Origin: Betaproteobacteria bacterium
Lineage (GTDB): Bacteria > Bdellovibrionota_B > Oligoflexia > Silvanigrellales > Silvanigrellaceae
Direction of reading: 5' to 3'
Length of the DNA stretch: 64,000 bases
Assembly (NCBI GenBank): GCA_016868315.1
Contig: VGHE01000004.1
Location: forward strand, 124,001-188,000
A program made the position numbers and the translations under genes. This document shows, piece after piece, positions 1 through 64,000 of this stretch. Below the pieces are notes generated by a model that did no database searches, had not been told where the DNA came from, and saw nothing but the letters and a program-made list of their open reading frames with translations. Numbering within the stretch: the stretch's first letter is position 1; each line of letters opens with the position of its first letter.

Positions 1-158
1 CCCGTGCCGCCGCGCAGACGGCTGAGCGCAAAAAGAAGAAGAAACGAAGGGACGCTCCGGCGCGATTGAGCAGCATGGGAACCGATGAAAAGAAGCGGCT
101 GAAAAAGAAAAAACTAAAGAAGCGCAAAAAGAAAAAGAAAAAATCAGGAAAAGTATAA
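1..158 (+). CDS. C-terminal fragment of an unidentified protein with extremely Lys-rich tail (truncated by window edge)
   Basis: Open frame from base 3 to TAA at 156-158: ...RAAAQTAERKKKKRRDAPARLSSMGTDEKKRLKKKKLKKRKKKKKKSGKV*; lies 3 nt upstream of the helicase ATG. Confidence 0.6.
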   Translation, partial: RAAAQTAERKKKKKRRDAPARLSSMGTDEKKRLKKKKLKKRKKKKKKSGKV

Positions 159-161
159 GCC

Positions 162-2621
162 ATGACTGACGCCCGCATCGACTCCACCGCCCGACTCAAT
201 CCAGCTCAACAAACGGCGGTCGAGACCCTTGCAGGGCCCTTGGTTGTTTATGCCGGCGCTGGAAGTGGCAAAACCCGTGTGATTTGTCACCGCATTGCAG
301 CGCTTATCGATCGTGGTGTCCCACCAAGCTCAATTCTCGCGGTGACGTTCACAAATAAAGCAGCAAAAGAAATGCGTGAGCGTGTTGAGCATATTGTGGG
401 CGGACGAGCCCGCAGCATGGTTGTCTCAACCTTCCACTCTGCCTGTGCGCGCTTTCTGCGAATCTTTGCAAGAGAGGCTGGTTACAACGAATCGTTCAGC
501 ATTCTCGATGACGACGACCAAAAAGCACTCATCAAAGAAGTTTCGCAGTCTCTGAATGTTCCCGACAAACTGCTGAGCGTTGCGACAATCAAAAACAAGA
601 TCGACAGACTCAAAAACGCAGGCATCTCGCCTGACGATTACGCCAAACAAATCCGCGACCTTGCCATCGACGCTTTACATGCAGCACGTGAGCGGCTGCG
701 CAGATATGGTGAAGATGAAAACGCAGAACTCATCCAAAAATGTTATGCGCTTTACCAGTATCGTCTGAAGTCCCAGAATGCCATGGACTTTAACGACCTT
801 TTGCTCGTGATGGTTAATCTTCTGCAATCCAACAAAGGTGTGCTGCAACAGCTCCAAAATCGCTTTCAATATTTTCTGGTCGACGAGTTCCAGGACACAA
901 ACCCAATCCAATTCCGGCTCATCCAGACACTTGCATCACACACCGAAAATCTTTGCATTGTGGGCGATGATGATCAATCAATTTACTCGTGGCGCGGCGC
1001 GGAGCCATCGTTCATTCTGGACTTTCAGAAATATTACCCGCAGGCTCAAATCATCAAACTCGAGCAGAATTACCGAAGCTCAGGAAACATTGTTAAGGCG
1101 GCAACTCATCTGATTGCGCACAACCTGCGTCGAGCACCCAAGACCCTCTGGACAGACGCACAAGCAGGCGACGACGTTACATGCCGCAGCGCAACCGACC
1201 CCTACGAAGAGGCGCAGTACATTTGTTCTGAACTGCTCAAAAAGTACGAACAAAGAAAACGCTTTGCAGACTTTGCAATACTCTACAGAACCAACGCGCA
1301 AAGCCGTGTTCTCGAGGATGAGCTGCGGCGCCGCATGCTGCCTTATATCATTTACGGATCGGTGCGATTCTATGAGCGTGCGGAAATCAAAACGCTATTG
1401 TCTTACCTCAGACTCATTGTGAATCCCGACGACAACAGTGCGTTCTCACGCGCCATTGGCACACCACGTCGAGGCTTCGGCGACAAAGCCCTCGAAAAAC
1501 TTAAAGAGGTTGCCGCGCAGAAAAATCAGTCTCTCTTGCGTGTGGCTTGCGCACTTGCGCGCAATGAATACACCGCTGATATTGGCCGCGGTCTCTCAGC
1601 GCTCAAAACTTTCGAACGCCTCTATTCTAAAGCGCGCAGCTCACTCGATTTAACAGGCAGACCCTCGGCCGTGCTGCGTGATATCCTCAGTGAAATTCAA
1701 TTCGAAGATTTCCTACGCAGCGCTTATCCCGAGGATTTCGACGACCGCTGGCTTAACGTTGTAGAACTTCAAAACGCTCTCGTAGAAACCGAGAATCGTC
1801 CTGAAGATGCAAATCTGGATGAACTTGAAATGGCTCTGCGTGCACCCACGGATATCTTCAGCGGCAGCAGCGCCGACAGTCCGGGCGCTAAAATCTTGAG
1901 CCGCTTTCTTGAGCAGGCTCTGCTCACTGTTGAGCCCACAGTTCAAAGCGTTCAAGCAGGACAATCCGATGCAATAACGCTCATGACCATCCACTCATCT
2001 AAGGGACTTGAGTTTCCTGCTGTGTTCATTTGCGGCCTAGAGGAGGGAATTCTCCCGCACAACAACAGCCTCGACAGCGAACCCGCCATCGAGGAAGAGC
2101 GCAGGCTTCTTTACGTCGCAATGACGCGCGCACGCGAATCGCTCACACTCACAAACATTCGCCGCAATCGCTTCAGACCCGATCTTCCAGCTGAGGCCAG
2201 CCGCTTTTTGGCTGAGCTGCCAAGCGATGGGGTGCAGCACGAACGACGCCGTTCGAGTGGTTCGGGCTGGGGTCTAAATTCAGCAACTACAGCTTTGTAT
2301 GCCGATGACGAGGTGAGGAGTTTTCGAACAACAACAGCAACTCGCCCGCAAGACGAGTCGCTCAACAAAATCCGCAAAGACGTTTTTTCATTCATGAAAT
2401 CAGCCGACACTCTGAGTCAAGACAACAGCGGTGCCGACGGAACATCGACCAGAGAAACCGAAAGCGCTACATGGTTCGAAGGTCAGCGCGTCAAGCACAA
2501 GCTGTTTGGAACGGGCATTGTGCAGCGCATAGAAAAAAGTCTCGATGGCTTTCGGCTGGAGATTCGTTTTCCTGTGGTTGGAGTGAAGAAACTTCTGCAC
2601 ACCTACGTGCAACCTGAGTGA
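162..2621 (+). CDS. UvrD/PcrA/Rep-family ATP-dependent DNA helicase (SF1)
   Basis: LNPAQQTAVETLAGPLVVYAGAGSGKTRV (Walker A), DEFQDTNPIQ, GDDDQSIYSWRGA, LMTIHSSKGLEF, LLYVAMTRA motifs. Confidence 0.96.
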   Translation: MTDARIDSTARLNPAQQTAVETLAGPLVVYAGAGSGKTRVICHRIAALIDRGVPPSSILAVTFTNKAAKEMRERVEHIVGGRARSMVVSTFHSACARFLRIFAREAGYNESFSILDDDDQKALIKEVSQSLNVPDKLLSVATIKNKIDRLKNAGISPDDYAKQIRDLAIDALHAARERLRRYGEDENAELIQKCYALYQYRLKSQNAMDFNDLLLVMVNLLQSNKGVLQQLQNRFQYFLVDEFQDTNPIQFRLIQTLASHTENLCIVGDDDQSIYSWRGAEPSFILDFQKYYPQAQIIKLEQNYRSSGNIVKAATHLIAHNLRRAPKTLWTDAQAGDDVTCRSATDPYEEAQYICSELLKKYEQRKRFADFAILYRTNAQSRVLEDELRRRMLPYIIYGSVRFYERAEIKTLLSYLRLIVNPDDNSAFSRAIGTPRRGFGDKALEKLKEVAAQKNQSLLRVACALARNEYTADIGRGLSALKTFERLYSKARSSLDLTGRPSAVLRDILSEIQFEDFLRSAYPEDFDDRWLNVVELQNALVETENRPEDANLDELEMALRAPTDIFSGSSADSPGAKILSRFLEQALLTVEPTVQSVQAGQSDAITLMTIHSSKGLEFPAVFICGLEEGILPHNNSLDSEPAIEEERRLLYVAMTRARESLTLTNIRRNRFRPDLPAEASRFLAELPSDGVQHERRRSSGSGWGLNSATTALYADDEVRSFRTTTATRPQDESLNKIRKDVFSFMKSADTLSQDNSGADGTSTRETESATWFEGQRVKHKLFGTGIVQRIEKSLDGFRLEIRFPVVGVKKLLHTYVQPE

Positions 2622-2622
2622 C

Positions 2623-3342
2623 ATGAATTCGATGAAACAGGGAGATGACTGCGTGACGGCTCAGAACATCAACAATGTAATTAAAATTGCCCCGTCTATT
2701 GCTGCGGGTCGCCTGCTCCATCTCGGTGATGAAATCAAACGGCTCGAAGAAGCGGGCGTCGATGCCATCCATTTCGACGTCATGGATGGGCACTTTGTTC
2801 CTTTGCTGACCATTGGCGTACCCTTTCTTGAGCAAGTACGGGAGGCAACAAACCTCCACCTCGACGTGCATATTATGGTGACAAATCCCGACGACGTCGT
2901 GGATGACTACCTGAAGGCTGGTGCAGACACCCTCAGTTTTCACATCGAGGCTGCGCGTCACGCACACCGTTTATGCACCCGAATCAAGCAAGCTGGTCGA
3001 CGCGCGGGCATCGCACTCAACCCCGCAACCCACTGGCAGAACATTGAATTTTTACTGCCGGAGCTCGACCAAGTGACCATCATGACAGTCAATCCGGGGT
3101 ACTCGAGACAGCAGCACCTCACCAGCATGCACCCGAAAATACGTGAGTTTGCCAACTTTTGCCGCGCCCAGAACTATGCGATAGACATTTGCGTCGATGG
3201 CGGGGTCAACCTCGGGAATGCTGGTACTCTCGCGCAATTGGGAGCCACAATCCTGGTCGCTGGCGGAGCCGTCTTCAACGGTGGCAGCACAGTTGACGCC
3301 GTTCAAGCGCTGCGCCTGGCCGCAGCGACGCCTCCGGCTTGA
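2623..3342 (+). CDS. rpe: ribulose-phosphate 3-epimerase
   Basis: IAPSIAAGRLLHLGDEIKRLEEAGVDAIHFDVMDGHFVP...VTIMTVNPGYSRQQH...ICVDGGVNLGNA...LVAGGAVF. Confidence 0.93.
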   Translation: MNSMKQGDDCVTAQNINNVIKIAPSIAAGRLLHLGDEIKRLEEAGVDAIHFDVMDGHFVPLLTIGVPFLEQVREATNLHLDVHIMVTNPDDVVDDYLKAGADTLSFHIEAARHAHRLCTRIKQAGRRAGIALNPATHWQNIEFLLPELDQVTIMTVNPGYSRQQHLTSMHPKIREFANFCRAQNYAIDICVDGGVNLGNAGTLAQLGATILVAGGAVFNGGSTVDAVQALRLAAATPPA

Positions 3343-3382
3343 AGCTATGAACCAGCATCACCAGTAAAGTGAAAAGATCTTC

Positions 3383-4387
3383 ATGCAAGAATTTATCACA
3401 GCAACCAAACCGGAACTCACCGCCCTCGAGCCCCTCTTGGTTGAGTATTTGCTAACTCCCAACGAACCTACGAATGATGTGCTAGGGCACATTTTTAAAG
3501 CCGGCGGTAAACGCGTTCGTCCTGGTCTCTTTTTGCTTGTATCCGAACTCATTGGCTACAACGGAAATCACAAACAACCCATCGCAGCCGTATGCGAGTA
3601 CATCCACACGGCCAGCCTGCTGCACGACGACGTTATCGACAATTCAACACTCCGGCGTGGCAAACCCACAGTAAACTCCATCTGGGGCGACGAAACAGCT
3701 GTTCTCGCTGGCGACCTCATTTACTCTGCAGCATGCCGCCTGATGGTCAAAACCCGCAGCCTCGACCTTATCGACACGTTTGCGGAGTGCATACGCTTCA
3801 TGAGCGAGAGTGAACTTTTTCAACTGGAGCTGCTCTGGAAGAGCGACTTGACCCAGCAACAATATGAGCGCGTTGTCCGGGGCAAAACCGCAATTTTATT
3901 TGAAGCAAGCTGCAAAACTCCTGGATTTCTGGCCAATCTTCCTGAAGCGGCGTGTCAACTGCTCGGAGATTATGGGAATCACCTGGGCTTCGTTTTCCAA
4001 TTTGCAGACGACATCCTCGACTACACGGGCGACGCCAAACAGATCGGCAAATCGGTGTCCGCAGATCTGCGCGCCGGGAAAATTACCCTGCCGGTTCTCT
4101 GCGCTCTCGAGAACGAACGTGCGAAAAACGAGACACTCCTTTCTGGTCTTGTCGCAGAAGCTCTGCACAGCGGTGAATGCACAGATGCGACTCTTGAAAA
4201 GATCATTGCCTTGGTTCACTCCACGGGCGGAATTGCGAGTGCCATTGCACAAGGCAAAGCCCGAGTTACTGCAGCACAAAGCGCACTGAAGAAAGCGGCT
4301 GAAATGCTACCGCCAACCGCCCAAACCTTAAAAACATTCGAGTTGCTCCTGGCTTTGCCAGAATCGCTTCTGCACAGGAGTCACTGA
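3383..4387 (+). CDS. polyprenyl diphosphate synthase (IspB/HepT-like)
   Basis: GGKRVRPGL, LLHDDVIDNSTLRRGKPTVN, FQFADDILDYTGDAKQIGKS (both Asp-rich motifs). Confidence 0.93.
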   Translation: MQEFITATKPELTALEPLLVEYLLTPNEPTNDVLGHIFKAGGKRVRPGLFLLVSELIGYNGNHKQPIAAVCEYIHTASLLHDDVIDNSTLRRGKPTVNSIWGDETAVLAGDLIYSAACRLMVKTRSLDLIDTFAECIRFMSESELFQLELLWKSDLTQQQYERVVRGKTAILFEASCKTPGFLANLPEAACQLLGDYGNHLGFVFQFADDILDYTGDAKQIGKSVSADLRAGKITLPVLCALENERAKNETLLSGLVAEALHSGECTDATLEKIIALVHSTGGIASAIAQGKARVTAAQSALKKAAEMLPPTAQTLKTFELLLALPESLLHRSH

Positions 4388-4390
4388 AAA

Positions 4391-5716
4391 ATGAATTCCA
4401 ACCAAAAATTAAACGTTGTCACGCTCGCCAACGGACTGCGCTTTATCCATGCTAAAGGCAGTGAAACAGCGAGTTTTGAACTCTCGGTTCACATCGACAC
4501 CGGCTCGCGTGATGAAACCACCCACACGAATGGCGTGTCGCATTTCCTCGAGCACATGATGTTTCGCGGTTCCGAGCGATTGCCCAATTCGGTCGCGCTC
4601 GCAGCAGCAATGGAATCGTTCGGCGGCGAAGCCAACGCAATGACTTCTATTGAAAACACTGTTTATTGGCTCAGGGGTTCGGCTCGGCGCCTTGAAGAGG
4701 CTTTCGAAATTTTCTCAGAATTCTTTCTACGACCGAATTTTGCCGATCTTGAAACAGAGCGAGACATCATTCTCCAAGAACTCGCCAACGACTACAACGA
4801 GGCAGGCGACAACATCGACTGTGAAACACTCGCCATGGGTAGCATGTTTCCCGGCCAGTCGATTGGACTGCCGATTATTGGCACCGAGGAAAGCATTCAG
4901 CGTTTGACTCTTGCCGAACTGCGACAAAAACATTCCGAATACTATACGCCCAAGAGCTGCATTTTGACTCTGGTTTCACCGTTTGACACCGAAATTGTAA
5001 CTCGTTTTGCCGAGAAAACTTTTGGTCAACCCTGGACACATGCACGAAACACGACACCAACGCGAGCGATGTTGCCGGAAGATTATTTCAACCAAAGCAA
5101 ACCCAAGCGCACCCTCGTCTTGCAAAACAACTCCGACAACCAATATGTTTTCAAATTGATGTTGCCAGGTGCGGGCGGACTCAACGAAAAAGTCGTACAC
5201 GATATTATCGTCGAAAGACTTCTCGACGACGGAATATCCTCGCGCCTTCCGGCCACCATTCGCGAAAAACATGGACTTGTGTACGACATCAGCGCCGATG
5301 CACAATCCTACGCCGACGTGGGAACCTTCAGCATCGATGCCACGATTTCGCAGAACTGTATGCAGCGCCTCCTCGACGCCCTGCTTATAGAGCTTGTACG
5401 CATTTGCCAGGAGCCTCCAAGTCCCGAGGAGCTACAACGCCTGAAATTTAGATACCTTTTTGACCTCGAAGTGATGGGGGAAAACCACAGCCGACTCATC
5501 ACCCGTGAAGTCACGCAGATGTTTCTGAATATTAAGCTTCCCTTGGGTCATGAATCAGAAATTGTGCAGAGCATAACGCCGGAATCAGTCCAGCAGACGG
5601 CGAAGAAAATTCTCACACATCCGCGTCAAACCGTGGTATTGGTTGGCCCGCGCGCGCGTAAGTTCAGAAGTTCGATAGAGAAGTTCCTCGATCAATTGAC
5701 CCGATGCGGAGGCTGA
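4391..5716 (+). CDS. M16-family zinc metallopeptidase (processing peptidase-like)
   Basis: HFLEHMMFRGSERLP (HxxEH), NAMTSIENTVYW, LxxELVR C-terminal half. Confidence 0.93.
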   Translation: MNSNQKLNVVTLANGLRFIHAKGSETASFELSVHIDTGSRDETTHTNGVSHFLEHMMFRGSERLPNSVALAAAMESFGGEANAMTSIENTVYWLRGSARRLEEAFEIFSEFFLRPNFADLETERDIILQELANDYNEAGDNIDCETLAMGSMFPGQSIGLPIIGTEESIQRLTLAELRQKHSEYYTPKSCILTLVSPFDTEIVTRFAEKTFGQPWTHARNTTPTRAMLPEDYFNQSKPKRTLVLQNNSDNQYVFKLMLPGAGGLNEKVVHDIIVERLLDDGISSRLPATIREKHGLVYDISADAQSYADVGTFSIDATISQNCMQRLLDALLIELVRICQEPPSPEELQRLKFRYLFDLEVMGENHSRLITREVTQMFLNIKLPLGHESEIVQSITPESVQQTAKKILTHPRQTVVLVGPRARKFRSSIEKFLDQLTRCGG

Positions 5717-5721
5717 AGACC

Positions 5722-6693
5722 ATGCGATTTACCAAGCCACAGAAAGTGTCCACTCTCGACATCCGTGCATTCACCGAAGGCGACCCAGCCGACCAAAACA
5801 ACTTTATCCACGAACTAGGCACCGGACTGCGCGAATACGGCTTTGTCATTATTGAAGGCCACGGAATTCCCACCGAGCTAATTCAATCCTGTTACAACAA
5901 GGCAAAGGCATTCTTCCAGTTGCCCACAGCCACCAAACAAAGCTTCAACGTTTCCGGCGGAGGTGGACAGCGCGGCTACACATCCATGGGTCAGGAACAC
6001 GCCAAGGATAGCAAACATCCGGACATCAAAGAATTCTGGCACGTTGGTCGCGAAACCTTCACGCACAAAGAAAACGAGCAACGCTACCCAAAAAACATTT
6101 GGCCCGACACCCACGTTGCGGGGTTTAAGGATAATTTTGCGAGCCTCTACAGCCGCCTCGAAGGCATGGCCAGCACGCTGCTTCAGGCCACCGCACTTCA
6201 CCTCCAGCTGCCACGCAATACCCTTTCAAACATGATTGTCGACGGCAACAGCATCATCCGCGCGCTACACTATCCACCACTTGCCGACGACCAATTCAAA
6301 AGCGGCGCCGTGCGCGCAGCAGCACACGAAGACATCAACTTCATAACAATTCTCTGCGAAGCCACCGAATCCGGCCTTGAACTGCTCACCCACGATAGAA
6401 AATGGTTGGCCGTGGAATCAGGTCCTGGACAAATGGTGGTCGATTCTGGCGATATGCTCAGTCGCATCTGCAATGACATTATTCCATCAACGACACACCG
6501 CGTGGTTAACCCACCCAACAGCAAAAACGTCGCACGCTACTCCATGCCATTTTTTGTGCACCCGCACTCTCAATGCCCACTTGAGGTGCTTCCGGCATGT
6601 GTGAATGCGCAATCGCCTGCCAAATACGCTCCCATCATTGCAGATGAGTTCCTCCACCAGAGGCTCCGGGAAATTGGCCTGGTAAACAAGTAA
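5722..6693 (+). CDS. isopenicillin-N-synthase-like 2-oxoglutarate/Fe(II)-dependent dioxygenase
   Basis: GFVIIEGHGIP N-terminal motif, AAHEDINFIT (HxD), TTHRVVNPP, RYSMPFF (distal His and R-x-S); GGAGG RBS at about 5707 supports the ATG at 5722 rather than 5704. Confidence 0.88.
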   Translation: MRFTKPQKVSTLDIRAFTEGDPADQNNFIHELGTGLREYGFVIIEGHGIPTELIQSCYNKAKAFFQLPTATKQSFNVSGGGGQRGYTSMGQEHAKDSKHPDIKEFWHVGRETFTHKENEQRYPKNIWPDTHVAGFKDNFASLYSRLEGMASTLLQATALHLQLPRNTLSNMIVDGNSIIRALHYPPLADDQFKSGAVRAAAHEDINFITILCEATESGLELLTHDRKWLAVESGPGQMVVDSGDMLSRICNDIIPSTTHRVVNPPNSKNVARYSMPFFVHPHSQCPLEVLPACVNAQSPAKYAPIIADEFLHQRLREIGLVNK

Positions 6694-6711
6694 AAAAGAA
6701 AGCAATGCAGA

Positions 6712-7773
6712 ATGACCAACTCCCAGCCAACAAGCACAGGTAACGAAACGACGATGAACCAAAATGCTTCAACCGAAGAAACCAAATTCCTGCTCGAGGT
6801 CAAAGATCTCGTCACCAGCTTCAAAATCGGAAGCCGAGAATTTAATGCTGTCGACTCATGTTCATTCTCTGTCCGACGCGGAAAAACTCTTGGCATCGTA
6901 GGTGAATCGGGTTGCGGGAAATCAGTAACAAGTCTGTCAATCATGCGACTCATTCCATCACCGCCGGGAATGATCAAGGCGGGACGAATTAACTTTGAAG
7001 GTCGAAATCTTCTTGAGCTCAGCGAAGAAGAAATGCGCAAGATGCGTGGCAACAAGATCTCGATGATCTTTCAAGAGCCCATGACGAGCTTGAATCCTGT
7101 ATTCACAGTTGGCGACCAGATCTCGGAAGTCTTCCGCGTTCACCAGAACAAATCCAAAAAAGAGGCGCGCGAGTTATCAATAGAGATGCTGCGTAAAGTG
7201 CGCATCCCATCTCCCGAAGTGCGCATCGATGAATATCCGCATCAGCTCTCGGGCGGTATGCGGCAACGTGTGATGATTGCGATTGCTCTGGCGTGCAAAC
7301 CCAAACTTCTCATCGCCGATGAGCCAACAACGGCTCTCGATGTAACTATCCAGGCACAGATTCTTGCCCTGATGAATGATCTTCAAAAAGAAAACGACAT
7401 GTCGACAATTCTAATCACCCACGATCTTGGCGTGGTTGCCGAAACCTGCGACGACGTGGTGGTGATGTATGGTGGTAAAATTGTTGAACGAGCAACTGCT
7501 GAGCAGCTCTTCAACCGACCAAAACACCCTTACACGCTCGGGTTACTTGAATCTATCCCGCGCCTCGGGGAGCGTAAAAACCGACTCAAAACCATTCCAG
7601 GTATTGTTCCAAGTCTAGGCAAATTCCCACCCGGATGTCGTTTTCAGGATCGCTGTCCCTTTGTGACTTCCGAGTGCAGAACAGAAGAGCCCCAACTGCG
7701 TCGCCTCTCCGATGGAACTGAAGTGGCCTGCTTCCATTCGTCGGACTCCGGTATGCCCGCCAAAGGAAATTAA
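6712..7773 (+). CDS. ABC transporter ATP-binding protein, oligopeptide type (OppD-like)
   Basis: [62 protein letters not shown]-terminal [12 protein letters not shown] Opp/Dpp motif. Confidence 0.94.
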
Positions 7774-7775
7774 CC

Positions 7776-8774
7776 ATGAGCACATCAGACGTTCTACTTG
7801 AGGTCAAAGACCTTCAAAAATACTTCCCCGTACAGGGTGGATTGCTTGGACGCGTTGTCGGCAAAGTGCACGCAGTGGATGCGGTTTCTTTCACCGTGCA
7901 GCGCGGCAAAACCCTCGGGCTGGTGGGTGAATCGGGCTGCGGCAAGTCGACACTGGGTCGCACGCTGTTGCGCTTGACCGAACCCTCAGGCGGTAATGTT
8001 ATTTACGAAGGCCGTGACATTACCAAACTTTCCGCAAATGATTTGCGCGCGTTGCGCAAAGAGCTTCAGATCATCTTCCAAGACCCGTTTGCCAGCCTCA
8101 ATCCACGCATGTCCATTCGTGAAATTCTGTCTGAGCCATTCGAAATTCACGGCATGTACAAAGACCCCGCAGAGAGACGTGCCAAGGTCATCGAATTGCT
8201 GAACGAAGTTGGGCTCAACCCGGAAGCTGCGGATCGCTACCCACACGAATTCTCGGGCGGCCAAAGACAACGCATCGGCATTGCCCGCGCGCTTGCTCTC
8301 AAGCCCAAGCTCATCGTCGCCGACGAGCCTGTCAGTGCGTTGGACGTTTCTATTCAGAGCCAAATTTTGAACTTAATGATGGATCTGCGCGATAAATATG
8401 GCCTGAGCTACATATTTATTGCCCACGACCTTGCAGTTATTGAACACATCTCCGATGAAATCGCGGTCATGTATCTTGGTAAAATCGTAGAACACACCAC
8501 TTCTACAGAGCTTTACAGCCGCCCCTTACATCCTTACACTCAGGCACTGATTTCAAGCATCCCTGAGCCAAAAATTGGAGCGAAGAAGGAACGCAAGGTA
8601 CTGCAAGGAGACGTACCCAGCCCCCTCAATCCACCCAGTGGATGCCGCTTCCACACACGTTGCCCCTATGCACAAGATCGCTGCCGGAGCGAGGAGCCAG
8701 CTCTCAGAAATCTTGGCTCCACAGCAGCTCCACACCTGGTCGCATGCCACTTTGCAGGCGAGCTAACGCAGTGA
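7776..8774 (+). CDS. ABC transporter ATP-binding protein, oligopeptide type (OppF-like)
   Basis: [74 protein letters not shown]. Confidence 0.94.
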
Positions 8775-8833
8775 TACAAGCCCCCGTGAGAACCGGTCTT
8801 GTTTATCACTTTGTTGCTGAAGCGGAGTCTAAA

Positions 8834-10012
8834 ATGTCATCACATCTCGGCCTCGTCGGTTACCACTCGATTCAATTTTTTGTGAAAGACCTCGAACGCG
8901 CTGTTCGCTGGCACAAAGAAAAATTCGACTTCCGTGAGGTTGCGCGCTCAACCAGAGATTCCGAGAAGCGTCATGGCATGCGTAGCATTGTCCTACGGGG
9001 TGCGGGGCAAATTGGCTGGATCTTTACCCAGCCAATCGAAGACGCTTCGACCGCCGGTAAATATCTGAAGTGCCATCCTGAGGGTGTGGGTTTTCTCAAT
9101 TTTGAAGTTAAAAATATTGAGAAAACTTGCGAATTTCTCGCTGAGCGGAAGGCTCCCTTCCTCTACGACATTCAAATCGACAAAGGTGCGAATGGACAAT
9201 GGCGCGAGACAGCAATCGCAACTCCACTCTCTGATGCTGGCTTTCGCTTCATTGAAAAATCGAACTACGCATCGTTTGCGCCGGGCTTCGAGTGGACTGC
9301 AGATTGGAACACTGTCGGTGGCAACAAATATAAATTCTCAGATATCGATCACGTGACTTGCAACATGCGCGCCATGATCGGACTGACCGAGTTTTACCGC
9401 CATTGCCTCGGCTTTGAGCGCTACTGGGGAATCGACTTCCACACGGCACACCACAACCCCACGGGTGGAACGGGCTCTGGGCTTGAAAGTATCGTGATGT
9501 GGGATCCCCACAGTGGCATCAAGTTTGCAACAAACCAGCCGCTCGCGCCCTACTTCAACAATTCACAAATCCAAATCTACATCGAAGACAACGGTGGGGG
9601 TGGAATTCAACACTTTGCACTCTCGGTTCCCGAAATCATCCCCGTTGTGCGAGATCTCCGCAAAGACGGATGCCGCTTCCTCGATGCTCCGGGCAAATAT
9701 TACGAGCAACTCCCTAAACGCATTGAAGAAAATCAAATCGGTACAATCAAAGAACCGATGGATCAAATCCGTAAAGAGGGGATCTTGGTTGACGGCCGCG
9801 AGAACAAATACCTGCTCCAACTCTTTATGAAGGAAATGTGCGAGCAATTCGGCGACACCCGGGGCGGACCGTTCTTCTACGAAATTATTCAGCGCGCAGG
9901 CGACCCGGGCTTCGGTGACGGCAATTTCAAGGCTCTGTTTGATTCCATCGAGCAGGGTCAAGTGGCTCACAGCCGCCAAGAAATGCGTGACCGCATCGAC
10001 TGCTTGTTCTAA
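8834..10012 (+). CDS. hpd: 4-hydroxyphenylpyruvate dioxygenase-like (two VOC domains)
   Basis: GYHSIQFFVKDLERAVRWHKEKFDFREVA, IDHVTCNM...FYRHCLGFERYWGIDFHT, GGGIQHFALSVPEIIPVVRDLRKDGCRFLDAPGKYYEQL, QLFMKEM; the ORF-track start at 8642 overlaps oppF, the internal ATG at 8834 starts the homologous region. Confidence 0.87.
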   Translation: MSSHLGLVGYHSIQFFVKDLERAVRWHKEKFDFREVARSTRDSEKRHGMRSIVLRGAGQIGWIFTQPIEDASTAGKYLKCHPEGVGFLNFEVKNIEKTCEFLAERKAPFLYDIQIDKGANGQWRETAIATPLSDAGFRFIEKSNYASFAPGFEWTADWNTVGGNKYKFSDIDHVTCNMRAMIGLTEFYRHCLGFERYWGIDFHTAHHNPTGGTGSGLESIVMWDPHSGIKFATNQPLAPYFNNSQIQIYIEDNGGGGIQHFALSVPEIIPVVRDLRKDGCRFLDAPGKYYEQLPKRIEENQIGTIKEPMDQIRKEGILVDGRENKYLLQLFMKEMCEQFGDTRGGPFFYEIIQRAGDPGFGDGNFKALFDSIEQGQVAHSRQEMRDRIDCLF

Positions 10013-10098
10013 CAAACCGTCCAGGTGTTGCAGGCTCGAAAGTTGTCTGCTAACTGGCTTAGACCCTGGACTGAGGTCCAAACGAGGAGATGCACATC

Positions 10099-10278
10099 AT
10101 GGGAAAGAAAGACAACCGCCGTACGCGTAAAATGCTCCGTAAAAAGGGCCAGGCGAAGAAAAAGGCTGCTCGTGCACGCAGAATCAAGGGCAGAGCCGCT
10201 GCAGCTGCCACAGCTAAGAAGGCCGCAGCTCCAGCTGCTAAAGCCACCAAGACCAGCACGAAAAAATCCGCACAGTAA
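10099..10278 (+). CDS. small highly basic Lys/Arg/Ala-rich protein (59 aa)
   Basis: MGKKDNRRTRKMLRKKGQAKKKAARARRIKGRAAAAATAKKAAAPAAKATKTSTKKSAQ; GAGGAG RBS at 10084-10089, 9 nt before the ATG at 10099. Confidence 0.65.
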   Translation: MGKKDNRRTRKMLRKKGQAKKKAARARRIKGRAAAAATAKKAAAPAAKATKTSTKKSAQ

Positions 10279-10305
10279 TCCCTTTGATTTCTGTTGGTTT
10301 GCATA

Positions 10306-10396
<91 letters not shown>

Positions 10397-10404
10397 GCAT
10401 CTCT

Positions 10405-10433
10405 AAAGCCCGGGTCAACCCTGGGCTTTTTCT
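10405..10433 (+). terminator. Rho-independent terminator after tRNA-Ser
   Basis: AAAGCCCGGG-TCAA-CCCTGGGCTTTTTCT hairpin followed by T-run. Confidence 0.8.
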
Positions 10434-10562
10434 TTACCCTGGAAACAGCAACTTGAGTTGCGACGCAAATTTCCAGATCGCACCGCCAAATTTCAAGACA
10501 ATAAAATCACAGATCTTTATCTGTTGCTGTAGAATTAAGTAAACTCAGAACGGTCGCAGACG

Positions 10563-11759
10563 ATGCAATATTCAGGAGAGTGCGACATGACACAAGACGT
10601 CAATGTTCAACCCACGGTTGTGATTTTGTCCGGACAAGCCGATCAGGCCACTCTAGCCAAAGGCACGTCACGCGCAGGCTTTGGGGTCGTTTGTGTGAAC
10701 AACAACAAAGAACTCTCCGAGGCTCTCGCAAAGCAACCTTGGGGGCTTGTGCATAACTTGCGTGCGTTCGACACACGCCATAACTACGTTTTGCAACAGC
10801 GCCTCGCGCGCAACAAAAACCTGGCCTCGATTGTACGCTTCATCATCGCACCCGAAATCAACACGCCGGCGTTAGCCTTGGTGGCCGACTGCGCCATTCG
10901 CCAAGCTTTCAATTTATCGGCCGCACTGAGTGGCAATTTGGGAGAACAGCTCAACGTACTCAAGCAAACAGACAATACGCGCAGCGAGGCGCAAAAGATT
11001 GTTCACATCCAGCGCATTTTTCAATCTCAAAATCCAAGCAAGGAATATCTCGTCGCAGTCCAAGAGGCGTATCAGGCCTACCCGCACGATCCAATTGTAC
11101 GGCTTGAATATGCGACCACTCGCTTGCATTTGGGAGAAGCCAACGATGCGGGGCTTCTAGCAAAGCGGCTGTTGCAGGTCGAATCCCACAACGTACGAGC
11201 CATGAATTTGCTCGCGCAGGTGCAGTTCAAAGCGGGAGACCTCGACGGATCTCTAAAAATTTTGGAAGTTGCGAACAAACTCTGTCCAAGCAATCCTGAA
11301 CGACTCACACTTATGGGAGATGTTCAGGTCAAAAAGGGCAATCTCACAGCAGCCAAAAAAGCTTACCTTGAAGCGCTCGACGTTTATCCACCGATCCAGG
11401 GCGCGCGGGACAGTCTCGTGCAAATTCCGCTCGATGCAGCGGAAGTTGAAACCGCTGTTCAGGTTATGCGCGGCGTGATGTCCGAAAAAGACAGGGCGGC
11501 ACTGCTGAACAAAGCCGCCATCACAGCCGTTAACGCGCGCAAATACCCCGATGCCATTCGAATCTATGGGTATGCGCTGCAACACCTTCAAGAAGATGAC
11601 CTGAAGGCCTCCATTTTCTATAATCTCGGGCTGGCCTATAAAAAAATGGGCAACTTGGCTCTCGCACTTGTTAATTTCAAAGAATGTCTGCGGATGGCTC
11701 CAGCGCATCCGAACGTCCACGAACACATCACCGAAATCGAATCAAAACAGATGATTTAA
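10563..11759 (+). CDS. TPR-repeat protein with receiver-like N-terminal domain
   Basis: N-terminal VVILSGQADQATLAKGTSRAGFGVVCV... receiver-like, then helical TPR repeats (LLAQVQFKAGDLDGSLKILEVANKLCPSNPE; FYNLGLAYKKMGNLALALVNFKECLRMAPAHPNV); start may be the ATG at 10587. Confidence 0.75.
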   Translation: MQYSGECDMTQDVNVQPTVVILSGQADQATLAKGTSRAGFGVVCVNNNKELSEALAKQPWGLVHNLRAFDTRHNYVLQQRLARNKNLASIVRFIIAPEINTPALALVADCAIRQAFNLSAALSGNLGEQLNVLKQTDNTRSEAQKIVHIQRIFQSQNPSKEYLVAVQEAYQAYPHDPIVRLEYATTRLHLGEANDAGLLAKRLLQVESHNVRAMNLLAQVQFKAGDLDGSLKILEVANKLCPSNPERLTLMGDVQVKKGNLTAAKKAYLEALDVYPPIQGARDSLVQIPLDAAEVETAVQVMRGVMSEKDRAALLNKAAITAVNARKYPDAIRIYGYALQHLQEDDLKASIFYNLGLAYKKMGNLALALVNFKECLRMAPAHPNVHEHITEIESKQMI

Positions 11760-12631
11760 GTCAAAGCATATTGACCAAGCGCATAAGTTAAGACCTCGTC
11801 GGGACGAGAAAAATCCCTGATGTTAATTTTCACTCCCAAACGAGCAAGAGCCTGCGTGAGATTTTCGAGCGGAGAGGTTTCAGCAAGGGCGCGTGCGGAC
11901 GTGCTCTTGCTGAGCTTCTCACCAGACTTCTCGAGGACGAGGGGTATATGCGCATACACAGGCGTTGGGTAGCCCAATGCCCGCTGCAAAAGAATATGGC
12001 GGCCAGTCAAGGGCAGAATATCCGAACCTCGAACAACCCGAGTCACGCCTTGTAAAAAATCATCGACCACAACCGCAAGGTGATAAGTGAAACAGCCGTC
12101 GGCGCGTCTGAGCACCAGGTCACCAGCCTCCTGAAGGACGTGCCCAGACTGAGCGCCTGCGAGCAGGTCGACAAACTCATAGTCATCGTTCCGGATAAGA
12201 AAACGACAGGCCGCGTTATTCGAAGCCGGCCGACCAAATGCCAGAACTGAAGCCTCCGGCCTGCAAAATCCAGGATAAATAAGCTCTCCCTGTGCGTTCT
12301 CTTTGCAACCACGGCTTTTTAAATTTTGTCGTGAACAAAAACAAGGATAGAGCAGATGCTCCACTTCAAGCTGAGCCAGAGCCTGAATATAGAACTCGGT
12401 ACGTTCGCTCTGACGAACAACAGAACCATCCCAGAACAGCCCGTGCCGCTCGAGCTCGCGCAATATCTCGGACTCATACACCCGACGCGCACGAATTGTA
12501 TCGACGTCTTCAATCCGAACGAGCCACTCTCCACCGTGCCTGCGCGCATCCAAAAAACTGGCCAGCGCGGCAACGAGAGAGCCCATATGAAGTAAACCAG
12601 AAGGTGTTGGGGCGAAGCGACCACGTTCCAT
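11756..12631 (-). CDS. gluQ: glutamyl-Q tRNA(Asp) synthetase
   Basis: RGRFAPTPSGLLHMGSLVAALASFLDARRHGGEWLVRIEDVDT, KLSKSTSA; short GluRS paralog lacking the anticodon-binding domain. Confidence 0.92.
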   Translation of the reverse strand: MERGRFAPTPSGLLHMGSLVAALASFLDARRHGGEWLVRIEDVDTIRARRVYESEILRELERHGLFWDGSVVRQSERTEFYIQALAQLEVEHLLYPCFCSRQNLKSRGCKENAQGELIYPGFCRPEASVLAFGRPASNNAACRFLIRNDDYEFVDLLAGAQSGHVLQEAGDLVLRRADGCFTYHLAVVVDDFLQGVTRVVRGSDILPLTGRHILLQRALGYPTPVYAHIPLVLEKSGEKLSKSTSARALAETSPLENLTQALARLGVKINIRDFSRPDEVLTYALGQYALT

Positions 12632-12659
12632 TCAAAGCCACATCACAGAAAAAAGAGCA

Positions 12660-12686
12660 AAAAAAAACCGCCAAACGGCGGCTTTG
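12660..12686 (-). terminator. Rho-independent terminator downstream of tRNA-Lys
   Basis: On the minus strand AAAGCCGCC-GTTT-GGCGGTTTTTTT. Confidence 0.75.
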
Positions 12687-12692
12687 GGGAGA

Positions 12693-12768
12693 TGGTGAAG
12701 GGTCGGGGGCTCGAACCCCGGACCAAGAGATTAAGAGTCTCTTGCTCTACCAACTGAGCTAACCCTCC
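12693..12768 (-). tRNA. tRNA-Lys(CTT)
   Basis: GGAGGGTTAGCTCAGTTGGTAGAGCAAGAGACTCTTAATCTCTTGGTCCGGGGTTCGAGCCCCCGACCCTTCACCA; anticodon loop CTCTTAA. Confidence 0.96.
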
Positions 12769-12834
12769 ACACGGCAGCTGGATTATCCAGCACACCCCAA
12801 AAAGTCAAGAGAAATGCCCATCACATTTCTTTTG

Positions 12835-13152
12835 TTACTTCGTTGCCAAAAGGATCGCGATAATGAAGGCCATGATCGTCTGGAACTCGATCAGAGCAAG
12901 GCCGAGAATCAAGGGTGTGAAGAGCTTCTCAGCCGACTGAGGATTGCGGCCGATTCCTTCGTTTGCAGCAGCTGCCGCGCGGCCCTGAGCACTTGCACCA
13001 CCGATAACAGCCAGACCGATAGCGAGAGCAGCGGCAATAGCGCGGATTTCACCACCCCAAGCGCCTGGAGTAGCAGCGGCTGCGTCCTGAGCGAATGCAG
13101 GAGCAGAAGCGAGAAGGCTTGCAGCGATCATAGCGAAACGTGAAAATTTCAT
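12835..13152 (-). CDS. atpE: ATP synthase F0 subunit c, with N-terminal signal-like extension
   Basis: MKFSRFAMIAASLLASAPAFAQ... then AIGLAVIGGASAQGRAAAAANEGIGRNPQSAEKLFTPLILGLALIEFQTIMAFIIAILL; start at the internal Met at 13152. Confidence 0.93.
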   Translation of the reverse strand: MKFSRFAMIAASLLASAPAFAQDAAAATPGAWGGEIRAIAAALAIGLAVIGGASAQGRAAAAANEGIGRNPQSAEKLFTPLILGLALIEFQTIMAFIIAILLATK

Positions 13153-13378
13153 AACAACACCTTTAATAAAACAGTCTCCACCCTCACCCATCACCGGCCA
13201 GTTCTGATCCTCAGAACCTGGGTGACAACAAAAGCACACAACAAATGTGGCTTCTGTTCCTCGTTTGCCTCACTCGAAGCAAAACCAACGCGCTGTATGC
13301 AACTCTGGCCAACCGACGAGGGCCGATAGACTGGCGGAAGCTGCGCGCAAAAACACAAAAACGGTTCAGAGCGCTCTC

Positions 13379-14233
13379 TCAGTGATCGTGATGGGCCGTA
13401 TCAAGAGAGAGACGCACATAAACCGAGCTCAGTGTCATGAAAATGAATGCCTGCAAGCATGCAACCAGTAGACCGAAGGTCAACAGCGCACCGGGCACAG
13501 GCAAGAAAGGAACGTGAAAATCACGCATCAAGGTTGAAAACACATTGAAGACCATGTGGTCACCCGAAACGTTGCCGTAAAGACGCAGGCTCAAGGAAAC
13601 AGGACGCGCCAGTAAAGCAATTAACTCAATGCTGAACATCAGCGGCGCGAGCAACAGCACGGGGCCGCACAGATGTTTTATGTAATTCCAGCCACCATGC
13701 TTCAAGCCAACGTAGTTGAACGCCAAGAAGATAATGAGCGCCATAGCGGCATTTTGACTGATGTACTCTGTTGCGGGAGGGAATCCGGGAACAAGACCCG
13801 AAAGGTTCGCACAAATGATGAAGAAGAATGTGCCGCCGAGCAGGGTTGCATAATGCGTCCAAGCTTTGTCGCCTACAATTTTCTCCAGCGTGCTGCCGAT
13901 GACAGCCCAGCACAGCTCTACAAATGCCTTTACGCCAAAGGACTTCGGTGGAAGAAGATCATCGTCGCTCATTGCCGTTGGCTTAAGGCGATAGAAGCCT
14001 GCGGCCAAGCCAACAACGGTGACAACAATGAAAGCTCCGGCAGAAGAAACCAATTCCTTCAGCACAGCCGTTTCCAGCCCGATTCCAAATATTTCGCGCA
14101 GATGTTCGGCAATAACCGCGTACCAAGACACGATTTGCAGACCACCGCCGCCACCAGCCAAAGCGGGCAGACTCACTGCAGCGACAAAAAAAGCAACCAA
14201 TGATTTGAGCCACGTGCACACGAAGCGACTCAT
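13379..14233 (-). CDS. atpB: ATP synthase F0 subunit a
   Basis: CANLSGLVPGFPPATEYISQNAAMALIIFLAFNYVG, ISLLARPVSLSLRLYGNVSGDH, ACLQAFIFMTLSSVYV. Confidence 0.95.
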   Translation of the reverse strand: MSRFVCTWLKSLVAFFVAAVSLPALAGGGGGLQIVSWYAVIAEHLREIFGIGLETAVLKELVSSAGAFIVVTVVGLAAGFYRLKPTAMSDDDLLPPKSFGVKAFVELCWAVIGSTLEKIVGDKAWTHYATLLGGTFFFIICANLSGLVPGFPPATEYISQNAAMALIIFLAFNYVGLKHGGWNYIKHLCGPVLLLAPLMFSIELIALLARPVSLSLRLYGNVSGDHMVFNVFSTLMRDFHVPFLPVPGALLTFGLLVACLQAFIFMTLSSVYVRLSLDTAHHDH

Positions 14234-14287
14234 GACTTCTCCCTTGAGGCGGAGGTTGAAAACGGCTCTAAAAACAGCGTTGGGTTC

Positions 14288-14548
14288 CTAACGCAGAAGC
14301 TTGCCACGCGCAAGGGTGAGCAAAACAAGGAAAACACCGAGAGATATGAAAAAAGTGAGGATCAAAGACACTAAATTCTGGCGACCTTCCGAGATTGCCC
14401 ACAAGAAACCCCCAACACCAAGAAATTTATAAAGAATTCCCTGGAAAGTGGGCTTCTGTTTGACGACCGCTGCCGTATGACGAAACAAACCCCACGCAAC
14501 CACAAAGCCCGAAACAATGCATGCTGCTAGCAAAACCCATAAAGCCAT
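14288..14548 (-). CDS. small membrane protein, AtpI-like by position
   Basis: 86-aa hydrophobic protein immediately upstream of atpB; TM prediction by eye; homology not certain. Confidence 0.5.
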   Translation of the reverse strand: MALWVLLAACIVSGFVVAWGLFRHTAAVVKQKPTFQGILYKFLGVGGFLWAISEGRQNLVSLILTFFISLGVFLVLLTLARGKLLR

Positions 14549-14823
14549 CAGTGACTTCCGTCCTGTTCGCGCTTCGAAGCATCGCGCTCTGCGGATTTTC
14601 GAGCCAACGATAGGTTCCGAAAACTCGTTAACGTAGCCGTTCCCATGACCACCACATCAATCACGAGCAACACACCGCGACAGCTCGTCAGACCCATTCC
14701 GAAGCTCTGACAAAACTGTTGCCCCTCCGCCTGTTTAGTCCACCAAACAATAAGAACAGCAAGTCCAACCATAGCAACAAGGTTGCTGTAAAGAATTCCA
14801 AACCAGATAAGAAGTTTTCCCAT
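14548..14823 (-). CDS. small two-TM protein, AtpZ/AtpI-type ATP synthase accessory by position
   Basis: MGKLLIWFGILYSNLVAMVGLAVLIVWWTKQAEG...; overlaps the next gene by 1 nt; sits upstream of atpB-atpE. Confidence 0.5.
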   Translation of the reverse strand: MGKLLIWFGILYSNLVAMVGLAVLIVWWTKQAEGQQFCQSFGMGLTSCRGVLLVIDVVVMGTATLTSFRNLSLARKSAERDASKREQDGSH

Positions 14824-14908
14824 TTGGACTTGACCTCCAAGCAGACCCTCTGCACAATCCGGCCCTCACAGCCCCGAACAGATTCAGACAGTCGAGTACG
14901 AGTACACT

Positions 14909-16525
14909 ATGGCGACAATCGAAAAATCGGAAGTCTTCTTTGAAAAGCTCAAATCAAGACTCAAGTCGCTTGGTCTCGGAGACAGCGTTGCCCACTCCAT
15001 TGCGAACCAAGTTGTTCCGGTTAAATTCGACGGTCAAACAATCATTGCAGACTGCAAAAGCCAATTTCACGGAAATCTGATCATCAGCGCCAAAATGAAC
15101 GAGATCATTGAGGTTGCGAAAGATGTTTGGGGACCTAACATCGAATTTTATGTCCGCTCGGAGCCAGACACACTCGCGCAGCAACCACGAAAAGCTAAAT
15201 CCGTGAAATCTGCAAGCTCCATGTCGTTGTTCGACACGAATGATGAACCTGGTAAAAAAGCACAAGCGAATCAATCAAAGAAGAACGACAAAAAAACAGA
15301 ATCAAAATCCACCCTAAATACAGAGAACTTGGTCGCAAAGTCAGAGAAAGGTGAGACGTCTGAGATTGCACCGAAGCCAAAAATATCAACACTGCAAGCA
15401 ACGAAAAACATCAATCAGATTTCAACCCAAATGACCATCACACCCATTGCTTTGGTGGATGACTTCGAAGGAAAAACACCTTCCACCTCTGATACGTCGC
15501 GCTCATTGAACCCGGAATTAACCTTCGCAAATTTTGTGCGCGGGCAAAGTAACTTAATTGCTTATTCAGCGTGTGAATCGATTGCAAAAAACCCTGGAAA
15601 TCTGACCAACCCCGTGTTCATCTACGGTGCGACAGGACTTGGTAAAACACATTTGCTGCATTCAGTGGGCAACGAAATTCTAAGACAAAACCCGACCTGG
15701 AATATCAAATACGTGACCAGTGTCGACTACATGAACGAGCTCATTCAGGCGATTCGCTTTTATAAGCAAGAAGCTTTCCGCAACAAGTATAACCACGTCG
15801 ATGTTTTGCTTGTTGATGACATCCAATTCCTTGAAAGCAAAGATTCAACGCAGCTTGAATTCTTTCACACCTTCAACGATCTCTTTCAAAAGAGAAAGCA
15901 GATTGTAATTACAAGCGACAAATACCCAAAAGACATCCCCAACATTGAAGAGCGCTTGAAAAGCCGTTTCCTCCAGGGATTAATTGCAGACATTGAACCA
16001 CCTGGGTTTGAAGACCGAGTTGCAATTATTGAGACGAAAGCAAAAGCCCTGAATCTGAAACTCACCCGCGATGTCATTTTGCACATTGCAACTCACGTGA
16101 AATCGAACGTGCGTGAAATTCAAGGCATCCTCAACAATCTGGCAATGACTCAGTCAATGACCGGTGCACCCCCGACAATTGAATCCACGAATTCACATTT
16201 ACGCCGCATGATACGCATTCCCACACAATCTCTCGACCTCAATGCGATTCAAAAAGCAGTGGCTGCTCACTTTGGTATTAAGTTAACCGAACTCTTAGCT
16301 CAGGATCGCTCGCAGCGACTGGTCATTCCGCGACATATTGCGATGTATCTCAGCCGCGAACTCTTGGGCTCAGCAACGACAGAAATCGCAGAAGCATTTG
16401 GCCGCAAAAACCATACAACGGTCATGCACGCTGTCGAAAAAGTGAAAGAGCTTATTGAAAAAGATGCATCAACCCGAGCGATCGTGAATGAACTCAAACG
16501 AAAACTCGATCAGAATCTGGTCTGA
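14909..16525 (+). CDS. dnaA: chromosomal replication initiator protein DnaA
   Basis: NPVFIYGATGLGKTHLLHSVGNEI, DVLLVDDIQFLESKDSTQLEFFHTFN, RLKSRFLQGLIADIEPP, LLAQDRSQRLVIPRHIAMYLSREL...AFGRKNHTTVMHAVEKV. Confidence 0.98.
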   Translation: MATIEKSEVFFEKLKSRLKSLGLGDSVAHSIANQVVPVKFDGQTIIADCKSQFHGNLIISAKMNEIIEVAKDVWGPNIEFYVRSEPDTLAQQPRKAKSVKSASSMSLFDTNDEPGKKAQANQSKKNDKKTESKSTLNTENLVAKSEKGETSEIAPKPKISTLQATKNINQISTQMTITPIALVDDFEGKTPSTSDTSRSLNPELTFANFVRGQSNLIAYSACESIAKNPGNLTNPVFIYGATGLGKTHLLHSVGNEILRQNPTWNIKYVTSVDYMNELIQAIRFYKQEAFRNKYNHVDVLLVDDIQFLESKDSTQLEFFHTFNDLFQKRKQIVITSDKYPKDIPNIEERLKSRFLQGLIADIEPPGFEDRVAIIETKAKALNLKLTRDVILHIATHVKSNVREIQGILNNLAMTQSMTGAPPTIESTNSHLRRMIRIPTQSLDLNAIQKAVAAHFGIKLTELLAQDRSQRLVIPRHIAMYLSRELLGSATTEIAEAFGRKNHTTVMHAVEKVKELIEKDASTRAIVNELKRKLDQNLV

Positions 16526-17654
16526 TCGTAATATTTTGGTTTCGCCCTGAAGCTGCGCGATAAATCCTGTCTGCAACAGCCAAGAAAATTTCATCTTCGA
16601 GCAATCCTGAAGCCATGCGCGGGTTAAACAGCCAAACCTGCCAATCGGGTCTGCCAAGGGCAACATCCTCAGCCCAGCGCAACGCTGAGAACAAATCGTG
16701 TGCTAATACTTTGGGGTCGCCCACCTCGGATAAATCCCTATAAGCACCCACCAGTGAAGCTAATCTTTCCAGCTGCCTATTGAAATCGATGACAATAATC
16801 TTTTTGAGTCGCTCGTGCTCCAACGCGGCCGCACTATCAACAGGCTCAGAGACTGTCGCGCTGACCAGCGTCGTAAAAACGTTGGGCGCATAATGAACGA
16901 GCAACTGTCCGGGTGATGCAAGCTGGCTCATATCAGTTTGTGATTTTACGTATCGCTCGACAACACGCACCCGCGCTGCGCCAAGTTCGTTCCGTGGGAG
17001 AAGGCCTGCATCGCACAGGGAACCCAGAATCTGCTCCCGCCCCACTCCTCCTCGACGCAAGACATCCACCGTTTCATCTCCGTTGAGTCTCACAACCGTA
17101 GATTCAATCCCAAAGCCGCAGGCTCCTCCATCAACAATCCACAAGTTATCCACAGAGGGAAAATCATCGTGAACGTGCTGCGCAAGGGTTGGACTCACAT
17201 GGCCGAAAAGGTTTGCGCTCGGCGCCGCCACAGGAACATCACACAATTCAAGAAATCGCTGAGCTACGGGATGTGCTGGGCAACGGAGTCCGACCCAACC
17301 TGTCCCAGCCGACACAGACGGAACAATGAGTGACGAATGGCAGGGCAAGATTAAGGTCAACGGCCCAGGCCAAAAACAACTCCCCAAATTTTCGTGTGCA
17401 CGACGTTGCCATCCAGTGACAGCCGAAGACAGGTACTGTTTGGTGTGAGCGAGTCCCGCACAATGAACGATGAGCGGATCTTGCGCCGGACGACCCTTTA
17501 TCTCAAAAATCCGAGACACTGCGCGTTCGAGCCCAGCATGGGCGCCCAATCCATAAACGGTCTCGGTTGGAAATGCGACCACGTCGCCCGCACGCAGCCG
17601 TGCAGCGACACTTCTCAGTGCTGATTCAGACAAATCTGTAAGAATCTGGGTCAA
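16494..17654 (-). CDS. threonylcarbamoyl-AMP synthase, Sua5/YrdC family with C-terminal Sua5 domain
   Basis: GDVVAFPTETVYGLGAHAGLERAVSRIFEIKGRPAQDPLIVHC, VAAPSANLFGHVSPT, DGGACGFGIESTVVRL, SPGQLLVHYAPN; TTG start at 17654 with upstream GGGAGGGG preferred over GTG at 17702, whose extension lies in DnaA boxes. Confidence 0.92.
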   Translation of the reverse strand: MTQILTDLSESALRSVAARLRAGDVVAFPTETVYGLGAHAGLERAVSRIFEIKGRPAQDPLIVHCAGLAHTKQYLSSAVTGWQRRAHENLGSCFWPGPLTLILPCHSSLIVPSVSAGTGWVGLRCPAHPVAQRFLELCDVPVAAPSANLFGHVSPTLAQHVHDDFPSVDNLWIVDGGACGFGIESTVVRLNGDETVDVLRRGGVGREQILGSLCDAGLLPRNELGAARVRVVERYVKSQTDMSQLASPGQLLVHYAPNVFTTLVSATVSEPVDSAAALEHERLKKIIVIDFNRQLERLASLVGAYRDLSEVGDPKVLAHDLFSALRWAEDVALGRPDWQVWLFNPRMASGLLEDEIFLAVADRIYRAASGRNQNITIRPDSDRVFV

Positions 17655-17682
17655 GCCCCATCCCCTCCCGCAAACAATCCGC

Positions 17683-18060
17683 TGTATCCACAGGTTATCC
17701 ACAAGATGTCAACATAATTAGAAAACGATTCTCTTGCTCTTCCGAGCATCTTCGGTGAGTTATCCACTTCAATTGAAATCAAAAAAATCGAATAAAAGTG
17801 ACATGATAACGAAATGTTAAATGGAATAATGAGGTTGTCCACAAGTTATCCACAACCACCGAACTTTGCCCCTAGGACACTGCTAAAAAATGATCCAAGG
17901 AAACAGGGCTGACCGGGTCTGTGGAGAACCTGTGGACGACCTGTGGATGATCAGTGGACAACTTTGGGTGCTAAAAAATAAAGCATTAAGTTGTACACAG
18001 AGATTGGCAATCATGAACAGAATATGCACGTGTCCATCCACAGGTTATCCACAGCTCACA
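17683..18060. other. oriC: putative chromosomal replication origin (oriC): clustered DnaA boxes with AT-rich segments
   Basis: Exact TTATCCACA at 17695, 17846 and 18045; near-consensus boxes at 17684, 17760, 17835, 17991, 18034; inverted boxes at 17920, 17931, 17942, 17953; AT-rich stretch 17768-17830; lies between dnaA/sua5 and dnaN. Confidence 0.9.
17920..17963 (-). repeat. four tandem 11-bp DnaA-box-like repeats on the minus strand
   Basis: TGTGGAGAACC / TGTGGACGACC / TGTGGATGATC / AGTGGACAACT, start-to-start spacing exactly 11 bp. Confidence 0.85.
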
Positions 18061-18279
18061 TTTCAAAAAAACCCCATCATTATCAATTCTTAAAGCCGTA
18101 CGGAGAGGTTTTCAACAAAAAAACCCTCCCCTACTACTTCAACTACATAAACACACTCAATTTATTCTGAATAAGAGGAGAAGAAGAGCGTGTGGATGAA
18201 TCAACCTGGAAGCTTGTACCTGCGTCTTTACTCATGTAGACCAGAGCAGCAAAAGAAAAGCCATCAAAGGAGTTGAGAC

Positions 18280-19467
18280 ATGCTCTACAACTGCATGCGC
18301 ACTTGCAGTCATGGAAATGATGTTTCCAGTGATAAAGTGTCATCCATTCGTGCTGTCATTGATCGCGACAAGCTTGCCGGCGCACTTGCGGCCGTCACAG
18401 CGGCTCAAGCAGATGGCGATGTCGGTTGGGTTCAATTTCAATTCGCGGGCAACGGCCAAGTTGTGGTCAGCGCTCTGAGTCACAATCTCTCTATTCGCTA
18501 CAGCTTCGCGGCTGATTACGAAGGCGAAGGGGTGTTGAAGGTCTCTGGAAAGCAACTGAACGAATACGTGCGTCAGTTGCCCCCAGAAAAAATCACTCTC
18601 ACGGCTGAGTTGCCGCAACGTCTTGTGGTCAAATGTGGCCGCTCATCGGCCAAACTCCAGCTCGTTCAAGATCAAACACAAACAGACGTTGTTGTTCCAC
18701 AGGATGGAACATCGGTTGTCGTTAAAGGCGACTACCTCGAGCGCTGGGTCAACTCATTCCGTGATTTCGTCTCCACCGATGACACTCGTTTTTACGCCAA
18801 CGGTGCACTGATTTGGGCTGATACGGCACAGGGATTGAATCTTCAGGCTGTCGCATCCGATGCATATCGGCTGGCAAAGGCACAACTCAAAGATGGATTG
18901 CGTGCAGAGCACGTCGAGGACAGCGCTGTTCTCGTTCCAAAAAAGGCACTCGATGAATTGCGTCGTTTGTGCGCAGCAAATCCAGAAATGGATTATCGCT
19001 TGCGTTGGCACGCTGAACGTCTGTTCTTTGCCGTTGAAACAGAAAATTATCTGATGGTTTCGAAGTGTATTCCAGGGAAATATCCTCCCTACACCTCTGC
19101 GATTCCACAGAAGGTCAACTTCTCGGTGAACATCGGCTTATCCCCACTTCTTGAAAGTGTGAAACGCGTTCTTTTGTTTGCCGACAAAAATCGCATCATC
19201 AAGCTCGGCTTCGATGGTCCAGTCCTCGACGTCCAAAGCTTCACTCCTGGCCTCAAAGAAGGCGAAGAAGTGGTTGAATTGGCAGCACCTGTCGAACAGC
19301 CCTTTGTCGTGAATTACAACGGAACGCTCCTAATCGGGATTCTCAATGTCCTGTCGGGAGCGAGCCTTAAGTTTTCCTGGGAGAACGTCAATCGTCCCGT
19401 AATGATTACCGGTGAAGCTGAGAAAGGGCTGGATGTCTTTTATTTGCTGGTGCCGACTCGTTTTTGA
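18280..19467 (+). CDS. dnaN: DNA polymerase III subunit beta (sliding clamp)
   Basis: VIDRDKLAGALAAVTAAQ, KVSGKQLNEYVRQLPPEKITL, LQAVASDAYRLA, C-terminal VNRPVMITGEAEKGLDVFYLLVPTRF; the true start may be the GTG at 18337. Confidence 0.92.
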   Translation: MLYNCMRTCSHGNDVSSDKVSSIRAVIDRDKLAGALAAVTAAQADGDVGWVQFQFAGNGQVVVSALSHNLSIRYSFAADYEGEGVLKVSGKQLNEYVRQLPPEKITLTAELPQRLVVKCGRSSAKLQLVQDQTQTDVVVPQDGTSVVVKGDYLERWVNSFRDFVSTDDTRFYANGALIWADTAQGLNLQAVASDAYRLAKAQLKDGLRAEHVEDSAVLVPKKALDELRRLCAANPEMDYRLRWHAERLFFAVETENYLMVSKCIPGKYPPYTSAIPQKVNFSVNIGLSPLLESVKRVLLFADKNRIIKLGFDGPVLDVQSFTPGLKEGEEVVELAAPVEQPFVVNYNGTLLIGILNVLSGASLKFSWENVNRPVMITGEAEKGLDVFYLLVPTRF

Positions 19468-19525
19468 TCAGGTCGTTTGAGTCGATTGGCTGTCGGCTCT
19501 TTTTGACGTATGTTTTGCGTTCTGA

Positions 19526-22024
<2,499 letters not shown>

Positions 22025-22045
22025 AAAAAGGCTGGGTAAAGAGAT

Positions 22046-24523
22046 ATGTCACAGATTCAAAGCCAAGGCGTCGTAGGCATCAATATTAACGAAGAAATGA
22101 AGAACGCGTATCTCGATTACGCCATGAGCGTTATCGTTAGCCGTGCTCTTCCCGATGTCCGTGACGGCATGAAGCCCGTGCACAGACGCGTTCTGTATGC
22201 AATGTATGAGCACAACAACGTTTACAACAAGCCCTACAAAAAATCCGCGCGTATTGTCGGTGATGTTATGGGTAAATATCACCCTCATGGTGACTCGGCG
22301 ATTTATGATGCACTTGTGCGTATGGCACAAGACTTCTCAATGCGTTATCCGCTCATTGACGGCCAGGGGAACTTCGGAAGTATCGACGGTGACAGCCCAG
22401 CCGCGATGCGCTACACAGAAGTGCGTCTCGCGAAAATCTCCGAAGCGTTGATGCAATCTCTCGACGAAGACACCGTTGATTTCGGTCCTAACTACGACAA
22501 CAGTGAGCGTGAGCCACGCGTGCTCCCAACACTCTTTCCGCAGTTGTTGGTCAATGGCCAGTCCGGAATTGCCGTTGGTATGGCCACAAATATTCCCCCT
22601 CACAACCTCACCGAAGTTCTCGATGCGCTCATTCATCTTGTTGACAATGAAAATGCATCCATCGATCAACTGATGGGATTCGTGAAGGGTCCTGATTTCC
22701 CTACTGCAGGTATGATCTGTGGGTTGAAGGGTATCCATGATGCGTATCGCACAGGCCGCGGCTCTATCTCGGTGCGTGGCCGTGCCAGCGTCGAGCAGGT
22801 TAAAGGCGGGCGCGAACAAATTATCATCACGGAGCTGCCCTATCAGGTCAACAAGGCAACCCTTATTGAGCGTATCGCTGAGCTGGTTAAAGATGAGGAA
22901 ATTACAGGAATTTCCGACATCCGTGACGAGTCCAATAAGGAAGGTATTCGTATCGTTATTGAAGTGAAGAAGGGTGAGAACGGTGAAATCCTGCTCAACC
23001 ATCTCTACAAACGTACGCGTCTCCAAGACTCGTTTGGCGTCAACATGGTGTGTATTGTTCGCGGAATTCCTAAGCTCGTGAACCTTAAGGAAGCACTGTC
23101 ACACTTCGTTGACCACCGCTATGAAGTCATCACTCGCCGCACGAGTTTCCGCTTGAGGAAGGCGGAAGAGCGCCTGCATATTTTGGAAGGTTTGAAGATT
23201 GCGGTCGACAACCTCGATGAGACCATTGACCTTATCCGCAAGGCTCCCAGCCCTGATGAGGCTAAAGAAAAGCTCATTGCGCGGTTCTCTTTGAGCGAAC
23301 GCCAGGCAACAGCAATTCTGGAGATGCGTTTGTCACGCATCACCGGCCTTGAACGCGACAAGATTGTTGCGGAGCATGCCGAAATCCTTGTGACGATTGC
23401 TGACCTCAAAGATATTCTCGCTAAACCTGCGCGTGTAGCGGCAATTGCGCGAGAAGAGTTCGTTGCTCTGCGCGAATCACATGGCGATAATCGTCGCACT
23501 GAAATCACAACCGATGCAGGCGACGTTGATCTCGAGTCACTGGTTCCCCCTGCTGATGTCTTCGTGACTTTCTCGCAAGGTGGTTACATCAAGCGCGTGC
23601 TCCAAGATGAATTCCGTTCACAGCACCGCGCTGGTAAAGGTAAAACCGGAGCCGCGTTAAAAGACTCCGACTTCGTCAAAGTAACCTTCCGTGCTCACAC
23701 GCACGACAACGTTTTGATGTTCTCCAACTTCGGCAAGGTCTATTGCTTCAAGGTCTATGAACTCCCGGAAGCTCCAGCTAATGGTCGTGGGAAGTCTATT
23801 GCTCAGATCCTGACTCTCCAGTCGGGCGAGCAAATCACAACCATGCTTCCTGTGAACGAGTTCTCCGAGAACATGTGCGTGTTCATGTGTACATCGCAAG
23901 GTACGGTCAAGAAGACTGAGCTCTCTGCGTTCGCAAACATTCGTGCGACCGGCTTGCGTGCTGTGACGCTCGATGACGGCGATGCCCTTGTTGCCGTGCG
24001 CATTACAAACGGCAAAAACCAAATGATCCTTACGAGCGCTAACGGGAAGGCGATTCGCTTCAACGAAGACGAAGTGCGCTCGATGGGACGCACGGCTCGT
24101 GGTGTAACGGGAATTAATCTCGAAGATGGCGACTCTGTCGTTGCTGCCGAGGCGGTCGATGCAGGAGCAAGCGATAAGCTTCTGGTTGTTACTGAATTTG
24201 GCTACGGCAAGCGCAGTGAACTTGAAGAATACCGTCTCACCGGTCGTGCGGGCAAAGGCGTAAACGCCATTCGAGTGACCGAACGGAACGGCAAAGTTGT
24301 AGCCTTGCTATCGGTGTCTGATGCGGCTGACCTCATGCTCACGACCAACACCGGTCGCGTTCTGCGTATCCACACCAAGAGCGTCAAGGTCATCGGTCGT
24401 CTCACACAGGGCGTATGCTTGATGAGAATTCTCGATGGTGAACGCGTCGTTTCTGTGTCTAAGCCGAGTGAGTTTGACGAAACTCCAGTGACTCAGCTCG
24501 AGGCTGCCGAGGAGATTGAATAA
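22046..24523 (+). CDS. gyrA: DNA gyrase subunit A
   Basis: [72 protein letters not shown]-terminal GyrA blades. Confidence 0.98.
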
Positions 24524-26022
24524 TGAAGTTCGGGAGAATGAACCGTTCCCTGACGTCTCTGCGTTATCCTTTCGTTCTCCTGGCTCTCTCGCTCTCATGC
24601 GTTGTGTCTGCGCTCTCGGGTTGCTCGAGTGCCCAGCGCAGCGCTATTGGTGCGAACGTTGATTCTCCCGTCGCCATCGCAAGTCACCCGACTTTGCCTG
24701 TTTCGTACGTGCTCAATGCAGTCCTCGGGGGCGAATTCGACACGGGTTCCCTACAGTCATTCGAGGTCACGGCGGGACGAGACATCAGGTTGCTTGGAAC
24801 AAATGAAGCGCCACGCTTAGGAACCGCACTCGCGGTAGCTCAAACGGGTGGTTTTCTGGTGGCTGGTTTTTCTGGTTCGGTTGCGGAACTTCGGGTTTTT
24901 CAAATCGACGCACAGGGCAGAGCGACCCTGTCAACCCAGCCCTCTGATCGCGTGATTTTGCCTGCCGGCCGCATCGGGGAAGTCAAACTCTTCCAGCCCG
25001 CCGGGCAGCAAGATTGGTTGGTGGTGGTCTCTCAGGCAGATCGCAGCTTTGAGGCAAAAGTTTTCGTTTATCGTTATTCCTCGTCCAAGGGATTTCAAAA
25101 GCTCTTGAGCGCCCCTGAGGACTTCTATTCACCGTCTCGTGATAGCCCGCTGGGTTCCTACACGATGGCTTGGGGCTCTCCTATTGTATTTGAAAGCCTC
25201 GGATTAATGGTCGCTTTCCCCTACGGAACCTTGGGTTATTTGGGTGTTCGACCCTCTGTGCTTGACTGGGTGACAGGAAAAACTGATTCGCCGAACACGT
25301 CTGCTGACTTCAGAATCGTTTCAGCAATGGTTGTCGATCTGAACCGACTCAGCTCAGGTGCGACTGTTCCCTCGGCCTTGGGCTTTGTCCCGCTTGCATT
25401 CAACGCTGAAGGCAAAGCGGGCAATGCGCAGAATGTGGACGCTCCGGAAAATAAAACCGTTGAGTTTCGCACGTCTTACCAGTCAGCACTGGCTATCGAT
25501 AGCACTGGCTCTGTGTGTCAGCCCAATGCGCCCGCAACCGCACTGGCCGCCAATACGGCAGTCGTGACGCTCAACAATCGGGTGGCTGATTTGGTGGCTC
25601 TGGGTGGGTTCAACACAGTCGCCTCTGAATTGCGCGCGCGGCTCGAACAGGGTCAGAAACAACCTGTCTTGGGTAATCTGTTGCAGCCCCGGCCCTTGTA
25701 CGTCACGCCCTCTCTCATAGGCTCTGCCGAGGCGGACACGTTTATTCCTGCATTGAAGCTCGTACGTTCTGCGAATCTTTGCACTCTCATGTGGTTAAGG
25801 GTCGAGCGCGGCCGCAGTATTCTCGGCGAAGAACGCAGTCAATTTCAAATCATGACGGCTGCGGTTGGCGGCGAGCAAACCAAACTCAGCTCACCTCTGT
25901 TGGGTATGGCAGCATTTGCGGTAAATGGTTCGGTTGTGTTGGGTGGTTCGTTTGGAGCCAACCAGCTACAACAGTTCAATTTCGATGGTTCAAACTTACA
26001 AGCGGGAGGGCTTTTCAAGTGA
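24523..26022 (+). CDS. predicted secreted lipoprotein of unknown function
   Basis: Signal peptide with lipobox LSGC ([14 protein letters not shown]); ATG overlaps the gyrA stop (TAATG); repetitive beta-rich sequence. Confidence 0.8.
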
Positions 26023-26675
26023 AGTTTTTTTTGGACAGCGCGGATCTCAATGAAATTCGGCAAATGGCAGACCTTGGTATTTGTGATGGTGTGACGACCA
26101 ATCCGTCGCTTGTTGCCAAGTCAGGAATGGACTTCAAGTCGCTGCTCAACGAGATCGTCCGTCTTATTCCCGGCCCCATTTCCGCCGAAGTGGTGGGAAC
26201 GACCGCCTCTGAGATGCTGACTGAGGCTGAAGTGCTCTCAAAAATTCACCCGAATATCGTTATCAAGCTGCCGCTGACACCGGAAGGTCTAAAAGCCTGT
26301 AAGGCTCTCTCGGCTCGTCATATTAAAACCAACGTGACGTTGTGTTTTCAGGCAGGTCAGGCACTCCTCGCTGCAAAATGTGGAGCCACCTATATTTCGC
26401 CATTCATTGGTCGACTCGATGATATCAGCCAAGATGGTATGGCTCTGATTCGCGAAATCCGAACCATTTATAACAACTACGGCTACAAAACAGAGATACT
26501 TGCCGCGAGTATTCGTCATCCGCAGCACGTGATTCAGTCGGCTCTTTCGGGTGCAGATGTCGTAACCTGTCCGATGAAGGTTCTGACAGCTTTGTATCAA
26601 CATCCATTGACTGATAAAGGCCTTGTGAGCTTCATGGAAGACTGGAAAAAGGCAAACCAGAAGCCGATTGCCTGA
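26019..26675 (+). CDS. transaldolase (TalC/MipB fructose-6-phosphate aldolase-like family)
   Basis: [100 protein letters not shown] start at 26019 overlaps the lipoprotein TGA. Confidence 0.93.
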
Positions 26676-26712
26676 TTTTTATTCCGCCTCGGTTGCCTTA
26701 AAAAGGTCTATG

Positions 26713-26755
26713 AAATCCGATTCAGCACAGCGCTGCGTCGGATTTTTGTTTTTTG
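26713..26755 (+). terminator. Rho-independent terminator of the gyrBA-lipoprotein-transaldolase unit
   Basis: AAATCCGA...TCGGATTT hairpin followed by TTGTTTTTT. Confidence 0.7.
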
Positions 26756-26945
26756 GGGTTAAAAATTGGTCAAAATTAAAAAACACGAGAAAAAACAAAC
26801 AATTTTGAAAAGGCAAACAGATAGGAAAAATTTATGCTGCAAAAAAGTGCTTTTTCTGGTTTTTTCCGACCCCCTTTTTAGGGCTTTATTTTTCAGATGA
26901 ACAATGAAATTTTGGCAAACCACAAAATCCAGCGAGGGCACATAA

Positions 26946-27797
26946 ATGAAGCGTGTTTTTGTTCCTACAAGCAATGCGGGAAAACTCCGAGAATTTGAAC
27001 ATGCATTGTCCTTGCAGGGTCTGGGTTGTTTGGGAATAAATGCAGCTGCGCAGGAATGTGGTGATGCGTTCTCTTGGAAAACACCCGACGAAGATCGTGA
27101 GACTTTTACAGGTAATAATTGCAAAAAATTATTTGCTGGGTTGAAGGTCTTGCCAGTTCTCGGTGAATACGGAGTGGATTCTGTTGTGGTAGATGATTCG
27201 GGACTGTGTGTTCCGCGCTTGAATTTTCTCCCTGGCGTGCACTCTGCGACCTTTGGGGGTCTTCCCAGAGACGATGCAAAAAATAGACACGCTCTTATTG
27301 CGGCACTTGGGAAAGAGCTCGGAATAAAGGGATCTGAGTTGGAGCCTGGATTTTTTGTGTGCTCATTGCTTATGGCCGGCGAAGCAGAACTAGTGCATGG
27401 CAGGGTTGGAAAAGTTGTGAGTGAAGACGATTTGATTCCGCACTTAGAGGAAATTGAGAGCCAAATTATGGCGCGCGTGAAAAACCGACTTGTGCAGACA
27501 AAATCTATGGCCTATGGCTACAAAAGTACCATCGCATATGCGGGGAAAAAGTATCAGTTACAGCTTGTGATGGGGTTTTGTGTGGGGCGTATTGGCTCGT
27601 TTGAACAACAGCTTCTTGAAGGTGAGGGGCACGGCTATGACTCTATGTTCTTTCCCAATGCCGTGCCTCATCTGTCTTTCGCAAGTATCCCACTGCACGA
27701 AAAGAATCAGATGAGTCACCGCTCCGAGGCACTCCGTGGACTTAGCGCAATGGCGCAATCTCATACTGCTCAAGATGGAATTCTTGAGCTGTTTTGA
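26946..27797 (+). CDS. RdgB/Ham1-like non-canonical purine NTP pyrophosphatase with an internal insertion
   Basis: VPTSNAGKLREFEHAL, VVDDSGLCVPRLNFLPGVHSATFGG, GHGYDSMFFP, SHRSEALRGL; ~55-60 extra residues before GHGYDS. Confidence 0.8.
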   Translation: MKRVFVPTSNAGKLREFEHALSLQGLGCLGINAAAQECGDAFSWKTPDEDRETFTGNNCKKLFAGLKVLPVLGEYGVDSVVVDDSGLCVPRLNFLPGVHSATFGGLPRDDAKNRHALIAALGKELGIKGSELEPGFFVCSLLMAGEAELVHGRVGKVVSEDDLIPHLEEIESQIMARVKNRLVQTKSMAYGYKSTIAYAGKKYQLQLVMGFCVGRIGSFEQQLLEGEGHGYDSMFFPNAVPHLSFASIPLHEKNQMSHRSEALRGLSAMAQSHTAQDGILELF

Positions 27798-29316
27798 GCA
27801 TCAGTTTCTTCGAGAATCTTTCGCGCACATCTTGAACAAACTCGGCGTCTTCCTCACAAAGGCGGTCGATGACTTGTGGGTGAGCTTTCAACACAAATGT
27901 CTCCGAAGGAATCTTGGAAAACTCGCGCACAAGCTCACGAATGATGTCGTAGGAGACAGTCGCTGGACTCTTCACTTCACCTTTACCCCCACAGTAGGGG
28001 CATGGCGTGCAGAGCTTTTGTGACAGGCTCTCTTCGGTTCGCTTCCGGGTCATCTGCACGAGGCCCATTTCAGAGATTCGAAGAGCCGATGTTTTGGATT
28101 TGTCTTTCTTCAGTTCCTCGGCCAAAGCATTGAAGACGCGGTCACGGTCATCTGCTCTGTCCATGTCGATGAAGTCGAGAATAATGATCCCACCAATATT
28201 TCTGAGGCGCAGCTGAAGCACGATTTCTTTGACCGCCTCCATATTCGTGCGGACAATGGTGTCGCCAAGCGACTTTCCACCAACAAATCGCCCTGTGTTT
28301 ACATCGATAGCCGTGAGTGCTTCCGTTCTCTCGATAATCAGATATCCACCTGATTTGAGCCAGACCTTCGAACCAAGGGCGCGTGCGACCTCAAGTTCGA
28401 TGCCATAGGCATCAAAAATAGCTGTGTCGCTTTGGTAGAGCTGGACCTGAGCACCGAGCTTGACTGAAAATCGATTGAGGAATCGAACAACGTCTTCATA
28501 AACGTCTTTGTTGTCGACGACGATCCGTTCTAGGTCACGCGATATAAGGTCGCGTGTTGCACGGAAAACGAGGTTGAGATCTTCGTGAACCAAGCTTGGA
28601 GCCTTGGCGCGTGAGGCTTTCGCCTTAACATTTTCCCAGAGTTTGAGCAGAAAATCGATGTCCGCAGTGAGCTTTTCTTCCGGAACACCTTCACTCGCGG
28701 TGCGAACAATGATTCCCATTCCATCCGGTCGGACTCGCTGCACGATTCCTCTGAGGCGCTCGCGTTCATCCTCATTCATGATGCGGCGGCTAATGCCAAT
28801 GTGGTTGATGTTGGGCATGAGCACAACATAACGCCCCGGGAAACTCAGGTATGTGGTGATGCGGGCTCCCTTGGTTCCAATCGAGTCCTTCGCGACTTGA
28901 ACGAGAACCTCTTGCCCCTCCTTAACCAGGTCAGCGATCTTGAAGAAACGTTGCGGTCTGTGCGGAATGGGGGGCGAAATGGAGCTACCGTCGGAGCCAC
29001 CGAGATGCGAGTCATCGGTTGTCGCGACGAGCGCAGTTTTGTCGTCTTCTTCAATAAATTCGGGGAGTTCATTGGTGGGGCCGCCGGGCGGTTGGATGTC
29101 TCCGCCATAGAGAAATGCGGAGCGCTCGAGCCCGATATCCACAAAGGCACTTTGCATGCCCGGCAGAACCCTCAGCACGCGTCCTTTGAAAATGCTCCCA
29201 ACGATTCCCCGGTCTTTTTGTCGTTCGATATAATATTCGGCAACGTGTCCGCCTTCAATCAGCGCGACACGAGTCTCAAACGCCGAAGCGTTGATGATCA
29301 ATTGTTTGGCAACCAT
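27742..29316 (-). CDS. rng: ribonuclease G/E family endoribonuclease
   Basis: FKGRVLRVLPGMQSAFVDIGLERSAFLYGGDI, GYLIIERTEALTAIDVNTGRFVGG, LRNIGGIIILDFIDM, CPYCGGKGEV. Confidence 0.94.
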   Translation of the reverse strand: MVAKQLIINASAFETRVALIEGGHVAEYYIERQKDRGIVGSIFKGRVLRVLPGMQSAFVDIGLERSAFLYGGDIQPPGGPTNELPEFIEEDDKTALVATTDDSHLGGSDGSSISPPIPHRPQRFFKIADLVKEGQEVLVQVAKDSIGTKGARITTYLSFPGRYVVLMPNINHIGISRRIMNEDERERLRGIVQRVRPDGMGIIVRTASEGVPEEKLTADIDFLLKLWENVKAKASRAKAPSLVHEDLNLVFRATRDLISRDLERIVVDNKDVYEDVVRFLNRFSVKLGAQVQLYQSDTAIFDAYGIELEVARALGSKVWLKSGGYLIIERTEALTAIDVNTGRFVGGKSLGDTIVRTNMEAVKEIVLQLRLRNIGGIIILDFIDMDRADDRDRVFNALAEELKKDKSKTSALRISEMGLVQMTRKRTEESLSQKLCTPCPYCGGKGEVKSPATVSYDIIRELVREFSKIPSETFVLKAHPQVIDRLCEEDAEFVQDVRERFSKKLMLKTAQEFHLEQYEIAPLR

Positions 29317-29357
29317 GTCGTAAATCTTTCAAAATAAGTTCAAACCTGTGACATAAG

Positions 29358-30773
29358 TCAGGTGGTCTCCAGTTTGTCTTGCGCTGCAAGAGTGCGGCAG
29401 ACGACCTCACTTGTGTCGGGCAGTGAACCAAACAACTCCTGGGCATTTTCGAGTGTCTTTTGAAGGTTTTGACTCCAGCCCAGATCCTCTTCTCCCAGCT
29501 TCTTCACGCTACTCCACCGTAACAGAAATTGAAACAATTCATTTGGATTTGCAAAACCGATGGCAGCCTTGCGATCGAGGACAAGGCGTGCTTCTGGTGC
29601 TCGCTCAAATTGGTCTCCATAGAGCGTAAGAATCGGGTATGCTACAGGTTCGAGCACGTTATGGAGTTGTCCATCAAAGCCCCCACCGATGATGGCGAGA
29701 TCCGCATAGCGGTAAGCCTCTGCTAAATAGCCAAACCCATCAAGAATCAAGACGCGCTTGGAATCGCCACCATGGGCAAGTGTGTGGAGTGTTTCTCGAG
29801 TCTCGCCACTCAGGAGCACAATCTTGGCTCCTGTTTTCTGCAGCCTGCTCTGTAGCTGGCGAACACTGTGTTCATCGACCTCTGCCGGAGCCACAATGAC
29901 CAAGTCATTATCCAGAAATTGATTCAAGCAAAGTTCAAGAGTGCGGAGCTCTTCCTCGTGTGGAGAGCCAAACACGATAACCCTTTCGAACGAGCGTTGC
30001 GCGGATGAGTTGAAGAGGGTTGAGAGCTTTTTCAAAGCAGAGTTCAGGTTGTCATTTTTGGCCTGAGATGCGCGTTCTTTGGCGCGCAACCATTTCGCGT
30101 CACCGGCAACATGCAGTTTCTCAGGGGTAACATTGAGAGAGATAAGCTCCTGTCTGTCTTTTCCCGACACCAGAAAAATGAGATCGGTGCATTCAAACCA
30201 AAAGCAGCGCAGCCTCTTCTGCAGGAATGAGGGCAGCGGCGAGCGTGCTTTGTTTAGGGTGGCAGCAAGTACAGCAACGGGTGTTTGGGCTTTCTCTGCC
30301 GCGAACATCAGCGCCGGCCAGAAGTCATAGCGCACAAGGAGAATCCTGCGGATCTTTAGATCTTTGATGATCATGGAGTAGGCGAACCCATCTTCCGCAG
30401 GAAGACTCGTTGCAGCGAGAAGGCCAGGACAGTTTTTGACGAAACTCCGCGCGCTTGGTGAAAAGTAGGTTAAAAAGAAAAAAATTTGATGCTGTTCATG
30501 CAGTGCGCGGAGCACGGGGATAGCCTGTTCGAGCTCGCCCGCGCTGGCAACATGAATCCAATAGATATTTGGAATTGAACTCGATTGCGCAGCAGACATG
30601 TTGTGCAAGACCTGCCCGGCTTCTGAGACTTTTAAGCGAAGAAATGCTTGTCGCCGTTCGTGTAAAAAGATCTTTGTTTTTTCCGAGGACAACCACCCTG
30701 CAGGTGTGTAGCTGAAGGCACGCAGTGGAAGGTGTAAAATTGAACTGAAAAAGGCCAGCAGACGCAAAATCAT
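29358..30773 (-). CDS. waaA: 3-deoxy-D-manno-octulosonic acid (Kdo) transferase
   Basis: IYWIHVASAGELEQAIPVLRAL, RYDFWPALMFAAEKAQTPVAVLAATLN, FGSPHEEELRTLE, IIGGGFDGQLHNVLEPVAYPILTLYGDQFER. Confidence 0.9.
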   Translation of the reverse strand: MILRLLAFFSSILHLPLRAFSYTPAGWLSSEKTKIFLHERRQAFLRLKVSEAGQVLHNMSAAQSSSIPNIYWIHVASAGELEQAIPVLRALHEQHQIFFFLTYFSPSARSFVKNCPGLLAATSLPAEDGFAYSMIIKDLKIRRILLVRYDFWPALMFAAEKAQTPVAVLAATLNKARSPLPSFLQKRLRCFWFECTDLIFLVSGKDRQELISLNVTPEKLHVAGDAKWLRAKERASQAKNDNLNSALKKLSTLFNSSAQRSFERVIVFGSPHEEELRTLELCLNQFLDNDLVIVAPAEVDEHSVRQLQSRLQKTGAKIVLLSGETRETLHTLAHGGDSKRVLILDGFGYLAEAYRYADLAIIGGGFDGQLHNVLEPVAYPILTLYGDQFERAPEARLVLDRKAAIGFANPNELFQFLLRWSSVKKLGEEDLGWSQNLQKTLENAQELFGSLPDTSEVVCRTLAAQDKLETT

Positions 30774-31891
30774 GGATTTCGATCTTTGAGGGATGCGAAT
30801 TTCAAATCAACAGGCCCCGTGTAAAGCGAAAGTGGACGGTACAAGCGGTTGTTTTGGCGCAGTTCGAGAATATGCGCACACCAACCTACGATACGCGCTG
30901 CAGCGAAGATCGCAGGAAAAAGAATAGGCTGAATTCCGAGCCTCCGGTAGACAGCGCCGCTCCAGAAGTCAACATTCACGTGAATGGGTTGTTGCCTTGA
31001 TTCGAAGTGAGCGCGTGCACGTTGAGCAACTCGGCTCAGAATTTTAAGATCTTTCGGGTCTCTCTCTCCTTGAGTCATCTCTTCGAGAAGATCCTCGAAA
31101 ACGACTGCGCGGGGATCTGTTTGTTTGTAAACACGGTGTCCCATGCCCATGACTTTTCCACCCTGTGCGAACAGATGGTCGAGATAGGCGTCGACGTCTC
31201 CCCAATCTTCAATTTCATCGAGCATCTCCACCACAAGTTCGCTCGCACCTCCGTGGAGTGGTCCACTGAGCGCCCCAACAGCTGCACTTGTCGCCGCATA
31301 GATGTTGGTGAGTGTTGAGGCGACAGCGCGCGCGGTGAAGGTTGAGGAATTGAAACCATGATCCATCTGAAGGATGAGGGCGATTTCCATGGCGTGTGCA
31401 TCTTTGGGATCGGGAACGCGGCCGGAGAGCATGTAAAGAAAATTTTCAGCATGACTCAGGTCATCTCGGGCTGAGAGAATGCACGCGCCTTGGTTGAGTC
31501 GGTAGAAGGACGCGAGGATGATGGGTGTTTGGACAATAATGCGCATGGCTAAACCAAGGAGATTTTCTTCCTCGGATGTTTTTTGCGTAGGATCGGTGCA
31601 CCCGAGCGCGGCCAGGGCGGTCTGCAATGCGGATAGCGGTGCCGTTTGACGCGGTAGCTCCTGTAGGATTCGAATAATTTTCTCTGGAGTGTGGGATAAC
31701 TGTCGGAGCTTCCAAGTGAAGGCGAGCAGTTGTTGTTCGGAGGGCAGTTCGCCACACAGAAGCAAATAAGCAATTTCCTCAAAAGTCGCCTTTTTTGCCA
31801 ACTCTTCAATGCGATAGCCGCGGTAATAAAGACGTCCACGTTGGCCATCAACCCAGCTCACGGCAGTGGTGTCCACAACAAGGTCATCCAT
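30770..31891 (-). CDS. gltA: citrate synthase (or citrate/2-methylcitrate synthase)
   Basis: LYYRGYRIEELAKKATFEEIAYLLLCGELP, MDHGFNSSTFTARAVAST, ALSGPLHGGASELVVEML, VMGMGHRVYKQTDPRA, VNVDFWSGAVYRRLGIQ; internal Met at 31891 is the likely start. Confidence 0.92.
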   Translation of the reverse strand: MDDLVVDTTAVSWVDGQRGRLYYRGYRIEELAKKATFEEIAYLLLCGELPSEQQLLAFTWKLRQLSHTPEKIIRILQELPRQTAPLSALQTALAALGCTDPTQKTSEEENLLGLAMRIIVQTPIILASFYRLNQGACILSARDDLSHAENFLYMLSGRVPDPKDAHAMEIALILQMDHGFNSSTFTARAVASTLTNIYAATSAAVGALSGPLHGGASELVVEMLDEIEDWGDVDAYLDHLFAQGGKVMGMGHRVYKQTDPRAVVFEDLLEEMTQGERDPKDLKILSRVAQRARAHFESRQQPIHVNVDFWSGAVYRRLGIQPILFPAIFAAARIVGWCAHILELRQNNRLYRPLSLYTGPVDLKFASLKDRNP

Positions 31892-32031
31892 GCCGCGTCT
31901 GACAGTTTGATTTTGTGCCAATGGGTCTTGTGCCACCCGTACCCCCTCGTTTTTTTGACCGCCCCTCCCTGATTTGTTACCACGTCGACACGGAAACTGA
32001 GAAACAGCCACACGAAAGAGAGGACAGTGTC

Positions 32032-33108
32032 ATGGAGGTTTTACCCCTCGAGCGTCCCTTACTTGAACTCAGCAACCGCATCGCAGAGCTGCGTGCGCAC
32101 GCCCGTCAATCCCAGTTGACGGGAAAGAATGAAAAAGAACTGCAGACCGAAATCCGCACGCTTGAGGAGCAGTTCGAGATTCTCGCGAAGCAAATTTTTG
32201 CGAATTTGACCCCCTATGAGATCACCCAACTGAGCCGGCACCCGCATCGGCCCTACACTCTCGACATCGTCAAGCAGTTATCCGATGACTTCATCGAGCT
32301 TCAGGGCGACAGAAACTTCATGGACGACCCATCCATTGTGGGTGGCTTGGCCACCTTCCGCGGCCACAGGGTGGTTTTTGTCGGGCATCAAAAAGGGCGC
32401 GGCACAAAAGAGAACATGAAACGCAATTTCGGAATGCCGCGGCCAGAAGGATACCGCAAAGCTCTGCGCCTTATGACCCTCGCAGAGCGTTTCAAGCTCC
32501 CCATCATTACGTTTATCGACACCCCTGGTGCATATCCAGGAATTGATGCTGAAGAGCGCGGTCAGAGCGAGGCGATCGCCAAAAATATCATGGTTATGTT
32601 CAAGCTCGGCGTCCCCATCATCTCGGTTGTTGTTGGCGAAGGCGGCAGCGGCGGGGCGTTGGCCATTGGCGTGGGGAACCGCGTTCTAATGCTCCAGTAT
32701 GGAACTTATAGTGTCATTTCTCCCGAGGGCTGTGCATCCATTCTTTGGAAAGATGGCGCACAGGCTGACCGTGCGGCAGCAGCCTTGGGTGTGACAGCAG
32801 AGCATGCGAAGAAATTGGGCGTGGTGGATGAAATCATTCCCGAGCCCTTGGGTGGAGCGCATTGGAAGCCCGCCGAGGCCATTGGCAGGTTGGGCGATGT
32901 GCTGGAAAAACACTTGCTCGAGCTGGGCAAAATGACCTCCGAGCAACTTAAGAAAAACCGGTATCAGAAATTTGCGGCCATGGGTCGGGTGGAGGCCAGA
33001 GAGCCCGTCTCTCCGTTCCGTACCGATGTTGCCCCCGATCCTGCATGGGCTCAATCCTGGGATCAACTCGCAACATCTGCCGCATCCGGAGAATCGATCC
33101 AGCCATGA
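32032..33108 (+). CDS. accA: acetyl-CoA carboxylase carboxyltransferase subunit alpha
   Basis: HPHRPYTLDIVKQLSDDFIELQGDRNFMDDPSIVGGLATFRG, GRGTKENMKRNFGMPRPEGYRKALRLM, DTPGAYPGIDAEERGQSEAIAKNI. Confidence 0.97.
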   Translation: MEVLPLERPLLELSNRIAELRAHARQSQLTGKNEKELQTEIRTLEEQFEILAKQIFANLTPYEITQLSRHPHRPYTLDIVKQLSDDFIELQGDRNFMDDPSIVGGLATFRGHRVVFVGHQKGRGTKENMKRNFGMPRPEGYRKALRLMTLAERFKLPIITFIDTPGAYPGIDAEERGQSEAIAKNIMVMFKLGVPIISVVVGEGGSGGALAIGVGNRVLMLQYGTYSVISPEGCASILWKDGAQADRAAAALGVTAEHAKKLGVVDEIIPEPLGGAHWKPAEAIGRLGDVLEKHLLELGKMTSEQLKKNRYQKFAAMGRVEAREPVSPFRTDVAPDPAWAQSWDQLATSAASGESIQP

Positions 33109-33824
33109 TCACCACCGTTGCACCTGAGCAGCCTCCGAAGGTCATCACCATCGACGGGCCGGCCGGTTCGGGCAAGAGCACGGTTTCGCGCATGCTGGCT
33201 CACCGTCTGGGTTGGATTTATGTCACCACGGGTGCCATTTATCGGACACTTGCATTGATGCTTTTTGAGGCAGGAACCGGTGTACAGGATCGTGGCTCAA
33301 TTGAACGGTTCGTTGCTTTCCTGTCCGAAAGGTACCGTCAGGATCCGCGTAGTGGCCGCGTTTTTCTTGGTGATCGTGAAATCACCCACGAAATCAGAAC
33401 GCCCTTTGTCTCCGAACAAGCGAGCCTCGTTGCCCAGGACGAGCTTGTGCGCCGTCGCCTTCTTCCAGTGCAACGGAAAGTTGTTTTGGATTGCAATGGG
33501 GCCGTTGTGGACGGTCGTGACATGGGGACAGTTGTATTTCCTGACGCTCCGCTGAAAATATTCCTGACAGCTTCTCCGGAGCAAAGGGCTCAGCGGCGGA
33601 TGGACGAGTTGCGCGCCCAGAACTTGGAGCCGAGCTTGGACGAACTGATCCGTGAAATTCACGAGCGTGATGCGCGTGATTCCAACCGACTGGTTGCGCC
33701 CATGCGTGCTGCAGAGGATGCTGTTCTTTTGGATTCCACCGAGCTTGAACCCAATGCGGTTGTGAAAGCCATTCTGCGGTTGTGTGTTGATCGCGGCTTG
33801 GTGCCTGGTTTGGAGGAATCCTGA
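33105..33824 (+). CDS. cmk: cytidylate kinase
   Basis: VITIDGPAGSGKSTVSRMLAHRLGWIYVTTGAIYR, VVDGRDMGTVVFPDAPLKIFLTASPEQRAQRR; ATGA overlap with accA. Confidence 0.95.
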   Translation: MITTVAPEQPPKVITIDGPAGSGKSTVSRMLAHRLGWIYVTTGAIYRTLALMLFEAGTGVQDRGSIERFVAFLSERYRQDPRSGRVFLGDREITHEIRTPFVSEQASLVAQDELVRRRLLPVQRKVVLDCNGAVVDGRDMGTVVFPDAPLKIFLTASPEQRAQRRMDELRAQNLEPSLDELIREIHERDARDSNRLVAPMRAAEDAVLLDSTELEPNAVVKAILRLCVDRGLVPGLEES

Positions 33825-33861
33825 GCGACTTAACTTCTGCAAGGAAGAGTGAGGAACAGCG

Positions 33862-34629
33862 ATGGGTGACCAAACCAATCTTGACTCGATGAACTGGCTT
33901 TCTGTTCTGACCAATGGCGGTCCGGTGGGGATTGCAATTTTAATCCTCCTTGTGCTTCTCTCCGTTGCAACCTGGGCAGTGATTTTTGAACGTTGGCGAG
34001 CACTGCGTCATCTTCAAATCATGTCGGATGATTTCATGCAGGAGTTCTGGGACTCGAAGAGCCTTTCTGACCTCAATGGTAAGTTGAAAGATCTCGACTA
34101 CAGCCCTGCGCGAGAAGTTTTCCGCTCCGGTTACAATGAAATGGTGCGCGTTCTGCAGGTGCGTGAGAAGCGAGGCTTGTCTTCAACGGCTCCTGTTTCC
34201 ATCGATACTGTGCGTCGTGCATTAGGCAAGGCTCGTCAGCTGGAGGAGGTTCAGCTCTCGCGCAACATGACTTTTCTCGCCGTGTCTGCCTCTGCCTGCC
34301 CATTTATCGGCTTGTTCGGAACGGTGGTAGGAATCATTCGTGCATTTCATGACATCGGCGCGACCGGCTCGTCGAGTCTCGCTGCTGTTGCTCCGGGTAT
34401 CTCCGAGGCTCTGATTGCCACGGCTCTGGGTCTTGCGGCTGCTATTCCCGCGGTGATCGCCTTCAACTTTTTTAACGGCAAGGCTCGTCAACACGTGCTC
34501 ATTCTGGAAGGTTTTTCCACAGACTTCCTCAATATTCTTGAAAGACACTTCAATCTGGGACGCACAGGTGATTCCCTCGCATCCCAGACCGCCAACGGTT
34601 CAGCTCTGAATTCAATCGCAGAATCGTGA
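33862..34629 (+). CDS. tolQ: TolQ/ExbB-family proton channel protein
   Basis: SVATWAVIFERWRALRHL, ASACPFIGLFGTVVGIIRAFHDIG, APGISEALIATALGLAAAIPAVIAFNFF. Confidence 0.93.
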   Translation: MGDQTNLDSMNWLSVLTNGGPVGIAILILLVLLSVATWAVIFERWRALRHLQIMSDDFMQEFWDSKSLSDLNGKLKDLDYSPAREVFRSGYNEMVRVLQVREKRGLSSTAPVSIDTVRRALGKARQLEEVQLSRNMTFLAVSASACPFIGLFGTVVGIIRAFHDIGATGSSSLAAVAPGISEALIATALGLAAAIPAVIAFNFFNGKARQHVLILEGFSTDFLNILERHFNLGRTGDSLASQTANGSALNSIAES

Positions 34630-34663
34630 TCATTTCGCAGCAGACGAAAGTGAGGAAGGTCGC

Positions 34664-35116
34664 ATGGGAATGAAAGCCGGTGACGGTGAAGGTGGGGACA
34701 GCCAATTCGCGCGTGCGTCCATGTTGGCTGACATCAACATCACCCCGTTTGTAGATGTTATGCTTGTTTTGCTTATCATCTTTATGGTGACTGCACCGTT
34801 CGCAGTCTCGGGGGTTGACATTCAGCTACCCCGTTCGAGAGCCAAAACGTTGAGTCTTGGAAACGATCCTGTGGTGGTCTCCGTTTCAACACAGGGCGAG
34901 TTTTTTCTGGGTAAAAAAGCTGTGCGACGCGATGAACTGGTTGGAAAAATCCAGACTGCGATTGCCGGACAGGAATTGCCCACGGTGTTCATCCGCGCTG
35001 ATCGTGATGTCGTTTACGCCAAGGTGATGGAAGCCATGGCAGCTGCGCAAACTGCAGGCGCTAAGAAAATCGGAATGATGGGCGAGAGTTCCGGCGCGGA
35101 GGCGAAGGCAAACTGA
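34664..35116 (+). CDS. tolR: TolR/ExbD-family protein
   Basis: MLADINITPFVDVMLVLLIIFMVTAPF, VDIQLPRS, FIRADRDVVYAKVMEAMAAAQTAGAKKIGMM. Confidence 0.94.
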   Translation: MGMKAGDGEGGDSQFARASMLADINITPFVDVMLVLLIIFMVTAPFAVSGVDIQLPRSRAKTLSLGNDPVVVSVSTQGEFFLGKKAVRRDELVGKIQTAIAGQELPTVFIRADRDVVYAKVMEAMAAAQTAGAKKIGMMGESSGAEAKAN

Positions 35117-35119
35117 CGT

Positions 35120-36328
35120 ATGGAAAACACTGCGCAGGAAAACATTTCAACGCTGTTCAGGGTGCCAGATGTCGATGGCGACGTCATGATATGGATGCTT
35201 CAGAACCAGACCAAATCCGCGCTCAGGGAGCCAGAGTTTGCTCAGTCAACGCAGAGTGTTGAACTGATCGTGCGCGAGCCCGATCTCGACATACCTTTTT
35301 CTGCACGTTTTATGCTCGATGCCGAACCGCGTATCGATGAGCAAGCGTTCTCAGCACGACTGCGCGTGGACACCCTCGATGACGAAGGCATAGGTCCCTG
35401 GCCACTTGGCTTTTCAATCTTATGGCACGCTGTGCTCGTGGGTTTGATTTTTGGTTTTGTGCAGTTTTCGTCTGAGGTCATCAGCCCATTCGAAAAATCT
35501 GTATCCGAGCCGATTGAGGTGAGTCTTGGATTTACGTTGGAATCAACTCAAGCACTGCCCGAGGGCAAGACAGCCGAGAAATTGGTCGACACCGCGGCCA
35601 CCAAAACAGAGCAGCAGTTGCCGCAATTGCCCAAGCTCTTGAGTGTAGACGCCGCAACGCCCCCACCCGTCGATACATCGATGGCATTGCCAGGAGCAGC
35701 AGCGGTCGCGACCCCTCAGCCAACGTCCGCGCCAACGGCGACGCCGACTCCCAAGGTTGTCGCCACACCGTCGCCCACTCCGGCTCCGGTGGTTCAGCAG
35801 CAGCCTGATCCTGCTGCAACCAAAAAGTTAAAGCTTGAGGAGCTTGCCAAGCGCCTTGAAAAAGAACAGCGCGCGGTTGGTGCAAAGGAAAAGGCTGGTA
35901 CTCAAAAGGGAGCAGTCAACAACGATTTATTCAAACGACCCAAGGACATTCCCATTTCTCCTTTGGGCAAAGACATTCCGAAGGCTCCCAGCGTTCTTGG
36001 ACAGACTGGAACTTTGACAGGGAAAGTTGGCGCCCAGGTAAAGAATGAATATGCACAGGCTGCTGCTTTGCATATGAAAAAGAACTGGAGCTTGCCTGAT
36101 GTGCTGTCATTTGAGTCGCAGCTCGAGGTTGTGCTCGGCTTCGACATCAATACTTCTGGGCAAATTATGGGTAGAATCCGTGTTGTGCGGGGAAGCGGCA
36201 ATGCTCGCTTTGATGAGGAAGCCATGCGGGCACTCGAGGCTGCTGGCCCGTTTCCCGATCTTCCCAGAGAGATGGGAACGAAGCTTTCGATGCGCATGAA
36301 ATTTTCTCCACAGAGCATCAACTTTTAG
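35120..36328 (+). CDS. TonB/TolA-like periplasm-spanning protein with Pro-rich linker
   Basis: TM at GFSILWHAVLVGLIFGFVQF; TPQPTSAPTATPTPKVVATPSPTPAPVV linker; C-terminal TonB-like domain (VVLGFDINTSGQIMGRIRVVRGSGNARFDEEAMRAL). Confidence 0.85.
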   Translation: MENTAQENISTLFRVPDVDGDVMIWMLQNQTKSALREPEFAQSTQSVELIVREPDLDIPFSARFMLDAEPRIDEQAFSARLRVDTLDDEGIGPWPLGFSILWHAVLVGLIFGFVQFSSEVISPFEKSVSEPIEVSLGFTLESTQALPEGKTAEKLVDTAATKTEQQLPQLPKLLSVDAATPPPVDTSMALPGAAAVATPQPTSAPTATPTPKVVATPSPTPAPVVQQQPDPAATKKLKLEELAKRLEKEQRAVGAKEKAGTQKGAVNNDLFKRPKDIPISPLGKDIPKAPSVLGQTGTLTGKVGAQVKNEYAQAAALHMKKNWSLPDVLSFESQLEVVLGFDINTSGQIMGRIRVVRGSGNARFDEEAMRALEAAGPFPDLPREMGTKLSMRMKFSPQSINF

Positions 36329-36337
36329 GGATGTCGT

Positions 36338-37750
36338 ATGAGAAGAATTGCTGAACTCAAGTTTAAGACCCTGTGGCTCAGCGTGTGCCTGGCTGCCTTG
36401 GGTATTTCGTTCCCGGTGTTCAGCAGCCAACCTCCCGCAGCCAGCCCTGCCCCAACGGATACGGAGTTGTTCATTGACGTTGGGCGCGCTGGAGTGCGCA
36501 AACTTAAAATGGCAATACCCGTTTTCGGTGCGGAACCGGGTGCAGTTGTTTCGGAGTCCGACAAAGAATTTGCGGCCGACAGACTCTCTGAGATCTTTGC
36601 CTTCACAAATTCTTTTGAGTTTGTGCCGGCGTCGAGTTTCATTGCCAAAGGCAGCATAGCTTCTAAACCGATTCAATACGACGAGTGGACTCCCATTCAG
36701 ACAGAGGCGGTGATTTTCGGGAAGTTTATTCCAGGCTCAAGCGCTGGAAAATATACGCTCGACCTGCGGTTTTACGACATTAAACGCAGACAGCAGTTGC
36801 ACGGCGTCAGGTATTCAGATTTTGAAGTCGGTGATCTCGAAAGAGTCTTGCGCCGATTCGCCGACAAGTGCATCGAGAAGCTCACCAAAGAGAAGGGGAT
36901 TTTTTCAACAAAGCTGGCGTTTGCGGGTGCACGCAAGTCGGGTGAATTGAGACAAATCTATATCGCTAATTTCGATGGTTCTGGTTTGCGTCAAATCACA
37001 AACAACGGCTCGATCAACATGAGTCCATCGTGGTCTCCCGATGGTACGAAGATCACCTACACATCCTTCCGCGAAGGCAAAGCGGATATTTATGTGTACA
37101 ATCTATTGACCCAAAAAACAGCGAAGTTGACCACTGGATTTGGGAACAACTCAGGTGCAAATTGGCATCCAGACGGCCGAAAAATCGCATTTTCGGGAAG
37201 CCACTCGGGTTTGACGAGTATCTTCACAGTAAATTCTTTTGACGGCAGCGAGCGAAAAAGTTTCATTGCCGGAAGTGGATTAGAGGTTGAGCCCGCATAT
37301 GCTCCTGATGGTCAGAAAGTGGCTTTCGTGAGTGGTCGGTTCGGGAATCCTCATCTGTTTATCCGTGATCTGAGAAGCAACGCCGATACCCGAATCACCT
37401 ATGCGGGATGGTACAATTCATCTCCATCGTGGCGTCGCGATGGCCGCAAACTTGCTTTTGCAGGATACGATCGTGATATTGATCGTTACGATATTTTCAC
37501 TGTGAATCCGGATGGCCGGCAAATGGAGCGTCTGACTTTGGATCAGGGTGATAATGAGAAACCATCGTGGTCGCCGGATGGTCGCTACCTTGTGTTTCAG
37601 TCGAACCGGCTGCAGAAGGGTCGTGGTAAGGCCAATAACTACAAGCTCTACATCATGACCCGCGATGGTGGGAACGTAAAGCAGCTCAATATTCCCCTGC
37701 ATGATGTTGTCATGCCCGTTTGGAGTCCGTACCTCGACTCCGTGGATTGA
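36338..37750 (+). CDS. tolB: Tol-Pal system protein TolB
   Basis: N-terminal KMAIPVF... domain, then WD40-like repeats SPSWSPDGTKITYTS, YAPDGQKVAFVSGRFGNP, KPSWSPDGRYLVFQS. Confidence 0.92.
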   Translation: MRRIAELKFKTLWLSVCLAALGISFPVFSSQPPAASPAPTDTELFIDVGRAGVRKLKMAIPVFGAEPGAVVSESDKEFAADRLSEIFAFTNSFEFVPASSFIAKGSIASKPIQYDEWTPIQTEAVIFGKFIPGSSAGKYTLDLRFYDIKRRQQLHGVRYSDFEVGDLERVLRRFADKCIEKLTKEKGIFSTKLAFAGARKSGELRQIYIANFDGSGLRQITNNGSINMSPSWSPDGTKITYTSFREGKADIYVYNLLTQKTAKLTTGFGNNSGANWHPDGRKIAFSGSHSGLTSIFTVNSFDGSERKSFIAGSGLEVEPAYAPDGQKVAFVSGRFGNPHLFIRDLRSNADTRITYAGWYNSSPSWRRDGRKLAFAGYDRDIDRYDIFTVNPDGRQMERLTLDQGDNEKPSWSPDGRYLVFQSNRLQKGRGKANNYKLYIMTRDGGNVKQLNIPLHDVVMPVWSPYLDSVD

Positions 37751-37758
37751 GGATTCAA

Positions 37759-38376
37759 ATGCGCATTACTCGCGTTTATACAAAGACAGGCGACAAGGGT
37801 ACAACCAGCCTCGCTGACGGCTCGCGCGTCTCCAAAACTGATATGCGGCTGGAAACGTATGGCACCGTGGATGAATTGAATGCGCTCGTCGGCCTGTGTC
37901 GTGCTTCTCTGGGTGAAATGCCCAAGCTACCTGCTTCGACGCGCAACTCCCTCGATGAGTGGCTAGAGCGTATTCAAAACGACTTATTCAACCTCGGTGG
38001 CGACCTAGCCACACCGATTGCCTCGCGCTGGGAATCGATGGTTGTTGTGGGTGAGCCCGAGACCACTCACCTCGAGCAGATGATTGATTTAATGCAGCGC
38101 GACCTGCCGCCACTGAGCGAATTTGTTTTGCCGGGTGGGACTCGATTGAATGCTGAATTGCATCAGGCACGCACTGTGTGCAGACGAGCAGAAAGAATCG
38201 CTGTTCAATTGCAGGATCAGGCAGAAATTAATCCTCAGGCCGTGCCGTTTTTGAATCGGCTCTCGGATTTCTTTTTCGTGGCATCGCGGTGGATTCAGTT
38301 CGCTGTTGGTGCTCCCGAAACCACGTGGAAGAAATCAGGTGGTTTGCGCGACCTTAAACTGCCTCCGTCCACCTGA
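37759..38376 (+). CDS. cob(I)yrinic acid a,c-diamide adenosyltransferase, PduO type
   Basis: MRITRVYTKTGDKGTTSLADGSRVSKTDMRLETYGTVDELNALVGLC, LPGGTRLNAELHQARTVCRRAERIAV, FLNRLSDFFFVASRW. Confidence 0.94.
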   Translation: MRITRVYTKTGDKGTTSLADGSRVSKTDMRLETYGTVDELNALVGLCRASLGEMPKLPASTRNSLDEWLERIQNDLFNLGGDLATPIASRWESMVVVGEPETTHLEQMIDLMQRDLPPLSEFVLPGGTRLNAELHQARTVCRRAERIAVQLQDQAEINPQAVPFLNRLSDFFFVASRWIQFAVGAPETTWKKSGGLRDLKLPPST

Positions 38377-38989
38377 CGTTATACACCAATTTACTGAAGC
38401 GGAGCTGAGCTGTTTGGCCAACACTCACGGGTCCGACCCCGACAGGGGTACCTGTAAAAAATACATCGCCTGCGCAAATGGGGATGAACTGAGACGCGTA
38501 CGCAAGACACTCGGCAGGAGAATGGCTCATCTGTTTGGCACGTGCGTGTTGCTTGAGAACGCCATCGAGCGTGAGTGAAAATTCCTCGTCCGCCAAATTC
38601 GGCAAGTTGCTCAATTCTATCCAGGGGCCAACGACTGCGGCATCGGGGAAGACCTTCCCCGTTGTCCAAGGTGTGCCTTTGTTCTTCGCCTCTTGCTGAA
38701 GATCGCGCAGGGTTATGTCGAGGCCGACAGTGACTGCGCCCATGGCACGTTCTGCCTGTTCAACGGTCATTCGAAATCCGCCGTGGTCGATGCGGAAAAC
38801 GAGCTCAACCTCATGGTGCACCTGCTTCGAGTGTGATGGAAGTGAGAGCTCGATGGTTTCGTTGCTGTTAAAAACGCGCCTCAGCACGCTCGGTGGTTTA
38901 ATAAAAAGCACCGGCTTCTCGGGATGGACGTCACCCAGCTCGGCAGAGTGGTCGGCATAATTCTTCCCAACGCAGATGATTTTATCCAT
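38354..38989 (-). CDS. fumarylacetoacetate hydrolase-family protein (acylpyruvase-like)
   Basis: IICVGKNYADHSAELGD...PVLFIKPPSV, VHHEVELVFRI, GLDITLRDLQQEAKNKGTPWTTGKVFPDAAVVGPWI, GDVFFTGTPVGVGPV. Confidence 0.92.
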   Translation of the reverse strand: MDKIICVGKNYADHSAELGDVHPEKPVLFIKPPSVLRRVFNSNETIELSLPSHSKQVHHEVELVFRIDHGGFRMTVEQAERAMGAVTVGLDITLRDLQQEAKNKGTPWTTGKVFPDAAVVGPWIELSNLPNLADEEFSLTLDGVLKQHARAKQMSHSPAECLAYASQFIPICAGDVFFTGTPVGVGPVSVGQTAQLRFSKLVYNVRWTEAV

Positions 38990-39130
38990 GGAGAACCTCC
39001 AGAACATTGACTTCACCGCGGCACTCTAGGAGGGGGCGTGGGTCTTGTCCAGTCACCAAGTCTGACATCTCCGGTATTTGGCGTTGAAACTTTTTTATGG
39101 AAATGCGACCACCTTAGTCTCGCTTTTTGA

Positions 39131-41350
39131 TTGGGATGGCTCTTCATGCAATATCGAAACAATCGTGGTTCAAGCTATCGTCCCAAGCCACCGCGTGGGC
39201 CGGTAAAATTATCTTTTGGCTTGTTGCCCTCTGCTCAGCCAGCCGAGGCACCACCACCGATTCCTGTGCGCAAGCCCGAGGAGCCTGTGTTTACGCGCCA
39301 GGAGATTGTTGGAACACTCGATTTGAAACGTATTCCCTATCACCAGAGCAAGCCACTCTCGCCAGAATATCTCGAGAGGATTCGAAAGAATCTCAAGAAA
39401 ATATATTTGGCAGGAATCACCAGTTCTGGCCGTTCGGTGATCGACTACGTCGATGGTGAATTGCACGTCATGTTTCCCTACGAGCAAAACTCGGTCGAGC
39501 GCATGAAGGGTCTCGACCGCAACGAACGAGCTTGGGATCCCGATCAAAAATTGTGGCGCGTTTTTATCGGTTCATTTGACTCAGTTTTCGAAACAATGGG
39601 TCGTGGCTTCAAGCTGACGGATTCGGCCTATAAGGCCATAAATGAATTCGTTGCATCGAATTATTACGCACACTTTGAAATGGGCTTTCTTGGAAAGTTG
39701 ACCCTGCGAGAGAAGTGGTTCGAAGAGCTAGAGAATCTCTCGACGCAGCGCGTGAAGTTCGGCAGTTCATTCGCGCAGCTCCAGAAAATGCAAGCAGACC
39801 ACTTCGATAACGAGGTTCAGCGCGCGGTTGTGCGTTGGCGGGCCGCGTTGGAAAAATATTCCTTTGGTCGCAAGCCTTATCATCACCAGCGCACGGGTAT
39901 TGAATTTCTTTTGGCCAATCCGGCCGCCGCACTTTTGGATGAAATGGGTTGCGGTAAGACCTTCCAGATTGCATCTGCCTTGGGAGTTCTTTTTCAGGAA
40001 ACCGATATTGACCGCGCTCTTATTGTGGTGCCGATGTCTTTGCTCAAGACCTGGCAAGAAGAGCTCAAGCTCTCCATTAGCATACCCTTTCAGGTTATCG
40101 GCGGAACACCGGCACAGCGTGCTAAGGGTCTCAATAGTTCAGCTCCTATCTTTCTCGTGCACTACGAAGGATTGCGCCTTGAGGAAGAAAAACTCCGTGA
40201 GTGGATGGAGAATGGTCGCTGCGCGATGGTCTTCGATGAAAGCCAGCGTATCAAGAATCTTCAGGCACAAACCACACAAGCTGCGTTACGTCTGCGTCCG
40301 GTTGCACAGCGTTGTATTATCGCAACGGGTACTCCGATTGCTAACCGCCCACTCGACCTCTTTTCGCAGTATCAGGTCATGGACAAGGGCGAGACGTTCG
40401 GCAAGAGCTTTCCTGCATTCAAGAACACTTTCTGTGAGATGGAAGTTCAGAAAATCAATGTTGGTCGCAAGACCATTCGTGTTGAGAAGTTTATCGGAAC
40501 TCGCAATCCGGATGAGTTGCAGGCGAGTATCTTGCGCACAAGTTTGCGTCGCCTAAAGAACGAAGTGCTCGACCTTCCGCCTGTTGTTTTCAAAGACTTT
40601 ATTGTTGAGTTGAAGGCCGAGCAGAAGCACGTGTATGCCCAAATGCGCGATCACCTGAAGGTCGAGATTGGCAACATGTCTGAAAAAGAGATTACTGCGA
40701 ATGCTTCAAATCTGGTTGTGAAGCTGTTGCGCTTGTCTCAGATTTCGTCCAACCCCTTGTTGTTGAGTCCTGAATACAAAGGCTCTAACGCAAAGCTCTC
40801 CGAACTTGAAGATCTGCTTGAGGACACCTTTTCAGACGATACGAAGAAGGTCATTCTGTGGTCGCATTACGTCGACAACGTCCGCCATCTGCAGACGCTC
40901 TATGCCGAGAAATATGGAGCCGTTGCGCATACGGGTGAGATGACCGTTGAAGAGCGGCAGGCAAGCGTTAAAAACTTCCAGGACAATCCTGCGTGTCGCT
41001 TGTTTATTGCCACACCCCAGTCTGCCAAAGAAGGCCTCACGCTTCTGCCTCGCGATGGAAAAATGGTCGCTGATACCATGGTCTATCTTGATTTGAGCTT
41101 CGACAGCGCATCATATGTACAGTCGCAGGCGCGGTTCCACCGTATCGGCCAGCAAGCAGTGCGCTGTTTGGTGATTCATCTGATTGCCGAGAGCACGGTG
41201 GATGAATACATCCGGAATACTGTTCTTGAAAAACTCAAAACTGCAACCCAGGTTTTGGATGCGGGCTTGGGCGAAGGAACGCTGGCAGAGAACGTTATTG
41301 AAAGCAAAGTTCAGCTCAACAAAAAAGAATTGCTCGAGGCACTGCTCTGA
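39131..41350 (+). CDS. SNF2-family DNA-dependent ATPase/helicase
   Basis: YHHQRTGIEFLLANPAAALLDEMGCGKTFQ, VFDESQRIKN (motif II), ATGTPIANRPLDLFSQ, LFIATPQSAKEGLTL, SQARFHRIGQQ; likely start at the in-frame ATG at 39146. Confidence 0.92.
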   Translation: MGWLFMQYRNNRGSSYRPKPPRGPVKLSFGLLPSAQPAEAPPPIPVRKPEEPVFTRQEIVGTLDLKRIPYHQSKPLSPEYLERIRKNLKKIYLAGITSSGRSVIDYVDGELHVMFPYEQNSVERMKGLDRNERAWDPDQKLWRVFIGSFDSVFETMGRGFKLTDSAYKAINEFVASNYYAHFEMGFLGKLTLREKWFEELENLSTQRVKFGSSFAQLQKMQADHFDNEVQRAVVRWRAALEKYSFGRKPYHHQRTGIEFLLANPAAALLDEMGCGKTFQIASALGVLFQETDIDRALIVVPMSLLKTWQEELKLSISIPFQVIGGTPAQRAKGLNSSAPIFLVHYEGLRLEEEKLREWMENGRCAMVFDESQRIKNLQAQTTQAALRLRPVAQRCIIATGTPIANRPLDLFSQYQVMDKGETFGKSFPAFKNTFCEMEVQKINVGRKTIRVEKFIGTRNPDELQASILRTSLRRLKNEVLDLPPVVFKDFIVELKAEQKHVYAQMRDHLKVEIGNMSEKEITANASNLVVKLLRLSQISSNPLLLSPEYKGSNAKLSELEDLLEDTFSDDTKKVILWSHYVDNVRHLQTLYAEKYGAVAHTGEMTVEERQASVKNFQDNPACRLFIATPQSAKEGLTLLPRDGKMVADTMVYLDLSFDSASYVQSQARFHRIGQQAVRCLVIHLIAESTVDEYIRNTVLEKLKTATQVLDAGLGEGTLAENVIESKVQLNKKELLEALL

Positions 41351-41358
41351 AAGCTTAC

Positions 41359-42300
41359 TCAGAGGCACGAGCCCGAAGGACAGTTGAGAAACAATTCGCA
41401 GCCCGCAATTATCCCATCGCCGGCAACGGCTGTTGCCCCACCTGTTGCCGCAATCGTGTCGTTGAGGCACGACGGAAGTGTGTAGGTTCCAATTTTTTGG
41501 TTGGCCGGAATTGTGCAGCCCTTGTCAGCGTTCGTGCGGAGTTTGCTGACCTGCTGACTCACTGTGTTGAGTGAATCTTTGCCCTCAGAGCTTGGAAAGC
41601 ACTCCGATACGGTTGTCATTGCAGAGCTAAAGTCGCTTGAAATAGTGCCTAGGTTGTTGATGCTTGCCGAGACTTCTTCGGCGGTGGTGTTGATGGTCGA
41701 TGTGGAAGCGCTGCAGGTAGTTCCGGCACCGCTGCCGAGTTTACTTGGAAGGCCGTTCAGTGTTGTTTGAACCGTGGTGATGCTCTGTTGCAGATTCTTG
41801 AGAGTCGGTACGGTGTATATGCCCGCGGTCAGGCACCGTTGGAAGATGATGCCCGAAGCGCGTTTGTCTGGCGCCTTATCGAGTATTTCAATCGATTTTT
41901 TGATGCGTGAGAGTTGTGCGGCGGTGAAATTAGGCAGTGCATTTGAAAGCGAATTGAAAACGCTGTTTCCTGCAGAGTTTGCCTGTGTGCCGGTTGAGGT
42001 GGTCGTTGATGCTGACTTAATCGAGTTGACCGTGAGGTCGAAGAGTCCAATGCCTGCGGTGCTCGCAAGGGCAATGGCGTAGAGGCTAGCGCTCTCATTG
42101 CTTGCTTCTTTGCCCCATAATTTTTCTGCCGATAAGACTGCGTCTTCATAATCGCCACCGTTCAGCAGCATGATTGTCTGCTCTTTGAGCGCGGCTGCCG
42201 TTTCTTTGCTTGATATCGGACGGTAGAGACTCGTTCCGCATGAGTTCAATACGCTTGTTGCTGCGCACATCATTACAACAGTGAGGCTGTTGAATGTCAT
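41359..42300 (-). CDS. predicted lipoprotein, Ser/Thr/Asn-rich, unknown function
   Basis: Signal peptide with lipobox-like LNSC (TSVLNSCGTSLYRP); overlaps the upstream gene by 4 nt. Confidence 0.7.
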   Translation of the reverse strand: MTFNSLTVVMMCAATSVLNSCGTSLYRPISSKETAAALKEQTIMLLNGGDYEDAVLSAEKLWGKEASNESASLYAIALASTAGIGLFDLTVNSIKSASTTTSTGTQANSAGNSVFNSLSNALPNFTAAQLSRIKKSIEILDKAPDKRASGIIFQRCLTAGIYTVPTLKNLQQSITTVQTTLNGLPSKLGSGAGTTCSASTSTINTTAEEVSASINNLGTISSDFSSAMTTVSECFPSSEGKDSLNTVSQQVSKLRTNADKGCTIPANQKIGTYTLPSCLNDTIAATGGATAVAGDGIIAGCELFLNCPSGSCL

Positions 42301-43247
42301 GATGAGCTCACTTTCTTGGGTGGTGTGGCTCCAGTGAATAGGTTGTAGTTGCGCGTTGCATTCGGATGCAGCTTGATGAAGTTGGGAATGTTATGTTGGA
42401 GTCCCATGAAGTACATCATCCGTGCAAGTGCTTCGGCAGCAATATCTTTGTGGGTCGCATCGTGTTGCATACTGTCGAGAAGTCTTGCGGCTTCATCGAG
42501 TTGTTCGAGCTCGATATGCAGTGTGACCTGATCCCAGATTTTAAAGGAAAGCTCTGGATGCAGGCTCTGAATTCGTTGGTAGCACTTGAGCGTGTTGAAG
42601 TAGAGCGCGTTTTTCTTGAGAAACTCTGCATATTCAGAAAGTACACGGAGATCGCGCGGACGGTCTCGGAGTAGGTGTCGAAAGCGTTCGTTTGCTTTCG
42701 ACATTAGACCCTGCGCCATCTCTACTCGCAGCAATGCGATTTCGGCATGGCGTTTGTATTGTGGAATGTCGCGCAGGCGATTCAGTTGCGCTTCAATCGT
42801 TCCAAAGTGTCCTTGCAGCATGGCCTTTGAAACCTGATGTGCCAGCTTCACCGCAGGGTCGTTGGGTTGCGGTATGACTGCACGCACAATTTTTTCGGCG
42901 TTCGATGACTGAATTGGTTTCTTGATGAGTCCGACCGCTCCGATACTTTGATAGAAGGAGTCGAAGAGTTGATTATCCGAGGGCGCTGTGAAGACGAAGG
43001 GTAACAACTGATGCCCCAGGATTTTGTAGATCCCCTCAAACAGCTGCATTCCATCGTTTGCACCGTCGGAGTGGTCGATGAACACAATCGGCCAGTGGCT
43101 GGTATGAATAAGATTCGAAACTTCGAGAGGATTTGTGGTGACAATGGTTTGTCTGAATCCCATCTTGAAGAGAAATTCTCTTAGGATCTGGACAAATCCA
43201 GAGGCGCGGTCGTCGGCAAATATGATGGCGCGCGGTTGCAGTGACAC
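42297..43247 (-). CDS. response-regulator receiver domain + TPR-like helical repeats
   Basis: RAIIFADDRASGFVQILREFLFKMGF..., WPIVFIDHSDGANDGMQLFEGI (phospho-Asp region), VFTAPSDN, GAVGLIKKPIQ; C-terminal helical repeats. Confidence 0.82.
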   Translation of the reverse strand: MSLQPRAIIFADDRASGFVQILREFLFKMGFRQTIVTTNPLEVSNLIHTSHWPIVFIDHSDGANDGMQLFEGIYKILGHQLLPFVFTAPSDNQLFDSFYQSIGAVGLIKKPIQSSNAEKIVRAVIPQPNDPAVKLAHQVSKAMLQGHFGTIEAQLNRLRDIPQYKRHAEIALLRVEMAQGLMSKANERFRHLLRDRPRDLRVLSEYAEFLKKNALYFNTLKCYQRIQSLHPELSFKIWDQVTLHIELEQLDEAARLLDSMQHDATHKDIAAEALARMMYFMGLQHNIPNFIKLHPNATRNYNLFTGATPPKKVSSS

Positions 43248-43332
43248 CTGCTTTTCATCTCCTTGTGCACGATCCCATGACCGTTCAAATTCCAGTGTAT
43301 TTTAGGCCAGTTTTGTTGGGCAGGAAAAAATT

Positions 43333-44673
43333 TTGCATTTGGCTAGAGTTCTGGCGATCGGCTGGTCTGCATTTCTTGCGTTCTGCGGCCGATATCAGCT
43401 GTATGGGGGAGCAATTGTGAAGTGCGTTTGGTTCAGATGTCTTGTTTGGAGCAGCGGATGTCTTGCCGGATTGAACTTCGGCGGGGCTGCTTTGGCTGCG
43501 GAGCTCTTGCCACCCGAACGCCAGGTGCGTGGCATGCGGTCTCTTGGACTAGGAGTCTCACCCGTGGCTCTTTCGGGGGGCACATCCCAAGGTGAGGCGA
43601 TGTACAACAACCCGGCCTGGGTCGGCGTTGATAGCAAGGAATCTCAGAAGAATATTTTGCGTGGTCTTTATTTCCCGGGGCTGACGGTAGGCGCCAATGG
43701 AACGACCCGGGCTTTGGCGCGGGCGTATTTCAATGGAAATGGTTCCACCCAACGGTCAATCGAGAATTTTCTTAAGGCAGCACAAAACGAGCAGACTCCA
43801 TACGGTTACTTTGAGATGGCTCCAAGCCTGACCCTTCTGCGCTTGCAGTGGGGGTTGTTCGCCCGCGCCCAGGTTGAGGGATATGTGCTGCTTCCCACAG
43901 AGACGACCACTGCGAGTTCCGATGCGCCGGGAGCAGGACGGATATCCACCGATGTTTTTGCCCTGACCAGCTCAGCTCCGCAGATGAACGTCAGCGCTCT
44001 CCTGGAGCGCGGAACGGCTCTTTCGTTTTCTGTTCCCTACAAGAACACGGGCGTGAATTTAGGTGTGACTGTGCGCCCGACGTGGCGTACCGAGTATTCA
44101 GGTCAGGTCAGTCTCTCGGAGCCCTTGGCCGAGGCAACTGCAAAGGATCTGCGCGCGAAATTTAATGAAACGCGCGGCGTGCCAGTCGATTTTGGGGTGA
44201 GTGTGCGATTGCCCCGCTTTAGGATGCGCCCAACCTTTGGTTTGAAGGTCGAGGATGTTGGTGACACCTATTATCGGGCAGTCAGCGCGGCACACCGTGA
44301 TGTGTTTCAAAAAAGCAACCTGAGTGTGGGCTTTGCAGGTTGGATTTTTCAGGAAAAAAACCTGGCTTCGCAGTGCTCTTTGGCGGGGCATCATTTGAAC
44401 GACGGACGCTTTGCGCTAAAGTCAGTCTTGGGTTTGGGATGTGAGATTCACGTTAAAGGCCAGGTTGAGGGCGATATGGTCGTGGGTGCGCCGCTCGTGG
44501 CTCGTGTGGGGTACAACTCGCTTGGTTTGGCCTACGGCTTGAGTTGGGAGACTCCGATTGCTGCGGTGGAGATTGCGAGTCAGGGAGCCCTTATTCAGGC
44601 TCCTGAGGGTGCTCAGGACCGCACCGACAGAAGATACTTCTTGCGCCTGAGCGTTGATGCTAGCCGCGAGTGA
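43333..44673 (+). CDS. predicted outer-membrane/secreted protein with signal peptide
   Basis: Signal peptide ending AALAAE; alternating beta-strand pattern; N-terminal MRSLGLGVSPVALSGGTSQGEAMYNNPA; true start possibly GTG at about 43417. Confidence 0.7.
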   Translation: MHLARVLAIGWSAFLAFCGRYQLYGGAIVKCVWFRCLVWSSGCLAGLNFGGAALAAELLPPERQVRGMRSLGLGVSPVALSGGTSQGEAMYNNPAWVGVDSKESQKNILRGLYFPGLTVGANGTTRALARAYFNGNGSTQRSIENFLKAAQNEQTPYGYFEMAPSLTLLRLQWGLFARAQVEGYVLLPTETTTASSDAPGAGRISTDVFALTSSAPQMNVSALLERGTALSFSVPYKNTGVNLGVTVRPTWRTEYSGQVSLSEPLAEATAKDLRAKFNETRGVPVDFGVSVRLPRFRMRPTFGLKVEDVGDTYYRAVSAAHRDVFQKSNLSVGFAGWIFQEKNLASQCSLAGHHLNDGRFALKSVLGLGCEIHVKGQVEGDMVVGAPLVARVGYNSLGLAYGLSWETPIAAVEIASQGALIQAPEGAQDRTDRRYFLRLSVDASRE

Positions 44674-44735
44674 TTTGCACGCTGCCTAGGCTTCGTCTAT
44701 AGAGTGAGGCTCGGGTTTGAATGAAACCCAGTTTT

Positions 44736-44820
44736 GCGGACGTGGCGAAATTGGTAGACGCACTGGTCTTAGAAGCCAGCGCCGAGAGGCATGTGAGTTC
44801 GAGTCTCACCGTCCGCACCA
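44736..44820 (+). tRNA. tRNA-Leu(TAG)
   Basis: GCGGACG...CGTCCGC acceptor; anticodon loop CTTAGAA; long variable arm; GAGTTCGAGTCTC; encoded CCA. Confidence 0.96.
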
Positions 44821-44833
44821 ACCTTTTTTTGAA

Positions 44834-45634
44834 TCAGCGCGCGCGTTGTTGCGATGAGAGCAAGTTTTTTCTGAATGAGTTGAGCAGATTTAAAACTGCC
44901 GGCTGTTGTGCATCCTGGCAGGCCTGGAGATACCCCATCAGAACACAGGCAGCTTTGCGCATAATATCTTCATTTGCAGTTGTGTCCTGTGATGCTGCCC
45001 CCGAGGAATTGTTTTTTGCTTCAGAGGAAACAAAAGTGAGCAGCTTTCCAGACCGGAGCTCTGCAGTTCGATATGAATCTTTTTCTCTGTAGGTAATAAC
45101 AGCTTCATCGACCGTGTTAGGTGTAGATTTGCTCATGTGCATGACCACGTCAGTCGGGCCATCACCACGGAAGCACATCCATTCAGGTGAATCATAAGGT
45201 GGCTTGAGGACACTGCGGTCGAGCGGATTAAGGTGTTCTCCCATGCGCATGAATTCGATGAATCGACGCAGGAAAATCAGAACACTCGCAGTGTCATGGC
45301 AGAACGCATAGCCGAGGCGTTGTTTGCTTTCAAAAACGCGGACAGCACGACCAGAGGTGCTCACGCCTAGGATGACCACTTCAACATCGGTCGTTTTGGG
45401 AAGTGTGTCACACAGGGATTCATGTTCAGGCTTGTCGATGGCAACTGAAAATCCACCGTAGCTAATGTCCATGAGAGGTAACATGATGGATTTTTCAAAG
45501 ACCGCGTGTCCACTCGCCGTATCATGAGAGAGAGCGTACCGCTGTGAGACTCGGCGTTCAGATAATTTTGGTGCAGCCATGCGAAACATCTCCCAAAGGG
45601 GCTTCGATTCGGATTGAACCGTCTTGAACGGCAC
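44834..45634 (-). CDS. PilZ-domain protein (c-di-GMP-binding candidate)
   Basis: RRVSQRYAL (RxxxR) ... LPLMDISYGGFSVAI (DxSxxG) ... VRVFESKQRLGYAF; start probably at MFRMAAPK. Confidence 0.75.
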   Translation of the reverse strand: MPFKTVQSESKPLWEMFRMAAPKLSERRVSQRYALSHDTASGHAVFEKSIMLPLMDISYGGFSVAIDKPEHESLCDTLPKTTDVEVVILGVSTSGRAVRVFESKQRLGYAFCHDTASVLIFLRRFIEFMRMGEHLNPLDRSVLKPPYDSPEWMCFRGDGPTDVVMHMSKSTPNTVDEAVITYREKDSYRTAELRSGKLLTFVSSEAKNNSSGAASQDTTANEDIMRKAACVLMGYLQACQDAQQPAVLNLLNSFRKNLLSSQQRAR

Positions 45635-45758
45635 ACCGAACCAACGCTCCCATTAGGTTAGCACCCTGCGCTTCTCGACACACAGACGGGGGGTGTCAAA
45701 GTCTCCCCCCGCAATTATAAATCAAATTAATTTGGAGTGTTTGAGGGTTTCACAGTCC

Positions 45759-46346
45759 TCAAATTTCACCGATCTCAATGACTTCGTAGTCGGCCGAGAT
45801 GATTTCAATGTTTTGCCATGCAGCAAAGCAGCTGCCATCGATCAGTGTTCCGATGAACGTCCCGTCCGCATCCACGATGCGACAGAGAGATTTGATTTCG
45901 GTCTGTTGTGCCGTGATTTGTCGCTGACCCCCAAAAAGCACGTTGTCGCCTTCGGGTTGCGACAGCACAAAAGGGTATCTCGTATTTCCAGAAACCCAGC
46001 GCGGTTGGAGATCGCCACCGAGAAGGTCGAAACCTATCCCGATGCTGTGTCCGCGTCCGAGAGCGCGTGAGTAGTAGTGGCAGGTTCCCAGGTGAAATCC
46101 ACCATAGTTCCAACCGCCGAGATTGTCGGACAACCGGCAGATGCGAATGTCCGAGCGGCCGTAGTCGGTTGAGTTCCACCAACCTCCGATGATGATACTT
46201 GGAGGGGGATTGATGAAGCCGGGGCGTGGCATCCGAGGCGACCAGGGTTGCCAATAGAGGGGCTGTGCCCAAGCCGAGGCCAGAGGTGCTGCCAGAGTCG
46301 CAAGAAGCAAAGATGAGGCAAGGAATTTCCGCAGATTGAATTTCAT
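45759..46346 (-). CDS. secreted protein with two DM9/DUF3421-like repeats
   Basis: Signal peptide MKFNLRKFLASSLLLATLAAPLASAWAQ; RICRLSDNLGGWNYGGFHLGTCHYY... and SLCRIVDADGTFIGTLIDGSCFAAWQNIEIISADYEVIE. Confidence 0.6.
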   Translation of the reverse strand: MKFNLRKFLASSLLLATLAAPLASAWAQPLYWQPWSPRMPRPGFINPPPSIIIGGWWNSTDYGRSDIRICRLSDNLGGWNYGGFHLGTCHYYSRALGRGHSIGIGFDLLGGDLQPRWVSGNTRYPFVLSQPEGDNVLFGGQRQITAQQTEIKSLCRIVDADGTFIGTLIDGSCFAAWQNIEIISADYEVIEIGEI

Positions 46347-46458
46347 TTCTGGCTCCTTTGCTGTGTTTTTCACGTTGAGTTGCACGCGGCAACTTGAGCT
46401 CACCATGGCGTGAGAATCGCATGGCGGCCAGTGTGGAGCCTTCGGATTGAGGAATGGT

Positions 46459-46941
46459 TCAGTGTGTCGTTTGAGATCCGCAGAGGCCAGACAAACAGCG
46501 ACCGAGCGCGAGTTGGCATTGGAGCAGATCGTCCTGCATGCAACCTGTGCTTTGGAATTTACGCAGCGGGGTGAAGTTCTTGATGGTCAAGCCCTGTTGG
46601 GTGAAGCACCGTGCGAGAAAAGCACGAGCAGTGCGCCGATTGCCATCCATGAAGGGGCGAATGGTCATGAGACGCAGCCAGAGGCGCGCGCTCGCCTGGA
46701 TCAAAGTGGGTGCGGTGGGATCTTTGTCGAGCACCCGATAAAAATCACGCAGGCACCTCTTGAGTTCTTCACACACCCGATCGCCCGCCGGACTTCTGTA
46801 AGACCACCCCCGACAATCAGCGGTTGTAACAACCCGCGTCCGAACCGAGGGGACACCTTTCAGACCCCGGATTCGACCATTGAGAAGCCGCAGGTCGTAT
46901 ATCCATGCGTCTTCGCGTTGAGCATGATTGAGATGAGCCAC
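46459..46941 (-). CDS. Fic/DOC-like protein with degenerate active-site motif
   Basis: ASARLWLRLMTIRPFMDGNRRTARAFLARCF aligns with the Fic motif HPFxxGNGRxxR but has R for H and R for G; GTG start with upstream GGGAG. Confidence 0.75.
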   Translation of the reverse strand: MAHLNHAQREDAWIYDLRLLNGRIRGLKGVPSVRTRVVTTADCRGWSYRSPAGDRVCEELKRCLRDFYRVLDKDPTAPTLIQASARLWLRLMTIRPFMDGNRRTARAFLARCFTQQGLTIKNFTPLRKFQSTGCMQDDLLQCQLALGRCLSGLCGSQTTH

Positions 46942-47028
46942 GAATTACACTCCCTGGAAACTCGCTTGCTGTGAAACGTCAGTGGGCGGCAGGGATGCAC
47001 TAATTCGTCCGACCAATCAAGTGGAAAC

Positions 47029-47718
47029 TCAGCTTCTCGGGCTTTTAAATATATCCAGCAAGTCTAATGGCTTATGTGCAACATATTGTGGTGCTGGGGC
47101 ATTTGGCGCCTGGCTCAGGTAGCCCCATGCACACCAAACTGTCGCAACGCCACAAGCTGCGCCTGCCACGGCATCACCCTGGCTGTCGCCGACCATGAAA
47201 ACCTCATCCGACTCGACCGAGCCACCGAGAGCATTTAGAGCGTGGCGCAAGGGGACGGGGCTGGGTTTGGCCTCTGAGCAGGTGTCACCGCCCACGACGA
47301 GGTGAACGCAGTCGGCCACACCCAGCGCCTCGAGAAGCTGTTTTGAGAGAGCCTCTGGCTTGTTTGTGATGACTGCAACACGCCCCGTTTGGCAAGTTTT
47401 CTGCAGAACCTCTTTGATGCCAGCGTATAGGGCTGTGTGAACAGCAATATTTTTGCTGTAGTTTTCCACGTAGAGTGATTCAACCTGAGCTAATTTCTCG
47501 GCTGAGAGATGTCCGCCTGGCAAAAGCACGTGGTCGTCGAAACAATTGATGTAGAGTTCCTGCATGCCGCGATTTACATGCGGCACAAGTGTTTCATAAT
47601 CGCGTTGAGAAAGATTTAATTGTTTGCGAACAGCCTGCGCGGCAACCACCATGTCTTTGCGGCTGTCTTCGAGTGTGCCGTCGAGGTCAAAAAAGAAAAA
47701 TTTCATCGGAAAGCTCAT
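47029..47718 (-). CDS. HAD-superfamily phosphatase, phosphoglycolate phosphatase-like
   Basis: KFFFFDLDGTLEDSRKDMV, VAVITNKPEALSKQLLEALGV, EAKPSPVPLRHAL, VFMVGDSQGDAVAGAACGVATVW. Confidence 0.9.
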   Translation of the reverse strand: MSFPMKFFFFDLDGTLEDSRKDMVVAAQAVRKQLNLSQRDYETLVPHVNRGMQELYINCFDDHVLLPGGHLSAEKLAQVESLYVENYSKNIAVHTALYAGIKEVLQKTCQTGRVAVITNKPEALSKQLLEALGVADCVHLVVGGDTCSEAKPSPVPLRHALNALGGSVESDEVFMVGDSQGDAVAGAACGVATVWCAWGYLSQAPNAPAPQYVAHKPLDLLDIFKSPRS

Positions 47719-48107
47719 TTCTGTTGTTGCAGATTCTCAAGACTACCCTTGCCATCGCCCAGTTCCGTGACCGAACGCACACCCGAAGTTGAGCCTTTGT
47801 AGGCCGTAAATGGCTTGTCGTTGTGGGTTTGTACGGCGTGAGGAATTCCGCCTGGGATGAGAAGAATATCGCCCGCTTCAATGGTCACAGGACCCGCATC
47901 GAAATGGAAGGTCGTGACTCCTGCAACTGCACCCCGGATTTCATCATAGTCGTGTGCGTGGCGAGAGCGTTCAAACCAAGGTGGAATGGTTTGTAGATCG
48001 TAGACTTTGTAGCCAAGACGTTCCATTTCGCGCGCAACGCTCTCTTCGGTGGGCGCTTCTTTGTGTGGCCACTTGAAGATTTTTACAGTTTCGAAAAGAT
48101 TATTCAT
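47715..48107 (-). CDS. cupin-domain protein
   Basis: RSRHAHDYDEIRGAVAGVTTF...VTIEAGDILLIPGGIPHAV cupin motifs. Confidence 0.85.
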   Translation of the reverse strand: MNNLFETVKIFKWPHKEAPTEESVAREMERLGYKVYDLQTIPPWFERSRHAHDYDEIRGAVAGVTTFHFDAGPVTIEAGDILLIPGGIPHAVQTHNDKPFTAYKGSTSGVRSVTELGDGKGSLENLQQQK

Positions 48108-48140
48108 TTCCGTAAATTCCTTGATCCGCGCGGTTCAGTT

Positions 48141-48977
48141 TCAGAAACGATCTCGAAATGATCTGACGTAGCTGAATGTGTCAAGATCATCATGCGTGTC
48201 AATGGCTTTTTGCAGTGTGGCAACATCCCAGCGCAGGAATGGATTGGTGGCTTTCTCTTCCTCGAGGCTGAGTGGTAAAGTCACCCATTCATGGGGTTCA
48301 AGGGCTTCTTCTGCCAGACGGTCTTCGAGCTCTGCAAGGCGCGCCTGTTGAAGGGGATTGTTTTCCTGCAGCAATCTCGCCACACGCAGGTTCTTGATTG
48401 TGTACTCATGCGCACACCAAGCACGCACAGCATCGGGCAAGGCGCGCAGGGCTTTGAGGGCTTCGAGCATCTGTGGGTGTGTCCCCTCAAAGAGTCCACC
48501 GCAACCTGCACCGAAAAGGGAATCACCGACAAAAACATCGCTTCCTTGTGCCCGCGGAGAGTCTTTGAGCAAGAAGGCGATGTGGTCGAGGGTGTGACCG
48601 CGCACATCGATGGCCTGAATCGCACGTGACCACAAAGGAAAGTGAGCACCCGGAGTGAGCCGTGTGAGACGAGCCGGCTTCCACTCGGGCTTTACCTCGA
48701 GCCAAGGCGAGCAAACGAGCTCGGTCTTATTCCAACGTTCTAGGAGAGTTTGCACACCGCCGGAGTGATCGCGGTGATGGTGAGTGAGAAAGATGAACTC
48801 GGGCTTGAGGCCATAGGTTTCGATTGTATGAACCAGTGGCTCCGCATCACCAGGATCAATAAAAGCAGCTTTTGAGCTGCCTTTTTCGACGAGAATATAA
48901 AGATAGTTATCCTTGAATGCTGGAACGACGTGGACAGCCAGAGAGTCGGAGATTGGAAAAATAAACGCAGCGCGGCG
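48141..48977 (-). CDS. gloB: hydroxyacylglutathione hydrolase (glyoxalase II)-like metallo-beta-lactamase-fold hydrolase
   Basis: VVPAFKDNYLYILVEKGSSKAAFIDPGDAEPL, FLTHHHRDHSGGV, IDVRGHTLDHIAFLL, VFVGDSLFGAGCGGLFEGT, CAHEYTIKNLRVA. Confidence 0.92.
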   Translation of the reverse strand, partial: RRAAFIFPISDSLAVHVVPAFKDNYLYILVEKGSSKAAFIDPGDAEPLVHTIETYGLKPEFIFLTHHHRDHSGGVQTLLERWNKTELVCSPWLEVKPEWKPARLTRLTPGAHFPLWSRAIQAIDVRGHTLDHIAFLLKDSPRAQGSDVFVGDSLFGAGCGGLFEGTHPQMLEALKALRALPDAVRAWCAHEYTIKNLRVARLLQENNPLQQARLAELEDRLAEEALEPHEWVTLPLSLEEEKATNPFLRWDVATLQKAIDTHDDLDTFSYVRSFRDRF

Positions 48978-48979
48978 CA

Positions 48980-49882
48980 TTACTTTTGCCCTGTGCTGGT
49001 GTCCCAATATTTTCCGTATAGGGGCCAAAGTGCACGACGTGTTTCAGCAGGAATCAGCTCGGGTGAGGTCATGATTGCGAACTGTGCTGCATTAAAAATG
49101 GGATTGCGTGAACTCATGGGAAGCGCTTCAAGCACGCTCCGAACGATACGTTTTGAAGTGTCGACGTTCTTTTTCAGTACGGCCAAAACCGCTTCCACAG
49201 ACACCGCCTCTTCGTTTTCACGCCAACAATCATAGTCAGTCACAAAGGCCAGCGTGCAGTATGGAATTTCCGCTTCACGCGCGAGTGCGGCTTCGGGCAT
49301 GGCTGTCATGCCGATGATCCCGCATCCTTCGGAGCGGAAAGCGTGACTTTCTGAACGTGAAGAGAAGCGCGGCCCTTCAACACAGACATAGGTTCCTTCG
49401 TGGAAAACGCTGGCACCTTCACTTTTGCAAGAGTTGAAAACGGCCTTTTGGAATTCCGGACAGTAGGGATCAGCAAGACTAACGTGTCCTACAACTCCCT
49501 TTCCAAAAAATGTGCGCTCACGCAGGCCGACAGTTTTGTCGAGAATCTGCTTGGGAATCACGACTGTGCCGGGTGCATATTGTTCTTGCAGACTTCCCAC
49601 CGCACTGACACTCAGAATGTGGGTCACGCCAAGTGACTTGAGGGCAAAAATATTTGCGCGATAGTTCACTTCCGAGGGTGTAAATCGATGTCCTTTGCCG
49701 TGACGTGGAAGAAAGGCAATAGGTCGACCGTTGAGTTCGCCCGCGATGATTGTATCGCTGGGCTGACCAAACGGCGTGGAGAGAGACTTCTCTTTGATGT
49801 TTGAAAGCCCGGGCAAGTCGTAGAGCCCCGAACCACCAATCACTCCTAAGAACGTCTTCTTTTCCACGATGCTCTCTCCCAC
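48980..49882 (-). CDS. mtnP: S-methyl-5'-thioadenosine phosphorylase
   Basis: GVIGGSGLYDLPGL, FLPRHGKGHRFTPSEVNYRANIFALKSLGVTHILSVSAVGSL, VCVEGPRFSSRSESHAFRSEGCGIIGMTAMPEAALAREAEIPY. Confidence 0.95.
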   Translation of the reverse strand: MGESIVEKKTFLGVIGGSGLYDLPGLSNIKEKSLSTPFGQPSDTIIAGELNGRPIAFLPRHGKGHRFTPSEVNYRANIFALKSLGVTHILSVSAVGSLQEQYAPGTVVIPKQILDKTVGLRERTFFGKGVVGHVSLADPYCPEFQKAVFNSCKSEGASVFHEGTYVCVEGPRFSSRSESHAFRSEGCGIIGMTAMPEAALAREAEIPYCTLAFVTDYDCWRENEEAVSVEAVLAVLKKNVDTSKRIVRSVLEALPMSSRNPIFNAAQFAIMTSPELIPAETRRALWPLYGKYWDTSTGQK

Positions 49883-49905
49883 TGCAAAGGATTACAATTC
49901 AAGTT

Positions 49906-52323
49906 CTACAGGCGCTTGTTGTTAAACTTATTGAGCAGATCCTGCAACGACGCAGGACCCGAAGGCTGTGGTGCTGGGTTGCGCTCGGGGCGTCGTGTGG
50001 GTGTGCCACCGCTCGAGGCTTGAGGACGATTGCCTGCATTCGCGCTAGAAGCGTTGCGGGAAGCTGATGGGCCTTGTCCAGACGATGCTCCAGCACGCGG
50101 TGCCGGACGCTGCCCCGCCACTCCGCCAACACCCTCTTCAACCGCCCGGCGGCTGAGACTGATGCGTTTTCTTTCTTTGTCGACGCCAATGACTTTCACC
50201 TTCACCTGATCGCCCACCGCGATAGCTTGTGATGCATCTTTGACAAACTGGCTCGAGAGTTCGCTGATGTGAATCAGACCATCTTGATGAACGCCGATGT
50301 CCACAAATGCACCGAAGTTGGTGACGTTGGTGACCGTGCCCTGAAGAACCATTCCCTCTTGGAGACTGTTGAGGTCGCGGACTTCGCGGTTGTAGGTATG
50401 CTTTACACCGTCTTCACGCGGGTCACGTCCGGGCTTGAGAAGTTCTTTGATGATGTCCTGCAGCGTTGGAACACCGATGTCTTCGGTGACGTAACGCTTC
50501 AGGTCGAGCGTGTTGAGAACATCGCGCAGGCCAATCAATTCTCCAACAGATTTGTTCAGGTCGCCAGCGATCTTTTCAACAACCCGGTAGGCTTCGGGGT
50601 GGACTGCTGTGTTGTCGAGGGGATTGCCCGCTTCTGGAATACGGAGGAAGCCTGCTGCCTGTTCGAATGCCTTTGGTCCAAAACCCATGACTTCAAAAAG
50701 CGCGTTGCGGTCTTTGAAGATGCCCTTTTGTTCGCGATGCTTAACGATGTTTTTTGCAAGCGTCGGGCCAATACCAGCCACGTAGGAAAGCAGGCTGGGG
50801 CTTGCTGTATTGAGGTTGACACCCACATAGTTCACGCAGCTCTCAACCACTTCGTCGAGTTGTTTTTTGAGGCGGCTTTGGTTCACATCGTGCTGATATT
50901 GGCCCACGCCAATGCTCTTTGGCTCAATTTTAACGAGCTCAGCGAGAGGATCTTGTAGGCGGCGAGCAATGCTCACTGCACCACGGTAGGTGAGGTCGAG
51001 ATCAGGAAATTCATCGCGTGCAACATCGCTGGCAGAATAGACGCTTGCTCCAGCCTCATTGACCACCAGAATTTTCACACCCAGTGATTTGTTCGCCTCA
51101 AGAAGCTGGTGGAAGAAATCGTCGAGCTCGCGACCGGCCGTACCGTTGCCGATACTCACGTATTCAACTTTGTACTTGGTAATGAAATCAACTGCTTTTT
51201 CCGCGGCATTGCGGTTCTTTGGGGCTGTTGCTGGAGATTCGAGATCGGGGAAAATGGTGCTGTGATCGAGCAGCTTTCCCGTCTCGTCTACAACCACAAG
51301 CTTACTTCCAGTTCGGATTCCGGGGTCGACACCCAACACGATTTTCTTGGGGATCGGCGGGAGCAGCAATAGAGACCGCAAGTTTTTCGCGAAGACTGTG
51401 ATAGCCTCTTCTTCGGCACGATTTTTGGTTTCGAGTCGTAGTTCGGTTTCAATGCTTGTTGCGAGCAGGCGGCTGAAGGCATCCTTCACGCAGTCGGCCA
51501 TCAGTGTTTTCACCGGAGTGGTTGCACGACCATCAATAGCGCGGTCAGAGACGAGAGCCATTGCAGTATCGGCATCGTAATCTATTGTGACCTTGATGAT
51601 CTCTTCTTTTTCGCCGCGGCGGAGAGCCATCAGGCGGTGCGCCGCAATTGAACTCACAGGCTCGCGGAAATCATAGTAGTTATTGTATTTGGTTTTTTTG
51701 TCTTTGTGTTCATCGCGCGCAACCGAAACGAAAGTTGCGTTGTCGAAAATCCACTGGCGCAATTCGCCGCGGATTTCTGCACGCTCAGAGATGTGTTCGG
51801 CGATGTAATCTTTGGCGCCTTGGATGGCGACCTCAAGTGTGGTGACTTCTGGGTGTTGCCCGACGTAGGAAACACACAGGGAAACCAGATCCTCAAGAGC
51901 GGGCTCTTGTTTGAGGATCTCGAGCGCAAGGGGCTCGAGTCCGCGCTCTTTCGCGATTTGTCCGCGGGTGCGCTTCTTGGGTTTGAAGGGAAGATAGAGG
52001 TCTTCAAGTTCTGCTTTAACTTTGCAGGACTTGATTCTGGTTTCCAGCGCAGGCGTCAGCTTGCCCTGCTCATGGATGGACTTGAGAATGGTTTCTTTCC
52101 GCTCGGAAAGAGCGACAAGATACTCAAAGCGGTCGCGGATATCGCGAATTTGGACTTCATCAAGACCGCCTGTGGCCTCTTTGCGGTAGCGCGCGATGAA
52201 GGGAACGGTGCAGTCGTCCAGGATCAGTTTGAGGGTGTTCTCAACCGGAGCTTTTCCCAAGCTCAATTCTGTAGAAATGTCGTTCACAATCTCTGGCGTG
52301 AGCAAAATATCCTTGTTGGCCAT
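49906..52323 (-). CDS. tex: Tex-family transcription accessory protein (YqgF-like, HhH, S1 domains)
   Basis: VPFIARYRKEATGGLDEVQIRDI, LGVDPGIRTGSKLVVVD, ASVYSASDVARDEFPDLDLTYRGAVSIARRLQDPLAELVKIEPKSIGVGQYQHDV, S1 domain LQGTVTNVTNFGAFVDIGVHQDGLIHISELS. Confidence 0.96.
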   Translation of the reverse strand: MANKDILLTPEIVNDISTELSLGKAPVENTLKLILDDCTVPFIARYRKEATGGLDEVQIRDIRDRFEYLVALSERKETILKSIHEQGKLTPALETRIKSCKVKAELEDLYLPFKPKKRTRGQIAKERGLEPLALEILKQEPALEDLVSLCVSYVGQHPEVTTLEVAIQGAKDYIAEHISERAEIRGELRQWIFDNATFVSVARDEHKDKKTKYNNYYDFREPVSSIAAHRLMALRRGEKEEIIKVTIDYDADTAMALVSDRAIDGRATTPVKTLMADCVKDAFSRLLATSIETELRLETKNRAEEEAITVFAKNLRSLLLLPPIPKKIVLGVDPGIRTGSKLVVVDETGKLLDHSTIFPDLESPATAPKNRNAAEKAVDFITKYKVEYVSIGNGTAGRELDDFFHQLLEANKSLGVKILVVNEAGASVYSASDVARDEFPDLDLTYRGAVSIARRLQDPLAELVKIEPKSIGVGQYQHDVNQSRLKKQLDEVVESCVNYVGVNLNTASPSLLSYVAGIGPTLAKNIVKHREQKGIFKDRNALFEVMGFGPKAFEQAAGFLRIPEAGNPLDNTAVHPEAYRVVEKIAGDLNKSVGELIGLRDVLNTLDLKRYVTEDIGVPTLQDIIKELLKPGRDPREDGVKHTYNREVRDLNSLQEGMVLQGTVTNVTNFGAFVDIGVHQDGLIHISELSSQFVKDASQAIAVGDQVKVKVIGVDKERKRISLSRRAVEEGVGGVAGQRPAPRAGASSGQGPSASRNASSANAGNRPQASSGGTPTRRPERNPAPQPSGPASLQDLLNKFNNKRL

Positions 52324-52344
52324 GAGCGTCTCTCTTGTGTGAAA

Positions 52345-52380
52345 TTCAAAAACAAAGGAGGGGCTTCAAGCCACCCCTCC
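52345..52380 (-). terminator. Rho-independent terminator between ndk and tex (minus strand)
   Basis: Minus strand GGAGGGG-TGGCTTGAAG-CCCCTCC-TTTGTTTTTG. Confidence 0.6.
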
Positions 52381-52426
52381 CCTCTGAACCGCTTCTGCGG
52401 AAGGTGCCGCAGCACAACAGTTTACG

Positions 52427-52852
52427 TCAGCGAGCGCGATTGACAAGCTCGGTTCCCGAGAAGAAAAAGCCCAATTCAATTGTGGCATTTTCTTTGGAGT
52501 CTGACCCGTGAACGGTGTTTTCACCGATACTCAACGAGTGTGTTGCGCGGATGGTGCCCTTGTCGGCTTTCTTCGGATCGGTTGCACCCATGAGTTCGCG
52601 GTACTTTACAACTGCGTTGGGAGCCTCAAGGGCGGACACAACAACAGGACCGGAGCACATGAACTCAACGAGTTCGCCGAAGAAAGGGCGCTCTTTGTGC
52701 ACAGCATAAAATTGCTCCGCTTCGCGACGTGACATGTGAATCATTTTGGTTGCAACGATGCGCAGTCCAGCGGATTCAATCATTCCCAGAATGTTACCAA
52801 CGAGGTTGCGGCGCACGCCATCGGGCTTGATGATCGAAAAAGTCATTTCCAT
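52427..52852 (-). CDS. ndk: nucleoside diphosphate kinase
   Basis: [76 protein letters not shown]. Confidence 0.96.
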
Positions 52853-52986
52853 GGTGGATTCCTTTCGTATGTACCGACCCAATATCAGGCACCAGGCCGA
52901 GTTTGAAAAACGCAGTATTGTCAAAGCCAGAGCCCCTGTCAATTTCTCACAGCGACACTTTCTTGTGCGTCGAAGATCTCTGATTT

Positions 52987-54618
52987 TCAGGAGAATTCCG
53001 GTTCAAGTCCGTAACTCTGGTCACTCGGGAGAGTCGATGGCAGGCGTGCCGGCGCATTGAAGAAGGAGTCGAAGTTGGGTTTGGCTTTGCGCCCTTCGAG
53101 AATTTCAGCCAAAATTTTGAGGTCGATTTTGTAATGTGGGTTTTGGTTCTGGAGGTCGCGAATCGTTTCTTTCAAAACCCGCATCAGCAGACAGAGCTCA
53201 AAAAGATTTTCAACGTCAGCAGCTTTTTCGGGAAGCAATTCAACACCCGTTGGATTTTCTGCAATGGTCAACAGATAGGAACGAACCAGGGTGTTTTCAA
53301 GCTCTGCAAGAGAGGGTTTATAGCGCGCTGGTTTAACTACATTCTCGATGCGTTTGAGAAGGCGTTTGCCAAATTCATTTTCGGATCCGAGGATCTCTTG
53401 AAAGATTGGAAGTTCCTCATTGCGTTCGGTTCTGAGCCATGCAAATTGCAAGCTTAATAGCATTGCCGCAAGATCTTTCAGGCAGGTCTGCTTTTCCAGC
53501 CGATATTCTTCGTCGTCGAGACTGTCTGTTTCATAGTTCACAAGATAGAGCCCATCCTCTGCAACCAGCACTTGCCCCAAGTGCACGTGTCCATGGATGC
53601 GAATGAGCAGACCAAGATGTTCAGACGTTTTCACTTTATCGAAAAGCTGCAGTGCAAATTCGGGTAAGACTGCAAAGCTTTTGTCTAGACCGTGGATGGA
53701 GTCGGTTAAGCTGCGAAAAATGTAAATACGCTCGTTGAGTTTGTGGCGTGTTGTTTCGAGCCAGCGCTCCCGAGCAGCTCCCGCATTCGCTTCTGGGTTA
53801 ATGAGGGGATTTTGTCGAGACTGGGTCATCGCCACATGAAAGTCCCCGAGCATCCGGCCGAGTCGGTTAACTGTTTCGAGAATGGATTGCCAAGCCAGGC
53901 TTGAAGCACGTTCACGCATTGATTCGGGATAGCGCGCATGGTGAATTTTGCTTGTCAGTTCGCGCCAGAGCTTGGTGTTACTTTGGATGTAGCGTGTGAC
54001 AATTGCGACAGGAAGTTTTGCATCCGAATAAGCAGGTGAAAAATCGTAGCGCGTGGTGATTTCGGGGTGCTGAAGGAAATGGTTCTGTGAGTTGAGATAC
54101 TCGAGCGTTTCCGCTTCCACTGAGTGTGGTTGCTGTGGATTTAAGACCCTGAAGATTTTGCACAGGTGCTGCGTTTCAACTCGCGTACAGGCGTTTTTGT
54201 TGTCGGTCCACAGGTTGATGATGTTGAAACTCGATTGAGCTTCAAATTGTCGACACAGCAGCACCCCTCCGCGCAACGTAGAAATATTTCCGCTGCTCGC
54301 CACGGCTTGTTTCCAGGTCGAGTAAAAGAGAGCGTCGGTCGTCGCCTCGCGCAGGCTCCAGGGTGGCATTACAATCAAGTCACCGTCTTCGCTGTAGCGG
54401 GCAATGCGGAACGGAAAGGTCATGAGTTCGGTTTGGCCAGGACAGCGCAGCCAGGCCATGCCAATGGCACCGTTGGCGTCCTGATGAAAGACGCAAGCGT
54501 CGAAAAGTTCTATTGTGCCCGCGGGTCCCTTTTCGAAGGGATAAAAACGCTGCCGCAGCCATGCGGCCGGTTCCAGGGCGGTCACGAGTTGTTCAAGGAT
54601 TCTCAGAAAAGCATTCAA
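52987..54618 (-). CDS. maltokinase-like (Mak/Pep2 fold) protein with substituted catalytic residues
   Basis: [79 protein letters not shown] resembles Mak RxHGDxHLGQVL...IDFEGEP...KxSPLRDVAGMLRS; TTG start. Confidence 0.72.
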
Positions 54619-54699
54619 TGTGTCGTTCCCATCCTTGGGGCAGCGGTCTGGCCTGCCGTGGCCGCACTTCGGTTCTCGCCGGAACCTTTCGTGTGCTGG

Positions 54700-54957
54700 T
54701 TAGGATGGGCCACTCACAACGACATCGTCAAGGTCTGGGAATTCTTCGAGGATGTAGTTTGCTATCGATTCCGATGTGTAGGCCTGCACATTGCAACTTC
54801 CGCAGGCACCCGACAGGCTAATCGTCAAAATGCCGTTTTCGAGTCCTTCAATCAGGACGTCTCCCCCGTGAGATTGGACTCCGGGTGCAATCTTTTCATC
54901 GATGAAACGCTGTATTGCTTGACGCTGGGTGGAGGGGTTGACGCCAGTGACACTCAT
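54700..54957 (-). CDS. NifU C-terminal-domain (Nfu-type) Fe-S scaffold protein
   Basis: IDEKIAPGVQSHGGDVLIEGLENGILTISLSGACGSCNVQAYT...IANYILEEFPDLDDV; CxxC motif. Confidence 0.88.
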   Translation of the reverse strand: MSVTGVNPSTQRQAIQRFIDEKIAPGVQSHGGDVLIEGLENGILTISLSGACGSCNVQAYTSESIANYILEEFPDLDDVVVSGPS

Positions 54958-55076
54958 TTTCAGTCCTCGGAAAATAATGACTTCGATAAACTCGTTTTAG
55001 AGCCGATATCTTCTATGCGCGGGAGAGAGTGTGACGCCTATTGACGGTAATCCCTTGAATAAGTCTTCTTCGCATG

Positions 55077-55096
55077 GTGGAATTGGTCAATTCCAC
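55077..55096. repeat. perfect 20-bp inverted repeat, possible operator
   Basis: GTGGAATTG-GT-CAATTCCAC, 9-bp arms with no mismatch, ~92 nt upstream of the peptidase ATG. Confidence 0.7.
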
Positions 55097-55187
55097 GGAG
55101 CGCTTCAGGGGAGACCGGGCACGCAGCTCAGCCGACCAACAGCCTGGTCTTTTACTCGGGTCTGTGGAGTGTGAAAAGGAGAATTTG

Positions 55188-56528
55188 ATGCGATTTGAGG
55201 CCCACACTCAGCGGGGTACGACTACACCGGGTCGGTTGAGCACGCCCGGCGGGTTCTTCTCTGTCAAAGGGCACAAACTCCCATTGAAAATTGCGCTTGT
55301 TGGAGCTGCTCTGGCTGCATTTGCGGCCTCGACCATGCAGGCTCAGGCTCGGGACGTCTATTTTCCATTCACAGATGGCAAGGCAGCTTCAGCCGCGCCT
55401 GTTATCGGTGACCGGACTGCGGATTTGGGTTCGGCTCCTGTCTCGATGATGGCAAAACCGCTTGATTTGACGGCTTCGGCACAGTCCGAACGGTCAATCA
55501 TGACCGAATTTCGCTTCCTCAGCCGTCGGCTTTTTGGTCTCGACAACATGGTGGGCATCTCGGTTTTCGACGCCATTGGCTCTGCCGATGCAGTGCGCAA
55601 AGGCCAGCGCATCCGCGAACTCTGCGCACGAGTGGATGAGCGCTACCGTACCTTGGGGTGGAACCGTAGCCCCTGCAATTCCTTGCCCTGGACGTACGAT
55701 CGGGTCTCAGAGCGGGGCTATCCTCTAATATATTGGGACTATTCAGGGTTAACCTGGGGGCGCGGGGAACCGCCGCCCGATGAAAGTACGATGGTGTTGG
55801 GTGGTGTGCATCCGGATGAGCTGACCCCCATCAACTTGGCATTTCGCTTTGCTGAGGCACTGAACAAAGATCCTGGCTTGTTCGTTCAACATCGTGTTGT
55901 TGTTGCTCCATTGGTTAATCCCGATGGCTTTTTCATGTTTCCTGCACGCCGCACCAATGCCAATGGCGTGGATTTAAACCGTAACTTTGCAACACGTGAT
56001 TGGTGGGGCACGGCAACGGCTTGGTGGAAGCAGCGCAGAAACTCAGACCCGCGTCACTTTCCCGGGATTGCTCCTGAGACTGAAGAGGGAACGCGGTTCC
56101 AGGTTGACCTGATGAATCACTTTCAGCCTGATAAAGTGGTTTCCATTCACGCGCCTTTGGGTTTCCTCGACTACGATGGACCGGGTGATAACAAACGCCA
56201 GAACCTCTCCGACTTCGAGAAAAAAGCTCGGGACTTGGCTTACATTGTTTCGCGCAACTCGAACAATTACAGGGTGCTCGATTTTGCTTTCTACCCCGGT
56301 TCGCTGGGCAACTATGCAGGCAATGAAAGACATGTGCCAACCGTCACTCTGGAGCTCTCCAGCACCAACCCGCGCTTTGCCGAGAAATATTGGCGTGAGT
56401 TCTTCCCTGGGTTGCGCGCTGCGGTCAAATACGAGTTTAAGCGGAGTGCGTTAGCTCGCCTTGAAACACTGTCTTGGCAATCGCAGTCGGGAACGACCGC
56501 AAACACCTGCTGCCTCGAATCTCCTTGA
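55188..56528 (+). CDS. M14-type zinc carboxypeptidase/murein-peptide amidase-like protein, secreted
   Basis: GGVHPDELTPINLAFRF (HxxE), APLVNPDGFFMFPARRTNANGVDLNRNF, VVSIHAPLGFLDYDGPG, PTVTLELS; internal hydrophobic segment ALVGAALAAFAASTMQAQA. Confidence 0.85.
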   Translation: MRFEAHTQRGTTTPGRLSTPGGFFSVKGHKLPLKIALVGAALAAFAASTMQAQARDVYFPFTDGKAASAAPVIGDRTADLGSAPVSMMAKPLDLTASAQSERSIMTEFRFLSRRLFGLDNMVGISVFDAIGSADAVRKGQRIRELCARVDERYRTLGWNRSPCNSLPWTYDRVSERGYPLIYWDYSGLTWGRGEPPPDESTMVLGGVHPDELTPINLAFRFAEALNKDPGLFVQHRVVVAPLVNPDGFFMFPARRTNANGVDLNRNFATRDWWGTATAWWKQRRNSDPRHFPGIAPETEEGTRFQVDLMNHFQPDKVVSIHAPLGFLDYDGPGDNKRQNLSDFEKKARDLAYIVSRNSNNYRVLDFAFYPGSLGNYAGNERHVPTVTLELSSTNPRFAEKYWREFFPGLRAAVKYEFKRSALARLETLSWQSQSGTTANTCCLESP

Positions 56529-56582
56529 TTTTCATCTCTCCCTTGAGTTTAAGCTCCTCTGAAATATCGGGGAGCGAGACGC

Positions 56583-57692
56583 GTGGCTTTTTCTTTTAAG
56601 CTTTTAAACACAGACAATAAAACCTCGGCACGGCGTGGAGTGGTCAGCACGAGCCACGGTACGATTCAAACACCTGTCTTCATGTCTGTGGGCACGTTTG
56701 GTTCGGTGCGTGCACTTGACCATGTTGACCTGGAATCCATCGGCGTACAGATCATTCTCGGAAATACCTATCATTTATACCTGCGCCCGGGGGCTTCGAT
56801 TTTAACGGAGCGGGGCGGATATCATCAACTGATTCATTGGAATGCTCCGATTCTAACCGACAGCGGTGGGTTCCAGATCTTTTCGCTACCACATCAGCGT
56901 GTGATCACCGAGCAGGGAGTTGAGTTCAAAAGTTATCTCGATCAAGCGGCGCGATTCTTCAGTCCTGAAAGTAATATTGAATTTCAGGAAACGATTGGTT
57001 CGGACATCATGATGGTGCTCGATGTTTGTGTGCCTTCAACGAGTGCGCGCGATATTGCAGCGCGTGCAATGGAACGCACGCACCGTTGGGCGCGTCGCTG
57101 CAAAGTTGCGCAGCGTAATCATGAAAACGCTTTGTTTGGAATTGTGCAGGGAGCAATTTTTGAAGATTTACGTAAAGAAAGTGCCGCAGCGTTGCGTGAG
57201 CTCGATTTTCCCGGATATGCCATTGGTGGTCTTGCAGTGGGTGAAACCGACGACGAACGAGAGCATTTCACTCAGTTCACTGCAGCTTTACTCCCGACCG
57301 AGAAGCCACGTTATTTAATGGGGGTCGGCACGCCGCATGATCTCGTGCGCAGTATCCGCGCCGGCGTGGATATGTTCGACTGTATTATTCCGACCAATCA
57401 CGCACGCCAGGGCGTGGCCTACACTTTCAACGGCAAAGTGAAGCTCCGGCGCGCGGTTTTCGCCACCTCGACAGAAGCCATTGATTCCGATTGCGGGTGT
57501 TTTGTTTGTCGCAGGTATTCGCGTTCGTACCTGCACCAGCTCATCAAGTGCGATGAACCAACCGGTTGGCGGCTCATTAGTTATCACAACACATGGTTTT
57601 ACGAGAGACTCATGGAGCGTTGTCGCGAGGAGATCGTGAGGGGAACGTTCGATGAGTTTAGCCGTTGGTTCCTCGCACATGCTGAGGACTAA
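56583..57692 (+). CDS. tgt: tRNA-guanine transglycosylase
   Basis: TPVFMSVGTFGSVRALDHVDLESIGVQIILGNTYHLYLRPG, ILTDSGGFQIFSL, FGIVQGAIFEDLRKESAAAL, YAIGGLAVGE, RYLMGVGTPHDLV, FDCIIPTNHARQG; GTG start. Confidence 0.97.
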   Translation: MAFSFKLLNTDNKTSARRGVVSTSHGTIQTPVFMSVGTFGSVRALDHVDLESIGVQIILGNTYHLYLRPGASILTERGGYHQLIHWNAPILTDSGGFQIFSLPHQRVITEQGVEFKSYLDQAARFFSPESNIEFQETIGSDIMMVLDVCVPSTSARDIAARAMERTHRWARRCKVAQRNHENALFGIVQGAIFEDLRKESAAALRELDFPGYAIGGLAVGETDDEREHFTQFTAALLPTEKPRYLMGVGTPHDLVRSIRAGVDMFDCIIPTNHARQGVAYTFNGKVKLRRAVFATSTEAIDSDCGCFVCRRYSRSYLHQLIKCDEPTGWRLISYHNTWFYERLMERCREEIVRGTFDEFSRWFLAHAED

Positions 57693-57725
57693 AAAAAACC
57701 ACCCGAACTTCGGGTGGTTTTTTTG
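57691..57725. terminator. Bidirectional Rho-independent terminator between convergent tgt and carD
   Basis: AAAAAAACCACCCGAA-CTTCGGGTGGTTTTTTT; A-run and T-run on both sides. Confidence 0.92.
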
Positions 57726-57746
57726 CGCTTGATTCACGCTGCAGGC

Positions 57747-58247
57747 TTAGAGGGGCAGAAGAATGTGGTTGAGCTCGGTTTCCACAGAGCAGCGATCGAG
57801 GTTCTTGGCCGCCGAGATTTCGGAAACGATCATCGCTCGTGCGCGTTCGAGCATTTTCTTTTCTCCAAAGGAGAGGTCTTTGTCGTGACGGAGGCTCGAC
57901 AAGTCACGGAGAACTTCAGCTATTTCGACAAGATTTCCCGTGTTGAGCTTTTCGTTCAGGGCGCGGAAACGGCGATTCCAGGTCGCTGTCGACTTTTTCG
58001 ACGGTGACTTCAAAATATCATATATCTTTTCAACTTCGCGTGGAGAAATAACCGCCCGTAATCCCACGGTTTGTGCTGCGCGGGTCGGTACCATGACCTT
58101 TGCCCCTGTTGCATGGATCTTGAGGACATAGAAGTCCTGCTTGGTTCCTGCAATTTCGCAGCTTTCAATATTTTCAATGGTTCCGACGCCGTGGCAGGGA
58201 TAAACTGCCTTTTCGCCGACGCCAAACATCACGCGTTCTGAACTCAT
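57747..58247 (-). CDS. carD: CarD-family transcriptional regulator
   Basis: FGVGEKAVYPCHGVGTIENIESCEIAGTKQDFYVLKI...KVMVPTRAAQTVGLRAVIS...TWNRRFRALNEKLNTGNLVEIAEVLRDL. Confidence 0.92.
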   Translation of the reverse strand: MSSERVMFGVGEKAVYPCHGVGTIENIESCEIAGTKQDFYVLKIHATGAKVMVPTRAAQTVGLRAVISPREVEKIYDILKSPSKKSTATWNRRFRALNEKLNTGNLVEIAEVLRDLSSLRHDKDLSFGEKKMLERARAMIVSEISAAKNLDRCSVETELNHILLPL

Positions 58248-58633
58248 TTCTCTAGCCCTCCAGGAGAAGTGGTTCGTGGTTGGTTGGGTGCATCCACCCA
58301 CCTGACCGCCAAAAGCAAAACCCTTGCCAGAGGATCCAGAGTTTTCGGTTTTTTCCGTTCAAGCGAGAAGTGACCCGTGACGGCCGGATACGACGGCGTC
58401 TTTTGTGGGGTAAACTTCGATCTTTTTGTTGAACTAGCCCGAAAAGTAAGAGGACCCCTTTCGCAAAGGTAAAGGGTTGGGTAACACGTCACTGGTCTGC
58501 ATGTCAATTGTTTTTGCTTTCCTGTGCAGCACATGCGGAAAAGCCCTTGCCTGGTCGGATGATTTTGACCATCGCTTTTCTAGCCATGTGCCACTGTTTC
58601 AGAGCGCATTGAGCCCACAGGTGAAATCCCATT

Positions 58634-60214
58634 ATGGAAAATTCCATGCTTCCTCGGTCACTCATGTTCGTCGGCAAAGTGCGCGATCCGTTGCACGACA
58701 CGATTTCCTTCACGCATGTTGAGAAACTTGTCATTGACTCACCCGAGTTTCAGCGGTTGCGGCGCATACAGCAGACAGCCTTTATTAAGTATGTGTTTCC
58801 AGGCGCAACCCACACTCGTTTCGTGCACGCCTTGGGTGTAATGCACATGGCAGGAGTGCTTCTCAACTCATTAGTTTCCAATCAGGAACGCATCCTCGAG
58901 GCACTTGAGAACTCTTTAACTCAGCTGCCATTGACGGTTCAGAAGTCACACTCCATGACCGAAATTCATCATGGTAGCCTGACGGCGACACGTGAGGCCA
59001 TCGAATGGTTGAAGAAGCCCGATGTGGCAGAAGTTCTTCGCCTTGCGGCGTTGTTGCATGATGTTGGTCATGCCCCTTTCAGTCATAGCCTTGAACGTTT
59101 CATGCCGACCTGGAATGAACTTCTGGCAGCTTTGCCACAGTTGTCGTTACCAGAGTATTTGGTCGATTCTTTTCAGAAAAAGGTTGAGAAACAAAGAGCG
59201 AAGCGTGCTGATGCACTTGATGCGCGTATTCGTCATGAAATTTACACTTTAATGATCGTGGCTCGGATTTTTTCTGGAGAGATTCCCGAGCTGACGCAGC
59301 AGATGGGTCGCGACGTGTGTTCCGTTTTGGATCTCGACGTTCAACCTGCTGAGGCTGGTGTTGTTGCGCGGAGCCAATTGCAGACGCTCCTTCACGAGGT
59401 GGTGAGCGGAGAGATTGATGTTGATCGCATGGACTACCTGCTGCGTGATTCGCGCGAGTGCGGGGTGGTTTATGGTCTCTTTGATGCAGGTCGAATCCTG
59501 GATTCTGCGAGCTTCTATAAAGATACTCAAACGTCGAACTATCACCTGGCTATTCGTCGCAGCGGCGTGGCTGCATTTGAAGACTACTTGCGTGCACGTT
59601 GGAGTATGTATCAACAGGTTTACTTTCATAAGACCGCGACAGCATGTGAGGCCATGCTTGAGGCGGCGCACAAAGCACTTGGCCGATTCTCTTTGCCGTT
59701 GCAGCTCGATGAGTTTCTTGCGCTCGATGATTCCTCATTTCTTGATTACGCGCGAGGCAAGGCCAGCGATTCCAAAAATCGTGGGCTGAAACTTCTCAAC
59801 GATCTTTTGTTTGGTCGTCGGCTTTGGAAGCGAGTGTATGAAGAGAACGTTACAGTTGCTCAGATCGCATCGTCACCCTCGCTGTGTCCGGCGACTCTCA
59901 AGATGCTGCGTGCTGAGGGTATTCCAAGTGAAATGTTGGAAAGCAGCACAAGCCTGACACGTTTTTCTCCCAAAGGAAGAGAGAGACAATCGCGCAACAA
60001 ACTTAAGGTGGTTGTGAAAGATGTTCATGGGCTGAGATTCCTTGAGCCGATTGAAATGCATTCGCGACTCGTCAATCGACTCGACGAGGAAGTGGTCATA
60101 CGCCGGATTTTTGTGGCTCGTGAAAATGATGAGGGACTACCCATCGATGCCAAAGCTGTGCAGCAGCGTGTGTCATCCGAGGTTGTTATTCCACGTCCAA
60201 GTGAAGATGTGTAA
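58634..60214 (+). CDS. HD-superfamily phosphohydrolase (dNTPase/SAMHD1-like)
   Basis: VRDPLHDTISFTHVEKLVIDSPEFQRLRRIQQTAFIKYVFPGATHTRFVHALGVMHMA, LAALLHDVGHAPFSHSLE, GEIDVDRMDYLLRDSRECGVVYG. Confidence 0.94.
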   Translation: MENSMLPRSLMFVGKVRDPLHDTISFTHVEKLVIDSPEFQRLRRIQQTAFIKYVFPGATHTRFVHALGVMHMAGVLLNSLVSNQERILEALENSLTQLPLTVQKSHSMTEIHHGSLTATREAIEWLKKPDVAEVLRLAALLHDVGHAPFSHSLERFMPTWNELLAALPQLSLPEYLVDSFQKKVEKQRAKRADALDARIRHEIYTLMIVARIFSGEIPELTQQMGRDVCSVLDLDVQPAEAGVVARSQLQTLLHEVVSGEIDVDRMDYLLRDSRECGVVYGLFDAGRILDSASFYKDTQTSNYHLAIRRSGVAAFEDYLRARWSMYQQVYFHKTATACEAMLEAAHKALGRFSLPLQLDEFLALDDSSFLDYARGKASDSKNRGLKLLNDLLFGRRLWKRVYEENVTVAQIASSPSLCPATLKMLRAEGIPSEMLESSTSLTRFSPKGRERQSRNKLKVVVKDVHGLRFLEPIEMHSRLVNRLDEEVVIRRIFVARENDEGLPIDAKAVQQRVSSEVVIPRPSEDV

Positions 60215-60235
60215 AGCCCCGAAAGTGAGCCTCTG

Positions 60236-61045
60236 ATGATTGATTACATCCGTTCCGGGTGGAGTTTTTTCTTTCGTTGGCCTGTTGCCAACGCACAAAC
60301 CTACCGTGCAGTTGGGATTTTTCTCGGTCCACTGCTGCAGACGTTGGTTTATCTCTGCTTTGCATTTGCTGCTTTCGTTCTTCTTAATTCCAAATTCGAC
60401 GTTCTCGCTCCTTTGGTGGGTTGGATGGGATTGTCGATGCTCACTGGATTTTTTCATGAAGACGGTCTCGCTGATACCGCTGATTCATTGGGTGTATCGA
60501 AGTTTGATTCTCGAGCTTCGCTCGAGCGCATTCATTCAACGTTTAAGGATCCGCGCTTGGGAACCTTTGGTGTGAGTGCGTTGGTGTTGTTCTGGTTGTT
60601 TCGCTACGTCGCTGCCGTTGAGCTTGAACAGCAGATTTTGATTTTTGCATTGGTCTGTTTAGTTTCACGCACATGCTCTCTTGGTTTGGGCTTGTTATTT
60701 TATCCCCGCGTGAATCAGGCGCGCTCTGCGAGTTCATCGCATGTGATGCAGCAGGTCGATTCCCTTGCAGGTGTTGCATTTCTTTTGATTGGATTTCTTA
60801 CCGGCTGTGCGTTTGTCTTTGGATTGAGCGAGTTACTGCAAGCACACGTCAGCCCTGGAGGCCTGCTCGCCGTTTCGCCGCAGCTGTTGCGCTTTGGTCT
60901 CTCCGCTTGCATGACTTTCCTCCTCTCTGGGGTGATCCTTTTTGGCCTTGTGCGCCGCACTGAGGCACTTAATGGTGACCTCCTGGGGGCAACGGTTTGC
61001 CTTTCTGAGGTTATTTTAACAATCTGTTTTTTCATGATTTTTTGA
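60236..61045 (+). CDS. cobS: adenosylcobinamide-GDP ribazoletransferase
   Basis: SMLTGFFHEDGLADTADSLG...SRASLERIHSTFKDPRLGTFGVSALVL; multiple TM segments. Confidence 0.9.
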   Translation: MIDYIRSGWSFFFRWPVANAQTYRAVGIFLGPLLQTLVYLCFAFAAFVLLNSKFDVLAPLVGWMGLSMLTGFFHEDGLADTADSLGVSKFDSRASLERIHSTFKDPRLGTFGVSALVLFWLFRYVAAVELEQQILIFALVCLVSRTCSLGLGLLFYPRVNQARSASSSHVMQQVDSLAGVAFLLIGFLTGCAFVFGLSELLQAHVSPGGLLAVSPQLLRFGLSACMTFLLSGVILFGLVRRTEALNGDLLGATVCLSEVILTICFFMIF

Positions 61046-61105
61046 AAGTTAGGTTAAGTTTGCCTAGAGCTCGGCCGAACTCTCTGAAGATTCGGAGGAA
61101 GGAAC

Positions 61106-61621
61106 ATGGCTGTTCGACTTTCATTTGCAAGTGACAGGAATCCTCAAGCAAGAGGGATCGACAGGCAAAGTGCGTTGCTCGGACGCAGGGTGTTGGTTGT
61201 CGACGACAGTGCTTCACAGCGTCGCAGAATGAGCGATATTTATGAAAGCCTTGGAATGCAGGTTGTGGGTGAGGCGACCAACGGACTTGAGTGTCTCGCG
61301 ATGGTGGATCGCCTTCAGCCCGACATCATTTCTCTCGATGTTATTATGCCTGTGATGCACGGAGTGGAAACGCTCGCTTATCTTCGTGAGAAGAAGACAC
61401 GTTCGGTGATTGTGTATGTGAGCGCTCTGGGTGCAGTGGAGGCGATGTCCGATGTTAAATCCCCGGGCGGTCATCTTCCCGATGCCGTGTTCTCGAAGAA
61501 AGATACCCGCGAAACTTTTGCAGATGTTCTCACCGCAGTGATTGTGGGTGAAGATGATTCTGCGAGCCAATCAACGCGACAGGGCAGCGAAGACCAGCCG
61601 AGTGCGACGCGCGCAGGCTGA
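61106..61621 (+). CDS. CheY-like response regulator
   Basis: RVLVVDDSASQRRRMSDIYESLGMQVVGEATNGLECLAMVDRLQPDIISLDVIMPVMHGVETLAYLRE...VYVSALG. Confidence 0.93.
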   Translation: MAVRLSFASDRNPQARGIDRQSALLGRRVLVVDDSASQRRRMSDIYESLGMQVVGEATNGLECLAMVDRLQPDIISLDVIMPVMHGVETLAYLREKKTRSVIVYVSALGAVEAMSDVKSPGGHLPDAVFSKKDTRETFADVLTAVIVGEDDSASQSTRQGSEDQPSATRAG

Positions 61622-61664
61622 GCCCGGAACCGCTGTCGTTCATCTTTAAGAGCATCTTTCTTGC

Positions 61665-61706
61665 AGGGGAGTTCGCCTCGGGTGAAACTCCCCTCAGCAT
61701 TTTTGC
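61665..61706 (+). terminator. putative terminator after the response regulator
   Basis: AGGGGAGTT...AACTCCCCT 9-bp arms followed by CAGCATTTTTG. Confidence 0.5.
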
Positions 61707-61823
61707 GCCCCCCGGGCTGTTCTCTTGGATTTGGGGTGTGAAACTGCCAAATAATTTGAATTGACTGACTTATATGATTATCAGTCCAGTTCTCGAGTGC
61801 ACTTTTACTGGGGGGACTACCTC

Positions 61824-62732
61824 TTGGAAAAAATCGACTGTGTGTCGTTCCCACATCTGAAGGGGTCTTTTGTGGAATTTGAATCGAACGTTCAGGATAA
61901 ACCAGCTCCGACTGTCTTCACCGTATCCGATGGAACCGGCGAGACAGCCATGAGCATTGTTCGTGCTGTTCGTGTTCAGTTCGAAAACGCCGAGATACAA
62001 ATTGAACGGTTTAATAAGGTCAGAACGCGTGAGGTGCTTGAGCATCTTTTGCAACGCGCGTTGAAGGAAAAGGCAACCGTCGTTGCAACGATCGTTGATC
62101 CAGAATTGCGCGTGTATCTGATTTCTCGGGGCATGCAGCTTGGTGTGCATATTGTCGACGTGCTTTTTCCGTTGTTGGAAACCTTGTCAACGCAGCTTGG
62201 GCGGCGTCCGAGTGCTATTCCCGGACTTTTGCGGCAGCTTGACCAGGATTATTTCCGTCGCGTTTGGGCTGTTGAATACACGGTGCGTCACGATGATGGA
62301 GTTGCGCTGCACGACCTCAACGATGCCGATATCGTTCTCGTTGGAATCTCTCGCACATCAAAAACACCGCTGAGTATGTATCTGGGTCACAAGGGCTACA
62401 AGGTTGCCAATGTGCCACTGGTTCCCGGCGCCGAATTGCCTGCCGAGATTTTTGCGGTTGACCAAAACAAAGTGATTGGCCTTGTCATCGACCCTCTCCG
62501 TCTGACCGAGATCCGCACTGCGCGTATCGAGGCTTTGGGGAGCTCAAGTCAGGGCGATTATGCCAACTCAGCAAAAATCTTCGACGAGCTGGAGTGGTCG
62601 CGTGAGATCTTCAAGCGCAACAAGCGTTGGCCTGTTCTCGATGTAACGGGCAAGGCACTTGAAGAAACAGCAGTTGAGATCGAGCGCATTATTCTTTCGC
62701 GGTTCCCACATTTGCAGGAAGCGGGATTTTGA
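61824..62732 (+). CDS. ppsR: PEP synthetase regulatory protein-like kinase/pyrophosphorylase (DUF299)
   Basis: TVFTVSDGTGETAMSIVRAVRVQF, VVATIVDPELRVYL, AVEYTVRHDDGVALHDLNDADIVLVGISRTSKTPLSMYLGHKGYKVANVPLVPG; TTG start at 61824 with upstream G-rich RBS. Confidence 0.9.
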   Translation: MEKIDCVSFPHLKGSFVEFESNVQDKPAPTVFTVSDGTGETAMSIVRAVRVQFENAEIQIERFNKVRTREVLEHLLQRALKEKATVVATIVDPELRVYLISRGMQLGVHIVDVLFPLLETLSTQLGRRPSAIPGLLRQLDQDYFRRVWAVEYTVRHDDGVALHDLNDADIVLVGISRTSKTPLSMYLGHKGYKVANVPLVPGAELPAEIFAVDQNKVIGLVIDPLRLTEIRTARIEALGSSSQGDYANSAKIFDELEWSREIFKRNKRWPVLDVTGKALEETAVEIERIILSRFPHLQEAGF

Positions 62733-62753
62733 TTTTTCAAATCCGGAGAAATT

Positions 62754-62790
62754 AAAAAACCCTCGAGCAGTGCTCGGGGGTTTTTGTTTT
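62754..62790 (+). terminator. Rho-independent terminator after ppsR
   Basis: AAAAAACCCTCGAGCA-GTGCTCGGGGGTTTTTG. Confidence 0.8.
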
Positions 62791-62800
62791 GCTTCGGAGA

Positions 62801-62877
62801 TGGCGGGCCGTAAGGGATTCGAACCCCTGACCAACGGTTTCGAAGACCGTTGCTCTATCCAGCTGAGCTAACGACCC
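62801..62877 (-). tRNA. tRNA-Arg(TCG)
   Basis: GGGTCGTTAGCTCAGCTGGATAGAGCAACGGTCTTCGAAACCGTTGGTCAGGGGTTCGAATCCCTTACGGCCCGCCA; anticodon loop CTTCGAA. Confidence 0.96.
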
Positions 62878-62928
62878 GCTCTGCTTCGCAGTGTGCCGCT
62901 GAACGCGCCATTTTTCAAGGTCAGTGGT

Positions 62929-64000
62929 TTAAATCTGCAACGTCCAGCGTGTGCCACGGGGTGTGTCTTGGATCACAACACCTTGCGAAAGAAGTTCGTC
63001 CCGGATGAGATCGGCCGCCTTCCAATCTTTGGCTGCTCGAGCTGTTTGTCTGTCACCCAATTTACGTTCGATGTCGTCGGGACTGAGTTGTCCGCCCAAG
63101 CGGTACTGTGCAAGGTTTGCAAAAAATTCTGCGGGTGTGCTCTGCACAAGACCAAGTGTTTGTGTGAGCCAAGCCTTGGCGACCGGCCAGGTTTGATTGA
63201 GACGTTTTTTGTCGGTCGGGTGCAGCGACTTTCCTGCTTTTTCATTTGCTGCAAGGCCGCTGTTGATGGCACGAACCGTTTCAAAAAAGACTCCCATGGC
63301 TGCTGCGCTGTTGAGGTCATCAGAGAGTGCATCGCGCATCTTTTGGGTGAGATGCTCCAACGACGAGAGAACCTCAATGCTGCTAGCGTTGGTTTCTGAA
63401 TCTTCCTCATGCGCATAGCGGTCGAGTAGCTCAACGAAACGGTAAATCTTGGCAAGTTTTTTGAAGTTTTCTTCGGCTAATTCCATGGTGAAGTCGAGTG
63501 GCTGCGCATACGAAACCGACAAAAATGTGAGGCGCAGAACCTCCTGCGGATACTTTTCAAGGAAGTCTGCAATCGATACAAAGTGGTTTGTGCTCTTGGA
63601 CATTTTCTCGCCATAGAGCGTAACCATGCCGGCGTGCAGCCAGAAGGAAGCAAAATTTTTGCCGGTGGCACCCTCGGATTGGGCAATCTCTGCTTCATGG
63701 TGTGGGAAGATCAGATCGCGGCCACCCATGTGAATATCTATGCTTTCACCAAACAGAGCATGGATCATGGCAGAACACTCAATGTGCCAGCCGGGGCGTC
63801 CATCGCCCCAGGGGCTCTGCCATTTGATTTCGCCCGGTTTTGCAAATTTCCAGAGGGCAAAATCGAGAGGATCTTCTTTGGATTCGTCGACCTCAATACG
63901 CACGCCCTTTTGGAGGTCATCGATGTTGTTCTTGCTGAGTTTGCCGTAGCCTGAGAATTTACGCACTCGATAATAAACACCACTCGATGAGACGTATGCG
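62929..64000 (-). CDS. cysS: cysteinyl-tRNA synthetase (5' end beyond window)
   Basis: [70 protein letters not shown]; frame stays open to base 64000. Confidence 0.95.

Follow-up and report, generated by a model that had tools for sequence, protein, structure and literature searches.

We conclude that the DNA between a Sua5 gene and dnaN in the window (the whole 64,000-nucleotide stretch analysed here) is, judged from its sequence, the chromosomal oriC. Very probably it is the origin of a Silvanigrellaceae-like (Oligoflexia) bacterium, in which doublets of DnaA boxes would be parts of a DnaA-oligomerisation scaffold and a DnaA-trio element at 18131 would be the site of opening. The feature itself is of a known type: head-to-tail rows of DnaA boxes spaced by 11 bp have already been described in E. 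coli and other bacteria. A brief literature search found no published anatomy of an origin from the Oligoflexia/Silvanigrellales. The genes, boxes and candidate unwinding elements of the locus are listed below; boxes were scanned for on both strands, allowing up to 2 mismatches to TTATCCACA.

14909-16525, plus strand: dnaA, 538 aa, with the ATPase domain and the C-terminal box-binding domain (Pfam)
16494-17702, minus strand: ORF for the threonylcarbamoyl-AMP synthase Sua5/YrdC, lying between dnaA and the boxes (Pfam)
17135-17154, plus strand: doublet S, CAATCCACA-AG-TTATCCACA, boxes at 17135 and 17146, within the Sua5 coding sequence
17684-17703, plus strand: doublet A, GTATCCACA-GG-TTATCCACA, boxes at 17684 and 17695
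17706-17714, plus strand: weak third box ATGTCAACA, in the same 11-bp register as doublet A
17760-17768, plus strand: single box TTATCCACT; TTATCCACA in the congener G002, absent from the congener G001
17769-17830, plus strand: left AT-rich stretch, proposed as the unwinding element by the sequence-only reading (which gave it as 17768-17830)
17835-17854, plus strand: doublet B, TTGTCCACA-AG-TTATCCACA, boxes at 17835 and 17846
17920-17961, minus strand: row M, four boxes, TTGTCCACT, TCATCCACA, TCGTCCACA and TTCTCCACA (5' to 3' on the minus strand)
17991-17999, plus strand: single box TTGTACACA, its position kept in 10 of 10 genomes
18034-18053, plus strand: doublet C, CCATCCACA-GG-TTATCCACA, boxes at 18034 and 18045
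18109-18117, plus strand: box TTTTCAACA, adjoining the trio element; the sister genus has TTATCCACA here
18118-18130, plus strand: 13-bp spacer from box to trios
18131-18180, plus strand: DnaA-trio element CTACTACTTCAACTAC and AT-rich flank, the predicted unwinding element
18191-18199, minus strand: single box TCATCCACA close to dnaN, kept throughout the genus
18280-19467, plus strand: dnaN, DNA polymerase III beta clamp (Pfam)

The assignment of oriC to this place, already proposed by the sequence-only reading, is borne out by synteny, box density, a nearby GC-skew minimum and the conserved trio element. Pfam identified DnaA, Sua5, DnaN, GyrB and ATP synthase subunit a in the window. The order atpB(-)-dnaA(+)-Sua5(-)-boxes-dnaN(+)-gyrB(+) is kept in 10 genomes from two genera, namely the window's own genome, two congeners (G001 and G002) and seven members of one sister genus, and the cluster of DnaA boxes lies close to dnaA and dnaN. 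GC skew, computed on the window's 272-kb contig alone, switches sign at ~18-25 kb of the window and reaches its minimum at 22,670, inside a flat zone and ~4.6 kb rightward from the boxes; the minimum is local to the predicted origin. In the relative G010, which consists of one contig of 2,806,830 bp, base 1 lies inside this same origin. We considered and rejected a bipartite origin with boxes upstream of dnaA, as positions 14201-14950 hold just two 2-mismatch boxes and no cluster. No RNA family was found in the region, and scans of it for promoters and terminators gave no clear excess over shuffled sequences. The opposite-strand Sua5 gene sits between dnaA and oriC/dnaN in all ten genomes of the family (14909-18280 in the window).

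The three doublets first described at 17684/17695, 17835/17846 and 18034/18045 are all present exactly as written. Our scan adds doublet S, row M, the third box at 17706 and single boxes at 17760, 17991 and 18109 (plus strand) and 18191 (minus strand). The accompanying claim, that a weak box comes before every exact one, is true of the four exact boxes at this locus, yet weak boxes are not confined to such pairs, the minus-strand row having no exact box. The boxes of row M begin at 17920, 17931, 17942 and 17953, so that every step is 11 bp. The locus thus holds same-orientation boxes in rows, 11 bp start to start, which is the 2-bp-gap array of the E. coli type, and two opposed sets of rows, with the minus row at 17920-17961 set against the plus rows in an arrangement conserved in the family.

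These doublets are not a product of chance, because both the matches to their core and the number of phased pairs far exceed expectation. Allowing up to 2 mismatches, the core TCCACARGTTATCCACA has 6 matches in the window against 0.01 expected, and there are seven same-strand pairs at 11 bp, where the maximum at any single spacing was 5 in 20,000 random placements. For comparison, if bases are uniform, the chance that any one fixed offset carries a box with up to 2 mismatches is p = 0.0013. Pattern searches of the genome (3.24 Mb) found five exact matches to TCCACARGTTATCCACA, four of them at this locus. The same kind of search, which the sequence-only reading had proposed as a comparison with background, found 23 exact copies of TTATCCACA, of which 4 fall within ~900 bp at oriC.

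Pairing at 11 bp extends beyond the origin. Among the 19 exact boxes outside oriC, six have a partner (up to 2 mismatches) at exactly 11 bp, and all other offsets within 60 bp combined contribute 3 partners. The test of whether doublets also occur elsewhere therefore goes against a module confined to the origin; because 6 of 19 outside boxes are paired in this way, the 11-bp pair is, from its distribution in the genome, a general form of DnaA target rather than an origin-only one. We rejected the idea that the outside pairs make up a replication regulon, since their neighbours (rimP-like/UPF0102, YmdB and NUDIX/HIT, DUF1853, trypsin-like, the end of rpsI) have no clear replication theme. At one outside site, L125:4326-4450 (G000:C1:301325-301446), two exact boxes are separated by ~100 bp, and the second has a partner at 11 bp; the site, flanked by a rimP-like/nusA operon and a UPF0102 gene, may be a DnaA-dependent control site.

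It is conceivable, though on balance we think it rather unlikely, that some doublets (A at the 5' end of Sua5, S, and those outside oriC) serve chiefly as regulatory or titration sites for DnaA and not in origin opening. The frequency of 11-bp partners outside oriC, which resembles the E. coli DnaA regulon, is in keeping with such a role, as is the overlap of doublet A with a possible GTG start of Sua5 at 17702, the true start of that gene being uncertain. So is the placing of doublet S, which lies 549 bp from doublet A here and 554-556 bp from it in both congeners, a range of 549-556 bp in three genomes; Sua5 is only 52-59% identical among these genomes, and doublet S is nonetheless kept. It is absent from the sister genus (seven genomes compared). 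Against a chiefly regulatory role, doublets A and B lie inside the oriC cluster, A has a counterpart in 10 of 10 genomes, and the outside pairs are mostly intragenic, in genes without a clear link to replication. On its other strand doublet S (17135-17154) encodes VDNLWI.

Comparison with relatives separates what is conserved in the predicted scaffold from what is not. When same-strand box pairs are counted across the ten genomes, 61 are spaced by 11 bp, 34 by 22 bp and 8 by 12 bp; spacings of 9, 10 and 13-15 bp do not occur. The 11-bp rows, including the minus-strand row, occupy orthologous positions in all ten; the minus row has four boxes at 11-12 bp spacing in nine, and in the remaining genome, G002, three of its boxes stay within 2 mismatches and the fourth position has 3 mismatches. 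Class-wide, the pattern TCCACA-N(0-20)-TTATCCACA has 143 matches in 42 of 56 genomes, with a gap of 2 bp in 74 and of 3 bp in 34, and the reversed control pattern has 3 matches. Hence the proposed 11-bp, same-orientation phasing, for which an alignment of relatives had been suggested as a check, holds throughout the family sample and is enriched across the class.

The same comparison does not uphold two further proposals, namely that weak/strong alternation organises the boxes and that the RG linker is retained. Doublet A is unchanged (GTATCCACA followed by TTATCCACA) in both congeners, with its third box conserved as ATGTCAACA or GTGTCAACA, but the orthologous doublet in the sister genus is strong-strong, TTATCCACA/TTATCCACA, in 7 of 7 genomes, and the counterpart of doublet C there is the end of a row of 3-4 boxes. 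Doublet B is the most variable: its spacing is 12 bp in G002, the sister genus has two strong boxes 22 bp apart, and G001 lacks it. Linkers of 2 bp across the class include CG, AG, TG, GG, GC and others, so that RG is a local feature. Because of these sister-genus boxes and class-wide linkers, the conserved feature is, as far as the aligned sequences go, head-to-tail phasing in which boxes are 2 bp (sometimes 3 bp) apart, and not weak/strong polarity or the RG linker. The suggestion that paired DnaA molecules sit on the same helical face is compatible with this spacing, for which the documented reasons are the tolerance of 2-3 bp and the head-to-tail AAA+ contact.

These observations also bear on whether the weak/strong doublet is itself the functional unit, its asymmetry (weak 5', strong 3') having been favoured by selection as a device for cooperative loading. 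A weaker box does stand 11 bp upstream of each of the four exact boxes here, doublet A keeps its GTATCCACA/TTATCCACA form in the congeners, and E. coli purH is also weak-then-strong, with a 3-bp gap (PMC11317965). In addition to the sister-genus layouts, however, row M contains no strong box, and raising the weak purH box to consensus caused no significant change in binding (PMC11317965). We consider selection for this asymmetry unlikely. Rather, 11-bp phasing and the DnaA-trio have outlasted deep divergence, over which box strength and linkers have drifted, suggesting that geometry is constrained and strength is free. As the two sister genera present one layout in a strong and a weak version, the role of weak boxes could be tested.

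In the C-terminal domain of DnaA (GRKNHTTVMH), the three genomes of this genus have Asn at the position equivalent to E. coli Asp433, whereas the sister genus and the majority of relatives have Asp. A class-wide motif search found Asn in 4 of the 27 genomes with a readable signature; three are this genus and the fourth, G025, belongs to another family. Asp433 of E. coli has been described as highly conserved and contacts box position 7 (PMC8235120). The boxes here retain A at position 7, and the sequence does not by itself link the Asn to the boxes. We offer only as a speculation, and a distinctly unlikely one, that the origin of this genus was retuned, with the Asp433 equivalent changed to Asn, many boxes decayed from perfect to weak at constant 11-bp phase, and doublet S recruited as an outlying control site. 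If that were so, comparing this genus with its strong-box sister would amount to a natural experiment on the way in which box strength, at fixed phasing, sets the timing of initiation.

For the site of opening, we applied the rule that three or more NAN trios should stand 0-16 bp from a DnaA box (up to 2 mismatches). The box at 18109, with up to 2 mismatches, is followed by a 13-bp spacer and by the trios CTACTACTT at 18131, as in the basal unwinding system. The element CTACTACTTCAACTAC, which is the complement of 3'-GAT-GAT-GAA, begins 13 bp after the 18109 box TTTTCAACA. The motif CTACTACT is found at the same place in 10 of 10 genomes, 13-14 bp past a box, and has one match per strand in the 272 kb of the window's contig. 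The box-spacer-CTACTACT arrangement also occurs in six genomes of other families of the class, lying between dnaA and dnaN in G017 and G019. Counting against the element, the window's genome has just three clean repeats, the adjoining box TTTTCAACA has 2 mismatches, and the raw trio score is higher for a pyrimidine-rich run read off from the 18191 box on the minus strand.

The alternative is that the left stretch at 17769-17830, beside the box at 17760 and flanked by doublets A and B, is the main unwinding element. In terms of nearest-neighbour stability, positions 17781-17830 are the least stable 50 bp of the locus and fall in the lowest 0.02% of the window, with 18131-18180 second within the locus, and the left stretch is AT-rich in G002 and the sister genus too. 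In G001, however, ~140 bp of the interval from doublet A to the minus row is missing, the left stretch and doublet B included; the 76-bp gap found there nowhere exceeds 53% AT over 40 bp, and the trio is retained. Furthermore, there is no conserved trio motif across the family in the left stretch, and the DnaA-trio is conserved on the right. We therefore judge it very unlikely that the left stretch is the main unwinding element, and the original proposal for it is probably wrong. Because the trio is present in 10 of 10 genomes and the left stretch is missing from G001, the box-spacer-trio arrangement at 18109-18139 is probably the better unwinding candidate, with the left stretch as a possible auxiliary. 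The break in G001 (L126, G001:C208) lies near repeated box sequences, and could be a natural deletion or a misassembly.

That the repeats are neutral remnants of tandem duplication of a 20-bp unit can be dismissed, since, although RG linkers are common to the doublets within this genome, the doublet flanks are unrelated, the rows lie on both strands, and the phase is kept while linkers change over deep divergence (DnaA ~48% identical).

In the scaffold that we favour, same-orientation boxes 2 bp apart would let neighbouring ATP-DnaA molecules bind head to tail. Perfect boxes would be occupied by DnaA first, and adjoining weak boxes would then be filled cooperatively, in a manner presumed from E. 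coli to depend on ATP-DnaA. Two filaments facing each other would form, one on the plus-strand rows and one on the minus-strand row opposed to them. The 18109 box and spacer would pass DnaA onto the trios at 18131, and the AT-rich DNA would open toward dnaN. Box positions, phasing, conservation, the trio element and gene order are read from the sequence; we infer the binding order, ATP dependence and opening site from homology.

The closest parallel for the phased rows is E. coli oriC, where eight weak sites in two clusters with 2-bp gaps are filled only from adjacent occupied sites (PMC6070618). The rows described here resemble its low-affinity R1-R4 arrays in that weak boxes of one orientation follow each other every 11 bp, leaving gaps of 2 bp, and share with them two opposed rows, strong boxes as presumed anchors and an unwinding element at one end (PMC6070618, PMC4285127). 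Unlike in E. coli oriC, strong boxes recur here beside weak ones in several short rows, there are extra plus-strand doublets beyond the minus row, the unwinding element is of the DnaA-trio type, and the neighbourhood is dnaA/Sua5/dnaN. E. coli DnaA in vivo prefers box pairs 2-3 bp apart, as determined by ChIP-seq, and the doublets resemble such tandem double boxes, for example that of purH, where the upstream box is weak and the downstream one perfect (PMC11317965); the E. coli double boxes outside oriC regulate genes, whereas the pairs here are mostly in the origin. In Thermotoga maritima, DnaA dimer formation in vitro is maximal for two same-orientation boxes 2 bp apart, and boxes 3-5 of its oriC likewise combine same orientation and a 2-bp gap with trio-type repeats in the unwinding element (PMC10316083), although that origin has fewer boxes and another overall layout. 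The box-spacer-DnaA-trio basal unwinding system has been published for B. subtilis and many bacteria (PMC8287927), and the C. difficile trio is CACCTACTACTATTACTACTATGA (PMC7561715). The window differs from that system in the 2 mismatches of its trio-adjacent box and in having three clean trios only, but it shares with the B. subtilis system and with C. difficile oriC2 a box, a 13-14 bp spacer, CTACTACT(ACT) trios and a position in the interval from box cluster to dnaN (PMC8287927, PMC7561715).
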